From: Symmachiella macrocystis
Lineage (GTDB): Bacteria > Planctomycetota > Planctomycetia > Planctomycetales > Planctomycetaceae
DNA length: 64,000 nucleotides
NCBI RefSeq assembly: GCF_007860075.1
Contig: NZ_SJPP01000001.1
Location: 124,001-188,000 of the forward strand
Direction of reading: 5' to 3'
In this document: positions 1 to 64,000 of the stretch, one piece after another
Position numbering within the stretch: the first letter of the stretch is position 1
Layout of the letters: each line of letters opens with the position of its first letter
Notes under the pieces: generated by a model
Databases searched by the model: none
What the model was told of the DNA's origin: nothing
What the model saw: only the letters and a program-made list of their open reading frames with translations
Position numbers and translations under genes: made by a program

Positions 1-3
1 ATC

Positions 4-495
4 GTGCTGGTGATTTTAACGGCGATGCTCCTGAGCACATCGGCATGGCAGCGTCACCGGCATACGTGCGCCATCTGCCGGCTTGAGCGGACGGACGTCA
101 CCTCACCGCTGGGACAATTAACCAGCACATTCCGCGAAACCTCCTGTTCCCGATGGTACGCTAAGCACGTGGCGGCGACGCATGAACATCTTTGGGCAGC
201 AAATCCAACATCACAAAACGTCGATGCTTTGGGCGTGGCACGAGGAGCCGGCGACAACGAAAATCGCCCCGGTCGCGTGGTCTGGCGTCTGACGCCCGAT
301 GAGCAAATAGAAATCTATCAGCACTTCCCGCAACCACTGGAGGCCAAACGACTTTTCGTTTCACTCACAACACCTAAGGTCATGCGGGAACGTAACGACT
401 TCCTAATTCTTGAGAAATTGCGTGCATGGAGCAACAACGGTTTTGCTGGACGCTGGGAAGATCAACAGGCAGAGAAAACAAATGACAAAAAATGA
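4..495 (+). CDS. hypothetical membrane-anchored protein, possibly 5'-truncated by the window edge
   Basis: An open frame of about 163 codons starts with GTG at the very edge of the window, so the true start may lie upstream. The first dozen residues (VILTAMLLS) are hydrophobic and could be the end of a signal peptide or membrane anchor. A short C-x-x-C pair (CAIC) follows at about residues 22-25. The C-terminal half is hydrophilic, with alternating basic and acidic residues. I do not recognise a family. The next small membrane-protein gene follows 79 bases downstream on the same strand, so the two may be co-transcribed. Confidence 0.5.
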   Translation: MLVILTAMLLSTSAWQRHRHTCAICRLERTDVTSPLGQLTSTFRETSCSRWYAKHVAATHEHLWAANPTSQNVDALGVARGAGDNENRPGRVVWRLTPDEQIEIYQHFPQPLEAKRLFVSLTTPKVMRERNDFLILEKLRAWSNNGFAGRWEDQQAEKTNDKK

Positions 496-574
496 GGTCT
501 CTCTGATGCGCACGTTCAATAGAATCCTACGCACGGAATTTAAACTACTACGCATTTGTTGAACAAAGAACCTC

Positions 575-985
575 ATGCGAAGCCAACATCCACTGCTCAT
601 CTGGATAATGTTGATCGCCCTCGGTCAGATGGCTGTCATTGGTGGATTAGTCGCTTACCGAGAACTTCCTAATGACGCGTCCACCATGGAAGCGGTGACA
701 AGAGTTGCACTTCACGTAGTACTGTGGCCGTTATTTTTTTGGTCGGCACTCGCATTGTTGGCGGGGATCATGCTTGGCATCGAGTATTATCTGACTTTGC
801 TACGACCTGGAAACTCGGTCCGCATAATCGATGGCGAATTTGAAAATCGGACTGGGATCGTCCTGAAAAGACACAATCGAAAATATTCCGGACCAGTCGA
901 CATTGTCTTGGAAGGCAACCAAGAGCCGGTTACGGTTCAGGCCTATCAATGTGAAAAGCAAGGTTGGTGCTCGAAGCTCATATGA
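575..985 (+). CDS. small hypothetical membrane protein with two predicted transmembrane helices
   Basis: This 136-residue protein has two hydrophobic segments at about residues 9-27 and 45-70, separated by a short polar loop. A soluble C-terminal tail of about 60 residues (FENRTGIVL, PVDIVLEGN) looks like a small beta-rich domain. The orientation suggests an inner-membrane protein with a cytoplasmic or periplasmic tail. The ATG is weakly supported, as there is no clear ribosome binding site. No family is recognised. It follows another short unknown gene and precedes the large cytochrome-type gene by about 200 bases, in which I see no convincing signal. Confidence 0.55.
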   Translation: MRSQHPLLIWIMLIALGQMAVIGGLVAYRELPNDASTMEAVTRVALHVVLWPLFFWSALALLAGIMLGIEYYLTLLRPGNSVRIIDGEFENRTGIVLKRHNRKYSGPVDIVLEGNQEPVTVQAYQCEKQGWCSKLI

Positions 986-1190
986 CTAGCTATGGGGCAA
1001 TTACCCCCTGATATTTCCCGCTCGCAGTTCACATCTCCCCAGCCGCCGTTTATAATAAATACCACGGTCGATCGACTGCGCAGGCGGAATGACTAGCCGC
1101 AGTCACCCGCCCAAAATGCCCTCCGTTGCCTGATCGGCTGGCCGATATCGCGTAGTACTCCATCTGCTGAGCATTTTTTTGGATACGACC

Positions 1191-4100
1191 ATGCACACAA
1201 TCCCTCGCCCCGGAATTTGGTTTGTTCTCGCCGCCTGTACTGGCTTGCTAGCAGCCACCGATCTCTCGGCTGCCGAACCCGAGGTCGATTTCAATCGCGA
1301 CGTGCGGTCGGTCTTTTCCAATATCTGCTTTGAATGCCACGGACCCGATGGCAATCAGCGGCAGACCGATTGGCGGCTGGACACCCAAGAGGGGGCATTC
1401 GGTGAACTTAGTGACGGTGAATTCGCGATCGTTCCCGGCAAGAGCAGCGAAAGTCAACTCTTCCAACGCATCTCCTCGAAAGACCCCGCCCTGCAGATGC
1501 CGCCGGAGGACTTTGCCAAACAACTCAAGCCGGAACAAATTGAATCCATCAAAAAATGGATCGACCAAGGCGCCGAGTGGCGGGGCCATTGGTCGTTCGA
1601 TGCGCCCCAACAACCGGCCGTTCCCGCTGTCGAACACCAAGCAGCAGTCAAAAACCCAATCGACAACTTCGTCGTCGCCCGACTGGAAACCGAAGGACTC
1701 ACCCCCGCTCCCGAAGCCGCCAAGGAGACGCTGATCCGTCGCGTCACCTTTGACCTGACGGGTCTACCACCCACAATTGCCGAACTCGATGCGTTTCTCG
1801 CTGATGATTCGCCGAACGCCTATGAGAAAGTCGTCGACCGGTTATTAGCGTCGCCCCGCTACGGTGAACACTTAGGCCGGTTTTGGCTCGATGCGGCGCG
1901 GTATGGCGATACCCACGGTTTGCATCTCGACAACGAACGATCGCTGTGGCCCTATCGCGATTGGGTCATCAACGCCTTCAATGACAACATGCCGTTTGAC
2001 CAATTCACCGTCGAACAACTCGCCGGCGATTTGCTCCCTGAAGCGACGATGTCGCAAAAGATCGCCACCGGTTTCAACCGCTGCAACGTCACCACCAGCG
2101 AAGGGGGATCGATTGCCGAGGAATACCGCGTTCGCTACGCCGTCGATCGGGTGGAAACACTTTCAACAGTCTGGATGGGCATGACACTGGGCTGCGCGGT
2201 TTGTCACGATCACAAATTCGATCCATTCACGCAAAAAGAGTTCTATCAACTCTTCGCTTATTACAACAACATCGACGAAAACCCGATGGATGGCAACGCC
2301 CTGTTGCCGCCGCCGGTTATGAAGGTTCCCACACCGGATCAAATGGCGCGGCAAACGGAGTTGGATGCGGCGATTGCTGAGAAAAAAGCGTTGGTCGACG
2401 GTCCGCTGCCCGAAGTCGATTCCGCTCAAACCGTCTGGGAAACCGAGTGGAGCGAACAACTCCGCGACCGTTGGCAGATGTTGAACCCGCAACAATTCAC
2501 CTCATCCGGCGGTTCAACACTGAGCTCATTAGAGGACTCATCCGTCTTAGCCAGCGGCGAGAACCCCGCTAAAGATGACTACGAAATCATCACGCAAATC
2601 GAGACACCAGGGATCACCGCGATACGTTTGGAAGCATTGACTCATGAGAGTTTGGCCGACAACGGTCCCGGCCGCGCGGGCAACGGAAACTTTCTGCTCA
2701 CCGAATTCGAAGCCGAGATCGCGCCGGTCAGCGATCCGGAAAAATTCCAACCGATTAAATTCGCCAAGGCTCTGGCCGACTTTTCGCAGGCCGATGGCAA
2801 ATATTTCATTGCCAAGGCAATCGATGGCGACTTCGGCGACGACAATGGCTGGGCGGTCGATGGCGGCAAGCGGCACGAAGACCGCACCGCCTTTTTCCTG
2901 CCGACTGAACCGTTCGGTTTCGCAGGCGGCACGATTCTCAAAATCAAATTGAAGCAACAATCGAAGTGGGACAACCATGCCATCGGACGCTTCCGTCTCT
3001 CCATCACCGACGATGGCGCGGTCCTGCCCGCCAAGGTCGAGGACTGGCATTTGGCTGGACCCTTTGAAGCTGAAAGCGGCAAGGCAGCCTTCGAGACGGC
3101 TTACCCCCCTGAATCCGCAGTCGACCTGACAGCGAAATATAACGAGGACAAAATCGCCTGGGCCAGCCGCCCTAAATTCAAAGACGGGAAATCCCACCGG
3201 CTTGAGGGGACCAACTGCGCGACCTACCTGTACCGCACCATCGATGCACCGTCACCCCGCCGCGCGACCTTCCGACTCGGCAGCGACGATGGGATCAAGA
3301 TGTGGGTCAACGGTCAGGAAGTCTTAGCCCATGATGTCCAACGCACCGTCGCCCCCGACCAAGAACGCGTCACAGTCGACCTGAAACAAGGCAAAAACGA
3401 AATCCTGCTTAAAGTCGTCAACTACGGATCGCGGCACGAATTCTACTTCGACAAGACCATCGAAAACGCCAACTCCGAAGTCCTACAAATTACCCCCATA
3501 TTGGCGAAGTCCGCTGAGAGTCGTAGCGATGACGAAAAGAAACAACTGCGCGACTACTTCCGTCGCAATTCTTCGCCTGAGTGGCAACAATTGAGCGACG
3601 AACTGGCGAAGTTGAACCAAGAACGCAAAACGCTCGTCGATGCCATTCCCGCCACAATGATCATGAAAGACCGCGACGAACCGCGGGATTGTTTTGTTCT
3701 CGAGCGAGGCGAATACACCAAACCAGGCGAAAAGGTCGAAATGGGTGTCCCCGCCTCAATGCCGCCGCTGCCGGAAAACGCCCCCAAAAACAGGCTGGCC
3801 TTGGCGCAATGGTTGGTTGCCCCCGAGCATCCGCTCACCGCGCGGGTCACGGTCAATCGCTATTGGCAACATTTCTTCGGCACCGGTATCGTCAAAACGG
3901 CCGAAGACTTCGGCTCGCAAGGCGAATGGCCCTCCCATCCGCGGTTGCTCGATTGGCTCGCCACCGAGTTCATTGGGACGGGTTGGGATGTCAAACGGAT
4001 GCAGAAGTTAATTGTGATGTCCGGCACTTACCGCCAATCATCAAATATCACCCCCGAGTCGCACGCCCACGATCCGCAAAACCGGTTGTTGGCCCGCGGA

Positions 4101-4739
4101 CCGCGATTCCGCCTCGACGCCGAAATGCTGCGTGACAATGCGTTATTCCTGAGCGGCACAATCGTCGAAAAAGTCGGCGGCAAAAGCGTCCGCCCCTATC
4201 AACCAGCCGGCATTTGGAAAGCGGTCGGCTATTCGGGAAGTAACACGGTGAACTTTGTCCGCGACAATGGCGACAAATTGTATCGCCGGAGCTTGTACAT
4301 TTTTTGGAAACGAACAGCCCCGCCACCATCGATGATCACCTTCGATGCTCCGTCCCGCGAATCGTGCACCGTCCGCCGCGCGCGAACCAACACACCGTTG
4401 CAAGCGCTGGTGCTGCTCAACGACGAACAATACGTCGAAGCGGCCCGGAAATTCGCCGAGCGGATCATGACTGAAGGGGGGACAGACGCCAAGTCGCGAA
4501 TCGAATTCGCCTTCCGCGCCGCCACCGCACGGCACCCCAACAAGGACGAAGCCCAACTTTTCCTAGATCTCTATAACGAACAATTGGCCACGTATCAGCA
4601 AGACAGTGAAGCGGCGGAAAAACTTCTATCAGTCGGCGAAGCTCCGCGGAAGCCCCAGCTCAACCCCGCCCAACTCGCCGCCTGGACGATCATCGCCAAC
4701 ACAATCCTGAACCTCAATGAAACGCTCACCAAAGGCTGA
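1191..4739 (+). CDS. Planctomycete-type cytochrome c / DUF1549 / DUF1553 (PSD1) secreted protein
   Basis: A large secreted protein of about 1182 residues. The N-terminus is a signal peptide (GIWFVLAACTGLLAA), followed by a C-x-x-C-H haem motif (CFECH, near residue 46) in the Planctomycete cytochrome C domain, then DUF1549. A second CxxCH (CAVCH) lies near residue 335. About residues 617-755 look like a PA14-like beta-sandwich insertion (RLGSDDGIKMWVNG), and the C-terminal third is DUF1553, with RVTVNRYWQHFFGTG and TPLQALVLLND. These proteins are greatly expanded in Planctomycetota and are usually paired with DUF1501 proteins, as here. Their biochemical role is not established; electron transfer or polysaccharide turnover has been proposed. 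ATG 1191 is preferred over an in-frame TTG 12 bases upstream. Confidence 0.93.
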   Translation: MHTIPRPGIWFVLAACTGLLAATDLSAAEPEVDFNRDVRSVFSNICFECHGPDGNQRQTDWRLDTQEGAFGELSDGEFAIVPGKSSESQLFQRISSKDPALQMPPEDFAKQLKPEQIESIKKWIDQGAEWRGHWSFDAPQQPAVPAVEHQAAVKNPIDNFVVARLETEGLTPAPEAAKETLIRRVTFDLTGLPPTIAELDAFLADDSPNAYEKVVDRLLASPRYGEHLGRFWLDAARYGDTHGLHLDNERSLWPYRDWVINAFNDNMPFDQFTVEQLAGDLLPEATMSQKIATGFNRCNVTTSEGGSIAEEYRVRYAVDRVETLSTVWMGMTLGCAVCHDHKFDPFTQKEFYQLFAYYNNIDENPMDGNALLPPPVMKVPTPDQMARQTELDAAIAEKKALVDGPLPEVDSAQTVWETEWSEQLRDRWQMLNPQQFTSSGGSTLSSLEDSSVLASGENPAKDDYEIITQIETPGITAIRLEALTHESLADNGPGRAGNGNFLLTEFEAEIAPVSDPEKFQPIKFAKALADFSQADGKYFIAKAIDGDFGDDNGWAVDGGKRHEDRTAFFLPTEPFGFAGGTILKIKLKQQSKWDNHAIGRFRLSITDDGAVLPAKVEDWHLAGPFEAESGKAAFETAYPPESAVDLTAKYNEDKIAWASRPKFKDGKSHRLEGTNCATYLYRTIDAPSPRRATFRLGSDDGIKMWVNGQEVLAHDVQRTVAPDQERVTVDLKQGKNEILLKVVNYGSRHEFYFDKTIENANSEVLQITPILAKSAESRSDDEKKQLRDYFRRNSSPEWQQLSDELAKLNQERKTLVDAIPATMIMKDRDEPRDCFVLERGEYTKPGEKVEMGVPASMPPLPENAPKNRLALAQWLVAPEHPLTARVTVNRYWQHFFGTGIVKTAEDFGSQGEWPSHPRLLDWLATEFIGTGWDVKRMQKLIVMSGTYRQSSNITPESHAHDPQNRLLARGPRFRLDAEMLRDNALFLSGTIVEKVGGKSVRPYQPAGIWKAVGYSGSNTVNFVRDNGDKLYRRSLYIFWKRTAPPPSMITFDAPSRESCTVRRARTNTPLQALVLLNDEQYVEAARKFAERIMTEGGTDAKSRIEFAFRAATARHPNKDEAQLFLDLYNEQLATYQQDSEAAEKLLSVGEAPRKPQLNPAQLAAWTIIANTILNLNETLTKG

Positions 4740-4803
4740 TCCAAAACCACACGCGCCCTCAGCCTCCGGTTCTTCCGGGGAAAACCTGACGCATCGGGGA
4801 TAA

Positions 4804-6273
4804 ATGATGAACAACATATTCGACCCACATCTGTTACAAACCCGCCGGCATTTTTTCGGACGGACCGCTACGGGAATCGGGACAGCCGCTTTGGCGTCGA
4901 CGTTAAATCCGGAGCTGTTCGGTGCTCCGACATCGGCCACCGAAACAGCCGACCACGGTGTGCTTGGCCAACCGCATTTTCCCGCCAAGGCCAAACGGGT
5001 CATCTACTTGTTCATGTCGGGCGCTCCCTCGCAATTGGACATGTACGACTACAAGCCGAACATGGCTGAGATGTTCGACAAGGATCTGCCCGATTCGGTC
5101 CGCAAAGGGCAGCGGATCACCACCATGACCTCGGGTCAAAAGCGATTGCCCATCGCCCCGACGCTGTTCAATTTCAAACAACATGGCCAATCGGGCGCGT
5201 GGATTAGCGAATTGTTGCCGCACACCGCCAAAATGGTCGATGACATGGCGATCATCAAGACCGTCAACACCGAAGCCATCAACCACGACCCGGCGATCAC
5301 CTACATTCAAACCGGCGCGCAACTTCCCGGACGTCCCAGCATGGGCGCGTGGCTGTCCTATGGTCTGGGCGAGTCGTCACGGAATTTACCCAGCTTCGTG
5401 GTGCTACATTCATCATGGAGTGCGAAACGCGATGCACAAGCCCTGTATGCCCGCTTGTGGGGCGCGGGTTGGTTGCCATCTCGCTTCCAAGGCGTGAGCC
5501 TGCGTTCGCAAGGCGATCCTGTGTTGTATTTGTCGAACCCTCCCGGCGTCTCTCCGGATGTGCGTCGGAACATGCTCGATACGCTCGCCAAATTGAATGA
5601 ACAACAATTCGCCGCTGTCGGGGATCCGGAAATCAATGCTCGTATTGCGCAATACGAAATGGCCTACAAAATGCAGACGTCGGTTCCCGAATTGACCGAC
5701 ATCTCCGGCGAAACCCAGGCCACGCTCGATATGTACGGTCCCGATGTCCACAAGCCGGGCACATTCGCAGCCAACTGTTTATTGGCTCGTCGACTCGCGG
5801 AACGTAATGTCCGCTTCGTGCAAGTCTTCATTCGAGGTTGGGACCAACATGGCAGCCTGCCCAAAGATATTCGTTCACAATGCGGCGATGTCGACCAAGG
5901 CAGTGCGGCTCTGCTCAAAGACCTCAAACAACGCGGCATGCTGGATGATACTTTGGTCATCTGGGGCGGCGAATTCGGCCGCACGGTCTATTGCCAAGGC
6001 ACTTTGACCAAAACCAACTACGGCCGCGACCATCACCCCCGCTGCTTCACGGTCTGGATGGCCGGCGGCGGCGTCAAACCGGGCATCGTCTACGGCGAAA
6101 CCGATGATTTCAGCTACAACGTCGTCGAAAATCCTGTGCACATCCACGATCTCAATGCCACCATTTTGCATTGCCTGGGCATCAACCACGAACGACTGAC
6201 GCACCGCTTCCAAGGCCGCGATTTTCGCCTGACCGACATTCACGGTCGGGTTGTTCATGAAATCTTGGCATAA
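4804..6273 (+). CDS. DUF1501 domain-containing protein, Tat-exported
   Basis: This 489-residue protein has a twin-arginine export signal (RRHFFGR at residues 14-20, then a small-residue hydrophobic stretch). The body is the DUF1501 alkaline-phosphatase/sulfatase-like fold: [20 protein letters not shown] near residue 65, repeated Asp/His motifs, and GGEFGRTVY followed by [17 protein letters not shown]. Family members are almost always encoded directly downstream of DUF1549/DUF1553 cytochrome proteins. Here the gap is 64 bases with no terminator, so the pair is probably one operon and the products probably act together in the periplasm. The substrate is unknown. The sequence shows no truncation. 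Confidence 0.94.
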
Positions 6274-6463
6274 GAGTTGCACAATACGCCTTCCCCCGAA
6301 ACCAGCCGGGGACGCAATTTGCGAATCGTCCGGTTTCCCGCCGAAGATCAGCGAAACCAATCCCCCCGAGCGGTGTTTATAGTTTTGCTGAGTGCGTAAA
6401 AGATTAGCAACTCATCGATACGAACGAGCAATTGTTCGTCATTGATGTCCAGGAGTGTCGGTC

Positions 6464-7192
6464 GTGTCTAAGTCAGCAAAATTCAAATTTCCTGCGATCA
6501 GTCTGCGCGCGCTGCTGATTAGCGGCATCACTGCCTTTGTCTTCGGTCTTGGCTTGAAGTCCTGCGCACCCTATTTTATTGAACAACGCGTCGTCGCCAA
6601 GATCGAGCAGTTGGGTGGTTCCGCGGAAACCACAATGATGCGTCCCTGTTGGATCCCCGACGCAATCCATGACGACTACCTAACATTGTTCGAACGGGTG
6701 GTTCGCGTAGAGCTAAATGGCCCCCGCATTGGAGACGAACATTTACAACAGCTCCAACTCTTTGAGCATCTGCAAAATTTGTCATTGGCACAAACCCGTA
6801 TCAGCGACGAGGGACTCGCCCACCTACGTGAATTGCCAAAGCTGGAAGGACTCAATCTGCGGCTCACACAAATCACGAACGCGGGATTGCGGCAATTGCA
6901 AGAGTTGACAAACCTTACCTATCTCGTGCTCGATGCCACGCGTGTCAGCGATGCGGGGCTTGCCTTCCTTGGTGATATGCCTCGTTTGCAATTTCTCTCA
7001 CTGCGTTCGACGCTGATCAGCCAAGCGGGTTTGAAGAGTTATCAACAAACCGCCCAGATGCTGACAGATCCGATCTACTCCCCACAAACCAGGCAAGACC
7101 CCGCCTGGCCGGCCTCCAAGAAAGCAGCGTCTCAACTCAACATGATGCCGCTCCCCCCCGCTTTGAAGCCGACTCCGGACCCGAGTCTTTGA
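6464..7192 (+). CDS. leucine-rich-repeat protein with N-terminal membrane anchor
   Basis: The protein has about 242 residues, with one N-terminal hydrophobic helix at about residues 12-30 (LRALLISGITAFVFGLG). About five leucine-rich repeats follow, of the form ISDEGLAHLRELPKLEGLNL, in roughly residues 85-190. The last 30 residues are a Pro-rich tail. GTG at 6464 is chosen because AGGAG at 6451-6455 sits eight bases before it; an earlier in-frame GTG at 6455 overlaps that site. LRR proteins of this RNI-like type are common in Planctomycetota and are thought to mediate protein contacts. The partner is unknown. The gene stands alone, 190 bases after the DUF1501 gene. Confidence 0.8.
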   Translation: MSKSAKFKFPAISLRALLISGITAFVFGLGLKSCAPYFIEQRVVAKIEQLGGSAETTMMRPCWIPDAIHDDYLTLFERVVRVELNGPRIGDEHLQQLQLFEHLQNLSLAQTRISDEGLAHLRELPKLEGLNLRLTQITNAGLRQLQELTNLTYLVLDATRVSDAGLAFLGDMPRLQFLSLRSTLISQAGLKSYQQTAQMLTDPIYSPQTRQDPAWPASKKAASQLNMMPLPPALKPTPDPSL

Positions 7193-7384
7193 CGCAAAGC
7201 GGCCTCCGCAAAAATCGCGCGGGCTCGCTTGTCTCAAAATCGGCCTTTCCTCAATTCGCTCTCCCCGTTACACTTCGCGACCACATGTGCAGCACCCAAG
7301 GAATGGGTGCCCGGCGAGTTTACAGCCATTGATGCCCCCAAACCCGCCCACTACGCCGATAACGAAAGGGAGTTCGATTTATCG

Positions 7385-8704
7385 ATGCAGCCGTTTCGAT
7401 TCATTCATGCCGCCAACCTGTTACTGGACCACCAACTCCAACAGATCGACTACGCTGATCCGCACTTATGTGCCATCGCCGAAGACAGCACCCTCGCCGC
7501 GTTCCGCCAACTGGTGCGGACCGCTGTCGATGAACAAGCCGACTTTCTGTTGTTGACCGGAAACTGTTTTGACGCGGCCGACCAATGTCTGCTTGCCGAA
7601 ATCGCCTTGCTCCGCGGCCTTGAGGAATTAGACGAACAGGGGATTGACGTCTACATCGTCCCCGGCCAGACCGACCCTGCCGCCTGTTGGTCGTCGTTAC
7701 CGCCGCTTCCAAACAACACCACGATCTTGAGCGGCGAACGCCCCCTGTCGATCACGCGCGATGAAACCGTGATCGCCACCATTCATCCGTCGGCCAATAA
7801 GATCCGTACGACCACCGACGCCCCGTTCCCCATCGCGTTTCGTCAACACGAAGACTTCTTTCCGCCCATCGCGCGGCAGTTTGAGGAAGAACGCATTGAT
7901 GGGCCGACAACCGAATACGAATTGGTCTCCAACGACGTTCGACCTGCACTAGACACGAAATCATCAGCAAGTCCAGAATTCAACGAAAACCTTGTCCGCT
8001 ATTGGGTTCTGAATGCTGGCCCTGCGCGGCGAACCGTCTATGCGGAAAAAGCCGTCGCGCATCACCCCGGTGGAACGCAAGGCATCGCTCCCGCGCAGTC
8101 CGGACAGCACGGTTGTACGCTGGTCGAAGTCGACACAACCGGCAGCATAGAACTGACCTTCGTGCCGACGGCTGCTGTGCGTTTTGAAACTCTTGAGATA
8201 AACGTCCACCCCCACACCGACCGCGACGAATTACTGACTTCACTCACCACAGCGGTCGCCGCCGTCCATCGACATCCCTCAGAAACGGCTTGGCTGTTGT
8301 CCTGGCAAGTCCGCGGATACGGCCATGGTCGCGATTTATTGGCCGACAGCGATTTCCAACACGACATCGACGAGCACCTCCGGACGCATTTCCACGACCG
8401 CGATATTTACATTCGCAGTTTGGGAATCACATCGTCGGACGACGCCGCGTCGATTCTGGAATCGGCCCCTCAAGAAGAATTGGCCGCCGAATATTGGACC
8501 GCATTGACCCGTCCCCAACCGGCAACGGTTTCCGACACAGATGCTGACGAAGAGGCTCCACCGGAATTGCCGGTTATCTCGGGCGGAATGTGGGAGACAC
8601 AACTGCGAGAATTAGAAAAAACCTTCAGCGACGGCGACCTGCTTGACCAAGCAGCGGCGCTGGGACGCGAATGGTTCGTGGAACAGACGGAGGAGTCGGC
8701 ATGA
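7385..8704 (+). CDS. YhaO/SbcD-like metallophosphoesterase-fold protein with degenerate catalytic motifs
   Basis: About 439 residues that begin like Mre11/SbcD/YhaO nucleases (FRFIHAANLLLD). Every metal-site motif is altered. The D-x-H of motif I reads N-L-L (residues 10-12), GDxxD reads GNCFD (59-63), GNHD reads GQTD (94-97), and the late GHxH region reads NAGP near 210-213. The surrounding scaffold, such as VPG, YWVLN and HHPGGTQGI, is preserved. The protein therefore probably cannot bind two manganese ions and may act as a structural partner of the ATPase encoded next to it. ATG 7385 is preferred because homologues start this way and GGGAG lies 12 bases before it; an in-frame TTG at 7229 would add 52 residues unlike the family. 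The stop overlaps the next start (ATGA). Confidence 0.8.
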   Translation: MQPFRFIHAANLLLDHQLQQIDYADPHLCAIAEDSTLAAFRQLVRTAVDEQADFLLLTGNCFDAADQCLLAEIALLRGLEELDEQGIDVYIVPGQTDPAACWSSLPPLPNNTTILSGERPLSITRDETVIATIHPSANKIRTTTDAPFPIAFRQHEDFFPPIARQFEEERIDGPTTEYELVSNDVRPALDTKSSASPEFNENLVRYWVLNAGPARRTVYAEKAVAHHPGGTQGIAPAQSGQHGCTLVEVDTTGSIELTFVPTAAVRFETLEINVHPHTDRDELLTSLTTAVAAVHRHPSETAWLLSWQVRGYGHGRDLLADSDFQHDIDEHLRTHFHDRDIYIRSLGITSSDDAASILESAPQEELAAEYWTALTRPQPATVSDTDADEEAPPELPVISGGMWETQLRELEKTFSDGDLLDQAAALGREWFVEQTEESA

Positions 8705-11700
8705 AGATCACAGACATTTCGATCGATCATTGCGGCGTGTGGCACAACTTAAATCTGCCACTGAGCGACCCGGGAATGAGCGTCTTTTATGGCCCCAACG
8801 AAGCGGGCAAGTCGACGCTCATGCGCTTCGTGCGCGGCATGCTGTACGACTTCAAAAGCAGCGGGCTGGGCGATCCCGGTGGGCAGTCGGAGCTAAATAA
8901 TGTTGCCGGCTCACTCACGCTTTCCACCGAAAGCGGATCCTATCGCATTGAACGCCGTTACACACAAGGCGTCGAAAATGCCGTCACGATCATCGGCCCC
9001 CATGGCGACCGTGTCGATCGCGATGAATTCGTAGAATTATTAGGCGGCGTGGACCAAGAAGTTTTCCACCGCGTCTTCGCTGTCGGGCTACGCGAGTTGC
9101 AAAAACTAGCGTCGCTCCATGAAGATCAAGTCGCTGAGAAAATCTACGGCTTAACGCTCGGACCGCAAAGCCAACGGATATTGCACGCGCTGGACGACAT
9201 CGACAACAAATCACGAAAACTGATCGGGGCCAATCCGCAACACGGTCGCCTGCCGGAACTATTTGGCGAACGGGACCGCCTCAAAGCCGAACTCGATGCA
9301 CTGGCGGGACTCAAAGACCGCCATCGAGAATTGTCCGACTCGCAACGAAAGTTGCAAGGCGAAATCGATGACATCAACGCCCGCCAAGAGGGGATCGAAT
9401 CGCAACTCCGCGGCCATTTGTATATGCAACGGGCCTATGCCCCCTGGAATCGTGTACGCGCAGTGGAAGACGAATTGTCGCAACTTCCCGTTGTGGACAG
9501 TTTTCCTGAAAACGGTATCGAACGGTTGGACGAAATCGAACTCCAACTCGCCGAAGCGGCCGAAAAACGCGACCGATTAAAAAAACAAGCCAAGCACCAC
9601 TTGGAACAAGCCGCCACGTTCGGCGGCAACAAAGACATCGCCAAATACGAAGTCACGCTGCAAGGTTTGGTCGACCAACGCGACTGGATCGCCGAACTGG
9701 AACAGCAGATTTCCCATGCGCAATCCAAATATGATAACCTGGAAAAGCAAGTCCTGGAACGCCAACCGCAATGGGGCGAAGGACATATTGCCGACCCTGC
9801 CACTGAGTTCGACACCAGCCCCAACGCCTACGCGCGGCTAGTGAGCACGGCCCGCGCCTTCAAACGTGTTGTCGCTCGCCGTGAAAAAACCAAACGGCGG
9901 GCAAAACGACTCAATAAGTTGTGCCAGTCGCAACAGGAAAAACTCGTTGCGGGATTGAGCCGGTATCGCGTCGATTCGGCGCAAGACGCACTGCTAGTCG
10001 TCCGCGAACGGCTCACCAATATGGAGACGCTGGGAGAGCTTAAACTCAACGAGCGCGAACTGCACAAGCGGCAACTCAGCTTCGACGAATTACGAGAACA
10101 TACCGAAATCCGCTTAGCCCTGCCGGCCAGTTACTACATTTGCACCTGGGCCGTTACCGCATGCGGCGTGTTGTCGATTCTGGTCGGGGCCTTCCAAGGC
10201 GTGACTAACCAAATGACCATCGGCGCTGTGTTCGCACTGATCGGTTGTATGTTGGTGATGCTCAGCCGTTTGGCCAAACACCATTTCGAACAAGGCGTCG
10301 ATCATCGCTTAGAGGAAATCTCATTAGCGGCCGATCAAAACTTTGAAGAGCTGCGTCGTGTCCGCGAAGAAATCCTCGAGGTGCTTGGTGATTCTCCCGG
10401 CAAAGCCGATGACGGAAACTGGTTGCCCGAGGCGGAGGAGATGCGGAGTTGCGCGCGAGAAATCGCCGATTTGGAACGCTTGGCGGTTTCGGAACGCAAA
10501 CTCGAACGAAATCGCCAACGCTTGGAAAACGCCAACAACGCCATTTACGAATCGCAACGCAATGTCGCCGGGACGCGGCAGAGCTGGCAACAACTGCTCT
10601 CGCAACTCGGACTGCCTGAAACATTGGACGTGAATGAAGCCTTTACCATTTGGCAATCGCTCGTCGAGTTGTCTCACGATCGCCATAAATTTCGCATTGC
10701 CAAAATCGAACTCAAAAGCCGCCGGCAAATGTATACGTCGTTCTGTCGCCGTATCGCCGCCGTCGGTCGCCGCATGCACGAATGGGAACACAACTTTGAT
10801 CAACCCTTGGTCGTTTTGGACCATTGGGAAGCACAGCTCAAAGCACTGCACGGGGGTCGCGACGAACGTCGCCGTCTCCGCCGCGAAGCCCGCGACCTAG
10901 CCCGCACCGCCGCCGAATGTCGCGCTGCGGTCCAAGACTACAAAAATCAACGCGCCGCCCTGCTCCGCGAAGCGGGTGCTACGGACCGCGAAGACTTTGA
11001 ATTACGGTCACAAGCATTGTCCCGCCGCATTTTACTAGAGCGCCAACTCCAACAAGCCAACGAAGATCTGCGAACAGCCGGCGAAAGCGATCACGAACTC
11101 GCCGTCACCGAAGAAGACTTAGAATTGTTCGATGCCGCCCACAATACGGAATGCATTGACCTGTTAAAGATGGAACAAGAAGACCTGCGAAACGACCTGC
11201 AGGAGGCCTACAAAAACCAAGGCAGTCTCCGCCGAGAATTGGAGGTCATCGAAGCCGACCAACAATCGCGACATCTTCGCCGGGAAATCGCGCAAGTTCA
11301 ACAACGTATCCACACCGCTGGGGCGGAATGGTTCGCTCTGCAGCGTGCCAAGCTCGCCGTCGAACAGATGCGGCACCATGTCGAACGCACCCGGCAACCG
11401 GTCACCATCGCCGACGCATCGCGCTACCTCACACGCATTACCTGCGGCAAGTACCGCAACATCTGGACCCCGCTCGGCAAACGCAGCCTTCGGATCGACG
11501 ACGAACATGGCCATAGCCTCTCCGTCGAAAGCCTCAGCAGCGGCACGCGGGAACAATTGTTCCTGGCGATACGCATGGCGTTGATTCATGATTACGCCCG
11601 CCACGGCGTCACGCTGCCGATGGTCCTGGACGACGTGCTGGTGAACTTCGACGAAAATCGCACCGAAGCCGCCCTCGAAGCCCTCTCCGACTTTTCCCGG

Positions 11701-11817
11701 CAAGGCCACCAAGTGCTGATGTTCACCTGCCATCGCCACTTGGCACACATGGCAAAGACCAAAGGCTGCGAACCCATCTGGCTCCCCAGCCGCACTGACA
11801 CCGCCGAAGCCGCATAG
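8701..11817 (+). CDS. YhaN/SbcC/Rad50-like coiled-coil ABC ATPase with central membrane segments
   Basis: About 1038 residues. Walker A is GPNEAGKST at residues 31-39. Two long coiled-coil arms are rich in Glu, Arg and Gln. The ABC signature LSSGTREQL lies near 946, and Walker B (MVLDDVLVNFDE) near 973. In the middle, about residues 477-525, are two hydrophobic helices (YYICTWAVTACGVLSILVG and IGAVFALIGCMLVML), a feature of YhaN-type proteins that suggests membrane attachment where SbcC has its hinge. The ATG overlaps the upstream stop and is preceded by GGAGG, so the two proteins are translationally coupled and probably form a complex. Known relatives act in DNA end processing; here the partner nuclease looks inactive. 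The downstream region holds a hairpin repeat. Confidence 0.88.
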   Translation: MKITDISIDHCGVWHNLNLPLSDPGMSVFYGPNEAGKSTLMRFVRGMLYDFKSSGLGDPGGQSELNNVAGSLTLSTESGSYRIERRYTQGVENAVTIIGPHGDRVDRDEFVELLGGVDQEVFHRVFAVGLRELQKLASLHEDQVAEKIYGLTLGPQSQRILHALDDIDNKSRKLIGANPQHGRLPELFGERDRLKAELDALAGLKDRHRELSDSQRKLQGEIDDINARQEGIESQLRGHLYMQRAYAPWNRVRAVEDELSQLPVVDSFPENGIERLDEIELQLAEAAEKRDRLKKQAKHHLEQAATFGGNKDIAKYEVTLQGLVDQRDWIAELEQQISHAQSKYDNLEKQVLERQPQWGEGHIADPATEFDTSPNAYARLVSTARAFKRVVARREKTKRRAKRLNKLCQSQQEKLVAGLSRYRVDSAQDALLVVRERLTNMETLGELKLNERELHKRQLSFDELREHTEIRLALPASYYICTWAVTACGVLSILVGAFQGVTNQMTIGAVFALIGCMLVMLSRLAKHHFEQGVDHRLEEISLAADQNFEELRRVREEILEVLGDSPGKADDGNWLPEAEEMRSCAREIADLERLAVSERKLERNRQRLENANNAIYESQRNVAGTRQSWQQLLSQLGLPETLDVNEAFTIWQSLVELSHDRHKFRIAKIELKSRRQMYTSFCRRIAAVGRRMHEWEHNFDQPLVVLDHWEAQLKALHGGRDERRRLRREARDLARTAAECRAAVQDYKNQRAALLREAGATDREDFELRSQALSRRILLERQLQQANEDLRTAGESDHELAVTEEDLELFDAAHNTECIDLLKMEQEDLRNDLQEAYKNQGSLRRELEVIEADQQSRHLRREIAQVQQRIHTAGAEWFALQRAKLAVEQMRHHVERTRQPVTIADASRYLTRITCGKYRNIWTPLGKRSLRIDDEHGHSLSVESLSSGTREQLFLAIRMALIHDYARHGVTLPMVLDDVLVNFDENRTEAALEALSDFSRQGHQVLMFTCHRHLAHMAKTKGCEPIWLPSRTDTAEAA

Positions 11818-11847
11818 CATGCTTAATTAAGCGCCTGGACTTCAAAC

Positions 11848-11888
11848 CCCTCTCCTCCCTCTGGGAGAGGGCCGGAGTGAGAGTTTTC
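11848..11888. repeat. intergenic hairpin repeat between convergent genes
   Basis: A perfect eight-base stem, CCCTCTCC paired with GGAGAGGG (11848-11871), is followed by GCCGGAGTGAGAG. From memory it resembles dispersed extragenic repeats found in many bacterial genomes; I cannot confirm copy number. It lies between the convergent ATPase and sulfatase genes and may help end transcription, although there is no T-tract. A 12-base palindrome (GCTTAATTAAGC, 11821-11832) directly follows the ATPase stop codon. Confidence 0.5.
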
Positions 11889-11964
11889 GCACAACAGTCG
11901 TCGCCCATTACCGAATTTCGGTCGGACAACCTGCTGTCCTATACAAAAAGGTGCGCACCCGTCG

Positions 11965-13410
11965 TCATCGGCCCCCCGCGCTAACGTCCGGATTGACAGT
12001 GGGAATCCCCGCACCGACGCTCTTCCGCCACGCTCGCAACTGCTTGAGCATCGAAGTGGCGCGTTGCGGATTCGACTTGGCCAAATCGTGTTGCTCCCCC
12101 AGATCGTCAGATAGATTATAGAGTTCCACGCGGTCCCCTTCGAAGAACTCAATCAACTTCCAATCCCCCGCCCGAATGGCGCTGGCCGGTGTGGTCGTTG
12201 GGTAATAATGCGGAAAATGCCAATACAGCGCATCGCGGGAAAGCTCCGCAGAAGGGTCTTTCAGCAACGGCACTAGATCCATGCCATCGACAACAGCGTT
12301 CCACTGCGACCGGTCATCAGCCCCGGCAATCTCCAGAATTGTGGGATACAAATCCTCTGAAGAAACCGGTTGATTGCAAACCGCTCCCGCATCAGTCACA
12401 CCCGGCCAATCGACGATCAACGGCACGCGAAGGCCCCCTTCATACATCGCCCCCTTGCCTGATCGCAGTGGCGCATTGGTCGTCGGAATTTGCCCGCGCA
12501 CCGGATTCACGACGCCCCCGTTATCCGACGTAAAAACCACCACGGTCCGGTCGGCGATCCCTTGTCGAGTCAGCGTTTCTAATATACGGCCCACACTTTC
12601 ATCCAAGCTCTGCACCATCGCCGCATAGTCGGGATTTTTGTGCAGCAACCCCGGCTTCAGTTTCTTGCGGTACCGCTCCACAATCTCCGCCTTCCCTTCA
12701 ATCGGGCTATGCACGGTGTGATAACACATGTTTAAAAAGAAGGGGCGCTCCCCCGCTTCCTCAATCACTTGGACGGCCGCGTCGGTCAGTCGATCGGTCA
12801 AATAATCCTCTGATTTGCCCGGCCCGAGTCCTGGTACGTACCTCGGTTCGCCGTCCGACCATGCCCCAGCAAACGGATGGAAAAACGTCGCCGGTGCGCC
12901 CCAAAACGTCCCCCCAATGTTGAAGTCGAACCCCTGTGTCTCGGGATAATATCCGGCGGTCCCCAAATGCCATTTGCCAATGTGCGCCGTCAGATAACCT
13001 CGTTGCTGCAATACCTCGGCCAATGTGATTTCATCATGCGGCAGATTCGCTAATGATTTCGGCGGCAACAGTTTGCGTCCCTGTTCTGGGCCGGCTGCTG
13101 CCCGTTCGTGCCAAATGGTCATGGGGATCCGCGCGGGGTATTTCCCCGTCATGATCGCCGCCCGCGTCGGCGAACAAATCGCAGCCGCTGCATAGGCGTC
13201 GGAAAATCGCAAACCCTCGGTCGCTAGCCGGTCAATGTGCGGCGTTTCATGCAGGTCCGCCCCATAACACCCAATGTCGGCCCAGCCCAAATCATCGACC
13301 AGCAACAACACGATGTTCGGCCGCTCCACCGGTTCAGCCGCGACCGACCGATCTCCACACGCAGCTACAACGGACAATGCGCTGATTAACAAAGTAGCAA
13401 TACTTTTCAT
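11965..13410 (-). CDS. secreted type I sulfatase
   Basis: This 481-residue protein has a signal peptide (residues 1-25), then the alkaline-phosphatase-fold N-terminus with metal-binding DD (residues 39-40). The sulfatase signature C79-S-P-T-R83 is the C-x-P-x-R motif whose Cys is converted to formylglycine. Further family features are GKWHLG, VVFTSDNGG and a C-terminal DWKLIEFFEG region. It would hydrolyse sulfate esters, probably of polysaccharides, in the periplasm or outside the cell; the substrate cannot be read from sequence. It lies 21 bases downstream of a flavin oxidase gene on the same strand and is probably co-transcribed with it. A ribosome-binding AGGGAA precedes the ATG. Confidence 0.94.
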   Translation of the reverse strand: MKSIATLLISALSVVAACGDRSVAAEPVERPNIVLLLVDDLGWADIGCYGADLHETPHIDRLATEGLRFSDAYAAAAICSPTRAAIMTGKYPARIPMTIWHERAAAGPEQGRKLLPPKSLANLPHDEITLAEVLQQRGYLTAHIGKWHLGTAGYYPETQGFDFNIGGTFWGAPATFFHPFAGAWSDGEPRYVPGLGPGKSEDYLTDRLTDAAVQVIEEAGERPFFLNMCYHTVHSPIEGKAEIVERYRKKLKPGLLHKNPDYAAMVQSLDESVGRILETLTRQGIADRTVVVFTSDNGGVVNPVRGQIPTTNAPLRSGKGAMYEGGLRVPLIVDWPGVTDAGAVCNQPVSSEDLYPTILEIAGADDRSQWNAVVDGMDLVPLLKDPSAELSRDALYWHFPHYYPTTTPASAIRAGDWKLIEFFEGDRVELYNLSDDLGEQHDLAKSNPQRATSMLKQLRAWRKSVGAGIPTVNPDVSAGGR

Positions 13411-13431
13411 GAGTCGATTCCCTGTTGCAAC

Positions 13432-14568
13432 CTACGCTCGCAATGCCTCACGTCCTAATGACAGAAATTCAATCGGCAGCGCCGCTCGCTTTTGATCGAC
13501 TAAGTCGGCCAGCACTTCGCCGATCGACGAGGTAAACTTAAAGCCATGCCCCGAAAAACCCGCGCCGATCACCACGTTGTCGTGCTCCGGATGCCGGTCG
13601 ACGATGAAATGGCTGTCGGGCGTTTTGGTATACATGCAAACCACGTGCTGCGCCGCGCGCGTGGGAAGATCGGGCATGAATTTAGCAATGAATTCGCCAG
13701 GCCCCACGGTGTCCGCTTTCCGCAACGAACGATCAACCAGCAACGGATCCGCGACGGTCTCCCCACCGGTATGCTCCGCCAATTTGACCCGCCCGTTGAT
13801 CCGCGGAAATCCATAAAACTCCCCACCCGCCGTTTCAAAGAAAAAGCAGGGGTTGCCCGCAGCCACATCGAATTTCTGGGCCGGCGTTTCGTACCACAGC
13901 AACACTTTTCGCAACACTTCGAGCGGCACATTCAAATCCGCCAGTAAGGGCCGACTCCACGCACCTGCTGAAATAATCAAACCACCCGCCGCGTATTCTC
14001 CCCGGTCAGTCCGCACACGCACACCCGGTCCCTCAATCCGCCAATCGATAACTGTTTCGTTGACATGCAAGTCGGCACCGTATTTCACCGCTGCATCCAA
14101 ATGGGCGCGAACGCAGGCCTCCACGTCCAAATACCCCGCTTCCGGTTCATACACGACGGAAAACTCCTCGGGGAAATTATAGGTTGGAAAGCGTTTCCTC
14201 CCTTCGGCGGCGGTGAGCGATTCAATTGTCAATGCATGCTTTGCCACCGCGATTTTCGCCCCGGTCACCACATCGGAATCTTGCATTCCGCCAATGACCA
14301 AGCCGACTTCGTGATACAAGTCCTCGCCGCACTCCGCCTCAAGTTCCCTCCACAATTCGTAAGCCCGTAATAACAACGGTACGTAATCGGAGTGCTCGAA
14401 ATACGCCTTGCGGATCACCCGGGTTTCCCCATGCGAACTCCCCCGGTCATGGGCCACGCCGAACCGCTCCAGTCCCAACACCCGCGCGCCGCGCTTTGAC
14501 AAATGATAGATCGCGCTGCTGCCGAATCCTCCGGCGCCCAGAACGATGAAGTCAAATGTTGCCGACAT
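13432..14568 (-). CDS. solA: FAD-dependent monomeric sarcosine oxidase / N-methyl-L-tryptophan oxidase-like protein
   Basis: This 378-residue flavoprotein begins with an FAD-binding Rossmann motif (GAGGFGSSA at 11-19) and the LERFGVAHDRGSSHGETRVIR segment typical of the monomeric sarcosine oxidase and N-methyltryptophan oxidase (solA) group. A Cys in VVCMYTKTPD near residue 310 aligns with the cysteine that carries covalent FAD in this family. GAGFSGHGFKF near the end closes the FAD site. Such enzymes oxidatively demethylate secondary amines to formaldehyde, a free amine and hydrogen peroxide. The exact substrate is uncertain, so the symbol indicates family only. It is the first gene of a likely two-gene operon with the sulfatase. 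Confidence 0.82.
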   Translation of the reverse strand: MSATFDFIVLGAGGFGSSAIYHLSKRGARVLGLERFGVAHDRGSSHGETRVIRKAYFEHSDYVPLLLRAYELWRELEAECGEDLYHEVGLVIGGMQDSDVVTGAKIAVAKHALTIESLTAAEGRKRFPTYNFPEEFSVVYEPEAGYLDVEACVRAHLDAAVKYGADLHVNETVIDWRIEGPGVRVRTDRGEYAAGGLIISAGAWSRPLLADLNVPLEVLRKVLLWYETPAQKFDVAAGNPCFFFETAGGEFYGFPRINGRVKLAEHTGGETVADPLLVDRSLRKADTVGPGEFIAKFMPDLPTRAAQHVVCMYTKTPDSHFIVDRHPEHDNVVIGAGFSGHGFKFTSSIGEVLADLVDQKRAALPIEFLSLGREALRA

Positions 14569-14906
14569 AACGAATTTTCCCGCGTGCGAATTGGGATTCT
14601 TGCCGACGTCATTAAACGGAACCTGTCCAGGACATGCAACGCGCGTCTTCCGTCACAATTTTCCCCGATCGCCCGCCTGATCGGCCCGTATCCCCGAGAA
14701 ATGGGGACATACAGCGAAAAAGAGACCTGCAATTGCAAAAAACGTCTGGATTTCGAATTGTCACCGCTTACAATAACCCCAGACGGTTTTGGACGTCTGC
14801 CACGCACGTTGACTCACAGGTCGGCCAGTCGCAGAACGGAAAGATGTCGTGTTTGCAACCTTTGTTGGTAGGCGAAAGTTGTGGGCGTAACGATTGAAAC
14901 CATGTC

Positions 14907-14940
14907 TATAAAATTGAATGCGTGACTTGTGACCGGTCAC
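14907..14940 (+). promoter_or_regulatory. possible promoter -10 box followed by a 12-base palindrome
   Basis: In the 465-base divergent gap (14569-15033), TATAAAA at 14907-14913 is followed by the perfect palindrome GTGACCGGTCAC at 14929-14940. The palindrome is nested in a larger GCGTGAC/GTCACGC inverted repeat. Together they could be a -10 element and an operator for the secreted Arg/Gly-rich protein starting at 15034. No clear -35 box was found. The rest of the gap shows no gene I can support. Confidence 0.35.
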
Positions 14941-15033
14941 GCGCACGAGAAGCGACTGAGTTACGGGGGTTGCCAGTCTTCACTATTCCATTGTCTTGAG
15001 AATTTCGAATTCTCTAGCGGAGGCTGCAGCGCG

Positions 15034-17364
15034 ATGAAACCTTTCACTATTGCTCTGACGTTATTGTTTTTAATTACGGTCACGACCGAAGAGGCTTTCA
15101 GCCAACGTGGTGGGGGTCGAGGGGGTGGTGGCCGCGGCGGAGGCGGTGCTAGCCGAGGTGGCGGCGGATCACGCGGGGGCGGCTTTCGAGGCGGAGGAGG
15201 TTCACGCGGCGGCTTTAGTCGTGGAGGTTCGAGAGGCGGATCGCGCGGTGGCATTAGCAGAGGTTCGCGCGGTGGATCGCGTGGCGGCTTTAGCGGTGGA
15301 TCGCGTGGCGGATCACGTGGCGGTTTCTCCGGTGGCTCACGCGGTCGGTCCAGTGGCGGATCACGGGGTGGCTTCTCCGGCAGAAGTTCGCGCGGAAGTT
15401 CCTCGCGTGGTTTTTCCAGCCGCAGTCCTTCGCGCGGCGGTACGTCCAGCCGCAGTTTTAGCTCACGTGGTCGATCAGGTGGCAGTACCGCCCGCAGCGG
15501 CGGATCCAGCCGCAGTCGCGCCGGAAGCAGTCCGCGCAGAGCCGGAATCAGCGGCAGTCGTCGTGGTGGTGGCACTTCACCACGTGGCTCAATAACGATG
15601 CGTCCTGGAAGTCGTGGCAATATCAATTCCGGTGGACGCGGTGGAATCCGCGGTGGCGTGACTGCCCCCGGTGGTAGACGTTCGATCGCAGGCCCAGGCA
15701 GTCGCGGCGGCCGTGGTAACGCAGGCCCAGGCGGCAGTCGCGGTGGTCGCGGTAACGCAGGCCCAGGCGGCGGTCGTGGTGGTCGTGGTAACGCAGGCCC
15801 AGGTGGTGGTCGTGGGAATCAAATTGCAGGCAGCGGAAGACGTGGCGGGCCAGGCGGCAACTCCTCCTATTACCGTGGTGGAAATCGCTCCGGAAACCGA
15901 GGTGGTTATAATCGTGGCCGCGGCGGTTACGGTAAGGGGCGTTACGGCCGAGGTGGTTATGGCTGGCGTGGTTATGGATATGGCCGACGTGGATACGGTC
16001 GTTATGGCTACGGCCGTAGGGGCTATTACGGATACTATGGCAATTGGCTCTTCGGTTTTTGGGGACTCCCCTGGTACTCCAGAGGCTATGGCTATGGAGG
16101 TGGGTACGGCTATGGCTACCCCTACTACTCAGCCTATACCGATTGGGGCTACCCATCCTACTATTCGAATCCCTATTACGTAGCCGTCGATAATTCCGTC
16201 GTCGACTACTCACAACTACTCGCCGAACCCGCCGAAGAATCGGCGTCGGATGCTGGCCTGCAAAGCTTCGACGATGCTCGTGCTGCCTTTAAGCAAGGGG
16301 ATTACACCCGGGCAATGCAATTGGTCGATAGCGCGCTGGTGACCATGCCGTTGGACAGTGTGTTGCACGAATTCCGCGCCTTGATTCTGTTTGCGCAAGG
16401 CAATTACGAGGAAGCCGCATCGGTGCTACATCCCGTTTTGTCAGCCGGCCCCGGTTGGAACTGGTCGACGTTGCTGGGACTGTACACCAATGTCGACGTC
16501 TATACACAACAACTGCGCGCCTTGGAGAAATACCGCAACGATCACAAGCAATCGGCACTCGTCCGTTTCTTGTTGGGGTACCAGTATTTGACCTGTGGTC
16601 ACAACACGGCAGCGGCCGACGAATTTGCCAAGGCGGTCGCACTCCAACCCGATGATCAACTGTCACGTAACTTGTATCAGCAACTCACGGGCGAAAACCT
16701 ACCAGCTGCAACAAAGGATCCAGCCCCCGTCGCCAACGACGATGCGCCGGGCGAATTTACAAAACCAATCGTCGTTCCTCCTGGGGACGCTGAGGAACCG
16801 GAGGTGAAACAACCTCCCACCCCTCCTGCGGCAGAAGAATTCAAACCACAGTCGCCGACTGCGGAAGAACAACCTTCCGACAAACAACCCATGTTAGAAG
16901 CGCCCGCCGACGCCCAGCCGCAAGCACCGCAGTCGGACGACGCTCAACCGGACGCTTCACAACCTGACGCAACCGAGGAGCCGAAACCGGAACAGCCCGC
17001 TGCCGATGCGCCGGACGAATCGACACCAGCCACGAAGGAGGACCAACCCGATCCGGCAGTCCCTCAGGCCGCTCCCAAAGCGGATTTGAAGAAATATGTG
17101 GGAACCTGGAAGTCGGTCAGCGAAGACAATATGAAGTTTGAGTTAACGCTGACCGACAAGGGAACCTTCACCTGGGTTTATACAGCCAAAGGAGAAACCC
17201 ATAAATTCAGCGGTGAATACGTGATTGGCAACGGATTGCTGACGCTGGCACGGCCTGATCACAACGCCCTGGTCGGTCGACTCAAATGGGTCGACGACAA
17301 AAGTTTCAACTTCAAAATCGTAGGTGGCGGCGATGAAGATTCTGGACTGACGTTCAAAAAATAA
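15034..17364 (+). CDS. secreted Arg/Gly/Ser-rich TPR protein with C-terminal lipocalin-like domain
   Basis: About 776 residues. A signal peptide (FTIALTLLFLITVTTEEAFS) is followed by roughly 300 residues of Gly/Arg/Ser repeats (RGGGG, SRGG, GNAGPGG). A Tyr/Gly/Arg segment (GYGYG, RRGYGRYG) comes next. After it is a TPR domain at about residues 405-555 (FDDARAAFKQGDYTRAMQLV), then a Pro/Glu/Ala linker of about 130 residues. The last 90 residues (KYVGTWKSVSEDNMKFELTL) form a small beta-barrel-like domain. ATG 15034 is chosen because GGAGG lies ten bases before it and a signal peptide begins there; the frame is open upstream. The basic region is likely to bind polyanions or self-associate at the cell surface. 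A terminator follows. The exact function is unknown. Confidence 0.82.
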   Translation: MKPFTIALTLLFLITVTTEEAFSQRGGGRGGGGRGGGGASRGGGGSRGGGFRGGGGSRGGFSRGGSRGGSRGGISRGSRGGSRGGFSGGSRGGSRGGFSGGSRGRSSGGSRGGFSGRSSRGSSSRGFSSRSPSRGGTSSRSFSSRGRSGGSTARSGGSSRSRAGSSPRRAGISGSRRGGGTSPRGSITMRPGSRGNINSGGRGGIRGGVTAPGGRRSIAGPGSRGGRGNAGPGGSRGGRGNAGPGGGRGGRGNAGPGGGRGNQIAGSGRRGGPGGNSSYYRGGNRSGNRGGYNRGRGGYGKGRYGRGGYGWRGYGYGRRGYGRYGYGRRGYYGYYGNWLFGFWGLPWYSRGYGYGGGYGYGYPYYSAYTDWGYPSYYSNPYYVAVDNSVVDYSQLLAEPAEESASDAGLQSFDDARAAFKQGDYTRAMQLVDSALVTMPLDSVLHEFRALILFAQGNYEEAASVLHPVLSAGPGWNWSTLLGLYTNVDVYTQQLRALEKYRNDHKQSALVRFLLGYQYLTCGHNTAAADEFAKAVALQPDDQLSRNLYQQLTGENLPAATKDPAPVANDDAPGEFTKPIVVPPGDAEEPEVKQPPTPPAAEEFKPQSPTAEEQPSDKQPMLEAPADAQPQAPQSDDAQPDASQPDATEEPKPEQPAADAPDESTPATKEDQPDPAVPQAAPKADLKKYVGTWKSVSEDNMKFELTLTDKGTFTWVYTAKGETHKFSGEYVIGNGLLTLARPDHNALVGRLKWVDDKSFNFKIVGGGDEDSGLTFKK
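15685..15822 (+). repeat. 36-base tandem coding repeat
   Basis: Within the Arg/Gly-rich gene, a 36-base unit encoding GNAGPGGxRGGR is repeated in near-identical copies beginning at 15715, 15751 and 15787, with a shorter variant before them. The period is an exact multiple of three, and the unit is in frame with the protein. Copy number may vary between strains by slippage. Confidence 0.8.
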
Positions 17365-17406
17365 CGTAACAGAATATTCATTTTCAGTTGTAAAAAAGAG
17401 AAGACA

Positions 17407-17442
17407 GGCGCGGGAACCCTGAGGCGTTTCCGCGCCTTTTTT
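17407..17442 (+). terminator. rho-independent terminator after the Arg/Gly-rich protein gene
   Basis: An 11-base-pair stem, GGCGCGGGAAC (17407-17417) with GTTTCCGCGCC (17426-17436), contains one G-T pair and an eight-base loop. It is followed directly by six Ts. It lies 43 bases after the stop codon at 17364 and separates this gene from the propeller gene at 17590. Confidence 0.88.
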
Positions 17443-17589
17443 GATATCCACAGGACCGATTTTGCTCATGCAGGAAAATCTCTGGATCTGCCTGTTGCAG
17501 CTTCGCGCAACAGAAGCGATAATTAGAGTCATTAGCAAAATTGTCCCACTCCCCGGCGTCGCTCGCGCACGAGAGAAAGCTACATCGAC

Positions 17590-20500
17590 ATGAACAGCCG
17601 CATGCCAATCCTCGCCAACCTGACACTCGTCGCGACCTTGTTCATGGCCGCGCCCACGAACCTAACCGCCGGCGATTGGCCGATGTTTCGTTACGACGCC
17701 GGCCGCACCGCCTCGTCGCCACACGAACTGCCCACCGACCTGCAGTTGCAATGGGCCCGAGAGTACTCGCCTCGCATTACAGTGTGGGATGATCCGCTCA
17801 ACCAAGACCTCATGAAATACGATCGTGTGTTTGAACCAATCATTCTGGGCGACACACTCTATATCGGCTTCAACGACAGCGACAAAGTCGTCGCGCTCGA
17901 CACCAAAACCGGCGAGGAAAAATGGCGAGTCTATGTCGACGGCCCGGTGCGATTTCCTCCAGCAGCGGAAGATGGCAAAGTCTATTTTGTCAGTGACGAT
18001 GGATTTTTGTATTGCGTAAGTGCCGAGACCGGCGAAGAAATCTGGAAATTCCGCGGCGGCCCCTCCGATCGCCGCATCCTGGGCAATGAACGATTGATCT
18101 CCACGTGGCCCGCACGCGGCGCACCGGTACTCCGCGATGGGTCGGTCTATTTCGCCGCCAGCATTTGGCCCTTCATGGGAACATTCATCTACGCCCTCGA
18201 TGCCGAAACCGGCCAGATCCAATGGGTCAATGACGGCACCGGCGCGGACTACCTACAACAACCACACAACTATCCCGCGTTCGCCGGCGTCGCTCCCCAA
18301 GGCTGCTTGGTAGCCACCAAGGACAAGTTGATCATCCCCGGCGGGCGCTCGATCCCCGCTGTGTTCGACCGAGAGACCGGCCGTTTTGAATACTTCCATC
18401 TTGCCAAGTACGGCAAGTCGGGAGGGTCTTGGGCATTTGCCAACGACGATATCTTTTTTGGTCACGAACGCGATGACGAATACTCCCGCTTCGACATCAA
18501 AACCGGGAACTCCCTGGGACGCAGCAAAGGCAAACAGCCCGTTGTTTCCGACGATGGCTATTATTATTGCGGCGACTCCATCATCAAACGCCCGCTCGAT
18601 GCTCCCGGCAATGCCGCCTGGGAACTCGAAGCGGATGCAAACAACGACATGATCCGCGCCGGTGATCGGCTGTACGCCGCCGGCAAAAATGGCATCACCA
18701 TTATTCAACTCCCCCAAAACGGCGAGCCTCAAAAAATCGTCGGCCGCATTCCGGTCGAGGGCGATGTCAAACGATTAATCGCCGCCGACGACCGTCTATT
18801 CGCAGTGACGCTCGACGGCAAGCTCATGGCATTCGGCGCCGACGAAGTCGCCCAGCCGGTGGTGATTACTGATAAGCCCACTAAGAACGAACTGGACGAG
18901 CAAACCGAAAAATTCGTCGAAGAGACCCTGCATGCCACCGACGATCGCAATGGGTATGCCGTCATGTACGGTGTGCAAGATAACGATGCACTCGAAGCAC
19001 TCGCGCGGCAGACAGACTTTAACATTATCGGTGTCAGCCCCGATGCGGAAATTGTCGAAAAACTACGACGACGATTGGATGATGCCGGACTGTACGGTAG
19101 CCGTATCGCCTTGCACGTCGGCGAGGTCGACAGCTTCGATCTGCCCCCTTATTTCTCGTCGTTCACCTTCGGTATTCATGTTGACGATCCGGAGACGCTG
19201 AAGACGGTTTTTGAGACCCTGCGTCCCTACGGGGGCCGAGCATTGTTCGTGGGTGAATTCGATGCGAACAAAAAATTGATCGAGCAGGCCGGACTAGAAG
19301 GCGTACTCCATGGACGGATGGGAGACATCAGCATCGTCACCCGAAAAGGTGCACTCCCCGGTGCGGGCGACTGGACACACCAATACGGCAATATCCGCAA
19401 CACGATCAAATCCGACGACAAGCTCGTCAAACTGCCTTTGGGGATTTTGTGGTTCGGCGGTAGTTCCAACATGGACGTCCTCCCCCGTCACGGACACGGT
19501 CCCCCGGAACAAATCATCGGTGGACGGCTATACATCCAAGGCATGGACAGCTTAAGCGCCCGTGACGTCTACACCGGCCGCGTGATCTGGAAAACGCTGC
19601 TTAAAAACCTCGGAACCTACGGTACGTTTTTCGACCAGACCTACAAAAACACACCGCTGAGCACCGAATACAATCAAGTCCACATTCCCGGCTCCAATGC
19701 GCGGGGCACAAACTTTATCGCCACCGAGGATAAGGTCTACATCATCGAAGGGAAGTTCATCCGTGTATTGGATGCCCGCGATGGATCGACTGTGACCTCC
19801 ATTCCGCTCCCCAAAAATGCTGAGGGCGAGTCGCCGGAAAGTTGGGGGTATTTGGGAGTCGCCGGAGATGCACTCATCGCCGGAGCCGGATTTGCCGACT
19901 TCTCTAAAAAGCTCAACATGCCGCACGATGAAAGCGACAAACGTCGTAGCAAGTGGCGTTTCACCGATTACGACAAATCGGCCAGCGCCGCTCTGGTGGT
20001 CATGGATCGGCAAACCGGAAAAATCCGCTGGCGAGCCAAGGCCCAACACGGATTTCTACACAACGCCATCACAGCCATGGACGGTGTTTTGTACTGCTTG
20101 GACAAATTGCCGCCCAACTTGGAAGAGAAACTCCGGCGCCGGGGACAAGCCAAGCCCGAAACCTACAAATTGACCGCCTACGACCTGCAAACGGGCGAAC
20201 CGCTTTGGCAAACCAATGAAAATGTCTTCGGCACTTGGCTGAGCTGCTCCCAAGAGCACGGTCTCATGTTGCAATCGACCCGCCCCTCGAATGATACGGT
20301 TCGTACCGAAGATGGATCGAGAATGATCGCTTATAAGGCGAAATCCGGTGAGGTCGTCTGGGACAAGCCGCTGAAATATTCCACTCCGCCCATTCTGCAT
20401 GGCGATGACATCATTGCCGGCGGAAAAATGTACAGCCTACTCACCGGCGATGTCAGGTATCGCACCGATCCAATCACCGGTCAAAAAGCGGAATGGACAT

Positions 20501-21852
20501 TCGTTTCGACCAAAGGGTGCAACTACCCCATCGCCAGCGAGAATCTAATTACGTTCCGTTCGTCGGCCGCTGCGTTTTTTGATCTCACCGGCGATGGCGG
20601 GACGGGACACTTCGGTGGATTCAAATCGGGCTGTACGTCCAACTTGATCGCCGCCGGTGGTTTGCTCAACGCCCCCGATTACACCCGCACCTGCCGTTGT
20701 TCCTTCCAAAACCAAACATCGCTGGCCATGGTGCACATGCCGGGACTAGAAATCTGGACGCACAACGACTTCGCCTATGATGGCAACCGTGTCAAACAGG
20801 TCGGCATTAATTTCGGCGCGCCGGGCGATCGTCGCGCGGATAACGGCACGCTGTGGATGGAGTTCCCCAGTGTGGGCGGCCCCTCCCCAAATATCGATGT
20901 CAGCGTCAACGGAGACATCGATTACTTTCGGCACCACGCATCGCGAATCGACGGTGAACAACCATGGGTCGCCGCTTCGGGAGTCACCGGCGCCCAGGAC
21001 ATCGTGATTCACCTCACACCAAAACAGAATGATCAAGCTGGCCTGCATGTTCCCGTCAAACAGGACAGCGACGATGCGGAAGAAGCTTCGAACGGCGACG
21101 TCTCGCTGGGAAGCAGTGACTTGGAATTGGTCGAAGATAGCAGCAGCCAAACGGTCGGGATTCGTTTTCAGGACGTCCCGATCCCTCGCGGCACCAAAAT
21201 TAAGTCCGCCTACATTCAGTTCAAAGTCGATGAGCCTTCCAGCGCCGAAGCGGATATGACCATCACCGCCGAAGCCACAGCCAACGCCGCGGAATTTACA
21301 AAGGAAGTAGACAACCTCTCCTCCCGCAAGCGGACGAAGGCCGAAGTCAATTGGAAACCCAAACCGTGGCTCAAAGAGGGAGACACCGGCCTCGATCAAC
21401 GCACCGCCGATTTGACAGCCCTGCTGCAGGAAATCGTCGACGGTCCCGATTGGAAACCGGGCAACGCCGTTGCATTTCTCATCGAAGGCTCGGGCAGCCA
21501 CGTCGCCAAGGCCCGCGACCGCGACAAAGAGGGAGCCCCGCAGTTGGTATTAGACATAGGGGACAGTGCTCCCAAGAAGGCGGAAGTCGCAATCCGGCCC
21601 TACACGGTACGGCTCTTCTTCACCGAGCCTAATTCCTCTTTGCAACCAGGCCAACGGCAGTTCGATGTCACATTACAAGACACAACCGTGCTTAAAGACT
21701 TCGACATCACCGCCGCCGCTGAGGGCCCCCAACGTGCGGTGATACGTGAGTTCCACGGCATCCCCATCGAAGAAACCCTCACCATCGGTTTAGGGACCAC
21801 CGGCCCGAACAAGGCCGTCCTATCCGGCGTCGAGGTAATCGCTGAGGATTAA
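17590..21852 (+). CDS. large secreted PQQ-binding-like beta-propeller protein with embedded methyltransferase-like domain
   Basis: This 1420-residue secreted protein opens with a signal peptide and then propeller repeats carrying the Trp-docking pattern (ALDTKTGEEKW, ALDAETGQIQW). At about residues 450-585 the propeller is interrupted by a Rossmann-like domain (IIGVSPDAEIVEKLRRRLDD, then LYGSRIALHVGEVDSF) like class I methyltransferases. Its glycine motif is degenerate (YGVQDND), and the usual acidic residue after strand two is Ser. Propeller blades resume near residue 600 (SARDVYTGRVIW). Two conserved-looking Cys clusters (SGCTSN, RTCRCSF) lie near residue 1020. The C-terminus adds two beta-sandwich modules: one at about 1160-1320 resembling DNRLRE-type domains, and one malectin-like at 1330-1420. 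Role unknown; polysaccharide binding or redox sensing are guesses. Confidence 0.88.
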   Translation: MNSRMPILANLTLVATLFMAAPTNLTAGDWPMFRYDAGRTASSPHELPTDLQLQWAREYSPRITVWDDPLNQDLMKYDRVFEPIILGDTLYIGFNDSDKVVALDTKTGEEKWRVYVDGPVRFPPAAEDGKVYFVSDDGFLYCVSAETGEEIWKFRGGPSDRRILGNERLISTWPARGAPVLRDGSVYFAASIWPFMGTFIYALDAETGQIQWVNDGTGADYLQQPHNYPAFAGVAPQGCLVATKDKLIIPGGRSIPAVFDRETGRFEYFHLAKYGKSGGSWAFANDDIFFGHERDDEYSRFDIKTGNSLGRSKGKQPVVSDDGYYYCGDSIIKRPLDAPGNAAWELEADANNDMIRAGDRLYAAGKNGITIIQLPQNGEPQKIVGRIPVEGDVKRLIAADDRLFAVTLDGKLMAFGADEVAQPVVITDKPTKNELDEQTEKFVEETLHATDDRNGYAVMYGVQDNDALEALARQTDFNIIGVSPDAEIVEKLRRRLDDAGLYGSRIALHVGEVDSFDLPPYFSSFTFGIHVDDPETLKTVFETLRPYGGRALFVGEFDANKKLIEQAGLEGVLHGRMGDISIVTRKGALPGAGDWTHQYGNIRNTIKSDDKLVKLPLGILWFGGSSNMDVLPRHGHGPPEQIIGGRLYIQGMDSLSARDVYTGRVIWKTLLKNLGTYGTFFDQTYKNTPLSTEYNQVHIPGSNARGTNFIATEDKVYIIEGKFIRVLDARDGSTVTSIPLPKNAEGESPESWGYLGVAGDALIAGAGFADFSKKLNMPHDESDKRRSKWRFTDYDKSASAALVVMDRQTGKIRWRAKAQHGFLHNAITAMDGVLYCLDKLPPNLEEKLRRRGQAKPETYKLTAYDLQTGEPLWQTNENVFGTWLSCSQEHGLMLQSTRPSNDTVRTEDGSRMIAYKAKSGEVVWDKPLKYSTPPILHGDDIIAGGKMYSLLTGDVRYRTDPITGQKAEWTFVSTKGCNYPIASENLITFRSSAAAFFDLTGDGGTGHFGGFKSGCTSNLIAAGGLLNAPDYTRTCRCSFQNQTSLAMVHMPGLEIWTHNDFAYDGNRVKQVGINFGAPGDRRADNGTLWMEFPSVGGPSPNIDVSVNGDIDYFRHHASRIDGEQPWVAASGVTGAQDIVIHLTPKQNDQAGLHVPVKQDSDDAEEASNGDVSLGSSDLELVEDSSSQTVGIRFQDVPIPRGTKIKSAYIQFKVDEPSSAEADMTITAEATANAAEFTKEVDNLSSRKRTKAEVNWKPKPWLKEGDTGLDQRTADLTALLQEIVDGPDWKPGNAVAFLIEGSGSHVAKARDRDKEGAPQLVLDIGDSAPKKAEVAIRPYTVRLFFTEPNSSLQPGQRQFDVTLQDTTVLKDFDITAAAEGPQRAVIREFHGIPIEETLTIGLGTTGPNKAVLSGVEVIAED

Positions 21853-21985
21853 TTACCCCGGGTGGGTCACCCAAACCGACCGTTCGCAGTCGCGCTAGAC
21901 GATTTCTACGCAGGTTTGTTCTTTGATGAAGACCGACAGTCTGGCAAGCACCGGTCCGGAGGCCGGGATGGCCGGGATCTGCATG

Positions 21986-22088
21986 ACGCCGGTTTACCGG
22001 CGTTGGCCGCGCAGCGGTAATAGGCCCGTCGTTCACGGCGGGTCTATCGGCCCGTGACAGTGCACTACGGAGCCTCGTTCACGGGGCT
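21986..22088. repeat. array of three intergenic hairpins
   Basis: In the 400-base gap after the propeller gene (21853-22250) three stem-loops follow one another. They are ACGCCGG-TTTA-CCGGCGT (21986-22003), an 11-pair stem with loop TTCA (22021-22046), and a seven-pair stem also with loop TTCA (22071-22088). The last two share TCGTTCACGG at the tip, but their stems differ and remain paired. They could be REP-like elements or a small structured RNA. A further short hairpin (GGGTG/CACCC) lies near 21860. No protein-coding frame is convincing here. Confidence 0.55.
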
Positions 22089-22190
22089 TCTCGCGGTGGG
22101 GATAAGATAGGCGGTATCGGCCGAAGCTGTTGCGTCGTGCGTCGACGTGATCGACAACAACCCATCCCAATCAAATCGACATTGCAAACC

Positions 22191-22229
22191 GCTTTGCGAG
22201 TTTTGCGGCTTTGCGTGAGGCTTTTTTCG
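22191..22229 (+). repeat. dispersed repeat copy, left partner of an inverted pair
   Basis: The sequence around TTTGCGTGAGGCTTTTTT (22210-22227) occurs again, inverted, at 23289-23325, with 18 identical core bases and similar flanks (CTTTGCG, GCGAG). The two copies bracket the methyltransferase gene. The element ends in a T-run and could act as part of a terminator. Confidence 0.6.
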
Positions 22230-22250
22230 TTGTGCAGCACAGCCCCAAAT

Positions 22251-23045
22251 TCAATCCACTTGCAGCAAGAAGTGGAATTCATGGCTGCCCGAATTCCTGA
22301 CCGGCCCTTTCAGAATTTTGACCGGCGAGACGTGAGCGGAAAACCAATTCACGAGTTCCGTGACGTCCTCAGGAATGAAGACGTGAAAATGAATGCTATA
22401 GTCGATTTCCCAAAGTCGGTCGGCCTCTACAATCGCTTCGTCGCCGCTGGTATGGTTCACCAGATTTGCATAATCGAGGTAGTGTTCATAGTCACGCTCA
22501 GCTGAGGGACGCTGGTAATCCAAGATCAGATGCGCAAGCGAGGTCCGCTCACGTTTCACATCAAAGGTCGCCCGCTTATCCGGAACTGCGAGATAGACTC
22601 TCCCTCCTGGCTTGACCACGCGGCACCATTGCGCCAATGAGCCCAGCGGGTTTTTCATGTGTTCGATGACATGCGATGCAACCAGAAAATCGTAGCTGTC
22701 ATTCTCCACGTTCGCCAACGTTTCCCCATCACCAATGAGGTTCGGTTCAACCAACGGCAAATTGTTGAGTTCGGGGTACTGTAGCCGCAAGTCCGCTGTG
22801 GTCAAACGATCGATATAGTCGACCTGCATCCGGTCATGGGTCAGCATCGGTTGGTGCAGAGCCCCGATCTCCAACCCCCTGCCGGAAAGTTGGTCGGAGA
22901 AATACTTCTGCCAGTTCCTATCTTTCTCCATACCGACTTGTTGATTTTGCGAGCGTCTGGCGAGCAGATCGGTTTTGGTCGCGTGCAGGAATCTTCTCAC
23001 GAAAACCGGCATTCTCGTCCACACTTCTTTTGCAACTGCATTCAC
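22251..23045 (-). CDS. class I SAM-dependent methyltransferase
   Basis: About 264 residues. The SAM-binding core is recognisable: GRGLEIGALHQPM (motif I), DYIDRLT after strand two, DFLVASHVIEHMKNPL for motif IV, and VVKPGGRVYLAVPDKR for motif V/VI. The first 40 residues are basic and amphipathic. GTG at 23045 is chosen because AGGAG sits nine bases before it on the minus strand; the frame is open to a TTG at 23135 with no such site. The substrate is unknown. The gene is isolated and flanked by copies of the same dispersed repeat in opposite orientation. Confidence 0.82.
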   Translation of the reverse strand: MNAVAKEVWTRMPVFVRRFLHATKTDLLARRSQNQQVGMEKDRNWQKYFSDQLSGRGLEIGALHQPMLTHDRMQVDYIDRLTTADLRLQYPELNNLPLVEPNLIGDGETLANVENDSYDFLVASHVIEHMKNPLGSLAQWCRVVKPGGRVYLAVPDKRATFDVKRERTSLAHLILDYQRPSAERDYEHYLDYANLVNHTSGDEAIVEADRLWEIDYSIHFHVFIPEDVTELVNWFSAHVSPVKILKGPVRNSGSHEFHFLLQVD

Positions 23046-23288
23046 CGGTATACACTCCTGAAATCCTAAAAGGGGAGAGCCCATCCCAAATCGCCGCGTG
23101 GATTTAAGACAATCCGCGAAATCCGTCAAGAGCAATCAGAACACAAGCATCCCGTCTTCCCCAGTCTAACACGGTTGGGTCAAATACAATGCCTGCCCGA
23201 CTGAGTCACCCAGCAAATATCATGATCGACATCAGTCGAGGAGGACTGTCACCGGCCTCATCGATCTCGGATATTCCCAAAAACGCAG

Positions 23289-23325
23289 AAAAAAAGCCTC
23301 ACGCAAACTCGCCAAGGCCGCAAAG
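23289..23325 (-). repeat. dispersed repeat copy, right partner of an inverted pair
   Basis: Inverted copy of the element at 22191-22229. Read on the minus strand it starts CTTTGCGGCCTTGGCGAG and ends in GCGTGAGGC followed by seven Ts. It lies in a 550-base gap (23046-23596) between the methyltransferase and peptidase T genes. That gap otherwise holds a small hairpin (CGACGGCAAGCCGTCG near 23474) and another repeat at 23517. Confidence 0.6.
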
Positions 23326-23516
23326 AAAAGGAACCAGGATCAACCGGTTCAGGAATGACCGCTACGTGGCGGGAAGATCGTTTTTAAAAGAGACTTGAGT
23401 TAGCAGAGAGCGCTCGAGCGATATACACCGCTGCCAATACACCGGCGCGTCGTCTGGCACGGAACGCACAATGCGACGGCAAGCCGTCGGTTTGGGATGT
23501 TAGAGAGTCCCGACGG

Positions 23517-23553
23517 AAAATCTGTGTTTTATCCGTGTTCAATCTGTGGCTAA
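23517..23553 (+). repeat. dispersed repeat copy, left partner of a second inverted pair
   Basis: The stretch containing ATCCGTGTTC and TCTGTGGCTAA lies just before the 3' end of peptidase T. It has an inverted, partly diverged copy at 24896-24933 just before that gene's start. From memory, sequences of this kind occur between genes in many unrelated bacteria; I have not verified this here. Confidence 0.55.
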
Positions 23554-23596
23554 GCAATGAACGGTCAGATTAGATTACGGCTCCGCTGCGTTAAGC

Positions 23597-24832
23597 TCAA
23601 ACCCGCTCCGTGCTCCACGCTTCAGCCAGCTTAATCAACACATCCGCTGCCGTTTGCATCTCATCCAGACTCGCCCATTCTCGTGGCGAGTGTGGGTTGT
23701 GTTGGCCGGTGGAAAGGTTCGGTGTTGGCAGGCCTTGTTCTGTTAAAAGCGAGCCGTCTGTCCCGCCGCGAATGATGCTCAGTAGCGGATCGATCCCCAC
23801 CGCTTGCATCGCTTCGACCGCTTTGGCGACCGCCCGCGGCTCGGTTTTCAAACCGTCGGCCATATTGCGATACTGCTGCGAAATCGCCACGTCGATCTTG
23901 GCCTCTGGAAATTCTTCCCGAAGCGGCTCGGCAATTTCCTCCAACAGTTCCGCATACTCCGCCAATTTCGCCGTATCGAAATCCCGTAGAATAATCCGTG
24001 CCGTCGACTGCGCTACGCCCCCTTCGAAGACATACGGATGCAAAAACCCATTGCGGTCGTCAGTCGTTTCCGGACTCAGCCAATCGGTCGGCATTGCGGC
24101 GATATAGCGGCTTAAAATCCGAATCGCATTGACCATCACCCCTTTGCCCTTTGATGGATGCGTGTTCACGCCCGTCACGGTGATCACCGCTTGATCGGCC
24201 GAGAAGGTCTCGTTGTCGATCATTCCCCGCCCTTCACCGTCGAGCGTATAACCGCAGACGCCGCCCAGTTTTTTCAGATCCAGGTTCTCCGTCCCCCGCC
24301 CGATCTCTTCGTCGCAGGTAAAACAAACCCGCACCGGCCCACGCGGCAAGGTATTATCGCAAATCAGCCACGCCGCCGCGGTCATGATCACCGCCACCCC
24401 AGCTTTGTCATCCGCCCCCAACAACGTTGTTCCGTCGGTGGTGATAATCGTCGAACCGATCAACTCCCGCAAAACGGGATTGTCATCCACGCGAATCACT
24501 TGCGTCGAATCGCCCGGCAATACGATGTCGCCGCCGGAGTAATTCTCATGCACGATCGGCTTGACGTTCTCGGCTGTGAATTCGGGCGACGTGTCGACAT
24601 GTGCCACCCAGACGATCACCGGGGCGTCGTGATCCACCGTCGCGGGAATCGTGGCCATCACGTTGCCGAACTTGTCGCAGGAGACATCCGCTAGCCCGAT
24701 CGCCTCACATTCCTCGGCCAGTAGCCGCGATAATGTCAGTTGTTTGCTCGTGCTAGGTGAAGTGTCGCTGGTTTCATCGGCTTGCGTATCAATCCGTACA
24801 TAGCGCAAAAACCGGTCGAGTAGCGTGGTCAC
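23597..24832 (-). CDS. pepT: peptidase T (tripeptide aminopeptidase)
   Basis: This 411-residue M20-family metallopeptidase has all expected zinc-site motifs. These are VAHVDTSPEF (His ligand, with DTSP), LLGADDKAG (bridging Asp), CDEEIGRG (catalytic and ligand Glu), YTLDGEGRG (Asp) and TGQHNPHSPREW (C-terminal His). RGGTDGSLLTEQGLPTPN is typical of PepT. It removes the N-terminal residue from tripeptides in the cytoplasm. The GTG start at 24832 has AAGGAG nine bases upstream. The length is normal for the family. It is a single-gene unit bracketed by inverted copies of a dispersed repeat. Confidence 0.95.
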   Translation of the reverse strand: MTTLLDRFLRYVRIDTQADETSDTSPSTSKQLTLSRLLAEECEAIGLADVSCDKFGNVMATIPATVDHDAPVIVWVAHVDTSPEFTAENVKPIVHENYSGGDIVLPGDSTQVIRVDDNPVLRELIGSTIITTDGTTLLGADDKAGVAVIMTAAAWLICDNTLPRGPVRVCFTCDEEIGRGTENLDLKKLGGVCGYTLDGEGRGMIDNETFSADQAVITVTGVNTHPSKGKGVMVNAIRILSRYIAAMPTDWLSPETTDDRNGFLHPYVFEGGVAQSTARIILRDFDTAKLAEYAELLEEIAEPLREEFPEAKIDVAISQQYRNMADGLKTEPRAVAKAVEAMQAVGIDPLLSIIRGGTDGSLLTEQGLPTPNLSTGQHNPHSPREWASLDEMQTAADVLIKLAEAWSTERV

Positions 24833-24895
24833 GGGGCGTGTCTCCTTTAGCCTGTCGAATCAAGTGGACCATCATGAATGCCGTGGCGGGTATTT

Positions 24896-24933
24896 TAGCC
24901 ACAGAGGGAACACGGATGAAACATGGATCAAGG
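24896..24933 (-). repeat. dispersed repeat copy, right partner of the second inverted pair
   Basis: Read on the minus strand this contains TTTCATCCGTGTTCCCTCTGTGGCTA, shown here only as its key parts ATCCGTGTTC and TCTGTGGCTA. It matches the element at 23517-23553 in inverse orientation. It sits about 65 bases upstream of the peptidase T start, between that gene and the S1-domain gene. Confidence 0.55.
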
Positions 24934-25019
24934 ATTAATTAGATCGCAACACCAAGAACAGGGGTTGCCGGAATCCGCCACCAGCGGTCTACGAAACCAT
25001 CGTAACACCGCTAATACGA

Positions 25020-26807
25020 TCAACCAAACAGCGGTCCGCTGCTGCCGCCTGTGCCCCCTTTGAGCGGACCTTTGCGTTTGCGTTGGTACGCTTCTCCGCC
25101 GCTGGGTGAGAGGTCTTCATCCTTGGGCTTTTTCGCCGTCTCCGGTTTGGCCTTGAGGGCTTTCATCGACAGGCCAATCCGTTTGCGTTCCCCATCAATG
25201 GAAACAACCTTGGCCTCCACTTCCTGCCCTTCTTTCAAGACGTCCGACACTTTGTTGATGCGGCGATAGTCGATTTCGCTGATGTGAATCAACCCTTCGA
25301 CGCCCTCTTCAATTTCGATGAAAGCGCCAAAATTGGTGATGTTGGTCACCTTGCCCTGAACAATCGACTCCACGGGATACCGCTGCACGCAGTCATCCCA
25401 GGGGTTTTTCTTCAACTGCTTAAGGCTCAGGCTGATTTTCTTTTTCTCGGCGTCGACCGAAATCAACTGCACGTCGAGTTGTTGCCCGACTTTGAGAATG
25501 TCGCGCGGATGATTGACCCGCGTCCAACTCATCTCAGCCACGTGCAACAAGCCGTCAATCCCGCCGATGTCGACGAACGCCCCATAATCCTTGACGGTCT
25601 TGATCGTGCCGGAATGCGTTTGACCTGCTTCCAACGTTTTCCACAAGTCTTGAGCAACTTCTTCCCGCTCGGACTGCTGGTAGGCGCGGCGGCTGACCAC
25701 CAGGTTTCGTTTCTCGGGTTTGACTTCAATAATCTTCACGGTCAGCTTTTGGCCGACGTATTCGTCCAAACTCTCCACAAAACCCAAGTCAACTTGGCTG
25801 GCCGGCATGAATCCCCGCAAGTTGCTGACGGTGACTTCCAGTCCGCCTTTATTCGATTTTTTGACCAAACAGTCTACGATCTGTCCGACCGAGACTTCAT
25901 CCCAATTGCCAGCGGAACGAGCCATCCGCGGCAGACTGGCTAACAATAAACCGTCAGCGGCGTCGAAACGATCAATGACAATTTCTAGTTCCTGCCCCAG
26001 CTGCGGTTGCTTGCGCCCTTCGAACTGCCGCAGCTGAATCATGGCTGACGAACGAAAACCGACGTCGAGCAGAATGCTGTCCTTTTGGATCGACTGCACG
26101 CGGCCTTTGAGTTTTGTGCCCGGCTCGAGGTCTTCTTCAGTGACCGGTTCCGTCGTTTCCCCACCTTCAGCCGCCACAACCTTCGGCGTCTCGGTCGGTT
26201 TTTCGCCAGCTAAGGCAGCGGCAAGTTCCGCTTCGACGTCCGCTTCTAAGTCGACGTTCGCCGGGGGGAGCGCCACCGGATCGGCTGAGGGCGTCGCGGG
26301 CGGAGGAGGTGTCGACTGGACAGCCTGTGCTTCAGCGACTGCAGCCGCTTCTTCACCGGTCGGTTCTGTCTCGGTGGATGGCTTAGTCGGTCGGGAATCG
26401 GCAAGCGACGGACTGGGAATCGCCACAGACATAGCCGGATCGACAGTCGGGTTCAGTTTCACACGCGGCCGCGCTGCTGGTTCCGCACTCGCCGCATCAG
26501 GGGTTGATGCTGCGACCGGTGCTTCAGTAGCTGGCGTTTCCGTTTCGGGTGCTGCAGCTTCTGCTGGCGGCTCCGGTGAACTGGCAACAGCATCGGTTGC
26601 TTCGGCAGCGGGCTTCGTCTCCTCGGGAGAGCTGGCGGCCACAGCCGGGGTTTCCGGTTCAGTCCGTCCCGCCTCGGGCGACGCCGTAGGGAGCGATGAC
26701 TCTTCGCTGTCAGCGGGCTTTTGATCGACGCCAGCTTCGGCGGGCTCATCCACGGGCGTCTGATTAGTATTGGGATTGTGACTTGAAGTGGACTGTTCCG
26801 AATTCAT
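25020..26807 (-). CDS. S1 RNA-binding domain protein with long acidic N-terminal region
   Basis: About 595 residues. The first 220 are low-complexity Ala/Pro/Glu/Ser sequence. Four S1 domains follow: one with ILLDVGFRSSAMI at about 240-300, a second with MPASQVDLGF at 320-390, a third with GAFVDIGGIDGLLHVAEM at 405-475, and a fourth with GAFIEIEEGVEGLIHISEI at 490-560. A basic tail with GEAYQRKRKGPLKGG ends the protein. It is related to ribosomal protein S1 and probably binds mRNA during translation initiation. Whether it is the main S1 of this organism cannot be decided from the window. ATG 26807 with upstream AGGA is preferred over a longer open frame. Confidence 0.85.
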   Translation of the reverse strand: MNSEQSTSSHNPNTNQTPVDEPAEAGVDQKPADSEESSLPTASPEAGRTEPETPAVAASSPEETKPAAEATDAVASSPEPPAEAAAPETETPATEAPVAASTPDAASAEPAARPRVKLNPTVDPAMSVAIPSPSLADSRPTKPSTETEPTGEEAAAVAEAQAVQSTPPPPATPSADPVALPPANVDLEADVEAELAAALAGEKPTETPKVVAAEGGETTEPVTEEDLEPGTKLKGRVQSIQKDSILLDVGFRSSAMIQLRQFEGRKQPQLGQELEIVIDRFDAADGLLLASLPRMARSAGNWDEVSVGQIVDCLVKKSNKGGLEVTVSNLRGFMPASQVDLGFVESLDEYVGQKLTVKIIEVKPEKRNLVVSRRAYQQSEREEVAQDLWKTLEAGQTHSGTIKTVKDYGAFVDIGGIDGLLHVAEMSWTRVNHPRDILKVGQQLDVQLISVDAEKKKISLSLKQLKKNPWDDCVQRYPVESIVQGKVTNITNFGAFIEIEEGVEGLIHISEIDYRRINKVSDVLKEGQEVEAKVVSIDGERKRIGLSMKALKAKPETAKKPKDEDLSPSGGEAYQRKRKGPLKGGTGGSSGPLFG

Positions 26808-27135
26808 AACTACATCCTGATGAACTTTGTGGATGCCGGCGAAATGACTTTGCATTTCTCGGGCAACCGGACTCTACGTAGCGAAATCATGTCGTTGATC
26901 GATAACCACTGCCAGGCCACCAAAAAACCGGAGTTGTTTGGGAATCTGTACGAGCGGCTCGCGGTGGTCTGTCGCTCAACCGAAGGAGCCACTCCCCCTC
27001 GCCTGAACTTCTGCACGTCGCTGTTGCGCGTACGCACATCACCGTTAAGAGGCAAGCGTAAACAACTTGCGATGGAAAGTAACGTCAAAATGGCCACAAA
27101 TTTGGAATATTCACAATATCGATTTGGAGAGGAAA
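26808..27135. other. intergenic region upstream of the S1-domain gene
   Basis: These 328 bases lie between two minus-strand genes. Short open frames on both strands lack ribosome binding sites and recognisable similarity. It probably holds the S1-domain gene promoter. The only candidate I see is a weak TTGACG with TTGTTT 17 bases later on the minus strand, about 250 bases before the start. Confidence 0.3.
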
Positions 27136-28041
27136 TTAAGGTTTGACGCGATCTTTCACGCAGCGAAACCCAACAGCATCGTCTTTCAAACCGTTCGGAC
27201 CCTTCTTTCGAACGCTGCTCCGGAGTTCTTCATAGCGATCTTTCCAGGACCCACCACGCATCACAACCTGTCCGTCTTTGCCCAATGCGCGCTGCGGGGC
27301 ATGGCTTTTTCCGTCTGTCGGCGCAGCCGAATAATCATCGCTCCAACTGTCACTGACGAATTCCCACAGGTAACCATGCATGTCGTACAGCCCCCACGCA
27401 TTCGGCTTCAGCGCGCCGACTGGGGGGTCGTTGCCCGCCGCATTCCCCGTGTGCCAAGCATACGCACTTAACACCGAAGCCTCTTTGCCGACGTCTCCGT
27501 CACCCTTGGCACTCTCGCCATAGCTATAGGCGGTCGTTGACCCCGCACGGCAGCAATATTCCCACTCCGCTTCACTGGGAAGCCGGATCTCTTCGTCCGG
27601 TTTCAGCAATTGGGCAGCACGCATCTTTTTCGTCGCCCGGCGACAGAATTCAACAGCCTGTCGAATGTCCATCATTTCTACAGAATTCCGCGGACCTTTC
27701 CATCGACTGGGGTTTTTCCCCATGACGGCTTCGTACAGATCTTGCGGTACTTCATATTTTGCCATCCAGAAATCGTACTTGAGCGTCACCTTCCGCACCG
27801 GACGTTCCGTATCCTCACCCGTCTCGCTGCCCATCGAAAACGATTCAGGAAACTTTCCTTTGCCCGGAGTGATATGCACGAATTCTTTGTTGAAGGTTTC
27901 TAGCAAGGCCATTTCTTTTTTCTCGATTTGAGCAGCCTCATCCGCCCACCCCCAAGCAGTCACGGTGCTCACTGCCGCACAGGTGAGAATGACCGGGACC
28001 AACACCCCGCGTGATAACACTGTTCGGCCAACCTTTTTCAC
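27136..28041 (-). CDS. secreted formylglycine-generating-enzyme (SUMF1)-fold protein lacking the catalytic cysteines
   Basis: About 301 residues with a signal peptide (LVPVILTCAAVSTVTAWGWA). The FGE-sulfatase fold shows as SMGSETGEDTERPVRKVTL, WMAKYEVPQDLYEAVMG, RLPSEAEWEYCCRAG, WGLYDMHGYLWEFVSD and RGGSWKDRYEELRSS. True aerobic FGE carries two copper-binding cysteines just after the GGS motif; here that stretch has none. It is therefore unlikely to activate the two sulfatases in this window and more likely has another role, as for many PvdO/EgtB-like paralogues. GTG 28041 has GAGGAG six bases upstream. Confidence 0.86.
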   Translation of the reverse strand: MKKVGRTVLSRGVLVPVILTCAAVSTVTAWGWADEAAQIEKKEMALLETFNKEFVHITPGKGKFPESFSMGSETGEDTERPVRKVTLKYDFWMAKYEVPQDLYEAVMGKNPSRWKGPRNSVEMMDIRQAVEFCRRATKKMRAAQLLKPDEEIRLPSEAEWEYCCRAGSTTAYSYGESAKGDGDVGKEASVLSAYAWHTGNAAGNDPPVGALKPNAWGLYDMHGYLWEFVSDSWSDDYSAAPTDGKSHAPQRALGKDGQVVMRGGSWKDRYEELRSSVRKKGPNGLKDDAVGFRCVKDRVKP

Positions 28042-28237
28042 GATAACTCCTCTGCTGGTGCGATAATTTACTCGGCATTCTTCTCAACAAACCCAACCGC
28101 ATCATATCGCCGCGGTCGCCATTTGCCAAAGGCATTCGTGTCGAACTTTACAACGCCACCGCCACTACATAGAAATGACCAAAGTCTCCTCACCACAGTA
28201 ATCATTGCCTCTTCGCTCTGCCTATTCCGTTTCCAAT

Positions 28238-29152
28238 ATGTCGCACACTGAGAAAACACCCGCCGATCCGCCGACAACAATGGGCATTCCCCCCGATGCG
28301 CAACAAGTCAGTGAGGTCTTTGTCCAACTGGTGGATGTCGTTGCCCGTTTGCGCAGCCCTTCCGGCTGCCCGTGGGATCGCCAACAAACTCTCGAATCGA
28401 TCAAGCCCTACACCCTTGAGGAGACTTACGAACTGCTCGAAGCTATTGATTCGGGCGATGATGAATTGATTATCGAGGAATTGGGAGACGTTTTGTTGCA
28501 AGTCGTCCTCGACGCGCAAATAGCCGCCGACGAACGTCGCTTTGATTTGATTCCCGTGATTGAGCGGATTACGGAAAAACTGATTCGACGGCACCCGCAC
28601 GTCTTCAGCGATGCACACGCCGAAACCCCCGAGGACGTACGCCGGCACTGGGATCATGTGAAAGGTAAAGAAAAACAGCGGCCATCAGCGTTGTCGGGAA
28701 TCCCCCCGGCCTTACCCGCATTGGCCCATACCAAAAAACTCTCCAGCAAGGCCGCCAAGGTCGGGTTCGATTGGCCCCGGCGGGAGATGCTATTCGACAA
28801 ACTCCGCGAAGAGATTGGCGAATTGGCGGATGAACTTTTTCCCGGTGGCGTTGTGCCCGACGTACCCGCTTCGGTCGCTGGACAAGTCGAAACAGACGAA
28901 CCGATCGGCGATGCAGCTCAGCAATCGCGGATTGAAAACGAGCTGGGTGACTTGTTGTTCGTGGTCGCTAACATTGCGCGGCGGTGGAAGATTGACCCCG
29001 AACAAGCGCTGCGAAAAAGCAATGCGAAATTCACCGCACGGTTTCGTTACATCGAAGATCAATTGACAAAAGTCGGCCGCGACATTCGCGACGCAACCCT
29101 CGACGAAATGGAAGCACTCTACCAGCAAGGCAAAGCCAAAGAAAACCATTAA
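28238..29152 (+). CDS. mazG: MazG nucleoside triphosphate pyrophosphohydrolase
   Basis: About 304 residues with the tandem MazG arrangement. The N-terminal domain has RSPSGCPWDRQQT and the metal-binding EETYELLEAI...EELGDVLLQ pattern. The C-terminal domain has VGFDWPRREMLFDKLREEIGEL and ENELGDLLFVVANIARRW. It hydrolyses non-canonical or excess NTPs to NMP and pyrophosphate in the cytoplasm. A 35-residue insertion in the second domain, between EEIGELADEL and ENELGDLL, is longer than in Escherichia coli as far as I recall. The start is uncertain: ATG 28238 gives a normal N-terminus, while a TTG at 28205 is also open, and neither has a clear ribosome binding site. Confidence 0.93.
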   Translation: MSHTEKTPADPPTTMGIPPDAQQVSEVFVQLVDVVARLRSPSGCPWDRQQTLESIKPYTLEETYELLEAIDSGDDELIIEELGDVLLQVVLDAQIAADERRFDLIPVIERITEKLIRRHPHVFSDAHAETPEDVRRHWDHVKGKEKQRPSALSGIPPALPALAHTKKLSSKAAKVGFDWPRREMLFDKLREEIGELADELFPGGVVPDVPASVAGQVETDEPIGDAAQQSRIENELGDLLFVVANIARRWKIDPEQALRKSNAKFTARFRYIEDQLTKVGRDIRDATLDEMEALYQQGKAKENH

Positions 29153-29284
29153 TACTCCCTAATCCTCCCTCGACCACGCCCTTCCAATGTGAACTGACGC
29201 ACTGAATCGCCGGCCGTGATCGGCTACCTAATTCAACACGCCCCAATCGTGACCCCCAGCCGTCAGCACAGGAGACATCCAACC

Positions 29285-30484
29285 ATGTCACAAGCCATAC
29301 CCGATTACCCCAACGCTGCCCCGCTAAATGTCGAAGCAGCCGTCCGCGCCCGCTACGGAGCCGCCGCTGAGGCCGCCGAACCGCAACTGTGTTGCGCGGT
29401 CGATTACAATGCGGACTACCTAAAAATCATTCCGCAGGAAATCATCGATCGCGATTACGGATGCGGCGACCCCTCGCGGCATCTGCAGGCCGGGGAGACG
29501 GTGTTGGACCTCGGCTCGGGCGGCGGCAAGATCTGTTACATCGCCTCCCAAGTCGTCGGCCCCACCGGCCGGGTGATCGGCGTCGACTGCAACGACACCA
29601 TGCTCGATTTGGCGCGACGCCACCGCAAACCGATTGGCGATACCCTGGGATACCACAACGTCGAATTTCGCAAAGGCCGCATTCAAGACCTGCAGTTGAA
29701 CCTCTACCTGCTCGATGACCACCTCAAATCGCATCAGGTCAACAGCAGCAGCGACTGGCTCGAAGCGCAAGAACAAGCGCAGCACCTCCGCGAAACGGCT
29801 CCTTTGATCGATGACGATTCCATCGACGTCGTCGTTTCCAATTGCGTGCTCAATCTCGTCCGCAATGAGGACCGGCATCAGCTATTCGCCGAGATCCATC
29901 GCGTGCTCCGCCGGGGTGGACGGGCGGTGATTAGTGATATCGTTAGCGACGAAACGGTCCCGGAGCACCTCAAACAAGACCCCGAATTGTGGAGCGGCTG
30001 CCTCAGCGGCGCGTTTCGCGAAGACGAATTTCTAGAAGCTTTCGAACAAGCCGGCTTTTACGGCATCGAGATCATCGAACGCCAACAAGCGCCTTGGCGC
30101 GTGATTGAAGGCATTGAATTTCGCAGCCTCACCGTGCGCGCCTTCCAAGGCAAAGCGGGCCCCTGCCTCGATCGCCAACAAGCGGTTGTCTATCATGGTC
30201 CCTGGAAGATGGTCGTCGACGACGACGGCAATACGCTCCATCGCGGAAAACGGATGGCCGTTTGCGACAAGACCTTCAACATCTACAATCAGTCTCCCTA
30301 CGCAGATCAGTGTACGGCCATCGAACCGCAGGTCGAAATCCCCCTCGACGAGGCCGCCGTATTTAACTGTAGTAAGAATGAACTCCGCGCCCCCAGCGAC
30401 ACAAAAAATGCCCCCGACAATGCTCTTGGCAGTTTGCCTCAGCTGCAAGACGGAGACTGCTGCGGGCCTACCGGATGTTGTTGA
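29285..30484 (+). CDS. ArsM-like SAM-dependent methyltransferase with Cys-rich C-terminal tail
   Basis: About 399 residues. The SAM-binding motif is VLDLGSGGGKICYIAS near residue 75. Three cysteines sit where arsenite methyltransferases have theirs: C60 in DYGCGDP, C187 in SNCVLNL and C239 in WSGCLSGAF. A fourth cysteine pair (LCC) lies near residue 38. The last 100 residues form an extra domain, ending in DGDCCGPTGCC, that could bind a metalloid. The likely reaction is methylation of trivalent arsenic, but a related thiol-dependent substrate is possible. The ATG has AGGAG ten bases upstream; an earlier in-frame ATG at 29216 lacks one. No arsR, arsB or arsS neighbour is visible. Confidence 0.78.
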   Translation: MSQAIPDYPNAAPLNVEAAVRARYGAAAEAAEPQLCCAVDYNADYLKIIPQEIIDRDYGCGDPSRHLQAGETVLDLGSGGGKICYIASQVVGPTGRVIGVDCNDTMLDLARRHRKPIGDTLGYHNVEFRKGRIQDLQLNLYLLDDHLKSHQVNSSSDWLEAQEQAQHLRETAPLIDDDSIDVVVSNCVLNLVRNEDRHQLFAEIHRVLRRGGRAVISDIVSDETVPEHLKQDPELWSGCLSGAFREDEFLEAFEQAGFYGIEIIERQQAPWRVIEGIEFRSLTVRAFQGKAGPCLDRQQAVVYHGPWKMVVDDDGNTLHRGKRMAVCDKTFNIYNQSPYADQCTAIEPQVEIPLDEAAVFNCSKNELRAPSDTKNAPDNALGSLPQLQDGDCCGPTGCC

Positions 30485-30553
30485 GCTTGTCGTCAACACT
30501 TCCCACGGTACACAATCGCCGGACCTTCTACGTTTAAGAAATGACTGCTCGCC

Positions 30554-31063
30554 ATGGAACAATCATCTGATTTGGACCCCATTCTTTCCGCGTTTCAAAA
30601 AGACTTGGCCGCGGGTACCCCTCCGCTCGATGCCCTGCGGGCCATTTTGAATGCCACATCCGGCAGAGCCGTTGGACTTTGGCAACGGCAAGGCGATGCG
30701 CTCCTGCAAATCGGATTCTGCACAGCCGACGACATGCCGGCGGAAACACACGACGCCTTTGCCGCTGCGACTAAACGTGTGCCGCTGGACGAAACAGGAC
30801 TGGGCATCGTCAAAGCAGTACAGACCGCCACTCCCGCATTGGCGGATCTCGATTCTCAGACAACAATCCTAGAGACCTCGGCAACCTGGTTGGCCCGTTT
30901 CGCAGCACGACGTTCATTGGCAGCCCCCACATCGGCCAACGGCTCAATCAACGGGGTTTTAGCGGTTTCCACAGCCAAGGATTTGACCCCGGGGCACGCC
31001 GAGTGGGATTTGATCTGCCGTCTGGCTGCGGAACTGGGAGATCTGCTCCCCACCTCAGACTAG
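30554..31063 (+). CDS. GAF-like domain protein of unknown function
   Basis: A 169-residue soluble protein with alternating helices and strands. The pattern ATSGRAVGLWQRQGDALLQIGF, a polar middle and GVLAVSTAKDLTPGHAEWDLICRLAAELGDLL is that of a small GAF domain. It has no output domain. It could bind a small ligand or act as an adaptor. It follows the ArsM-like gene by 69 bases on the same strand, so the two may be co-transcribed. The start ATG has no strong ribosome binding site. Confidence 0.6.
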   Translation: MEQSSDLDPILSAFQKDLAAGTPPLDALRAILNATSGRAVGLWQRQGDALLQIGFCTADDMPAETHDAFAAATKRVPLDETGLGIVKAVQTATPALADLDSQTTILETSATWLARFAARRSLAAPTSANGSINGVLAVSTAKDLTPGHAEWDLICRLAAELGDLLPTSD

Positions 31064-31178
31064 CGGCACGTTGCCAAAAGGCATCATGTTTCCGATTGGC
31101 AACAGCACCCCAGGATTGCGCTGTCAGAAAAATTGGTTGAAACGAATCTCGGATTGCCGCCGATTGAACGCATTGTTA

Positions 31179-31207
31179 TTGACTTCGCCTATACTCCGTT
31201 TGATACT
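31179..31207 (+). promoter_or_regulatory. candidate sigma-70 promoter for the giant TPR gene
   Basis: TTGACT at 31179-31184 and GATACT at 31202-31207 are separated by 17 bases. They lie in the 422-base gap (31064-31485) after the GAF-like gene. Transcription from here would give a leader of about 270 bases containing the inverted repeat ACAGG/CCTGT near 31290 and an intrinsic terminator before the start codon. Confidence 0.4.
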
Positions 31208-31376
31208 CCTGATGGAACGTTTTGTTCGCCAAAACACCGCAATTCCGACGAAACCCCACGATCCAAAGCCGATTGGTCGTATATAGAGTGTACAGGAATA
31301 CCTGTGCGGAATTGGCGTTCCGTTTAAGCGAATTCCGTCAGGTCTCCTTGACCTAGGGATCACCGACGGAATTGAT

Positions 31377-31411
31377 GTCGCTTGCCGGTCAGTTAGGCGA
31401 GCGACGTTTTT
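31377..31411 (+). terminator. intrinsic terminator or attenuator upstream of the TPR gene
   Basis: Ten base pairs, GTCGCTTGCC (31377-31386) with GGCGAGCGAC (31396-31405), include one G-T pair and a nine-base loop. They are followed by G and five Ts. It may simply end the transcript of the genes before it, 314 bases after their last stop. It may also act as an attenuator if transcription starts at the promoter at 31179. The start codon of the next gene is 75 bases downstream. Confidence 0.72.
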
Positions 31412-31485
31412 CTCAGTCAGTTGTTTTCAGGCCGATGTTTCGCCTACAGCAACAACAACGTCAGATACACAACGATCGTTGACTT

Positions 31486-34400
31486 ATGCGGAAGCGTGGA
31501 CAATTCCCAATTCAAACCCCTGACGGCGTGATGGTGCCGAGCCAAGGGGACGACGCCTGCGAGGTCATTCGCCCTGAGGGTGAAACGGACCGCATGCAAC
31601 CGGCGCAAAATTTTGTAGTCCGGCTCAATTATAGGCTGCTGATCACTCTAGCGGCTCTACTCGTCGTCTCCCCATTGCTCATCATGGGAGTGCATGCGTT
31701 TCAGATGCAGCGGATGGGTTCCGCATTGTTAGAACGCGCCGACCAAAACGAGGCTGAGGGAAACCTAGTCAAGGCAGCCTCGAATCTGGCGGGATATCTT
31801 CGTTTTAAACCTGATGATATCGATACCCGGATACGGATGACATTGCTGCTGTTGGAATCCGCTGATACTCCAGCGGGAAAACAAAATGCCTATGCCCAAC
31901 TCAGTGCGGTGCTCGCCAAAGTTCCCGGCCGTGACGATCTACGGCGCAAACGGGTCGACCTGCTGATTGGTGCCCCCCCTTACACAGAACAAAACCTGAC
32001 CCAAGCCGCATACGACTTGGACGTGCTGATAGATAACCTGCGGGAAATCGGTCCAGACGACGAAACTTTTGACGAAGTTCAGCAGGACCTATTGGAGTTG
32101 TATTTGTTGCGTGCTGTATGTTTCGAAATTTTAACCGACCCCAATGGCGCGATTCTCGCCTATCGCTACGCCATTCGTATTGACCCGGGACATGTCGAAG
32201 CCCGCGAACGACTGGCGACATTGTTGTCCCGACAAGGCGAACGCGCCGAGGCGGAAGACGTTCTTAAAAAACTGGTGCAGAACCGTCCGGATATGGCCGA
32301 GGCTTATGCAGCCCGGGCGAAATTCTACCTCGATGCGGGCAATCTCCAAGCTGCGATTCGCGACGGCCGCACCGCCTACGAAAAAGCGCCCGATGACTCG
32401 GATATTTTGCTCCTGGTCGCAGCGATGATTTCTTCGGAATCCAAGTCCCGCGGACAGATCCACAGCTTCGAAGTTCAGGACGTTCGTGAAAATTTGGAGA
32501 ATGCCCTCCAGCAGGTCGGTGACGTTCCTGAAACGGATAAAAACTCAGCTGATGAAATCGAGCGACAACGTGCCATCCTCATCGAAGCGTTGGCAAATTT
32601 GGATTTAGTCTCCGGGCAGTCCGAAGCGGCAATTCGAAGATTGACCGACGCGATCAACGATTCCAAAGACAACGTTCAGTTTCGGTGGTCACTGGCAAAC
32701 ATTCTCATCAGTCAACGCCGATTGCAAGACGCTCAGGTCCTGTTGGACGACATCGATGAACAGGACCTTCCCGGCCCACTCAAAAGTTTTCTGCAGGCTC
32801 GTATTCTCGAAGCAAAAGGAGAATGGCAAGCCGCAATCGATGCCTGTGATAAAATCGCCACCAATCGCACCTTGCAACGCATGTTTCCTGGCGGAATCGA
32901 AATTTTGCGAGCGCGTTGCGAAGGCAAACTGGGACATATCAAACAAGAACTTATCGCCTACCAACAAGCTGTGAATGCCGATTCCGGATCCGCTGAAGCC
33001 AGAATTGGCTTGGCCGGCGCCCTTGCACGTTTGGGACGCGTCAAAGAAGCGGAAAGCATTCTGAAAGAAGCCTTCTCCTCGACCGGCGTTCCCCTGCTGT
33101 TGGCGCGCATCGCAATTGAAAAAAACCTGCAACTACCCCCCAAACAGCGTGATTGGGCCCCAGCCCAACAGCAACTGGATATCGCCGCCAGCCAAGGCGA
33201 AGACCTCGTCGATGTGCTGATTCTTCGTGCTCAGGTCGAACAGTATATCGGGAACCGTAAAGCAGCCAGACAATTTCTGGAGCAGGCGCAACAGAGATAC
33301 CCCGACCGGATTGCCCCTTGGGTCGCTTTGGCCGACCTGGAGGCCCAGACAGGTTCGCCTGAAAAAGCGCTGCAACAACTGAATGAGGCTGAACTGAAAT
33401 TCGGCTGGCACCTCAGCATCGTTCAGGCCCAACTTTCGACCCTGTCGATGATCGACAAAAATAAAGCCAGGCAGTTCCTGGAAAAACTTGCCAAGCACCA
33501 CGATGATTCAACGCCGCGGACTGCCATACTTCAATTGACAGCGACCGCATACGAGCAATTGGGCGACATCGACGAAGCCCTCGCCACCTGGGAAGAATTT
33601 TCCCAACTGGAACCGGCGAATTTCCAAGCCTACTTGGTCCAATTCCAACTCGCGCTCAAAGCATTGAAATTGGATCGCATCCAAGGCGACGACGGAACCC
33701 TTGCCAAAATGGCCGCCATTGAAGGTAAAAACGGCGACCACGTCCGCTTAGCGCGCGCGCAACTTTTGATCGCCAAAGCGCGTCGCGGTGATCGACAACG
33801 TCTCGATCAAGCCAAAGAAATCCTCGACGACCTTCGCAACCGATTTATCTTGACCGACAAAGTTCTGGCAAGTCTTGCGGATTGGGAAGCGATAGAGGGA
33901 AACCAAGTCGAGGCGACCGATCTATATCGCGAGGCTATTGCCAAAGGTTCAACCGATCCTCGCGTGATTCGTGAACTCGTCCGCCGACTCAATGCCGAAT
34001 CAAATTTCCCCGAAGCCTCAGCAGTTATTGATCAATATCGCAAAAATTCCCGCCGGCCCCTCAACAACGAACTGCAATTCATGGCGACCGAAGCCTTGGC
34101 GTTCGCCGGCGATTATGACCAAGCGATATATGTGGCAATGCAAAGCATTTCGCCCGACTCCACGAACTATCAAGAACAGCTGTGGTTGGCCAGTTTGTTG
34201 ATCGCCGCAGAAAAAACTAAAGAAGCCGAGATTTCACTGAAGACCGCTTGGAATCTTGGGCGGGATCATGTCGAAACCTGGGTGGCATTGCTCAAGTTTC
34301 TCAAAGCTGAACACCGCACTACTGAAATTGAAAAAAACATTCAACAAGCGCTTCAGCAGTTTCCCAGCGACAAACAGCCCCTGCAACTGGCTAACATCTA

Positions 34401-35937
34401 CGAAGCCATCGACGATATCGAGGCTGCAGAGAAATACTATCGGGCCGCCGTCGCACTCGATCCAAACAACGCCGACTTGCGTATTTCCACCGCCGAGTTT
34501 TTCAATCGCATCCGTAAACCGCAAGAGGCCGAACCGCACCTTCGCCACGTCCTCTCCGACGAAACCAAGGCAACCACCGCCGAAAAAGCAACCGCGCGAC
34601 GCGCATTGGCATTAGCATTAGCAGCCAATGGCGAGTATCCAAAAACACAATCCGCGTTACGACTGGTCGAGAAAAACCTTGCTCAGGAAATCCAGACCAC
34701 GTCGGACCTACGACTCAAAGCCTTATTATTGGCACGACAAAGCAGTCGCAAAAACCGCCGCCAAGCCTTACACATTTACCGGCAACTCAACGAGGAAGGA
34801 CGACTCCTCCCCCCAGACCGCATGGTGCTGGCCAAATTGTTGCTCACGCTCGGCGAATGGCCGCAAGCCAAGACCATTCTTCTGCAATTGATGAATGATC
34901 CCGCCTGCCCTCCCTCGGATCTCGCCTTCGGCATCCGCACATTGATGAATCGCAGCGAACTCGACGAGGTCGGCAAATTGATCGACAAACTCGCCGCAAA
35001 AAAAGCAGATAAACTACAAACACTTGAACTCAAAGCACGGTATTTAACAGCGCTGCGCAAGAACGACGAAGCCATTGCCTTGCTGGATTCCGCTATGCAA
35101 CCGGTCGATGATCAAACCCCGATCGCAACCAAGTCGCAGATCGCCCTCATCTACCTTGGTTTTGCGGAATTCATGGATCGGACCGGTCGAACCGTGGACG
35201 TCGAACGGTTTTCGGATAAATCCGAAAACTACCTGCGCGAAACCATGCAAGACAATCCCGCTCAAACACTGCTGCTTGTCAGGTTGCTAAAACTTCGCGG
35301 CGAATACGAACAAGCCCTGGAATTACTCAACGACTCCTGGACCCTCGCTCCCCCCGAACAAATCGCTGAAGCGAGTTTGGGCCTGCTGAAAAAAGTACCC
35401 GATTCCGACAAGTGGATTTCGAATTTTCGCAAACGCCTAGAAGCTGAGATCGAAAAATCCACCCCCTCGCCGCAACTTTTATTCCAAGCAGCGAATTTGG
35501 CCCACTTACAACAAGACTACGATACAGCAATCCGTTGGTATCGGCAGGCTCTTGTCTCTTCGCCAAATTCCGTCAATCTGCTCAATGAGCTTGCCGTCTT
35601 GTTGGCCCTCAATCAACGCGATTTGGACGAAGCCTTGGAATTGATCAACCGCGCCATCTATCTTTCCGGCCCCAATGCCATGTTGCTCGATTCGCGGGCC
35701 ATGATTCATCTAGCCATGGGAAATGCCAAACTGGCGATCGACGACCTCAAGCTTGCCCTCGAAGAAGACGCCTCGCCGGCCAAGTATTACCACATGGCAC
35801 AGGCCCGCGAACTGGCTGGAGATCAATTCGCCGCCAAGACCGCATTTCGAAAGGCACGAGCGACCGGGTTCTCCGCAGCACAACTGCATCCCTTGGAACA
35901 TAGCCGTTTCCAGGAACTAAGCAGCAAGCTGAATTAG
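31486..35937 (+). CDS. giant membrane-anchored tetratricopeptide-repeat protein
   Basis: This 1483-residue protein has a single N-terminal transmembrane helix at about residues 52-72 (LLITLAALLVVSPLLIMGV) after a polar 50-residue segment. Nearly continuous tetratricopeptide repeats follow, with the W-L-G-Y-A-F-A-P pattern visible in units such as AILAYRYAIRIDPGHVEARERLA and AAEKYYRAAVALDPNNADLRISTAEF. I estimate more than 25 repeats. It resembles PEP-CTERM-associated or secretion-system TPR scaffolds, but no diagnostic motif is present. The large TPR surface probably faces the periplasm and organises partner proteins. ATG 31486 is used; a second Met (MQPAQNF, 37 residues in) would still keep the helix. 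Confidence 0.85.
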   Translation: MRKRGQFPIQTPDGVMVPSQGDDACEVIRPEGETDRMQPAQNFVVRLNYRLLITLAALLVVSPLLIMGVHAFQMQRMGSALLERADQNEAEGNLVKAASNLAGYLRFKPDDIDTRIRMTLLLLESADTPAGKQNAYAQLSAVLAKVPGRDDLRRKRVDLLIGAPPYTEQNLTQAAYDLDVLIDNLREIGPDDETFDEVQQDLLELYLLRAVCFEILTDPNGAILAYRYAIRIDPGHVEARERLATLLSRQGERAEAEDVLKKLVQNRPDMAEAYAARAKFYLDAGNLQAAIRDGRTAYEKAPDDSDILLLVAAMISSESKSRGQIHSFEVQDVRENLENALQQVGDVPETDKNSADEIERQRAILIEALANLDLVSGQSEAAIRRLTDAINDSKDNVQFRWSLANILISQRRLQDAQVLLDDIDEQDLPGPLKSFLQARILEAKGEWQAAIDACDKIATNRTLQRMFPGGIEILRARCEGKLGHIKQELIAYQQAVNADSGSAEARIGLAGALARLGRVKEAESILKEAFSSTGVPLLLARIAIEKNLQLPPKQRDWAPAQQQLDIAASQGEDLVDVLILRAQVEQYIGNRKAARQFLEQAQQRYPDRIAPWVALADLEAQTGSPEKALQQLNEAELKFGWHLSIVQAQLSTLSMIDKNKARQFLEKLAKHHDDSTPRTAILQLTATAYEQLGDIDEALATWEEFSQLEPANFQAYLVQFQLALKALKLDRIQGDDGTLAKMAAIEGKNGDHVRLARAQLLIAKARRGDRQRLDQAKEILDDLRNRFILTDKVLASLADWEAIEGNQVEATDLYREAIAKGSTDPRVIRELVRRLNAESNFPEASAVIDQYRKNSRRPLNNELQFMATEALAFAGDYDQAIYVAMQSISPDSTNYQEQLWLASLLIAAEKTKEAEISLKTAWNLGRDHVETWVALLKFLKAEHRTTEIEKNIQQALQQFPSDKQPLQLANIYEAIDDIEAAEKYYRAAVALDPNNADLRISTAEFFNRIRKPQEAEPHLRHVLSDETKATTAEKATARRALALALAANGEYPKTQSALRLVEKNLAQEIQTTSDLRLKALLLARQSSRKNRRQALHIYRQLNEEGRLLPPDRMVLAKLLLTLGEWPQAKTILLQLMNDPACPPSDLAFGIRTLMNRSELDEVGKLIDKLAAKKADKLQTLELKARYLTALRKNDEAIALLDSAMQPVDDQTPIATKSQIALIYLGFAEFMDRTGRTVDVERFSDKSENYLRETMQDNPAQTLLLVRLLKLRGEYEQALELLNDSWTLAPPEQIAEASLGLLKKVPDSDKWISNFRKRLEAEIEKSTPSPQLLFQAANLAHLQQDYDTAIRWYRQALVSSPNSVNLLNELAVLLALNQRDLDEALELINRAIYLSGPNAMLLDSRAMIHLAMGNAKLAIDDLKLALEEDASPAKYYHMAQARELAGDQFAAKTAFRKARATGFSAAQLHPLEHSRFQELSSKLN

Positions 35938-35968
35938 TCGCGCACGGAACCCGTAGCGATCCGCCGCT

Positions 35969-35994
35969 GTTACGCTCACTACAGCCCGCGTAAC
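35969..35994. repeat. inverted repeat downstream of the TPR gene
   Basis: GTTACGC (35969-35975) and GCGTAAC (35988-35994) form a perfect seven-pair stem with a 12-base loop, 31 bases after the stop codon. There is no T-run, so it is not a typical intrinsic terminator. It could be an extragenic repeat or help protect the transcript end. Confidence 0.4.
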
Positions 35995-36115
35995 CGGTCC
36001 CTCAATTATACGACCCGGGCGGGATCTGAGACATGAGGATGATCCGTAAGCTAGGTTTGTAGGATAAGAACCTCACCCTCGATCAAATCCAGACTCGAAA
36101 GTCGACGATCGCACG

Positions 36116-37966
36116 ATGGCTGGACTTCCCACCGCCCAAGAGTTACGACAACTCCCACTTCGCGCTATCGTTGCCTACATAGTCCGCTGCGCACAACGCG
36201 TCGCTCCCTTGTACCAACTCGGTGATGACAACCCCGACAGCCCCAAATGCGTCTCCGCCGTGCAGGATGCGCTCTTGGTTGCGATCGATTTTGCTTCGGG
36301 TATCACCATTGATCAAAAACGGGTCAAACGCGCAGAAGAATCCGCTATCGCTGCCGTTATAGCCGCTACGGAATCGCCCAATGTTGGGGACGACGCCGCA
36401 TACGCTGCCAATGCCGCCTATGCCGCGGCCAACACCACCTCAGCAGCCCTAGAATTGATCAAGACTCGCCAAAACAAAGCTGAGATCGCCAAAGCTGTCG
36501 TCATCGCCGCAATCACCACCGTTGATGCTGCCGTCGCTGTGGATAAGGCTGTTATTCAAGCCGCCGGCTTTGACTGGCAAATGCTCAAACGCATGCAACT
36601 GGGCCGGTTTCCCGACCTGGGAGATCCCATTGATCCGACGACCAAAGGCGTTCTCGGACCGCTGTATCGCAGTTGGCACGAGAAACCCGCCGTAGAAGCA
36701 GCCAGCCCCGTTCGGCCCACTCCAAAACCCACGGCAGTCGGACAACAGCAGACTCAAAAAAAGGCCGACGAGACTCCACAGCCCGCGCAATCGACTCATG
36801 AACTTGACCGGTTACGGGCTGACGTCAAACGTCTCGAATCAGAACTCAGCCTCCTGCGAAACGAAGAGCGGGGTCTGGAAGCAGCTCACGCTGAACAACA
36901 AGAACAGTGGCGGCAACTCTCCGAACAGCGCACCGAACTGGAAACCGCCCGCCAGGAACTCCAAACCGCCCAAGATTCCTTCAGCAACGAGCAAGTGGTC
37001 CTGAAAAACCGCACGGCTGAATTCGAGTCGCAGCGCGAACAATTCGAACAACAAAGCCACGACCTCCAAGCGCGGGCCGATGGTTTTGACGCCGAACGCA
37101 GTGAGCTGGATGCCAAGTGGGAAACGCTCAAACAGGAACAACAAAAAGTTGAACTAGAGTCCGCCGCCGCTGAACAATGCCGCCAAGAGACTGCGGCTGC
37201 GCGGGAAGAACTCGAACAAACCCGTCACGAAGTCGGCCAGCGCAAAGAACAAACCGCTGCCGCAGCAGCGGAGCTGCAAACCCGACAAGCAGAATTCGCT
37301 CGCCAACACGAAGAACTCACCCAACAACAACAGGAACTGTGCGAACAACGCGAATCCTTAGAAGCCAACCGCACGGAACTGGAGTCGCTATGGAGCAAAC
37401 TTGAGGCAGATCGCTATCAAGTACAGACTGACCGGCAACAGCTCGACGAAGAACGGGGAGAGTTGGACCGCATCCAGTCGGATCTCGACCCCCAACGCAA
37501 AGAACTGCAAGAGGCTCGCCACCAACTCGAAGAGGAACAGAAGTCCCTCGCCGACCAGCGTGAAGCCTTTGAAAATAGCCAACAAGAATTACGCGAGGAA
37601 ACCGAAGCCCTCGAGAAGATTCGCGCCCAAATCGATAGCGACCTCGATGCGCTGGCCGACAAACAAGCAGCACTTGAAGGTGAACGCGAAGAACTACAAC
37701 AAGCCCGTGCCGATTTCGAACCGAAACTGCAAGAACTCGCCGCCGAACGCGAATCCGTGCAAGCCGAACGAGACGAGTTGGAGCGGGAACAGCGCAAAGC
37801 CACCGAACAGGCTCTGCTGATCGCCGATGAAGCGCAGCAATTGGACCTCCAGCGCGCCGAACTGCAGCAAGAATGGCAATCCGTCGAAGACGACCGCATC
37901 GGCCTACGTCGGCACCTGGAACAATGGCTGGAAACACTCAGCGCCCCCGCCGACATCACCGAGTAA
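36116..37966 (+). CDS. hypothetical coiled-coil protein with Ala-rich N-terminal domain
   Basis: A 616-residue cytoplasmic-looking protein without a signal peptide. Residues 1-190 form a helical, Ala-rich domain (AAYAANAAYAAANTTSAALEL and QLPLRAIVAYIVRCAQRVAPLY) with a regular pattern of small residues. A Pro-rich linker covers 195-225. Residues 225-600 are almost unbroken Glu/Gln/Arg/Leu heptads, such as LEQTRHEVGQRKEQ, typical of a long coiled coil. I recognise no family. It could be a filament-forming or scaffold protein. It is a single-gene unit between the TPR gene and glycerol-3-phosphate dehydrogenase. Confidence 0.72.
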   Translation: MAGLPTAQELRQLPLRAIVAYIVRCAQRVAPLYQLGDDNPDSPKCVSAVQDALLVAIDFASGITIDQKRVKRAEESAIAAVIAATESPNVGDDAAYAANAAYAAANTTSAALELIKTRQNKAEIAKAVVIAAITTVDAAVAVDKAVIQAAGFDWQMLKRMQLGRFPDLGDPIDPTTKGVLGPLYRSWHEKPAVEAASPVRPTPKPTAVGQQQTQKKADETPQPAQSTHELDRLRADVKRLESELSLLRNEERGLEAAHAEQQEQWRQLSEQRTELETARQELQTAQDSFSNEQVVLKNRTAEFESQREQFEQQSHDLQARADGFDAERSELDAKWETLKQEQQKVELESAAAEQCRQETAAAREELEQTRHEVGQRKEQTAAAAAELQTRQAEFARQHEELTQQQQELCEQRESLEANRTELESLWSKLEADRYQVQTDRQQLDEERGELDRIQSDLDPQRKELQEARHQLEEEQKSLADQREAFENSQQELREETEALEKIRAQIDSDLDALADKQAALEGEREELQQARADFEPKLQELAAERESVQAERDELEREQRKATEQALLIADEAQQLDLQRAELQQEWQSVEDDRIGLRRHLEQWLETLSAPADITE

Positions 37967-38143
37967 GCTGCGGCCAGCGCATCGCGGATCTAACGCCGCC
38001 AGCCTCGTCCTCCTCATTGCAATGGACCGGCCGCGTTTATCTTCCCAAAAAGGATGTTCGCTCCCAATCACCCGCCACTCAGGCTACAATTCCGGTCACC
38101 TAGGGACGAAGTGACACATCCGCCTCAAACACAGTAAGCACCC

Positions 38144-39865
38144 ATGATGGACCGCCCCCAAGCCCCGCTTGTGTTGATCCTCGGAGCCGGCATCAACGGC
38201 GCTGCCTGCGCGCGAGAATTGGTTCTCAACGGTGTTTCGGTCGTTGTCGTCGACACCGCCGATATTGCTTACGGTGCCAGCTCCAAATCTTCCCGGCTGA
38301 TTCACGGCGGGCTGCGCTATTTGGAATATGGAGAGTTCCACCTCGTGCGGGAGTCCCTCGAAGAACGGACTCGGTTGCTCCGCCAAGCTCCGCAATTCGT
38401 TCGACCGTTGCGACTGTGCATCCCCGTCAACAACCGGCTCTCCGGCGTGCTCCCCACGATGCTCCGCTTTCTCAAACTCGAAAGCTGGGCCGATTCCTGG
38501 AGCAAACGGCATCAAGGCACAGCCGCCAACCACAAGACCCGCGGGATGTGGCTGGTCCGCGCCGGTTTGAAAATGTATCAAATCTACGCCCGCGATCGCA
38601 CCATGCCGAAATACAGTGTGCACAATACCGGCCAAGTAGGTTTGCCACGGGTGGATGCCAAAAAGTTCCCCTGGCTGTGCGCCTACAGCGACGGGCAAAT
38701 CGTCAACACCGAACGCTGGATCCTGGCGCTGTTCGAGGACGCTCGGCAAGTCGCTGCGGAGAAACAACTGCGCTTCGACATCCACACCTACCACCGCGCT
38801 GAAATCGGTCTCGATCACGTTGACATTGTCAGCCTTGAGAACGGCCAACCGATCACGCCCGCCATTCAACCGTCGCTCATCATCAACGCCACCGGCGCCG
38901 GTGGCGACGCAACGCTCAAGCAATTGGGCGCCAATACGCCGCAACTGTTCGCCGGCACCAAAGGCAGCCATATCCTCACCTACAATCCCCGACTCAAAGC
39001 CGCGTTGCACGAACAAGGGGTGTACGCCGAAGCCCCCGACAACCGGTTGGTCTTTGTGCTCCCCTTCGACGACGCTGTGCTGGTCGGCACAACGGACGAA
39101 CCGTTCGATGCTCCTCCCGAAACGGCAAACGCCACCGACGACGAAATCAACTACCTCATCGGCGCCGTCAACGATTTGTTTCCGCACGTCGATTTAAACC
39201 GCACAGACGTCTCGTTGCATTACAGCGGAATTCGCCCTTTGCCCAAATCCTCCGCCAAGTCCCCTGGCGCCGTCACCCGCCGACATTGGATTGAAGAACA
39301 GCAACTCGGCGAACTGCCGGTGCTCACGCTCATCGGCGGAAAACTAACAACCTGCCGCGCACTCGGAGAACAAACCACCGACCGCGTGCTCGGCTTAATC
39401 AATCACCCCCGCATCGCCAACACCCGCGACCGCTACGTCCCCGGCGGCAAAAATTACCCCGCCGATGCCGCAGCGCTGCAAGTCGAAATCGCTCGCCTCG
39501 CCAAGAGTTCCGGCTTATCCCCTGAGCAGACCACAGCGGTCTGGCGGCTATTCGGCACTCAAACCGAAGAAGTCCTCAAAGCTTGCCCCGGCTTGCCGGG
39601 CGAGAACTTACCGGGAACCCACCTGCCGCTGCCGGTCATCCGTTGGATCATCGCCCACGAATGGACATCCACACTCGGCGACCTCGTCGAGCGCCGCATC
39701 CTGCTAATGTTCCAGCCATCCCTCTGCCGACCGGCACTCGAACAACTGGCAACCTTGCTCGTCGAAAGCGGCAAACTCAACGCGGACGCCGTCGACGCTG
39801 CCATCGAAACCACCACCGCGCGATTGGCCGAATTCTACGGCATCACCGTTGCAGCTGCGGGCTGA
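38144..39865 (+). CDS. glpD: FAD-dependent glycerol-3-phosphate dehydrogenase
   Basis: A 573-residue flavoprotein. It opens with LILGAGINGAACARELVLNG (FAD Rossmann motif), then SSKSSRLIHGGLRYLEYGEFHLV, a signature of GlpD/GlpA enzymes. FVLPFDDAVLVGTTDEP and LTLIGGKLTTCRALGE complete the FAD and substrate site. The C-terminal domain at about 400-560 is the helical cap of the GlpD family. It oxidises sn-glycerol-3-phosphate to dihydroxyacetone phosphate at the membrane and passes electrons to quinone. No glycerol kinase or uptake gene is adjacent. Two ATGs in a row begin the frame. Confidence 0.93.
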   Translation: MMDRPQAPLVLILGAGINGAACARELVLNGVSVVVVDTADIAYGASSKSSRLIHGGLRYLEYGEFHLVRESLEERTRLLRQAPQFVRPLRLCIPVNNRLSGVLPTMLRFLKLESWADSWSKRHQGTAANHKTRGMWLVRAGLKMYQIYARDRTMPKYSVHNTGQVGLPRVDAKKFPWLCAYSDGQIVNTERWILALFEDARQVAAEKQLRFDIHTYHRAEIGLDHVDIVSLENGQPITPAIQPSLIINATGAGGDATLKQLGANTPQLFAGTKGSHILTYNPRLKAALHEQGVYAEAPDNRLVFVLPFDDAVLVGTTDEPFDAPPETANATDDEINYLIGAVNDLFPHVDLNRTDVSLHYSGIRPLPKSSAKSPGAVTRRHWIEEQQLGELPVLTLIGGKLTTCRALGEQTTDRVLGLINHPRIANTRDRYVPGGKNYPADAAALQVEIARLAKSSGLSPEQTTAVWRLFGTQTEEVLKACPGLPGENLPGTHLPLPVIRWIIAHEWTSTLGDLVERRILLMFQPSLCRPALEQLATLLVESGKLNADAVDAAIETTTARLAEFYGITVAAAG

Positions 39866-39886
39866 ACTGTTCGCCTGCTCCCCACG

Positions 39887-40930
39887 TTACTGTTCCGTGC
39901 CCACTTCGACCGACGCCTCTTCGTCTGGAGTCTCTGTCGCCGTTGTCTCAGTTGCTGGTGTCTCTTCAGGTGCCTCTTCCGGTGTGGTCTCTTTCACCGG
40001 TGCTTCATCGGACGGTGACTCTACAACGGACTGGCCTTGGGGCCGGAGCGTCTTGATGCAATTCGCGAAGTATTCGACCTCCTGCCGTGTATAGAGTTCA
40101 CCAACCGTTTCTTGAAAAAGCAGACGATCCTCGCCGACTGTCTTGAGGGCCATGAAATTATAGAGAGCGTCGTCATCGAATGGGGCGTATATTTCGTACT
40201 TGTAAATGACGGCTTGGTCGTCCACAACCTCGATGTTCTTGGGGAGTATTCCGTAGGTCTCTATCACATATTTCTTCAGATCCTCAACTGTTTCATATTC
40301 CGAATTCTTGCTCATTTGCCATTGAATCAAATTTCCGTAATGGAAGTAGACCGTCATCGAATCCGTTCCATCTTCGTCATCGTCATCTGAATCGTCTTCT
40401 GAATCGGAGTTTTCGACCGCTTCCACCGTCGTCCCTTCGGGCATGTCGATGACCAGCGGCAATCCCACCGCAGCCAGATCCAAGGGAGCCAACACAGCTT
40501 CGGCCATTTCTGCAGCGCGTTGTTCCCGCGCTGCACGGGCCTCTGCTTCCATTTCCTCGATTCCCTCTTGAACCTCCGCGATGACTTCCTGCGCTCTTTC
40601 GATCACCATATAGGCCACGCCCCCGCAGGCCAGCAGCAACATCAGAAAACCGGCGCCCACCACCAACAGCACGATTTGCGTGCCGCTCAATCCCTGCTGC
40701 GGCGGGTGGTCCTCATACGCAGGCCCGCTCGAGCGGCGACGTCTCGGAGGCAGCGCTGCCTGTTCGCTGAATTCGTCTTCATCATCCCAAACTTCGACCG
40801 CTTCAATCGGTTCCTCTGCAGGGACGTAAATGATCGTTTCGCATTCCTTACAACGAATCTGCCGTCCGGCGATGTTGTCCGAAACGTTATAGGTTTTCCC
40901 GCAATTGTTACAACTGACTTGAATCGTCAT
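39887..40930 (-). CDS. zinc-ribbon membrane protein of unknown function
   Basis: About 347 residues. The N-terminus is a zinc ribbon (SCNNCGKTYNV and IRCKECETII). An acidic linker and one transmembrane helix follow at about residues 95-118 (IVLLVVGAGFLMLLLACGGVAYMVI). Next come a short Glu/Ala helix, an acidic run, and a C-terminal domain of about 120 residues with LIQWQMSKNSEYETVEDLKKYV and LLFQETVGELYTRQEVEYF. The end is Thr/Glu/Pro-rich. This layout, with a cytoplasmic zinc finger and an extracytoplasmic domain, is frequent among Planctomycete proteins. ATG 40930 starts the zinc ribbon; the open frame continues 51 codons upstream without similarity. Confidence 0.7.
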   Translation of the reverse strand: MTIQVSCNNCGKTYNVSDNIAGRQIRCKECETIIYVPAEEPIEAVEVWDDEDEFSEQAALPPRRRRSSGPAYEDHPPQQGLSGTQIVLLVVGAGFLMLLLACGGVAYMVIERAQEVIAEVQEGIEEMEAEARAAREQRAAEMAEAVLAPLDLAAVGLPLVIDMPEGTTVEAVENSDSEDDSDDDDEDGTDSMTVYFHYGNLIQWQMSKNSEYETVEDLKKYVIETYGILPKNIEVVDDQAVIYKYEIYAPFDDDALYNFMALKTVGEDRLLFQETVGELYTRQEVEYFANCIKTLRPQGQSVVESPSDEAPVKETTPEEAPEETPATETTATETPDEEASVEVGTEQ

Positions 40931-41100
40931 GCTCGCGCTCGTCTCTATCGTGTGGAAGGGATCGACGGGAAAGGAATCGTGCTTACCAACCTCGCCATCA
41001 ATTTCATCGCCCGTAATGACACCAAATTTCTCGCGCACGCGTGAGCACTTGCGGCGCGTATTTTGGTCTGCCACTGCAAACACAGTGAAATGTTCTCATA

Positions 41101-41139
41101 AGCTACCCGACTGCGAAACAGTGAGTCAAATCTTGATCC
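41101..41139 (-). promoter_or_regulatory. near-duplicate promoter element upstream of the zinc-ribbon membrane gene
   Basis: Read on the minus strand: GGATCAAGATTTGACTC, then 15 bases, then GGTAGCTTAT. TTGACT (41124-41129) and GTAGCT (41101-41106) are 17 bases apart, like a -35/-10 pair. The same block, with one change in the first 17 bases, precedes the neighbouring zinc-ribbon gene at 41694-41732. Confidence 0.45.
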
Positions 41140-41180
41140 AAAGATTCGACGCTGCACGAAGCATCAAATCCGGCGACGGC

Positions 41181-41624
41181 TCATTCGTCCGTGGCTGCTT
41201 CCTCTTCCGACCAATCAAACTCATCGTCGTCGTCGCCCCCCACGTCGAGGTACTCACCGCAATGCGGACACGTTTCGACCGTTCCGATTTTTGCAGCGGG
41301 AAACTCCGTGCGCCGGCCGCAGCCCTCGCACTCTGCCTCAACGGTCTCACTCACCGCAGCGTCGTCGCTCCCCTCCCCGCGACGTTTGCATTGGGTCTGC
41401 TCAAACTCCTCAATGATCGGCACCGCGCGCTCCACATCGGTCTTCTCCACAAAGACCTGCGGCTTGTGGATCTCCGGCAGCGTCCCAAACGCCCACATCC
41501 CACCCGGCGACACGTCCTCAATGATGTGGGCCTCGATCCCCGATTGCTCGAGGGCAAAACAAACGTTCTGCGCTTCAGTATTCTTCGCTGCATTGTAAAC
41601 GGCAACTGGATCGTTGAGTGCCAT
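41181..41624 (-). CDS. DUF2007-like protein with C-terminal zinc ribbon
   Basis: A 147-residue protein. The N-terminal 75 residues (VAVYNAAKNTEAQNVCFALEQSGIEAHI, then KPQVFVEKTDVERAVPIIEEF) match the DUF2007 pattern of a small ferredoxin-like fold. A zinc ribbon follows (ECEGCGRRTEFP and CPHCGEYL), and the end is strongly acidic (DDDDEFDWSEEEAATDE). Function is unknown; the family is often called a putative signal-transducing protein. It shares an upstream element with the adjacent zinc-ribbon membrane protein gene, suggesting joint regulation. Confidence 0.7.
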   Translation of the reverse strand: MALNDPVAVYNAAKNTEAQNVCFALEQSGIEAHIIEDVSPGGMWAFGTLPEIHKPQVFVEKTDVERAVPIIEEFEQTQCKRRGEGSDDAAVSETVEAECEGCGRRTEFPAAKIGTVETCPHCGEYLDVGGDDDDEFDWSEEEAATDE

Positions 41625-41693
41625 TATCTAAGTATTCCCCAAGAAAGATCGAACACGTGACTGGTTCGCGAACTCAGCAACAGATTCTTATAA

Positions 41694-41732
41694 ATCTACC
41701 TCTCACCACAGCGGCGAGTCAAACCTTGATCC
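41694..41732 (-). promoter_or_regulatory. near-duplicate promoter element upstream of the DUF2007-like gene
   Basis: Read on the minus strand: GGATCAAGGTTTGACTC, 15 bases, GGTAGATTTATAAG. TTGACT (41717-41722) and GTAGAT (41694-41699) are 17 bases apart, and the start codon is 69 bases downstream. The block matches 41101-41139 in both boxes and in the GGATCAAG upstream of the -35 box. Confidence 0.5.
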
Positions 41733-41833
41733 TCAATTTCACATCTCGGAGACACTCCTGAAATGGATGCGATCGCTCCTGCTGGCCTGCCGAAACCAAA
41801 GCACTGGATAACGCAAATTCGTTTGCTTGCAGC

Positions 41834-42925
41834 TCACCAAGGCCGCGCTGGCAATTCTCCCACAGTAATCGCCGCCAACTGCTCCGTAACATACGGCGAA
41901 GCCACGACGTTTGGATCCAAGTGCCGCGTGCGAAATAGATTCACGATGTAGCCCATCCGCTCGCGAATTTTTGTCCAATCATTGGTCCGCGTAATCTTCA
42001 GCGTCCCACGCCCCGTATCCCAACCCTCGGGACCGTCTAGGAATGCGCGCAATTCGGAGCTGTTAATTGTCATCAACGTTTCCGGGAAAACTGCCCCATC
42101 CAACGACGGCACATCCTCATGCACCGCTAACAACTGCTCACCAACGCTATAGGTCATTAACCGCTGCGTCACGCATTTACGAATCAAATACGGCAACGAA
42201 CGGCTGATGTAAGGTTGCAACCGAATATTTTCATGCAACACCGCCAGACAATTCGCGAAATAATTGCACTCATGCGCCACTTGATAATCATTGGTCAGCC
42301 GCGCAGTCTCATATTGTTCAAACGTGCGACGCAACAAATCCTGCCCACCGCGCTCCGTCGGGCCGTCACGGAATGTCGCGAGGAATTCCTGCCAAGCCGC
42401 AGCTCGACCGGCATCGCGCGAACTGTGCTGATGAGCGTATTCCAAATACCGCGCCGTCTCCCGGCCGATATCGTCCAGCACAATGCAATTGCCTTCAAGA
42501 ATCAAACGCGAAGCAGCCTTGCGCGTATAACCCGCCAGCAGAAACCCACAGTAACCGCCCACGAGGATCCCGACCACGAGCCAAAACACAAATGACACCC
42601 ACCACAGCCAACCCGCGTAAGCGGCAAACGCCCAACCGACTCCCACGCCAACCAGTCCACCAACGATTCCAGCAACAACGGTCGCATCACGAGACGCCTG
42701 ATCCTTGTCATCCTGCCGAATCGTCACCCCCGCTTTGCGCGAACCCCACACCGCCCAGCTATGAAAATTGGCCCCCGCCTCCGCTCCCACCACCTCCCGC
42801 AGCACAGTCGACAGCAAATAATGCAATCGCGTGATCCTAAAATTCGCCAGCACAGCATCCGGTGTCTCCACAGCCGTAGAGATCAGCGCATTCCATTCCT
42901 GTGCACGCGTAGAAAGATCGCTCAT
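41834..42925 (-). CDS. hypothetical membrane protein with glycine-rich central helices
   Basis: About 363 residues. The N-terminal 90 are soluble and helical. Two or three transmembrane helices rich in Gly and aromatic residues follow at about 92-145 (VVAGIVGGLVGVGVGWAF and WWVSFVFWLVVGILVGGYC). The C-terminal 210 residues are soluble, with CNYFANCLAVLHENIRLQPYI and NDWTKIRERMGYIVNLF. I recognise no family. ATG 42925 is preferred because GGGA lies nine bases upstream; another ATG six bases earlier is too close to it. It precedes, in transcription order, the DUF2007-like gene by about 210 bases. Confidence 0.65.
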   Translation of the reverse strand: MSDLSTRAQEWNALISTAVETPDAVLANFRITRLHYLLSTVLREVVGAEAGANFHSWAVWGSRKAGVTIRQDDKDQASRDATVVAGIVGGLVGVGVGWAFAAYAGWLWWVSFVFWLVVGILVGGYCGFLLAGYTRKAASRLILEGNCIVLDDIGRETARYLEYAHQHSSRDAGRAAAWQEFLATFRDGPTERGGQDLLRRTFEQYETARLTNDYQVAHECNYFANCLAVLHENIRLQPYISRSLPYLIRKCVTQRLMTYSVGEQLLAVHEDVPSLDGAVFPETLMTINSSELRAFLDGPEGWDTGRGTLKITRTNDWTKIRERMGYIVNLFRTRHLDPNVVASPYVTEQLAAITVGELPARPW

Positions 42926-43000
42926 AGTCATTTTCCCGGACGCAAACAAAAATAGGACTCACGCCGAATTCGACGTAAGTCCTTCTATGCGAAGAAAAAT

Positions 43001-43082
43001 TGGGGCTGACAGGAATCGAACCTGCACTCCCGAAGGAACTGGATCCTAAATCCAGCGCGTCTGCCAGTTCCGCCACAGCCCC
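43001..43082 (-). tRNA. tRNA-Leu (anticodon UAG)
   Basis: The minus strand folds into a type II tRNA. The acceptor stem is GGGGCTG/CAGCCCC, the D-arm is GGCGGAACTGGCAGACGC, and the anticodon stem is CTGGA/TCCAG with loop TTTAGGA, giving anticodon TAG. A short variable arm (TTCCTTCGGGA) and the T-arm GCAGGTTCGATTCCTGT follow. The discriminator base is A, and CCA is not encoded. The long variable arm and GGCAGACGCG are typical of leucine tRNAs. It reads CUN codons. Confidence 0.95.
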
Positions 43083-43108
43083 GGTGCGAACCTCTTCTCA
43101 GTCGTTGG

Positions 43109-43137
43109 TATATACGCCTTGGCGAACCATTTGGCAA
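43109..43137 (-). promoter_or_regulatory. sigma-70-type promoter of tRNA-Leu
   Basis: On the minus strand TTGCCA (43132-43137) and TATATA (43109-43114) are separated by 17 bases. The -10 box ends 26 bases before the first base of the tRNA, a usual distance for a short 5' leader. Confidence 0.65.
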
Positions 43138-43774
43138 CATTCGCTCTCCACGAATTTTCCACAATCCGCCGACTGTCTATGAAAATAGGGTATACCCCAA
43201 GAAAAAATGACTCGACATGACGAATTTGGTGCCACTGGAAGACTTTTTGCCCAGGTAGGGGAAATACTACCTAGAAACCCTGCACTCGGCGCACACGGAG
43301 CGATGACTAAGTCACACCAGCTCATGAAGGAAATTATCAATCCAGACTTGCAGTCTTCACAACTTATTCACAGTTAAACAGATGCGTCAGATTTCGATGA
43401 CTCTTTCCAAAAGAGGAGCCTCAAACTTCGTTGTAGTCGTTCTGACCATGAGAGAGCACTACAGACCGATCATCGCCACACGCATCCATCACTTCATCTC
43501 TTAAGAGTGCTCAAAAAGGTTGCCCCTTGAAATTGATGTGACTAGAATCCAACTCGTGAACAGCCGGATGTTGGATTTTTGTGGTCCCTGCCCCACCGCA
43601 AAAGTACTCCCGGCTGTTTGCATTTCTACTCCGTGAAATGTTCAAACTGTCGCTCGCTAGCGCATTTTGTTCGGCCAACACGATCATATTGACCGATTTC
43701 ACCCATCTGAGATAGACTCCGCCCTCAGTTCGTCAACTTCCTGTCAGGTTCCATAGAAGGGAGAGGGGAAAATC
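43138..43774. other. long intergenic region with one inverted repeat
   Basis: This stretch of about 640 bases has no convincing gene. Short frames on either strand (up to 80 codons) lack similarity and ribosome binding sites. AACAGCCGG (43559-43567) and CCGGCTGTT (43610-43618) form a perfect nine-base inverted repeat spaced by 42 bases, which could close a structured RNA or be the relic of a mobile element. Confidence 0.35.
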
Positions 43775-44515
43775 GTGAATCCAGCCACCCAGTCTCGTCT
43801 CAAAATCGCGTCCAGCGATTCGCCAGAACGGTATTCGCGACGATTACTGCGATATGTGGTGACCGAACACGATTTGTTACCCGGATCCCGCGTTCTGGAA
43901 ATCGGTTGTGGGACGGGGCAGCTCACGCGGCATTTGCACCGGCTTTCGCTGGAAGTGACCGCCTACGAACAAGATACCATATCACTCAAATCCGCCATCC
44001 AAACACTTCCGGACGTCGAATTTCACCATTGGAAAGACGATGCTCAGCGACTGGGCGAAGATGGGAAATTTGATCTCGTCATTGTGCACGGCAGCGAGAT
44101 GTTGGCGGGCGACCTGTTTGCGGACGCCACCCTACGCTGGACGGCGCACATGGCTGGGTATTTGCGTGCCGGCGGCTCGCTGATGTTTCTCGTCCAGCAT
44201 GATCCTGTTCAACTACAAAATCCGCTAGGACATCTGCCGTCCTGTTATTCCCGGTTGTTCTCCCGTTTCCCCGGTTCGACGACCAAGATCATGGTGCCCG
44301 ATGCGCTCTCTGATCAACGGACTTGGAACTGGGTATTAGGTCGCCGCCCACGCGCGGGGAAAATCGCAGTATCGCTGCACTTGCCAAAACAGGCTATCTC
44401 GCGGTTCGAGTGGCACCAATGGATTGCCAACGAAACAGCGCGGCCGCAAGTCCCTTGCTGCCTTTGGGCGCGCCGCCAAGCGGCGGTCGATGTCCAAATT
44501 CGTCGCGCCGCCTAA
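43775..44515 (+). CDS. class I SAM-dependent methyltransferase
   Basis: 246 residues. The SAM core is clear: SRVLEIGCGTGQLTRHLHRL (motif I, near residue 40), VTAYEQD at the end of strand two, FDLVIVHGSEML (motif IV) and LRAGGSLMFLVQHDP (motif V). After the core is a C-terminal part of about 90 residues rich in Arg and Trp (RTWNWVLGRRPRAG). In layout it resembles the CmoA/UbiG type, but I cannot name the substrate. The GTG start has a purine-rich AAGGGAGAGGGG just upstream. It precedes the rhamnose-precursor reductase gene by 129 bases. Confidence 0.83.
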   Translation: MNPATQSRLKIASSDSPERYSRRLLRYVVTEHDLLPGSRVLEIGCGTGQLTRHLHRLSLEVTAYEQDTISLKSAIQTLPDVEFHHWKDDAQRLGEDGKFDLVIVHGSEMLAGDLFADATLRWTAHMAGYLRAGGSLMFLVQHDPVQLQNPLGHLPSCYSRLFSRFPGSTTKIMVPDALSDQRTWNWVLGRRPRAGKIAVSLHLPKQAISRFEWHQWIANETARPQVPCCLWARRQAAVDVQIRRAA

Positions 44516-44644
44516 CGCAGCGCCCTTGATATCCGCTATGGTGGCAGCGATCAATTCGCGCGCCGACCTTGCAGCTGTGGCCCGCGATGGTGATCATTCT
44601 CTTTTCATCAAGCGATCACCTTCTCTTTCGGCTCGACGACATCC

Positions 44645-45493
44645 ATGCGAATTGTACTGACTGGGGCGCGGGGACAACTCGCCAGCGACTTATTCCCCTT
44701 ACTCGGAAACGACGTGGTCCCCTTAGGACATGCGGAGTTGGACATCACCCGCCCCGACGACGTCGCGGCCAAGTTGCGGGAAATCCAACCCGATTTCGTA
44801 ATCAATTGCGCCGCTTACAACCTGGTGGACAAAGCCGAAGAGGAACCGGAAGTTGCGTATGCCGTGAATGCGACGGGGCCGAAAAACCTCGCAGAGTCGT
44901 GCACCGACCTGGGAATAGGATTAGCGCATATCAGCAGCGACTACGTCTTCGGGCAAGACGCGCAGCGTGCGGTGCCCTATACCGAAGACGATCCCCCCGG
45001 CCCGCAAGGCGCCTATGCTCAGAGCAAACGCGCCGGCGAGGAATTCGTCAGCAGCATTTGCCCGCGGCATTTCGTCATACGCACCTGCGGGCTGTATGGA
45101 ATCGCCTCGACGCGGGGCAAGGGGAATTTTGTGGAGACCATGTTACGACTCGGCAGCGAACGCGATCAGTTAAGCGTCGTGAACGACCAACGCTGCACCC
45201 CCAGTTGGACGGTCGATGTCGCCCGCGCGATTGCGGCTTTGATCGAAACCGACCAATACGGTTTGTATCACGCTACCAATTCAGGCAGCATGACCTGGTT
45301 TGAGTTTGCCGCAGAGATTTTCCGTCAGTCGGGCACGCAAGTGGAGCTGAGTCCCATCACAACCGCCGAATTCGGCGCCCCCGCTGCCCGCCCCCCTTAC
45401 AGTGTGTTGTCCTGCCAAAAACTCACCGACGCGACCGGCCTGGAACTGCCCTCTTGGCAAGAGGCGTTGGCGAATTATCTCTCGCGGCGTTAG
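44645..45493 (+). CDS. rfbD: dTDP-4-dehydrorhamnose reductase
   Basis: 282 residues of the extended short-chain dehydrogenase type. The NAD(P)-binding motif is TGARGQLASDL (residues 6-16), followed by NCAAYNLVDKAEEEPEVAY and ISSDYVFGQ. The catalytic Tyr/Lys pair is in GAYAQSKRAGEEFV. NDQRCTPSWTVDVARAI is diagnostic of RfbD/RmlD. It catalyses the last step of dTDP-L-rhamnose synthesis for surface polysaccharides. The other rfb genes are not in this window. The stop is followed closely by a minus-strand gene. Confidence 0.92.
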   Translation: MRIVLTGARGQLASDLFPLLGNDVVPLGHAELDITRPDDVAAKLREIQPDFVINCAAYNLVDKAEEEPEVAYAVNATGPKNLAESCTDLGIGLAHISSDYVFGQDAQRAVPYTEDDPPGPQGAYAQSKRAGEEFVSSICPRHFVIRTCGLYGIASTRGKGNFVETMLRLGSERDQLSVVNDQRCTPSWTVDVARAIAALIETDQYGLYHATNSGSMTWFEFAAEIFRQSGTQVELSPITTAEFGAPAARPPYSVLSCQKLTDATGLELPSWQEALANYLSRR

Positions 45494-45521
45494 GTCGACT
45501 CCTAATTTGAGATTTGGCTGG

Positions 45522-45836
45522 TCATTCAATGGCAATTGGCTGCGACCTTTTGCGTTCTCTTGCCCCAAGAAAGATCAGCCCGCAACCAAACACGAAGAAG
45601 AAGCTTCCGATGGCTCCGTTGAATACCATGAATTGGAAATTTTGGTCTTCTCCATCAGGTCCACTGATTTGTCTCCATGAGGTAGTCTCAATCAAATGGA
45701 TATATTCTTGATTTGCCATCACGCCGGCATCCCATAAAGCCGGGCATGCCAACAAGCACATGAATAAACCAACTATCTGCGCGAAAACGTTTACGCACCG
45801 TTTTCTCCGTTGCTGGATTTTATCCCTTTGCGACAT
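45522..45836 (-). CDS. small hypothetical two-helix membrane protein
   Basis: 104 residues with two hydrophobic segments: CVNVFAQIVGLFMCLLACPALW, and GAIGSFFFVFGCGLIFLGA near the C-terminus. A basic end (RERKRSQP) follows. ATG 45836 has AGGA nine bases upstream; the longer open frame would start five residues earlier. The start lies inside the end of the decayed transposase remnant, so its upstream signals may have been altered by that insertion. No family recognised. Confidence 0.55.
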   Translation of the reverse strand: MSQRDKIQQRRKRCVNVFAQIVGLFMCLLACPALWDAGVMANQEYIHLIETTSWRQISGPDGEDQNFQFMVFNGAIGSFFFVFGCGLIFLGARERKRSQPIAIE

Positions 45837-46202
45837 TGAACAAATCCTCATACTTCCAAAGCCGATCCGCGACTCGTGATTGCATCACTGGGGTAGGCCG
45901 TTTCCGCCCGCTCTTGCCGTTTTCGCGAGGACGCCAACAAAAGTTATAATTGGCGATGCACATTGCGACAGCCGCTTCCAGGTTCGCAAGTTTCTTGCTG
46001 ATAGCCAAGGTCAGCCGGCAGGATTTCTCAGCGAACATCTGCGTCGTGCAGTGGAGCCGCTCGATGTGGCTCGTGCATATCGTGGCCAGATCGTCGATGA
46101 ATGCTCGCATCGTCGCTTCATTAGCCTTGCCGATCATGTGGGAGACGATCGCTTGGAATCTTGGTCCTGAGCTAAGAAATAGGTATCGATTGCCGAGTAC
46201 GC
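45820..46202 (-). pseudogene. decayed IS1-type transposase remnant
   Basis: The minus strand encodes pieces of an IS1-like DDE transposase. One frame gives AYSAIDTYFLAQDQDSK. After a frameshift near 46150, the next gives IVSHMIGKANEATMRAFIDDLA, followed directly by SHIERLHCTTQMF, ISKKLANLEAAVAMCIANYNFCWRP and VADRLWKYEDL. The region between FIDDLA and SHIER, which should hold the second catalytic Asp, is missing, and the N-terminus is absent. It therefore has at least one frameshift, an internal deletion and truncation. I do not see intact terminal repeats. Confidence 0.65.
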
Positions 46203-46334
46203 CACCGGCCTTTTTTCGGCGTCAAGCTTGCCTTGTTTCTTGCCAACGCTAGCTAAACGGCCCGTCGCTTTGCCAGCGACGAAGTATCCGGGTATGCTCG
46301 TATTCGGAAATTGTCAGGTCAGTGGGAGGCATAG

Positions 46335-46787
46335 GTGACGTTACTAGAATTACAACCCAAGCTCCAGCAAGCGGTGGCCAATGGCCAGATTGGATCGCCG
46401 GTCGCGTTGCGTGTGTACCTCAAATCATCCGACACGGATGCGGATCTCCAATCCGGGGGTGTCACCGCTATAGGCATGGCGCGAGAATTGTTCGACAGTC
46501 CGCCGGCACGCTTGATGGTGCGTGGTGACCTTCAACGCCAGGCGACGGTTTTGGTTACGTGCGTGTCGGGGGCTACGTTGTTCGCGACTCTCGAGGGCGG
46601 CACAGTTGAGTCATCGAGCATCCATTTAACACTCATCGGCAATCACGGTATCGCGAATCTGGAAAAGGTCGATTGGTCGCCAGCAGCGCTGCCCGAGGAA
46701 TCTCCCGCTTCAATCCGTTGGCGACAAGCGCTGTCTGAAAGCCACGCCTCTGGAACGGCCGTTGTGATTCCCCAGGGGGAGGCGTGA
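46335..46787 (+). CDS. hypothetical protein
   Basis: 150 residues, without signal peptide or membrane segments. A helical N-terminus (LELQPKLQQAVANGQIG) is followed by beta-rich sequence (VALRVYLKSSDTD, LMVRGDLQRQATVLVTCVSGATLFATLEGG). No family recognised. The GTG start is supported by GGGAGG six bases upstream. It lies on the same strand as, and 190 bases before, the large envelope gene group, and could be its first member. Confidence 0.55.
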   Translation: MTLLELQPKLQQAVANGQIGSPVALRVYLKSSDTDADLQSGGVTAIGMARELFDSPPARLMVRGDLQRQATVLVTCVSGATLFATLEGGTVESSSIHLTLIGNHGIANLEKVDWSPAALPEESPASIRWRQALSESHASGTAVVIPQGEA

Positions 46788-46974
46788 GGCGACAGGCTTG
46801 AGGAAAAGCGACCGACTGCCCACGCAACAAAAAACTGCCCAACCGCGCTGTTGCCCCTGATCAGGGGTGTCGCACGACCGCTGACACGGATACAATAACC
46901 GACGTCGGCCTCTCGGCCTTAGATCGGGATGTGCCCAATGAATTCGTCCACCCTCGAAAGACCAAGGAGCGCTC

Positions 46975-48378
46975 ATGGGTTCCGCGGACAAATGGATCGA
47001 TCAATTCCTCAAGCGCGTGCGTATCGGAGAATTCCTGCGACGTGCGGCTGAGTTTGGCGCAGTCTTTCTCTTCAGCTTCGGCACCATCGTGCTGGTGGTC
47101 AAGCTGTTAATCCCCCAATTGTGGCCACACGTCCTATGGATCGCCCTGTGTGCGGTCCCCACGGCTGTCGCCGCTTGGTGGTATGCCCGCCGCAGTTGGT
47201 GTAGTCGCGACGATTCGGTGGCACTGTTGGATAAGGCCCTGGGAACCGGCGGATTATTAATGACCCTGACCGAACGGCCGGATCCGTTTTGGCGAGACCG
47301 CTTGCCGAAAGTGGACCTGCAGTACCGTCAGGCGCTGCCAAAATATCGCCCCACGCGCTTCGTCAGTTATTTGGCGTTGCCATTGATGTTCGCCGTGGCG
47401 GCCTGTTTTGTGCCCTTAAGAGAGGCCTCGACCGCACCGGTGCTGAAAAACACAGCGGCCCGCAATGCCACCGAACAGTTGGAGGAATTGCTCGCTGAAC
47501 TCGAAGCGACCACAGTGCTGGAGGAAACCGAAGAGGAAAAACTCAAAGAAGAAATCCAGCGACTCGTCGAAGAGACCGAACAGTCACCGTTGACCAGTGA
47601 GAAATGGGAAACGCTGGATGCGCTCCGCGAACGAATGCAAACGCGGATGACGAGTGCCGAGATCAACATGTCCAAAGCGACTGAAGCGGCTGAGGAATTA
47701 CGGCGGGCCGAATTGAGTGGCGAGAAATTAACGCTGGAGCGCAAGCTGCTGTTGGAAAAACAATTGGCCGACGCCCTCAGCAAATTGAGCAAAAATGGCA
47801 ACCTCGCCAATGCCCCCCAAGGGATGCAAGACGATCTGCAAAAACTGATGAAGAACGGAAAGTTGACGCTGGCCAAAGATGGAGCCGCGCGGCAACAACA
47901 ACTCGAACAGTTGCAGAAGTTTTTAGAAGAAGAGCAAGACAAACTAAAAGAGATCCGCAAAAATTGCAAAGCTTGCCAAAATGGTCAATGCCCAAACGGG
48001 CAGTGCGAAGGGGGACAATGCCAAGGAGGGAATTGCCAAGGGCCGGGACAACAAGGCGGCAATTCCAACAACGGCCGACCCGGCAGCGGTGGCGTCAACC
48101 GCGGACGTGGTGATGCGTCGATGTCCTGGGGTGATGAATCGGATCAACAAGGAGTCAAATTCAAAGAGAGTGTCCTGCCGCAAGGATTCCGCGAACAGGC
48201 GAAAGATGAAATCGACAGCATCAAGGCCTCCGCTCCGGATGTCGACCCCGCCACCGCTGCTCCCCGCAGCGCCGCGCACGACAGTGCGGCGTCCGCCGGA
48301 TCCACCACCGTGCAACGCCGCCTCAGCCCCAAACATCGCGCTGCGGTGCGCAAGTATTTCGATACCTCCAAACCGTGA
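46975..48378 (+). CDS. membrane coiled-coil protein with periodic Cys repeat, first gene of the MoxR/DUF58 group
   Basis: 467 residues. Two N-terminal membrane helices (FGAVFLFSFGTIVLVVKLL and LWIALCAVPTAVAAWWY) are followed by a third at about 125-140. The region 165-330 is Glu/Leu-rich coiled coil. Cysteines with a regular five-residue period come next at about 331-360 (C-QNGQ-C-PNGQ-C-EGGQ-C), then a Gly-rich and Ala/Ser-rich tail. It somewhat resembles DUF4175-type proteins often encoded beside MoxR and DUF58. AAGGAG before the ATG at 46975 supports the start. The following MoxR gene begins 67 bases after its stop. Confidence 0.7.
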   Translation: MGSADKWIDQFLKRVRIGEFLRRAAEFGAVFLFSFGTIVLVVKLLIPQLWPHVLWIALCAVPTAVAAWWYARRSWCSRDDSVALLDKALGTGGLLMTLTERPDPFWRDRLPKVDLQYRQALPKYRPTRFVSYLALPLMFAVAACFVPLREASTAPVLKNTAARNATEQLEELLAELEATTVLEETEEEKLKEEIQRLVEETEQSPLTSEKWETLDALRERMQTRMTSAEINMSKATEAAEELRRAELSGEKLTLERKLLLEKQLADALSKLSKNGNLANAPQGMQDDLQKLMKNGKLTLAKDGAARQQQLEQLQKFLEEEQDKLKEIRKNCKACQNGQCPNGQCEGGQCQGGNCQGPGQQGGNSNNGRPGSGGVNRGRGDASMSWGDESDQQGVKFKESVLPQGFREQAKDEIDSIKASAPDVDPATAAPRSAAHDSAASAGSTTVQRRLSPKHRAAVRKYFDTSKP

Positions 48379-48445
48379 CAACAATGCTTCCCCGGAATTT
48401 CACACACACAAGACTGCGAATGATCACCTAGAGGAGACGCCCCTG

Positions 48446-49525
48446 ATGGACCGTGAAACCGTGGGAACCGCCGACGCAACTGTCGACGGAGATCGTGACA
48501 GCGATCGTCTGGTGCCGCCGCACGAGCTTGAGGAGGCGCGGGCCACATTAGACCGCCTGCTCTCAGGTTTAAAACGGGCGATTCTCGGCCAGGAGGAATT
48601 GTTGGAGTTGGTCGTCATCGCACTGATGGCCCGCGGACACATGCTGCTCGAAGGGTTGCCGGGACTCGGTAAGACCGAATTGATCAAGTCGTTGTCCAAA
48701 TTGCTCGGTTTGGACTTCCGCCGTTTGCAATTCACACCTGACTTGCTCCCCAGCGATATTGTCGGCTCGCCGATTCTCGAAGAGAACCAACAAGGATCCC
48801 GGAGCCTCGTCTTTCACAAAGGACCGATTTTCGCCAACTTAGTTTTAGCGGACGAAATCAATCGCGCCAGCCCCAAAACCCAATCCGCGCTACTGGAAGC
48901 CATGCAGGAGCGCCGCGTCACCGTCCTGGGAGAAACGCATCCGCTCCCCCTGCCGTTTTTCGTCTTGGCGACACAAAACCCCATTGAATTGGAGGGGACC
49001 TATCCGCTCCCCGAAGCGCAACTCGACCGCTTCACGTTCAAACTCAGCGTGAATAATGTTTCCAGCGAGACCTTGCAGGAGATCATCACCACACGCAGCC
49101 ACGGACAACCGCCGGCGCTTTCGCCGGTTGTCTCCGCCATGGAATTGGAGACACTGTTCGACAAGGTCGATGCCATTCACCTGCCCCGCGCCGTTTCCGG
49201 ATACATTGCCCGACTGGTCACCGCCACACATCCCGATCGAGCGGATGCCCCCGAAACGGTTCGCAAATTTGTCAAATTCGGCGCTTCGCCGCGGGCCGCG
49301 ATCGCATTGGCCGGCACATCGCGCGCTGCGGCGCTCTTGGCGGGTAAACCGAATGTCGGTTTCGACGAAGTCAAAAAAGTGGCCCTCAGCGTCCTGGGGC
49401 ATCGGTTGATTTTGGATTATGCAGCCCGATTGGAAGGTTGGACCCCTGCAAAAATGATCCAAAGCCTGCTCGACGCCGTTCCTGAAGTCGGTCGGGATTT
49501 GCCAGAAGACTTATCCCCAGCCTAA
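48446..49525 (+). CDS. MoxR-family AAA+ ATPase
   Basis: About 359 residues. Walker A is GLPGLGKTE near 74. Then come FTPDLLPSDIVGSPI, the Walker B LVLADEINRASPKTQSALLEAM, sensor-1 region FFVLATQNPIELEGTYPLPEAQLDRF, and a lid domain with GASPRAAIAL. MoxR ATPases remodel or insert cofactors into von Willebrand factor-like proteins. They are usually encoded beside DUF58 proteins, as here (54542). ATG 48446 has GAGGAG nine bases upstream. The open frame runs back to 47981, inside the previous gene, but that part has no family similarity. Confidence 0.93.
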   Translation: MDRETVGTADATVDGDRDSDRLVPPHELEEARATLDRLLSGLKRAILGQEELLELVVIALMARGHMLLEGLPGLGKTELIKSLSKLLGLDFRRLQFTPDLLPSDIVGSPILEENQQGSRSLVFHKGPIFANLVLADEINRASPKTQSALLEAMQERRVTVLGETHPLPLPFFVLATQNPIELEGTYPLPEAQLDRFTFKLSVNNVSSETLQEIITTRSHGQPPALSPVVSAMELETLFDKVDAIHLPRAVSGYIARLVTATHPDRADAPETVRKFVKFGASPRAAIALAGTSRAAALLAGKPNVGFDEVKKVALSVLGHRLILDYAARLEGWTPAKMIQSLLDAVPEVGRDLPEDLSPA

Positions 49526-49701
49526 TAGCGGGTGAATCCTAAGCATCAAACTTCGTTTAGCCTTGAGGGATGAGCTCCGTTGAGACTTTGTAATCGAAAA
49601 CCTGCACGCTCCCCCCAGCGCCAACGGTGTGAGCGAGCAAAGTGGCATCCCAGCAGGCGGCAATGCCTGGCCGGGTTACTGGGTACGATCAAGGAGACGG
49701 C

Positions 49702-51756
49702 ATGAACTCCAGGAGCGCTCGGACCATCCTTTATGCGGCAATCCTGCTGCTGACGGCAACCGGCACATCGCAATTGTTCGCCTCCGGTTCGGATTTCACG
49801 CGGAGCACAAAAGACCTGACGCTGACGGTCGATTCTCGCTGGGCAGGGGGCCGATTCGGCGGGTACGCTCCGATACGAATTCGCCTGGGTAATACCGGCA
49901 AACCGCAAGAACTCTTCTTTCGATTTGCCTCGGACGGTTACACCAAATTCCCGGAGGTGCAACAGCGGATTACGATCGGGCAAAACGAAACCCGGCAATT
50001 CACGATGGCTGTCCCCTTAGTCGGCGAATCGGGCTACTTTGGCGGGAAACTCACCGTATTCCGCAATGGTCGCGAGATTAAAAATCTCAGCGAAGCGGTG
50101 ACACTCGCCGACAATCGCACGGATACGGTGAATTGCCCCGCACTGTTAGTAGTTTCGCGAAAAAAAGTCGACTGCGAACCGTTTTTGTCCGCAGCCAACT
50201 CTCTCTCAGCGGCCAAAGGGATGACGAGCCCGTATGGCTCTAGCTCGTCGGAAGACTATCAAGTCATTGATCCGATTATGCTTCCCCAATCGGCGGTCGA
50301 CTATTCGGGACTGGACATTCTGGCCCTCTCGTTGGAGACGCTCAAAAAGATTCCCGAGGGCGCACGGTCCGCCATCAACAACTGGGTCCGCACCGGTGGA
50401 AAATTGCTTGTCTACGAAACCGGAGCTGCGGCCGCCGATGTTCCGGAACTGCGAGGATTGTTGGAACTCACCGACGCCGAAACCTGGCAACACGCCCCGC
50501 TGTTTGCCCGTAAACCGATCAAAATCGTGACCGAAGAAGAGCTGCAGGGGATGATGGTGAGCGAAATAGGAACGACTCACACTGAACTCTCCAGCGATTA
50601 TGACTGGGAGAATTCCTCCAATACGTTCGCCGTTCACCCACAGGTGTTGGGCTACGTCATCGCCATGCCCGACAATCCCTTTCCCGGCACGCCGCAAGAT
50701 TGGGCCTGGATGATGAATTCGCTCACTCCGGACTCGTGGCGATGGACTACGCGGCAAGGCATCTCCACGCGGCAACCCGATTCATCCTTTGCGGAGTTTG
50801 CCATCCCCGGTGTGGGTGGAGTCCCCAAAATCGCATTCATCGTGTTGATTTCGGCATTCACGATCGTGATCGGCCCGTTGAATTACTTTTTCCTCAAGCG
50901 GCGGCAACAGTTGTATTTGCTGGTGGTGACGATCCCCAGTATCGCCTTTTTGACAAGTTGTGCATTGTTCGCCTACGCCGCCGTTTCGGACGGATTTGGC
51001 GTCACCTCACGTACGCGGAGTGTGACCCTTCTGGACCAACGCACCAAGACAGCGGTCGCCTTGGGACGCACCGCGCTGTATGCCGGCGTCGCCCCCGCGG
51101 ATGGCTTGCGGTTCGATGCCGACACCGCTGTGTTTCCGATTTGGTCAGCGGGACAGGATTCCCCGCATGGGTCGGTCGATTGGACAAACGGCCAACACTT
51201 TTCGTCCGGTTGGATTCGTTCTCGCACGCCGATGCAGTTTTTATCCACGGTCAGTCGCACCGAACGGGGCCGACTGGAAATCACCCCCAGCAGCGACTCC
51301 GCCACAATCAACGTCGCCAACGGCTTGGCTTGGAACATCGAAACTTTGGTCGTTGTTGATGAGGAAGGAAATACATTTCTGGGATCGAAACTTCCCGCAG
51401 GAGACTCAACCGCGCTCAAACGCACCGAAGCCGATGAGGTCGTCTCTGTTCTCAAAGGACAGTACACGACGCATCCACTTGAAATCCAACCAGGCGGAGC
51501 CGCACCTGTGACCTCCAGCACTTCCATCACGACATATTCGGGATACCCGTCGAATGAACTCAATTTGAATTTGAACTACAACGACGGCAATCTGGAACGG
51601 ACGCTCACCCGATTGCTGAAACCTAAAAATGCGACGGCACTGACCGATTTGCACCGCAGCTATATCGCGATCCTCAGCGAAAACCCTGGTGTCGAATTGG
51701 GTGTGGAAAACACCGATGCCCAAGGGGATTTCCACGTCATCTGGGGACAGTATTAA
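49702..51756 (+). CDS. large secreted/membrane protein with glutamine-amidotransferase-like fold
   Basis: About 684 residues. A signal peptide (TILYAAILLLTATGTSQLFA) leads a beta-rich N-terminal domain. Next comes a segment resembling a class I glutamine-amidotransferase-like fold without catalytic residues I can identify (GLDILALSLETLKKIPEG and NWVRTGGKLLVYETGA). Two transmembrane helices follow at about 385-440 (VGGVPKIAFIVLISAFTIVIGPLNY and LVVTIPSIAFLTSCALFAYAA). A C-terminal beta-rich domain of about 240 residues ends the protein. AAGGAG just before the ATG at 49702 supports the start. Similar proteins stand next to MoxR/DUF58 and ABC exporters in Planctomycetota. Function unknown. Confidence 0.72.
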   Translation: MNSRSARTILYAAILLLTATGTSQLFASGSDFTRSTKDLTLTVDSRWAGGRFGGYAPIRIRLGNTGKPQELFFRFASDGYTKFPEVQQRITIGQNETRQFTMAVPLVGESGYFGGKLTVFRNGREIKNLSEAVTLADNRTDTVNCPALLVVSRKKVDCEPFLSAANSLSAAKGMTSPYGSSSSEDYQVIDPIMLPQSAVDYSGLDILALSLETLKKIPEGARSAINNWVRTGGKLLVYETGAAAADVPELRGLLELTDAETWQHAPLFARKPIKIVTEEELQGMMVSEIGTTHTELSSDYDWENSSNTFAVHPQVLGYVIAMPDNPFPGTPQDWAWMMNSLTPDSWRWTTRQGISTRQPDSSFAEFAIPGVGGVPKIAFIVLISAFTIVIGPLNYFFLKRRQQLYLLVVTIPSIAFLTSCALFAYAAVSDGFGVTSRTRSVTLLDQRTKTAVALGRTALYAGVAPADGLRFDADTAVFPIWSAGQDSPHGSVDWTNGQHFSSGWIRSRTPMQFLSTVSRTERGRLEITPSSDSATINVANGLAWNIETLVVVDEEGNTFLGSKLPAGDSTALKRTEADEVVSVLKGQYTTHPLEIQPGGAAPVTSSTSITTYSGYPSNELNLNLNYNDGNLERTLTRLLKPKNATALTDLHRSYIAILSENPGVELGVENTDAQGDFHVIWGQY

Positions 51757-51810
51757 AATCGCGCCGCCTCCGCTTTTTCCACTGCAAGATTCCCACTGCT
51801 CAATACTTTC

Positions 51811-52815
51811 ATGAACGAATCATCTACCGAAACCGCAACGTTGGAACCACCGCCGCCGACAGCGACGCCGACGATTGAAATCCATCATCTGCATCGGTTT
51901 TTTGGAAACCTAAAAGCGGTCAATGATGTCTCGTTCCAGGTGCACGCGGGTGAGGTGATGGGCTTCATCGGCCCCAACGGTGCGGGTAAAACGACGACCA
52001 TGCGAATTCTGGCCACACTGGACGTCCCCACCGCTGGCGACGCCTTTGTGGGGGGCTACTCCGTTGTCGACAAACCGGATGAAGTCCGCCGTATTCTGGG
52101 ATTCATGCCTGATAGTTTCGGCAAATACCAAAACGTCAACGTCCTGGAGTACCTCGACTTCTTCGCCCGCGCCTATGGGTTCCGCGGCGCCGCCCGCCGG
52201 GATGCCATCGAACGGGTGTTGGTCTTCACCGAATTACGCAAACTCGCCGAAAAACCAATCGATACGCTCAGTAAGGGCATGTCACAACGCCTCGGTTTGG
52301 GCCGCACATTAATTCACGACCCGCAGGTTCTGGTCCTGGACGAACCGGCAGCCGGCTTGGATCCCCGCGCTCGGGTCGAACTGCGAGAACTGATTCTCCT
52401 CTTGGCGACTGAGTTGAACAAAACGGTTTTAATCAGTTCCCACATCCTCACCGAACTTTCTGAAATCTGTCACTCCGCGGCAATCGTTGAAGCCGGACAA
52501 ATTCTAGCCAGCGGTTCGCGTGACGCCATCATGCAAGGGCATCGTCGGACCGGCCCGGATGAATCGGTGGAATTAGAAGTCAGCGTCGTCGGCGAGGTCA
52601 ATAAGTTGCAGCGCTGGTTGCTGGAACAACCGCACGTCGGTGCGGTACGCATTGCCGATAAAAACGCCCGCTTTGAATTTACCGGCAACGAACAGCAACA
52701 AGCGAATCTTCTCAAAGCGATGATCGCAAGCGACATCGAGGTCGTCTCGTTCCAAGGCCGTGCCCATTCGCTCGAAGACGTCTTCATGGCCGTCACAAAA
52801 GGCATCACACAGTAA
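51811..52815 (+). CDS. ABC exporter ATP-binding protein
   Basis: 334 residues. Walker A GPNGAGKTTT, Q-loop region GFMPDSFGKYQNVNVLEYL, signature LSKGMSQRLGLGR, Walker B VLVLDEPAAGLDP and the H-loop LISSHILTE are all intact. An extended C-terminal domain follows the ATPase core, as in exporter subunits of the CcmA/GldA/NatA type. It would energise the permease encoded next. The gene lies 54 bases after the GATase-like gene and 63 before the permease. Substrate unknown. Confidence 0.93.
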   Translation: MNESSTETATLEPPPPTATPTIEIHHLHRFFGNLKAVNDVSFQVHAGEVMGFIGPNGAGKTTTMRILATLDVPTAGDAFVGGYSVVDKPDEVRRILGFMPDSFGKYQNVNVLEYLDFFARAYGFRGAARRDAIERVLVFTELRKLAEKPIDTLSKGMSQRLGLGRTLIHDPQVLVLDEPAAGLDPRARVELRELILLLATELNKTVLISSHILTELSEICHSAAIVEAGQILASGSRDAIMQGHRRTGPDESVELEVSVVGEVNKLQRWLLEQPHVGAVRIADKNARFEFTGNEQQQANLLKAMIASDIEVVSFQGRAHSLEDVFMAVTKGITQ

Positions 52816-52878
52816 TTTCGTTTGTCACACACGAGATGCCCGCGGCTGAGCCGTGGGCCAAGGAAATCCGTAACAACC

Positions 52879-54501
52879 ATGGCCTCTCAACCTGATACGA
52901 TAAGCCGCTGGGCCGAACAGGTGAGTGATCGTCTCAACCCGATCCTCGTCAAGGAGACGCGCCAAGCGCTCAAAAGCAAACAGTTTCTAGCCACCTTTGC
53001 AATCATGCTGTTTGGTAGCTGGTTGATATCGGCGTTCGTGCTCATGATGCTTGTCGGCGGCAACGACGACAGCCCGTATGGCAAATACGTCTTCCCCTTC
53101 TATTTCGGCCTGTTAGCGTTCACGGTCATGCTCGTCGTCCCTTTCGGCGCCTTTCGCAGTCTGCTGGCCGAACGGGACCTCAACACCTACGAACTGCTCA
53201 ACATCACCACGCTGTCCCCCCAACAAATTGTGTGGGGCAAATGGCTCAGCGCTCAGGTGCAAACGTTCATTTACTTTTCCGCTATCAGCCCGTTTGTCGC
53301 CTTCACCTACCTGCTTCGTGGCGTTGACTTTCCCACGTTGATATTCGTGCTGGTCTTGGCGATGTTCGCCTCCATGATGTTGTCGCTACTGTCGCTCACC
53401 TTCAGCACATTCGCCCGCCAGCGACAAGCACAGGTCGTGCTCTCCCTGGTCCTGTTGGGGCAACTCGTCTGGGTCATGGGCGCAGCGATTTCACTCGGAA
53501 CGTATTTTGTCGCCGACGAAAGCATCGATTTCAGCGACCAAGAATTCTATTGGGGCGGTTTGGTCATCGCCAGTTATTACATCGGGACTTTCGTGCTCTG
53601 CTTGCAGATCGCCCGCGCGCAACTGACATTCGAATCAGACAATCGCAGTACCGGAATCCGACTTAGCAGCTCCGCTCTCTACTGGCTGACGCTCGGCTGG
53701 CTGGGACTCGGGTTGTATCAGGCTGTCTTCGGCGGTACTTCGCCCGGTTCGACCCTCATGATCGAACCGGTCTATGTGGTCCTCAGTTTCTTGGGGGTCT
53801 TTTGGGGGGCTGTTTGCCTGTTTGCCGCCACCGAGACCGATGGGCTTTCGCGGCGGATTCGCAGCCAACTCCCTAAAAGCTTTCTCCTACGATTTCTCGC
53901 CGTGCCGTTTCTCCCAGGAGGCGGACGCGGGATGTTGATGGCGGTTTTGCATTTGGCAGCGCTCGTAGGTCTGGCATTCGCCCTCGGACAATTCATCCAC
54001 GACCCCAAATGGACCCACATTTCAAAATTCACGGTTGGGCTGAGTTGTTACATCCTCTTCTACGCCGGAATGTCCGCCGCATTGGGGCGTTGGTTGCGCA
54101 AGGCGACTCCCTTATTTCGTCCTGCTCAGACACGGGCGTTTGCCATCGTGATGTTCGCACTCAGTTGGCTGGCGCCGAACATTGCAAACATCTTCCGCAA
54201 TTCTCGCAGCGTCGCGAATCCTCTATTTTACTTGTCCGACCCCATCAATACGTTGGAGACTCTGGACAACAATCTCAACTGGGCCGACGAAGTTATGGCA
54301 GCCCTGCTGGTGATGGGGGGAGTCGCTCTGCTGCTCAATATCCACACCATGTGGCGCGGCTTCACCGAAGTCGTCTTCCTCCGCGAACCTGCTGCGGACG
54401 AAACGGCCATGTTCCCACAATCTCAAATGGCCAACGGCCCATCAGCCACCGCGGGAATCTTAGACGCAGCAGCCACCCCGGAACCGTCGACCAGCAGTTA
54501 A
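52879..54501 (+). CDS. ABC exporter permease
   Basis: About 540 residues with ten or more hydrophobic segments, beginning LNPILVKETRQALKSKQFLATFAIMLFGSWLI. That opening, with NPILVKE and RQALKSK, is typical of ABC-2-type exporters that pair with GldA-like ATPases. A Gly-rich, charged tail ends the protein. ATG 52879 with GGAA upstream is preferred over an in-frame ATG at 52822 that would overlap the leader. It probably forms the channel for the adjacent ATPase. The DUF58 gene follows by 40 bases, so the genes are likely co-transcribed. Confidence 0.85.
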   Translation: MASQPDTISRWAEQVSDRLNPILVKETRQALKSKQFLATFAIMLFGSWLISAFVLMMLVGGNDDSPYGKYVFPFYFGLLAFTVMLVVPFGAFRSLLAERDLNTYELLNITTLSPQQIVWGKWLSAQVQTFIYFSAISPFVAFTYLLRGVDFPTLIFVLVLAMFASMMLSLLSLTFSTFARQRQAQVVLSLVLLGQLVWVMGAAISLGTYFVADESIDFSDQEFYWGGLVIASYYIGTFVLCLQIARAQLTFESDNRSTGIRLSSSALYWLTLGWLGLGLYQAVFGGTSPGSTLMIEPVYVVLSFLGVFWGAVCLFAATETDGLSRRIRSQLPKSFLLRFLAVPFLPGGGRGMLMAVLHLAALVGLAFALGQFIHDPKWTHISKFTVGLSCYILFYAGMSAALGRWLRKATPLFRPAQTRAFAIVMFALSWLAPNIANIFRNSRSVANPLFYLSDPINTLETLDNNLNWADEVMAALLVMGGVALLLNIHTMWRGFTEVVFLREPAADETAMFPQSQMANGPSATAGILDAAATPEPSTSS

Positions 54502-54541
54502 CTAACGGTCGCGATCAATCACCGATAAGGATTACGATTTC

Positions 54542-55396
54542 GTGAGAAATGATCCGGACGTCCAACGTGTCGTCGACACCTTCCAACTCGGACTACCCCG
54601 CACTCCCGTCGCCGGGCGGTCGGGCGAGTTGCTGGGGCGCGGTACGGGAAGTTCGTTGGAGTTTCAGGAATTTCGCGAATACATCCCCGGCGACGACATC
54701 CGCCATGTCGATTGGTCCGCTTATGCCCGCAGCGACACCTTGATGGTTCGCCTGTACCGTGAAGAAATCAGTCCGCAAACACAAATCCTCATCGATGGCA
54801 GCGCCTCGATGCGTACCGGCGGAACTGTTAAGCCGCTCATTGCCAAGCAATTGGCAGCGATGTTCGCCCTGCTCTGCGGACGACTGGGTGGCCGCGCGGG
54901 GGTGGTCACCCTCACCGATCAGGTCGCCACACGCACAGGACTTGAAGGACTGGATTTAATCGAGCGATTGCCGTTTGATTCCCGCGCGACGTTGGTGGAT
55001 CTGTTGGAAAATAACCAAGTCCCCCTTCCCCGGCAGTCGGTCCGCATCGTGATCAGCGATTTTCTGTTTCCCCACGACCCCGCGGCGCTCATCCGCCGCT
55101 TGGCCACCGGCGCCAGTGCGCTGTGGGTCCTGCAACTATTGAACGCCTGGGAAGCCGATCCGACCACCAGTGGGGGCCGTCGTCTGGTCGATATCGAATC
55201 GGCGGCCGAAACTGATCTCATTTTGGATCGCAAAACAATCGCCGGCTATCAAAAACGGTTGCAGCAACTCCAGGCGGAATTGGCCCGCAATTGTCGCCGC
55301 GTACATGCCACGTTTGTTCCCTTGATCGCCGATAAGGGGCTGCAAACGCTCTGCCGCGAGGATCTGTGCGCCGCCGAAGTCCTCCGCATCGCTTAA
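54542..55396 (+). CDS. DUF58 domain-containing protein
   Basis: 284 residues. The DUF58 signature is strong: RSGELLGRGTGSSLEFQEFREY, then GDDIRHVDWSAYARSDTLMVRLYREE. This family is partner to MoxR ATPases; its role is linked to cell envelope or stress, and it has a von Willebrand-like fold. Asp and Ser residues in LIDGSASMRTG match the metal-ion-dependent adhesion site (DxSxS), here intact. The GTG start has an AAGGA upstream. Its MoxR partner is about five genes upstream in the same direction. Confidence 0.93.
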   Translation: MRNDPDVQRVVDTFQLGLPRTPVAGRSGELLGRGTGSSLEFQEFREYIPGDDIRHVDWSAYARSDTLMVRLYREEISPQTQILIDGSASMRTGGTVKPLIAKQLAAMFALLCGRLGGRAGVVTLTDQVATRTGLEGLDLIERLPFDSRATLVDLLENNQVPLPRQSVRIVISDFLFPHDPAALIRRLATGASALWVLQLLNAWEADPTTSGGRRLVDIESAAETDLILDRKTIAGYQKRLQQLQAELARNCRRVHATFVPLIADKGLQTLCREDLCAAEVLRIA

Positions 55397-55482
55397 GTTT
55401 CAGCTGTCCCTCTTCCCTGAATTCCCCATACGGCATATGATGCGCCCAGCAACACGCGCAACGTGATTCGCGCGGTAGCGGC

Positions 55483-56775
55483 TTGAGCAACTCTTCTTTT
55501 TTGGCGCGTTATATGTGGACCACCGTCCGGCAAATTTTTCGCACAGCCCCAGTCACAGCGAGCATCATATTCATTTGCTCGGGACTGCTGGCATGGATTT
55601 TTTATCTCGTCTTGTTCGAAGAAGCCAATTACCGCATCGCGCAAGAACAACTCGGCGTCCCACTGAAATTTGTGATGCTGGGTGGTCAAAACGGCACCGC
55701 CGATATCGAACTCGGGTTTACCAAACTTTGGGATGGCGAGTGGTGGCGCGTGATTCTCGCCGGCTTACACCATGGCGGCAGCATGACCAGCGGTCTGATT
55801 CATCTGGTGATGAACTGCCTCGGCCTGTGGTATTTGGGACAACTGCTGGAATACCGCATCGGCAGCCTGCGCATGGCCTTGCTGTTCGTCTCGTCGCTGG
55901 TCGTTTCTATGCTGCCGGAATTCCTGATGGGATCGGCGGCTGTGGGAATGTCCGGGGCGATCTGCGCGATGTTCGGTTATCTGTTAGTCCTGCGTCACCA
56001 CGATCGATACATCTTGGAAATGTTACCCGACCAAGTAGTCCGCATCATGTTGATTTGGTTGGTCGCCTGCATTCCGGCCACTTATTTCGACATCCTGCCC
56101 GTCGCCAATTTGGCGCACTTTTCCGGTTTGGGATACGGGTATCTGGCCGCCCGTGTCGCCTATGCGCAAACCCCGTGGAAGGTCTCAGCCCGCGCCGGTT
56201 TTTTGGCCGCGCATTTACTCATTCCCATAGGATTGTACGCCGTGGTCCACCCAGTTTGGAATGCTGCCTATCACTGGCATCTGGGGACCAGCCAGTCACT
56301 TTCGCGACAAGACCGCATCATGCACCTCCGGCAAGCGGTTGCCATCAACCCACAACTCGATCCCGTTTGGGTGGAACTTTATAAGCAATATCTCAAGAGC
56401 GGAAATCTGCACAATGCCTGGACCGCGATCTTGCAGGGCGTGCACAATAATCCCTCAAGCACAACCGCAATTCGCAAAGCCGCCTTTATGGGCCAGCTCT
56501 TCCAGACGCCGGAAAACCGGAAACTGGCCCGCAGAATCTTGGACGATGTTTTTGACGACGATGCCCCCGCCTGGGCCGAACGGCTATTGGCCCAAGCTCC
56601 CGGCTCACAACGCTTTCGCTTCACGCTTCCCACCGACCCTCCGAACAAATACGAGATCGGCAAACCGGTAAAACTACCCGAGCCTGCCCGAATCGATCCC
56701 AATCCTCAAAACGAACCGTTGGCGCCCCCCGATCCCGACGAGGCCGATAGTGCCGCGGTGGGAACCGCAACGTAA
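55483..56775 (+). CDS. rhomboid-family intramembrane serine protease with C-terminal extension
   Basis: About 430 residues. Six membrane helices carry the rhomboid signature: HLVMNCLGLWYL (HxxxN near residue 107), GMSGAICAMFGYLL with catalytic S157, and AHFSGLGYGYLA with catalytic H212. The catalytic dyad is complete. A soluble tail of about 160 residues follows, with TPR-like helices (AVAINPQLDPVWVELYKQYLKSGNLHNAWTAI) and a Pro-rich end. It should cleave transmembrane substrates. TTG 55483 is used; ATG 55513 is also possible, and neither has a clear ribosome binding site. Confidence 0.88.
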   Translation: MSNSSFLARYMWTTVRQIFRTAPVTASIIFICSGLLAWIFYLVLFEEANYRIAQEQLGVPLKFVMLGGQNGTADIELGFTKLWDGEWWRVILAGLHHGGSMTSGLIHLVMNCLGLWYLGQLLEYRIGSLRMALLFVSSLVVSMLPEFLMGSAAVGMSGAICAMFGYLLVLRHHDRYILEMLPDQVVRIMLIWLVACIPATYFDILPVANLAHFSGLGYGYLAARVAYAQTPWKVSARAGFLAAHLLIPIGLYAVVHPVWNAAYHWHLGTSQSLSRQDRIMHLRQAVAINPQLDPVWVELYKQYLKSGNLHNAWTAILQGVHNNPSSTTAIRKAAFMGQLFQTPENRKLARRILDDVFDDDAPAWAERLLAQAPGSQRFRFTLPTDPPNKYEIGKPVKLPEPARIDPNPQNEPLAPPDPDEADSAAVGTAT

Positions 56776-56821
56776 TCGTGTCCAAGATGGCAACCCGCGC
56801 ACGTTTCGCACAACTTTGCTT

Positions 56822-58390
56822 ATGAACCGATCGCCCAGCGACATCCACCCCGCTTCCCGATCGGCGGCTCCACTGCGGTCAACCGCCCGTTGGCAAAGTG
56901 TGTGGGGTGTCACAGTCCTGTTCACCGTGGCGTTGAGCGTGATGTTTGTCCTGCTGTCTCACGTTCCGCTGTGGCATACCGATCTTTGGGGGCATCTGCA
57001 ATATGGCGAGATCCTCTGCACTGAAAAAGCGATTCCCGCCACTGAACCGATCATGCCGTTGGCAGCGGGTGTCCCCTTTGTCGATTCCGCTTGGCTATCC
57101 CAAGTGATCGCCTTTAAGGTCTTCGAATCTGCCGGAGTGGCTGGACTGCAATGCCTCTACGCTGCTTGCATCACCGCTTGTTGTGGATTGCTGCTATGGC
57201 TCAGTCATCGACATGGTCGCGGCCCGGTGATCAGTTTGGCGGCGGTGGCTGTTTGGCTCGCGCTGGAGTGGCAGCAGCTGCCCGTTATCCGCCCACAACT
57301 GGCCGGCGCTGTTTGTTTTTTAGCCTTACTCACCTGCCTATCACAGCGCCGCTACAGCGTGTCGGTGTTTGTCATTGTCACGGGTTTGATGCTGCTGTGG
57401 GCCAACTTGCACGGGTCCTTCATCATGGGCCTGGGATTGCTGTCCTGTTTTACGCTGGGACGAGCCATTGACGTTGTTCGCCGCAGCAAACGACTGACCG
57501 CCATCGCGCACGACACCAAGACACGACAATTGTTGGTACTCACGCTTTGTGGCGGATTGGCGGTCTTCGTGAATCCCTATGGCCCACAACTTTATTTCCA
57601 CGTATTGACATTCGCGCGGAACCCGAATCTGGCTGACCTGACCGAATGGAAGTTGCTGTCCTTCACGTCCCAACAAGGACAAATCTTCGCAGCCGCTGTG
57701 ATTTTCTTGATTCCGATGCTCTATTTCTCTCCCCGCCGCATAACAACTGCGGAAATCCTATTGCTCACCGGACTGGGTGCCGCCACGGTTTGGACGTCAC
57801 GCATGATCGTCTGGTTCGCCCCGATTGCCGCTTACGTCTTCGCGCTGCATGGCGGCGCACTCTGGAACCGCTATGTTTTCCACCCCCGGCCTCGCCCCCT
57901 CGGAACACCTCGGCGAAACTGGGCAAGGACAACACTCGTCGCAGTGGCAATCATGACGGCAGGGGCGTTCAGCCCGCTCGGCCGCTTGATTTGGTCCGGA
58001 CCACCGGTCGATTTCAACGCAGCGGTCTCGTCGCAAACGCCCGTCGCAGCTGCTGAGTTCTTGTTAGAGCGACAACCGGCGGGGCAGATGTTTAACACGT
58101 ATGAATGGGGTGATTATCTTTCCTGGGTCGGCCACCGTCATGCTCAACGTTGGCCCATCTACGTCGCCTCACACGCGCATTTAGTCCCCCGGCAAGTCTG
58201 GGTCGATTACATGGCCTTGATCGGAGCACCAGCGGACTGGGAACAACGTTTGGAACAATACGATGTTCAGACGGTTGTAATCGATCACAGAAATCGCAGC
58301 GCATTGATATCGCGACTTCGCGCTAGCGACCACTGGACCCTAGTCTTTGAAGATGACATCGCCGCCATCTTCATTCGCAAACACCCCTAA
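56822..58390 (+). CDS. polytopic membrane protein, glycosyltransferase-like layout
   Basis: About 522 residues with nine or more transmembrane helices in the first 370 residues. DTDLWGHLQYGEILC-type wording appears early as HTDLWGHLQYGE, resembling the DxD-like N-terminal loop of PMT/ArnT-family transferases. A soluble C-terminal domain follows, with GQMFNTYEWGDYLSWVGHR, as in many membrane proteins of bacterial polysaccharide pathways. The assignment rests on topology and this loop only. ATG 56822 begins a clear cytoplasmic leader. It is the last gene of the group. Confidence 0.68.
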   Translation: MNRSPSDIHPASRSAAPLRSTARWQSVWGVTVLFTVALSVMFVLLSHVPLWHTDLWGHLQYGEILCTEKAIPATEPIMPLAAGVPFVDSAWLSQVIAFKVFESAGVAGLQCLYAACITACCGLLLWLSHRHGRGPVISLAAVAVWLALEWQQLPVIRPQLAGAVCFLALLTCLSQRRYSVSVFVIVTGLMLLWANLHGSFIMGLGLLSCFTLGRAIDVVRRSKRLTAIAHDTKTRQLLVLTLCGGLAVFVNPYGPQLYFHVLTFARNPNLADLTEWKLLSFTSQQGQIFAAAVIFLIPMLYFSPRRITTAEILLLTGLGAATVWTSRMIVWFAPIAAYVFALHGGALWNRYVFHPRPRPLGTPRRNWARTTLVAVAIMTAGAFSPLGRLIWSGPPVDFNAAVSSQTPVAAAEFLLERQPAGQMFNTYEWGDYLSWVGHRHAQRWPIYVASHAHLVPRQVWVDYMALIGAPADWEQRLEQYDVQTVVIDHRNRSALISRLRASDHWTLVFEDDIAAIFIRKHP

Positions 58391-58503
58391 TCGCTAATAG
58401 GCAAACCGGTCACGAAAACAAAAAAGGCCACCGCCGCCCCTAATGAGACAGCGGTGGCCAACGTATCGTCTGGCTTCTTTGTGACCGTCGACGTTTCCGT
58501 CAT
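58387..58503 (-). CDS. possible tiny membrane peptide (38 residues)
   Basis: A second minus-strand frame, ATG 58503 to stop 58387, encodes a polar start (MTETSTVTKKPDDT) followed by LATAVSLGAAVAFFVFVTGL, a plausible transmembrane helix. It overlaps both the neighbouring tiny frame and the terminator stem, and its stop overlaps the end of the convergent gene at 58390. No ribosome binding site is obvious. Confidence 0.25.
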   Translation of the reverse strand: MTETSTVTKKPDDTLATAVSLGAAVAFFVFVTGLPISD

Positions 58504-58573
58504 TCCGGCGCCACGCGAGGAACACGGCAATCATTGCCGCCGTTATCAGTGAAACCCAACGTTCCCCAGACAT
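58394..58573 (-). CDS. possible small membrane protein (59 residues)
   Basis: ATG 58573 on the minus strand is preceded by AAGGAGG four bases upstream. The frame begins MSGERWVSLITAAMIAVFLAW, a likely membrane helix, then becomes basic and Gly-rich. It runs through the terminator hairpin at 58415-58459. The ribosome binding site is the best evidence. It could be fused by a frameshift with the second tiny frame at 58387-58503. Confidence 0.35.
   Translation of the reverse strand: MSGERWVSLITAAMIAVFLAWRRNDGNVDGHKEARRYVGHRCLIRGGGGLFCFRDRFAY
58415..58459 (-). terminator. rho-independent terminator of the Cys-rich lipoprotein transcript
   Basis: On the minus strand GGCCACCGC (58459-58451) pairs perfectly with GCGGTGGCC (58434-58426), with a 16-base loop, and is followed by TTTTTTGTTTT. 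It lies about 155 bases after the lipoprotein stop codon. Confidence 0.8.
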
Positions 58574-58615
58574 TCCTCCTTGAATGGTTCCTCGCGAGAT
58601 AATTGAAGCGGCACA

Positions 58616-59062
58616 TCAGTCGCCGCAATAGAAGAAGCAGTCAGGACCTTTGGTGGCGTAGTAGGGATATTGGACCATCATCGGCATCCCTGTTCCTACA
58701 TTGCATTGCGGTACCATGCTGGAGTTGTAGTGATGCACGTTCGAGCCAGACCATTTGTCCGGGAATCGGCACAGTCCGCGCATCCGTCCGCGGCAACCAC
58801 CGCGGCAACCACCACGGCAATCGCCGTAGCAATCGTCTCCGCACATGCCGTCGTAACAGCTTCCATCCTGGCATCCGCCGGGACATCCATCGCCGGCATA
58901 ACCTCCACCGTAACTGCCGCCGTAGCCGCCATTTTGACAGGACTGGCATTCTCCACACGGCTCCTGGCCGCGGAAAACACTACCGGATTCCGTCGTCGCG
59001 CAGCCAACACAGACAAACAGTGAAAGCGCTGCAAACATTGTCGATAATGCGTGATTTCGCAT
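58616..59062 (-). CDS. small Cys/Gly-rich lipoprotein
   Basis: 148 residues. A lipoprotein signal peptide ends in the lipobox VCVGC (Cys near residue 21). The mature part is rich in Cys and Gly, with CGECQSCQNGGYGG, CPGGCQDGSCYDGMCGDDCYGDC and CRGGCRGGC, suggesting metal binding or disulfide cross-linking at the cell surface. GGAGGG nine bases upstream supports the start. I recognise no named family, though Cys-rich secreted proteins are common in Planctomycetota. A terminator follows. Confidence 0.75.
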   Translation of the reverse strand: MRNHALSTMFAALSLFVCVGCATTESGSVFRGQEPCGECQSCQNGGYGGSYGGGYAGDGCPGGCQDGSCYDGMCGDDCYGDCRGGCRGGCRGRMRGLCRFPDKWSGSNVHHYNSSMVPQCNVGTGMPMMVQYPYYATKGPDCFFYCGD

Positions 59063-59260
59063 TCTAAGAAGCCCTCCGTGATTTCATGTTTTTTGACTGG
59101 TTTTCAAAACCCTCCACTGCGCAGTGTCGGAACGCACGTTGAGCTCCAATATGCACACAACCGGGTTTTTCAACCGGCCTGTGGGTCTCGCAGACGGCCT
59201 GTTCTGGGTCGAAACGGGTAGCCGGCCATCCGGTGTGCAAGCTTTATCGGCAGCACATAT

Positions 59261-59304
59261 GTCACAACAGTACCGATCGTTGCCTATTGACCGATCATTG
59301 TGAC
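59261..59304. promoter_or_regulatory. possible operator: inverted repeat in a divergent intergenic region
   Basis: GTCACAA (59261-59267) and TTGTGAC (59298-59304) are perfect inverted arms. They enclose two direct CCGATC copies (near 59273 and 59291). They lie in the 397-base gap (59063-59459) between the divergent lipoprotein and epimerase-like genes and could bind a regulator of either. I see no clear -35/-10 pair next to it. Confidence 0.3.
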
Positions 59305-59459
59305 AACACGAACCCATCGACCTTGCAGAATTCCCCTGGTTCCGCTAAATTCACATCCAGCGAAGCCAATGCGTTCCGGCCTTTCCGCATGGCATTTCGC
59401 AAAGTCTTACAGTGAAATGGATTACGAGCTCGAGGCCGGATTTCAAGGGAGTGTCAGGA

Positions 59460-60203
59460 GTGTTTGTTGCCGCGTCTACCCGCTGTTTTTCGGACCGACC
59501 GTTTGAAGATGCCTGCGAACAGCTCGCCGAGTTGCAATACGATAAGGTGGAACTCTGGCTGGATGAAACGCAAGATCATCTCAAGCCATCCCATGTGATT
59601 GCAGATCCCGAGTCGTTTTGCTCGCGTTTCCGCGACGTCACTCGCATGACGCCGATCGCCATCAACCTAGAAAACGAAGTCTCTCTCGAGGACTTCCAAG
59701 CCCTGGTTCGCGTGGCGCAGCTTTTCCGCTTAACACAAATTACGATCCCCGCGTCGCCATTGGGAACACCTTTCAACGCTGAAATCGATCGCCTCCGTGC
59801 GCATCACCGCATTGCCAGCGCGGACGGCGTTCATGTTTCCATCAAAACCAAAACCGGCCAACTGACCGAGGATCCGCACACAGCCGTCGAATTGTGCCAA
59901 GCCACGCCGGGTGTCGGAATCACGCTCGATCCGAGCTATTACATCTGCGGCCCGGTTCCCAACCAATCGTACGACCAAGTCTTTCCGTACGTCTTCCACA
60001 CACACCTGCGTGACACGCTCCCCGACAACCTGCAGGTCCGCATCGGTTTGGGTGAGATCGACTACAGCCGCATCATCAGCCAACTCCAACGCAATGGGTA
60101 CAACTTGGCCCTGTCGGTGGAACTCCTTCCCGAGCGTTTGGGCGACATTGATCGCGCCGTCGAAATGCGGAAGATGCGTTTGCTGTTGGAAAGTCTGCTG
60201 TAA
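59460..60203 (+). CDS. sugar phosphate isomerase/epimerase-family TIM-barrel protein
   Basis: About 247 residues of the xylose-isomerase-like TIM barrel (AP endonuclease 2) family: FVAASTRCFSDRPFEDACEQL, KVELWLDE, SPLGTPFNAEIDRL, GVHVSIKTKTGQL, GITLDPSYYICGP, HTHLRDTLPDN and LALSVELLPE. His, Glu and Asp in these motifs fit a metal-binding site. The reaction is unknown; relatives act as sugar epimerases or isomerases. GTG 59460 is chosen because AAGGGAG ends eight bases before it and the product begins as homologues do; the frame is open to 59412. Confidence 0.83.
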   Translation: MFVAASTRCFSDRPFEDACEQLAELQYDKVELWLDETQDHLKPSHVIADPESFCSRFRDVTRMTPIAINLENEVSLEDFQALVRVAQLFRLTQITIPASPLGTPFNAEIDRLRAHHRIASADGVHVSIKTKTGQLTEDPHTAVELCQATPGVGITLDPSYYICGPVPNQSYDQVFPYVFHTHLRDTLPDNLQVRIGLGEIDYSRIISQLQRNGYNLALSVELLPERLGDIDRAVEMRKMRLLLESLL

Positions 60204-60305
60204 TTTCGATCGAAGCGGTCGATTGCTTTGCGGTGCGCGCAAAATTGCTCATAATGGGAATCGTATTCACAACGACACCCATTCCCGCGCCACAAAGGTT
60301 TCGCC

Positions 60306-61727
60306 ATGCTTCGACATCCCGCATTGCTCAGCGGTCTCTGTGCCATCGCCGTTATGTTCACAACGGCCTTAAGCGCCCGCGCTCAAGAGGCCCAACGACT
60401 GCCCAATGTGGTTATCATCTTCACCGACGACCAAGGCTACGCCGACGTTGGTTGCTTTGGTGCAGAAGGATTCGAAACGCCCCACTTGGATCGCATGGCG
60501 GCTGAAGGCATGCGGTTCACGAACTTTTATGTCGCTCAAGCGGTCTGCGGAGCATCGCGGGCGGCACTACTTACCGGTTGTTACCCCAACCGCATCGGCA
60601 TGCTCGGCGCTCCCAGCCACCGCACCAAGCACGGCATCCACGACGAGGAATTGTTGATTCCGGAATTGCTCAAACAACGCGACTACGCCACAGCCATCTA
60701 CGGCAAATGGCATCTCGGCCACCACGAACAATTCCTGCCGCCCAACCACGGCTTCGACGATTACTACGGTCTGCCCTACTCCAACGACATGTGGCCTAAC
60801 CATCCGACCGCTGGTGATCGATATCCGCCATTGCCGTTAATCGCTGGAACTAAAACCATTGAGCACAATCCAGACCAAACGCAACTGACAACGTCGTATA
60901 CCCAACACGCCGTCAAATTCATCGATCAAAATAAGGACCGGCCCTTCTTTCTCTATGTGCCGCACTCGATGCCGCACGTGCCGTTGTTTGTGTCGGACAA
61001 ATACAAAGACAAATCCGAACAAGGCCTGTATGGCGACGTGATTTCTGAAATCGATTGGTCGGTTGGGCAGATTCTAGAAGCGATCAAGAAAAACGGCCTG
61101 GATGACAATACGTTGGTCATCTTTACCTCGGACAACGGACCGTGGTTATCGTATGGCAATCACGGCGGTTCCGCTGGACCGCTCCGCGAAGGCAAAGGAA
61201 CCACCTGGGAGGGGGGCGTCCGCGAACCGTGCATTATGCGCTGGCCGGGAAAAATCCCCGCCGGAACCGTCTGTGATGAAGTAGCCGCCACGATCGACAT
61301 CCTACCCACGCTGGCCGGTTTGACGAATACCCAACTCCCCGATCATCCGATCGACGGCAAAGACATTTGGCCCCTGATGTCGGGCGAGAAGAACGCCAAA
61401 ACACCGCACGAGGTCTTCTATTACTATTGGGGAAGACACCTGCAGGCAATCCGTAGCGGACAATGGAAATTGCATTTCCCCCACGAATTCCGCAGCCTGA
61501 CCGGCACTCCCGGCAAAGACGGACAACCGGACGGTTATACCGTCGGTAAGACAGACATGGCGCTGTACGATCTGGTCCATGACATTGGCGAAACCACCGA
61601 CGTGAAAGATCAACACCCTGAAGTTGTCGCCCGCCTAAAAAAACTCGCCGACGCCGCCCGCAGCGAACTGGGTGATTCGGCCACCAAACAAAAAGGCAGC
61701 GGCACCCGCCAACCCGGCCGGATTTGA
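60306..61727 (+). CDS. secreted type I sulfatase
   Basis: 473 residues. A signal peptide is followed by [18 protein letters not shown] with metal-binding DD at 41-42. The catalytic signature is C81-G-A-S-R85, the C-x-A-x-R variant that formylglycine-generating enzyme also accepts. [37 protein letters not shown] and [16 protein letters not shown] are further family motifs. It belongs to a different subgroup from the sulfatase at 11965. It follows the epimerase-like gene by about 100 bases on the same strand, consistent with a sulfated-sugar degradation role, which remains an inference. Confidence 0.94.
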
Positions 61728-61749
61728 TCATTAATGCGCAACGGCAATC

Positions 61750-61758
61750 TGTTACAAT
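61750..61758 (+). promoter_or_regulatory. extended -10 promoter for the Uma2-family gene
   Basis: TG-T-TACAAT (61750-61758) matches an extended -10 element. It lies 45 bases before the ATG at 61804 and after the sulfatase stop at 61727. No good -35 box is seen, as is common for extended -10 promoters. Confidence 0.4.
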
Positions 61759-61803
61759 GCAAGTGCAGGAACATCCCCCGCATGCAAAACAGAAGGTGGT
61801 AAG

Positions 61804-62352
61804 ATGGCCACAACCACACCAGTCACAGCTGATGAGTTAATCCGTATCTGCGACGATTCAACGCGCTACGAATTGGTCTCCGGAGAACTGCACATGATGT
61901 CGCCCGCCGGATGGAGACATGGGGAGTTGGTGTTTCGACTGTCGATGCTGATCGGTGCGTACGTGGAACAGAATCGGCTCGGACGTTGTTTCGGAGCGGA
62001 AACGGGATTTCTGATCCAACAAAATCCCGACACGGTCCTCGCCCCCGGCATCGCTTTTATTGCTGTAAAAAACCTGCCTGACACGGAACCGGAACAGGCC
62101 TATTGGCCCAGTGCGCCCGACTTGGTGGTCGAAGTCCGTTCCCCACAAGATCGCGACGCCGCCGTACAAGAAAAAGCAATCCGCTGGCTAGCCGCGGGTG
62201 GTGAATTGATTTGGGACATCGATCCCGCTCAGCAATGCGTAACCGTCTACCGTCCCCAAGCAGCACCGCTGGTCATCCCCCACGAGGAATCGCTTGACGG
62301 CGGCACTGTCCTCCCAGGGTTTTGTTTACCATTGGCCGGATTCTTCGAATAA
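61804..62352 (+). CDS. Uma2/DUF820-family nuclease-fold protein
   Basis: 182 residues. The Uma2 family pattern is clear: YELVSGELHMMSPAGWRHG, LAPGIAFI, PDLVVEVRSPQDRDAAVQEKAIRWLAAGGELIWDID. The fold is PD-(D/E)xK-like. In the family the second motif normally reads R-x-P-D-V/I-A-F, and here the Asp is Gly (LAPGIAF), so a metal ligand seems to be lost. It may be inactive, or compensate with another residue. It stands alone with its own promoter. These proteins are numerous in Planctomycetota and cyanobacteria, and their role is unknown. Confidence 0.88.
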   Translation: MATTTPVTADELIRICDDSTRYELVSGELHMMSPAGWRHGELVFRLSMLIGAYVEQNRLGRCFGAETGFLIQQNPDTVLAPGIAFIAVKNLPDTEPEQAYWPSAPDLVVEVRSPQDRDAAVQEKAIRWLAAGGELIWDIDPAQQCVTVYRPQAAPLVIPHEESLDGGTVLPGFCLPLAGFFE

Positions 62353-62382
62353 CCAATCGAAGTCCCACAATCAACCGGGAAC

Positions 62383-62730
62383 CTACCGCCGGCGTTCGCC
62401 CGGTTTTTCTTTATTCCGTGGGCGGAGCATATAGGCCGCCGCGCCCACTGCAATTGCTAGCGGCAAAGCGACGATGATTATCCGCTTGGCGAGCACGATC
62501 AATACCAAGCCACCGGCAACGATCGGGAGTATTTTTTCCCACACCAGCTCCGCCCCCTTGGCTGGTACAGCGAACCACAAAGCGGTCATCAAGATCCCCA
62601 CGCGGAAAAACGCTGCGAGCAGCGCTTCGCGTTCCGGCGAAAAGATCCACACCGCCCCGGCGATTGCCAAGCAAATCGCTGCGAGAAAACCAACTTGTGT
62701 CCGGCCAATATAAGTCGTCGAGTCGTTCAT
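62383..62730 (-). CDS. small hypothetical membrane protein
   Basis: 115 residues with three or four hydrophobic stretches (VGFLAAICLAIAGAVWIF, FRVGILMTALWFAVP, ILPIVAGGLVLIVLAKRIIIVALPLAIAVGAAAYML) and a basic C-terminus (RPRNKEKPGERRR). No family recognised. It lies downstream of the sugar ABC transporter ATPase gene on the same strand with a 65-base gap, so co-transcription is possible. Confidence 0.62.
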   Translation of the reverse strand: MNDSTTYIGRTQVGFLAAICLAIAGAVWIFSPEREALLAAFFRVGILMTALWFAVPAKGAELVWEKILPIVAGGLVLIVLAKRIIIVALPLAIAVGAAAYMLRPRNKEKPGERRR

Positions 62731-62795
62731 GATGCCTATTATGTCGAATGACTCACCTCAGCGGCAATGCACCCCAGCGAGAAAACATCAGCCCG

Positions 62796-64000
62796 CTACT
62801 GCGTTGCGGCTTCCATCAAATTTTGCTCGGTGGCCTCTTCGCGGGAAAACGTTCCGGTCAGCCGCCCGTCGCTGAGTACCAAGATTCGGTCGCACAGCGT
62901 TAATAATTCCGGCAATTCGCTCGAAGTCACTAAGATCCCCATCCCCTGCCGACATAGTTCATCCGCCAACCGATAAATCTCCGCCTTGGCCCCCACGTCG
63001 ATTCCTCGTGTTGGGTCGTCCAACAACAACACTTGAGGCTGTGTCCGCAGCCACCGCGCGATAATGCACTTTTGTTGATTCCCCCCACTCAATTCCGTAA
63101 TCGCCGCCCCCGGTCCGGAAGTCCGTATCCCCAATTTCGCAATCGACTCCTCAGCTGCACGCTGTTCCGCGCGGCTGGAGACAAACCCACCGGCGGTTAA
63201 TTTCTCCAGGCTCGACAACGTGATATTCGCTCCCACGTCGACATTCTCAAACAGCCCCAACCGCTTGCGATCCTCCGCCACCAACGCCATTCCCGCCTGC
63301 AGCGCTTCGCGGGGATGCGAAAAGTTTATTGTCCGTCCGCACAGAGAAATCGTGCCTTCCGTCTCCCCCTCCGCCATGCCGAACAGCACTTCCAACAACT
63401 CCGTCCGCCCCGCCCCCAACAATCCGGCAATGCCCAGAATCTCACCAGCATGCAACGTAAAACTGATATCAGCTAACCGCCAACGTTTCGCCGAACCTGC
63501 CACAGCTAAGCGCAGATTCTCCACGCGCAGGACTTCTTCACCAATCGCGCGGCCGGCGGCAAATGCCTCGGCATCGATTTCGCGTCCCACCATCAGATGA
63601 GTCACAGCGGTCACGTTGGTCTCCGCCGGAGCAACGGTCGCAATCCACTCTCCATCGCGGAGCACCGTGATGCGGTCCGCCAAGCGGAAGACTTCTTCCA
63701 TTTTGTGCGAGATGTACAGGATCGTCACGCCTTGTTGTTTCAAATCGGCGATTACGCGAAACAACCGCTCCGTCTCAACACCGGTCAGCGCCGACGTCGG
63801 TTCGTCCATGATCAGAATACGGTTTTCCAACAGCAGCGCCTTGGCGATTTCGACCAACTGCTGATCCCCCACCCGCAACCGCGCCACCGGTGTGTCGGGT
63901 GAGATTTCACACCCCAACCTCCGCAACAACTCCCCCGCCTTGTCATGCATGGTGCGGTCATCCAGAAATCCCCACCCCGCTCGTAACTCGCGACCCAAAA
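62796..64000 (-). CDS. sugar ABC importer ATP-binding protein, RbsA/MglA type (5' end outside window)
   Basis: The visible part is about 400 residues of a double-ATPase subunit. The first nucleotide-binding domain is cut by the window edge and shows LRVGDQQLVEIAKALLL (signature), ILIMDEPTSALTG (Walker B) and LYISHKMEEVF (H-loop). The second has the usual altered Walker A GLLGAGRTE, signature ELSGGNQQK and Walker B VLLLDDPTRGIDVGA. This arrangement is characteristic of ribose/galactose/xylose-type importers. The permease and binding protein would be expected near the gene, beyond the right edge. Confidence 0.93.
   Translation of the reverse strand, partial: LGRELRAGWGFLDDRTMHDKAGELLRRLGCEISPDTPVARLRVGDQQLVEIAKALLLENRILIMDEPTSALTGVETERLFRVIADLKQQGVTILYISHKMEEVFRLADRITVLRDGEWIATVAPAETNVTAVTHLMVGREIDAEAFAAGRAIGEEVLRVENLRLAVAGSAKRWRLADISFTLHAGEILGIAGLLGAGRTELLEVLFGMAEGETEGTISLCGRTINFSHPREALQAGMALVAEDRKRLGLFENVDVGANITLSSLEKLTAGGFVSSRAEQRAAEESIAKLGIRTSGPGAAITELSGGNQQKCIIARWLRTQPQVLLLDDPTRGIDVGAKAEIYRLADELCRQGMGILVTSSELPELLTLCDRILVLSDGRLTGTFSREEATEQNLMEAATQ

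What the first reader, a model, noticed from the sequence alone, without database searches (positions are those of the whole stretch)
7385..11817. Mre11/Rad50-like pair whose nuclease subunit has lost every metal-binding motif
The YhaO/SbcD-like protein keeps the fold's landmarks (HAAxLLLD, VPG, YWVLN, PGGTQG), but DxH, GDxxD, GNHD and GHxH read NLL, GNCFD, GQTD and NAGP. It stays translationally coupled (ATGA overlap) to an intact YhaN-like ATPase with membrane helices. A conserved complex with a dead nuclease would be a membrane-tethered SMC-like machine with a non-nucleolytic role, perhaps in DNA or envelope organisation. The motif losses are seen directly; the role is inference from the known YhaO/YhaN and SbcCD families.
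Basis: partly seen in the sequence, partly recalled or inferred. Interest (0 to 1): 0.75.

Follow-up and report, generated by a model that had tools for sequence, protein, structure and literature searches.

The report
Membrane-anchored Rad50 complex with dead nuclease
Across one order of planctomycete bacteria, a DNA-repair-type machine (a Mre11/Rad50 relative anchored in the membrane) has kept its motor but lost every residue its nuclease needs to cut, in two traceable steps, which points to an unknown non-cutting job that nearly all of these bacteria still need.

Summary
Observation confirmed and enlarged. The 439-aa subunit (7385-8704) has the Mre11/SbcD fold, capping domain included (AlphaFold2, Z 20-22 to Mre11/SbcD), but all eight two-metal/catalytic positions are replaced (DHDNHHHH reads NLNQTQAP). 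Its partner (8701-11817, ATGA overlap) keeps complete ATPase motifs and has a membrane hairpin where Rad50 has its zinc hook. This is no recent mutant: a homologue occurs in 104 of 120 sampled genomes of the family, none of 63 inspected members keeps more than 2 of 8 positions, and the gene is under purifying selection (dN/dS 0.13). The sister clade (Pirellulales) is intermediate: most members keep the four ligands of one metal (D8, H10, D49, H208) and lack N84, H85 and H206. Intact YhaO-type pairs lie outside both. The nuclease subunit is better conserved than its ATPase in intact pairs (identity ratio 1.61), equal in half-site pairs (1.04), worse in dead pairs (0.77). The dead pair persists without the intact paralogue; the window's genome has no recognisable active Mre11/SbcD. 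Best explanation: a pseudonuclease scaffold on a membrane-tethered Rad50-like ATPase. Non-nucleolytic action is well supported; DNA or nucleoid tethering is inference. I found no published description in the papers searched.

The parts
7385..8704 (+). pseudonuclease subunit (YhaO/SbcD/Mre11-like), 439 aa
   Evidence: AlphaFold2 model (pLDDT 81.7) matches Mre11/SbcD at Z 20-22 over residues 1-355; ligand positions all replaced
7406..7429 (+). former DxH motif, HAANLLLD: D to N11, H to L13
7559..7573 (+). former GDxxD motif, GNCFD: D to N60
7664..7675 (+). former GNHD motif, GQTD: N to Q95, catalytic H to T96
7844..7846 (+). former motif-IV histidine (GLLHT), here Q154; alignment less certain here, the next residue is His
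8012..8023 (+). former GHxH motif, NAGP: H to A211, H to P213
8180..8440 (+). capping domain (residues about 266-352), with W307 invariant in the clade
8588..8698 (+). C-terminal helix-loop-helix (residues 402-438), position of the Rad50-binding domain of Mre11
   Evidence: predicted secondary structure; function inferred; pLDDT about 63-72
8701..11817 (+). YhaN-like coiled-coil ABC ATPase, 1038 aa
   Evidence: Pfam AAA_27 E 3.4e-13; all ATPase motifs
8701..8704 (+). ATGA start/stop overlap coupling the two genes
8791..8814 (+). Walker A GPNEAGKS (residues 31-38)
10129..10278 (+). two-helix hydrophobic (membrane) hairpin, residues about 477-526, at the middle of the coiled coil
   Evidence: hydropathy; conserved LPxW start in alignment
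11533..11556 (+). ABC signature LSSGTREQ (residues 945-952)
11620..11652 (+). Walker B MVLDDVLVNFD (residues 974-984)

Best explanation
The pair encodes a membrane-anchored Mre11/Rad50-type complex whose Mre11-like subunit is a pseudonuclease. Two ATPase heads, gated by ATP, sit at the cytoplasmic end of long coiled coils whose apex, instead of a zinc hook, is a two-helix hairpin in the membrane. The metal-free Mre11-like protein most likely serves as dimerising scaffold and cap on the heads, so that ATP binding and hydrolysis open and close a clamp on a ligand. Shown here: fold, motif loss, conservation, selection, gene coupling, ATPase motifs. Inferred: assembly like Mre11-Rad50, membrane insertion, non-cleaving action. 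More speculative: that the ligand is chromosomal DNA, so that the complex tethers or organises the nucleoid at the membrane.
For: Fold: best PDB matches are Mre11/SbcD chains, nuclease plus capping domain. Ligands: 0-2 of 8 in 63 members of the clade, with the N84, H85, H173, H206 and H208 columns at the 66th-94th percentile of entropy. Selection: dN/dS 0.134 (pseudonuclease) and 0.051 (ATPase) against the nearest species. Prevalence: 104 of 120 genomes of the family carry the dead subunit at E <= 1.7e-66, while 49 of 120 carry the intact type (counted by hand from the tables). Gene order: both genes on the same strand, D next to and upstream of N, in all 121 loci where both were found. Stepwise history: dead, half-site and intact groups are each one side of a branch in the ATPase tree (100/100/100) and in a nuclease-subunit tree built without the ligand columns (95/100/100). 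Constraint moved from nuclease to ATPase: identity ratio D/N 1.61 intact, 1.04 half, 0.77 dead. ATPase: all motifs, hydrophobic hairpin in 49 of 50 dead-clade and 47 of 47 half-clade partners (at least one helix over threshold).
Against: No biochemistry. The hydrophobic hairpin is predicted from hydropathy only. No functional partner gene is conserved nearby. The subunit is acidic (pI 4.5), which does not favour DNA binding by it, though intact relatives are acidic too.
Confidence: 0.72

Rival explanations
1. The subunit still cuts nucleic acid, by a one-metal or otherwise rebuilt active site.
For: The sister clade mostly keeps D8, H10, D49 and H208 (46, 42, 40 and 36 of 47), which would bind one metal. 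His8, Asp15 and Asp97 are conserved in the dead clade.
Against: In the dead clade itself all four of these are lost, and no new conserved Asp/His/Glu/Asn/Cys appears that could replace them. His8, Asp15 and Asp97 are conserved in intact members too, where they are not among the ligand set. The only clade-specific conserved histidines are H226 (87%) and position 344 (76%, here R). The catalytic His85 position is lost in both clades.
Confidence: 0.07
2. The dead subunit works in a mixed complex with an active paralogue, modulating an intact YhaO/YhaN or SbcCD.
For: Two fifths of the genomes of the family also carry an intact type of subunit (49 of 120).
Against: More than half of the family's genomes, including the window's own, have no recognisable intact type, and the window's genome has no SbcD above cut-off. 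The dead subunit has its own co-evolving ATPase directly downstream.
Confidence: 0.08
3. It is a defence or DNA-sensing system of the Lamassu type in which the ATPase triggers an effector.
For: Weak match of the ATPase to PADLOC LmuB (E 1.2e-8) and to mad3.
Against: Those matches are what any Rad50-like ATPase gives. There is no conserved effector or third gene. The pair is nearly universal in the family, unlike patchy defence systems.
Confidence: 0.06
4. The complex acts on the envelope, not on DNA: an ATPase that pulls on or senses the membrane, with the pseudo-phosphoesterase binding a protein partner in its old pocket, as VPS29 does.
For: Conserved membrane hairpin, acidic pseudonuclease, precedent of VPS29 as a phosphoesterase-fold scaffold (PMC7539009 and its reference 67).
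Against: Nothing specific; the closest relatives of both proteins act on DNA.
Confidence: 0.2
5. The gene is decaying and without function.
For: Motif loss; faster evolution than its partner.
Against: dN/dS 0.13, open reading frame in nearly all relatives, conserved W307, W102, P109 and R266, retained even where it is unlinked from the ATPase gene (3 of 4 genomes).
Confidence: 0.02

Closest known systems
YhaO/YhaN-type pair (intact copies in Planctomycetota, Chloroflexi, Nitrospirae, archaea; Bacillus YhaO/YhaN from memory)
   Same: gene order and coupling, fold, ATPase of the AAA_27 kind; membrane hairpin in most non-planctomycete members
   Different: intact members have 8 of 8 metal/catalytic positions; here none. 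The canonical planctomycete paralogues checked (L067, L072-L074, L076) lack the membrane hairpin
SbcCD / Mre11-Rad50 complex
   Same: Mre11 fold with capping domain; Rad50-like head motifs; predicted C-terminal helix-loop-helix
   Different: no metal site; no CxxC zinc hook; membrane hairpin at the coiled-coil middle
B-subunits of eukaryotic replicative DNA polymerases (inactivated Mre11-like phosphoesterase)
   Same: phosphoesterase fold kept as a scaffold after loss of the active site (PMC7544198, PMC10721889); Pfam DNA_pol_E_B gives a sub-threshold match to the window protein
   Different: polymerase partner, OB domain, eukaryotic; not an orthologue
VPS29 (retromer)
   Same: phosphoesterase fold without phosphatase activity acting as an interaction scaffold (PMC7539009, ref. 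67)
   Different: partner VPS35, no capping domain, no ATPase partner
Lamassu LmuB
   Same: Rad50-like coiled-coil ATPase
   Different: no LmuA effector, longer, membrane hairpin, not a mobile defence locus

Membership tests
Mre11/SbcD/YhaO nuclease | calcineurin-like phosphoesterase fold followed by capping domain | tested here: met
   Z 20-22 to Mre11/SbcD over residues 1-355; Foldseek E 6e-12
Mre11/SbcD/YhaO nuclease | two-metal ligand set DxH, GD, GN, H, HxH and catalytic His (set as listed for PolD/Mre11 in PMC10721889) | tested here: not met
   0 of 8 in the window, 0-2 of 8 in the clade
Mre11/SbcD/YhaO nuclease | passes the curated sequence models | tested here: not met
   Pfam Metallophos at E <= 0.01 in only 1 of 30 clade members; TIGR00619 20 bits against a cut-off of 77.65
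Mre11/SbcD/YhaO nuclease | Rad50-like ATPase encoded next to it | tested here: met
   directly downstream in the window; same strand and adjacent in 121 of 121 loci where both were found
Mre11/SbcD/YhaO nuclease | Mn-dependent nuclease activity | not testable with these tools
   needs purified protein
Rad50/SbcC/YhaN ATPase | Walker A, signature, Walker B of the ABC type at the two ends of a coiled coil | tested here: met
   GPNEAGKS, LSSGTREQ, MVLDDVLVNFD; AAA_27 E 3.4e-13
Rad50/SbcC/YhaN ATPase | zinc hook CxxC at the coiled-coil apex (Rad50/SbcC proper) | tested here: not met
   no CxxC in the window ATPase; a hydrophobic hairpin lies mid-protein instead
Lamassu | LmuA effector and LmuC next to LmuB | tested here: not met
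   no conserved third gene in dead- and half-site loci; no effector recognised next to the pair in the window

The most novel reading that the evidence does not exclude
In Planctomycetia an Mre11-Rad50 complex was converted, by losing first the second-metal and catalytic residues and then the first-metal residues, into a near-universal membrane-anchored ATP-driven clamp that tethers and organises the nucleoid (or another cargo) at the membrane. It would be the first natural Mre11-Rad50 family known to me that works wholly without nuclease activity.
Probability: 0.35. Interest if true: 0.82.

Novelty: new variant of a known kind. Interest (0 to 1): 0.66.

Why it matters
Nuclease-independent roles of Mre11-Rad50 (end tethering, signalling, clamping) are hard to separate from cutting in model organisms. 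Here evolution has made the separation across a whole bacterial order, with an intermediate clade that mostly keeps half of the metal site and intact paralogues in some of the same genomes as controls. It gives a natural series for asking what the complex does when it cannot cut, and offers a candidate for membrane-nucleoid organisation in planctomycetes, whose condensed nucleoid and membrane folds are unexplained. It also warns that annotation pipelines miss the subunit: Pfam recognises 1 of 30 members.

Tried and rejected
Alignment of all clade members was too variable for a direct peptide-pattern scan, so the ATPase was used as bait. The weak Pfam RuBisCO_large and DNA_pol_E_B matches of the window protein are sub-threshold; the first is chance, the second reflects a shared fold. 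Recent-mutant explanation rejected: every close relative is dead too. Pseudogene explanation rejected by dN/dS and prevalence. Search for a conserved third gene found none; the recurrent neighbours are common planctomycete genes on varying sides and strands. Isoelectric point does not separate dead from intact subunits. A termite-gut clade seemed to have lost the subunit (L112), but in 3 of the 4 genomes without an adjacent copy it lies elsewhere in the genome, itself with further ligand losses (DHNKLVGP, DNNKSVGP, NHDEFNGN); in the fourth, an incomplete genome, it was not found. Literature searches found no paper on these pairs. The assignment of D8/H10/D49/H208 to one metal and D49/N84/H173/H206 to the other is from my own knowledge of the Mre11 and purple acid phosphatase sites; the literature searches for it returned nothing usable.

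Full report
1. What is there. Window 7385-8704 (+) encodes a 439-residue protein (D) and 8701-11817 (+) a 1038-residue protein (N); the stop of D and the start of N overlap as ATGA. N is a YhaN-like coiled-coil ATPase (Pfam AAA_27, E 3.4e-13) with Walker A GPNEAGKS, signature LSSGTREQ and Walker B MVLDDVLVNFD. D has no Pfam match above cut-off and reaches NCBIfam Mre11/SbcD models only far below cut-off.

2. Fold of D. An AlphaFold2 model built on 59 sequences has mean pLDDT 81.7, above 85 over most of residues 1-140 and 200-350. Its best PDB matches are Mre11 and SbcD chains: Foldseek E 6e-12, and Z 20-22 over residues 1-355, nuclease and capping domains together. The C-terminal helix-loop-helix (402-438) sits where Mre11 binds Rad50, but with lower confidence. 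So D is a Mre11-type protein in fold.

3. Metal site. Two-metal phosphoesterases of this kind use DxH, D, N, H and HxH as ligands and a catalytic His after the Asn; PMC10721889 lists this set for PolD and states that the ligands are conserved in E. coli Mre11. Using intact relatives as reference, these eight positions read D-H-D-N-H-H-H-H in 28 of 28 intact proteins and N-L-N-Q-T-Q-A-P in the window.

4. The loss is old and shared. Homologues were collected from relatives, from the whole phylum and from a genome collection with the ATPase as bait. All 63 members of the window's clade that were inspected have 0-2 of the eight positions, with the columns of N84, H85, H173, H206 and H208 at the 66th-94th percentile of variability. 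Residues that stay (H8, D15, G59, D97, P109, R266) are scaffold positions shared with intact members. W307 is invariant in the clade. Only two histidine positions are conserved in this clade and not in the intact set (226 and 344; 344 is Arg in the window), so no alternative two-metal site is conserved. Named records in this clade include Fuerstiella, Schlesneria, Planctomyces and Alienimonas. I did not determine the species of the window's genome.

5. A half-way clade. The sister group, mostly Pirellulales (Rhodopirellula, Stieleria, Adhaeretor, Mariniblastus, Thermoguttaceae records), keeps D8 in 46 of 47, H10 in 42, D49 in 40 and H208 in 36, while the N84 and H85 positions are replaced and highly variable; H206 is Gly in 47 of 47 (GHxH reads GGxH, GNHD reads GGxxD). 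By established two-metal chemistry (my knowledge, not verified in the library) the kept residues bind one metal and the lost ones the other plus the catalytic His. Several lineages inside this clade have gone further on their own (L101, L106, L109, L119, L149; and the termite-gut copies). A model of a half-site protein (Rhodopirellula baltica record, pLDDT 88.9) is again Mre11-like, Z up to 23.9.

6. Order of events. In a mixture-model tree of 63 ATPases the dead, half-site and intact groups are each one side of a branch with support 100. In a tree of D itself, built without the ligand columns and two columns either side, the same split appears with support 95, 100 and 100. With intact pairs as outgroup, the simplest reading is one loss of the catalytic and second-metal residues in the common ancestor of the two clades, then loss of the first-metal residues in the Planctomycetales branch. 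Gly is also the commonest residue at the H206 position in the dead clade (19 of 63), which fits a shared first step. Both trees used the quick search, so deep branch order is less sure than the split itself.

7. Still under selection. Against the nearest species dN/dS is 0.134 for D and 0.051 for N. In 120 genomes of the family, drawn evenly, D of this type (E <= 1.7e-66) is in 104 and the intact type (E <= 1e-90) in 49; both numbers were counted by hand from the tables, and most of these copies were classed by score, not by reading their motifs. The window's genome has the dead type only and no SbcD above the family cut-off. Constraint has moved from nuclease to ATPase: the mean ratio of D identity to N identity is 1.61 in intact pairs, 1.04 in half-site pairs and 0.77 in dead pairs. 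D and N lie side by side, same strand, in 121 of 121 loci where both were found. In a termite-gut lineage D has moved away from N but persists in 3 of 4 genomes.

8. The ATPase. Its coiled coil is interrupted near the middle by a two-helix hydrophobic hairpin; at least one of the two helices is over the hydropathy threshold in 49 of 50 dead-clade and 47 of 47 half-clade partners. CxxC, the zinc hook of Rad50, is absent from the window's N. The canonical planctomycete paralogues tested lack the hairpin, while intact pairs of archaea, Chloroflexi and others have it. Since Walker A and Walker B lie at opposite ends of the chain and must meet in one head, both arms must be on the same side of the membrane, which an even number of membrane helices allows (inference).

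9. Mechanism. Best supported: a membrane-anchored Rad50-like ATPase dimer capped by a Mre11-like pseudonuclease that supplies dimerisation and a regulated surface but does not cut. Precedents for the fold as scaffold are the B-subunits of eukaryotic DNA polymerases, where the phosphoesterase domain is inactivated (PMC7544198; PMC10721889), and VPS29 (PMC7539009 and its reference 67). That the cargo is DNA, and that the complex tethers the nucleoid to the membrane, is inference from family history alone; an envelope role is a live rival.

10. Novelty. I found no paper that describes these pairs (open-licence PMC papers only). It is filed as a new variant of the Mre11-Rad50/YhaO-YhaN kind: membership as a nuclease fails on the tested ligand set, while membership by fold, partner and ancestry holds.

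Noticed in passing
L091-L157 loci (Pirellulales), D gene: Half-site Mre11-like proteins: most keep D8, H10, D49 and H208, while GNHD became GGxxD and GHxH became GGxH; a possible one-metal phosphoesterase family of its own.
   Followed up: yes
L112, L115, L118, L138: Termite-gut planctomycetes in which the YhaN-like ATPase gene stands without the pseudonuclease gene beside it; in three of the four genomes the latter lies on another contig.
   Followed up: partly
L069 (D 6028-7308 -, N 2819-6022 -): An intact 8-of-8 YhaO-type pair in the same bacterial family whose ATPase has a membrane hairpin, unlike the other canonical planctomycete pairs; it groups with archaeal and Chloroflexi pairs, perhaps by transfer.
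   Followed up: partly
G000 whole genome: No SbcD/Mre11/YhaO with an intact motif set was recognised in the window's genome (96.6% complete), so it may lack an active Mre11-type nuclease altogether.
   Followed up: partly
window 6455-7192 (+): Leucine-rich repeat protein with an N-terminal hydrophobic stretch just upstream of the pair; no gene next to the pair was conserved across relatives.
   Followed up: partly
window 14929-17364 (+): 811-aa protein with a long Gly/Arg/Ser-rich low-complexity region followed by a tetratricopeptide-like stretch (read by eye).
   Followed up: no
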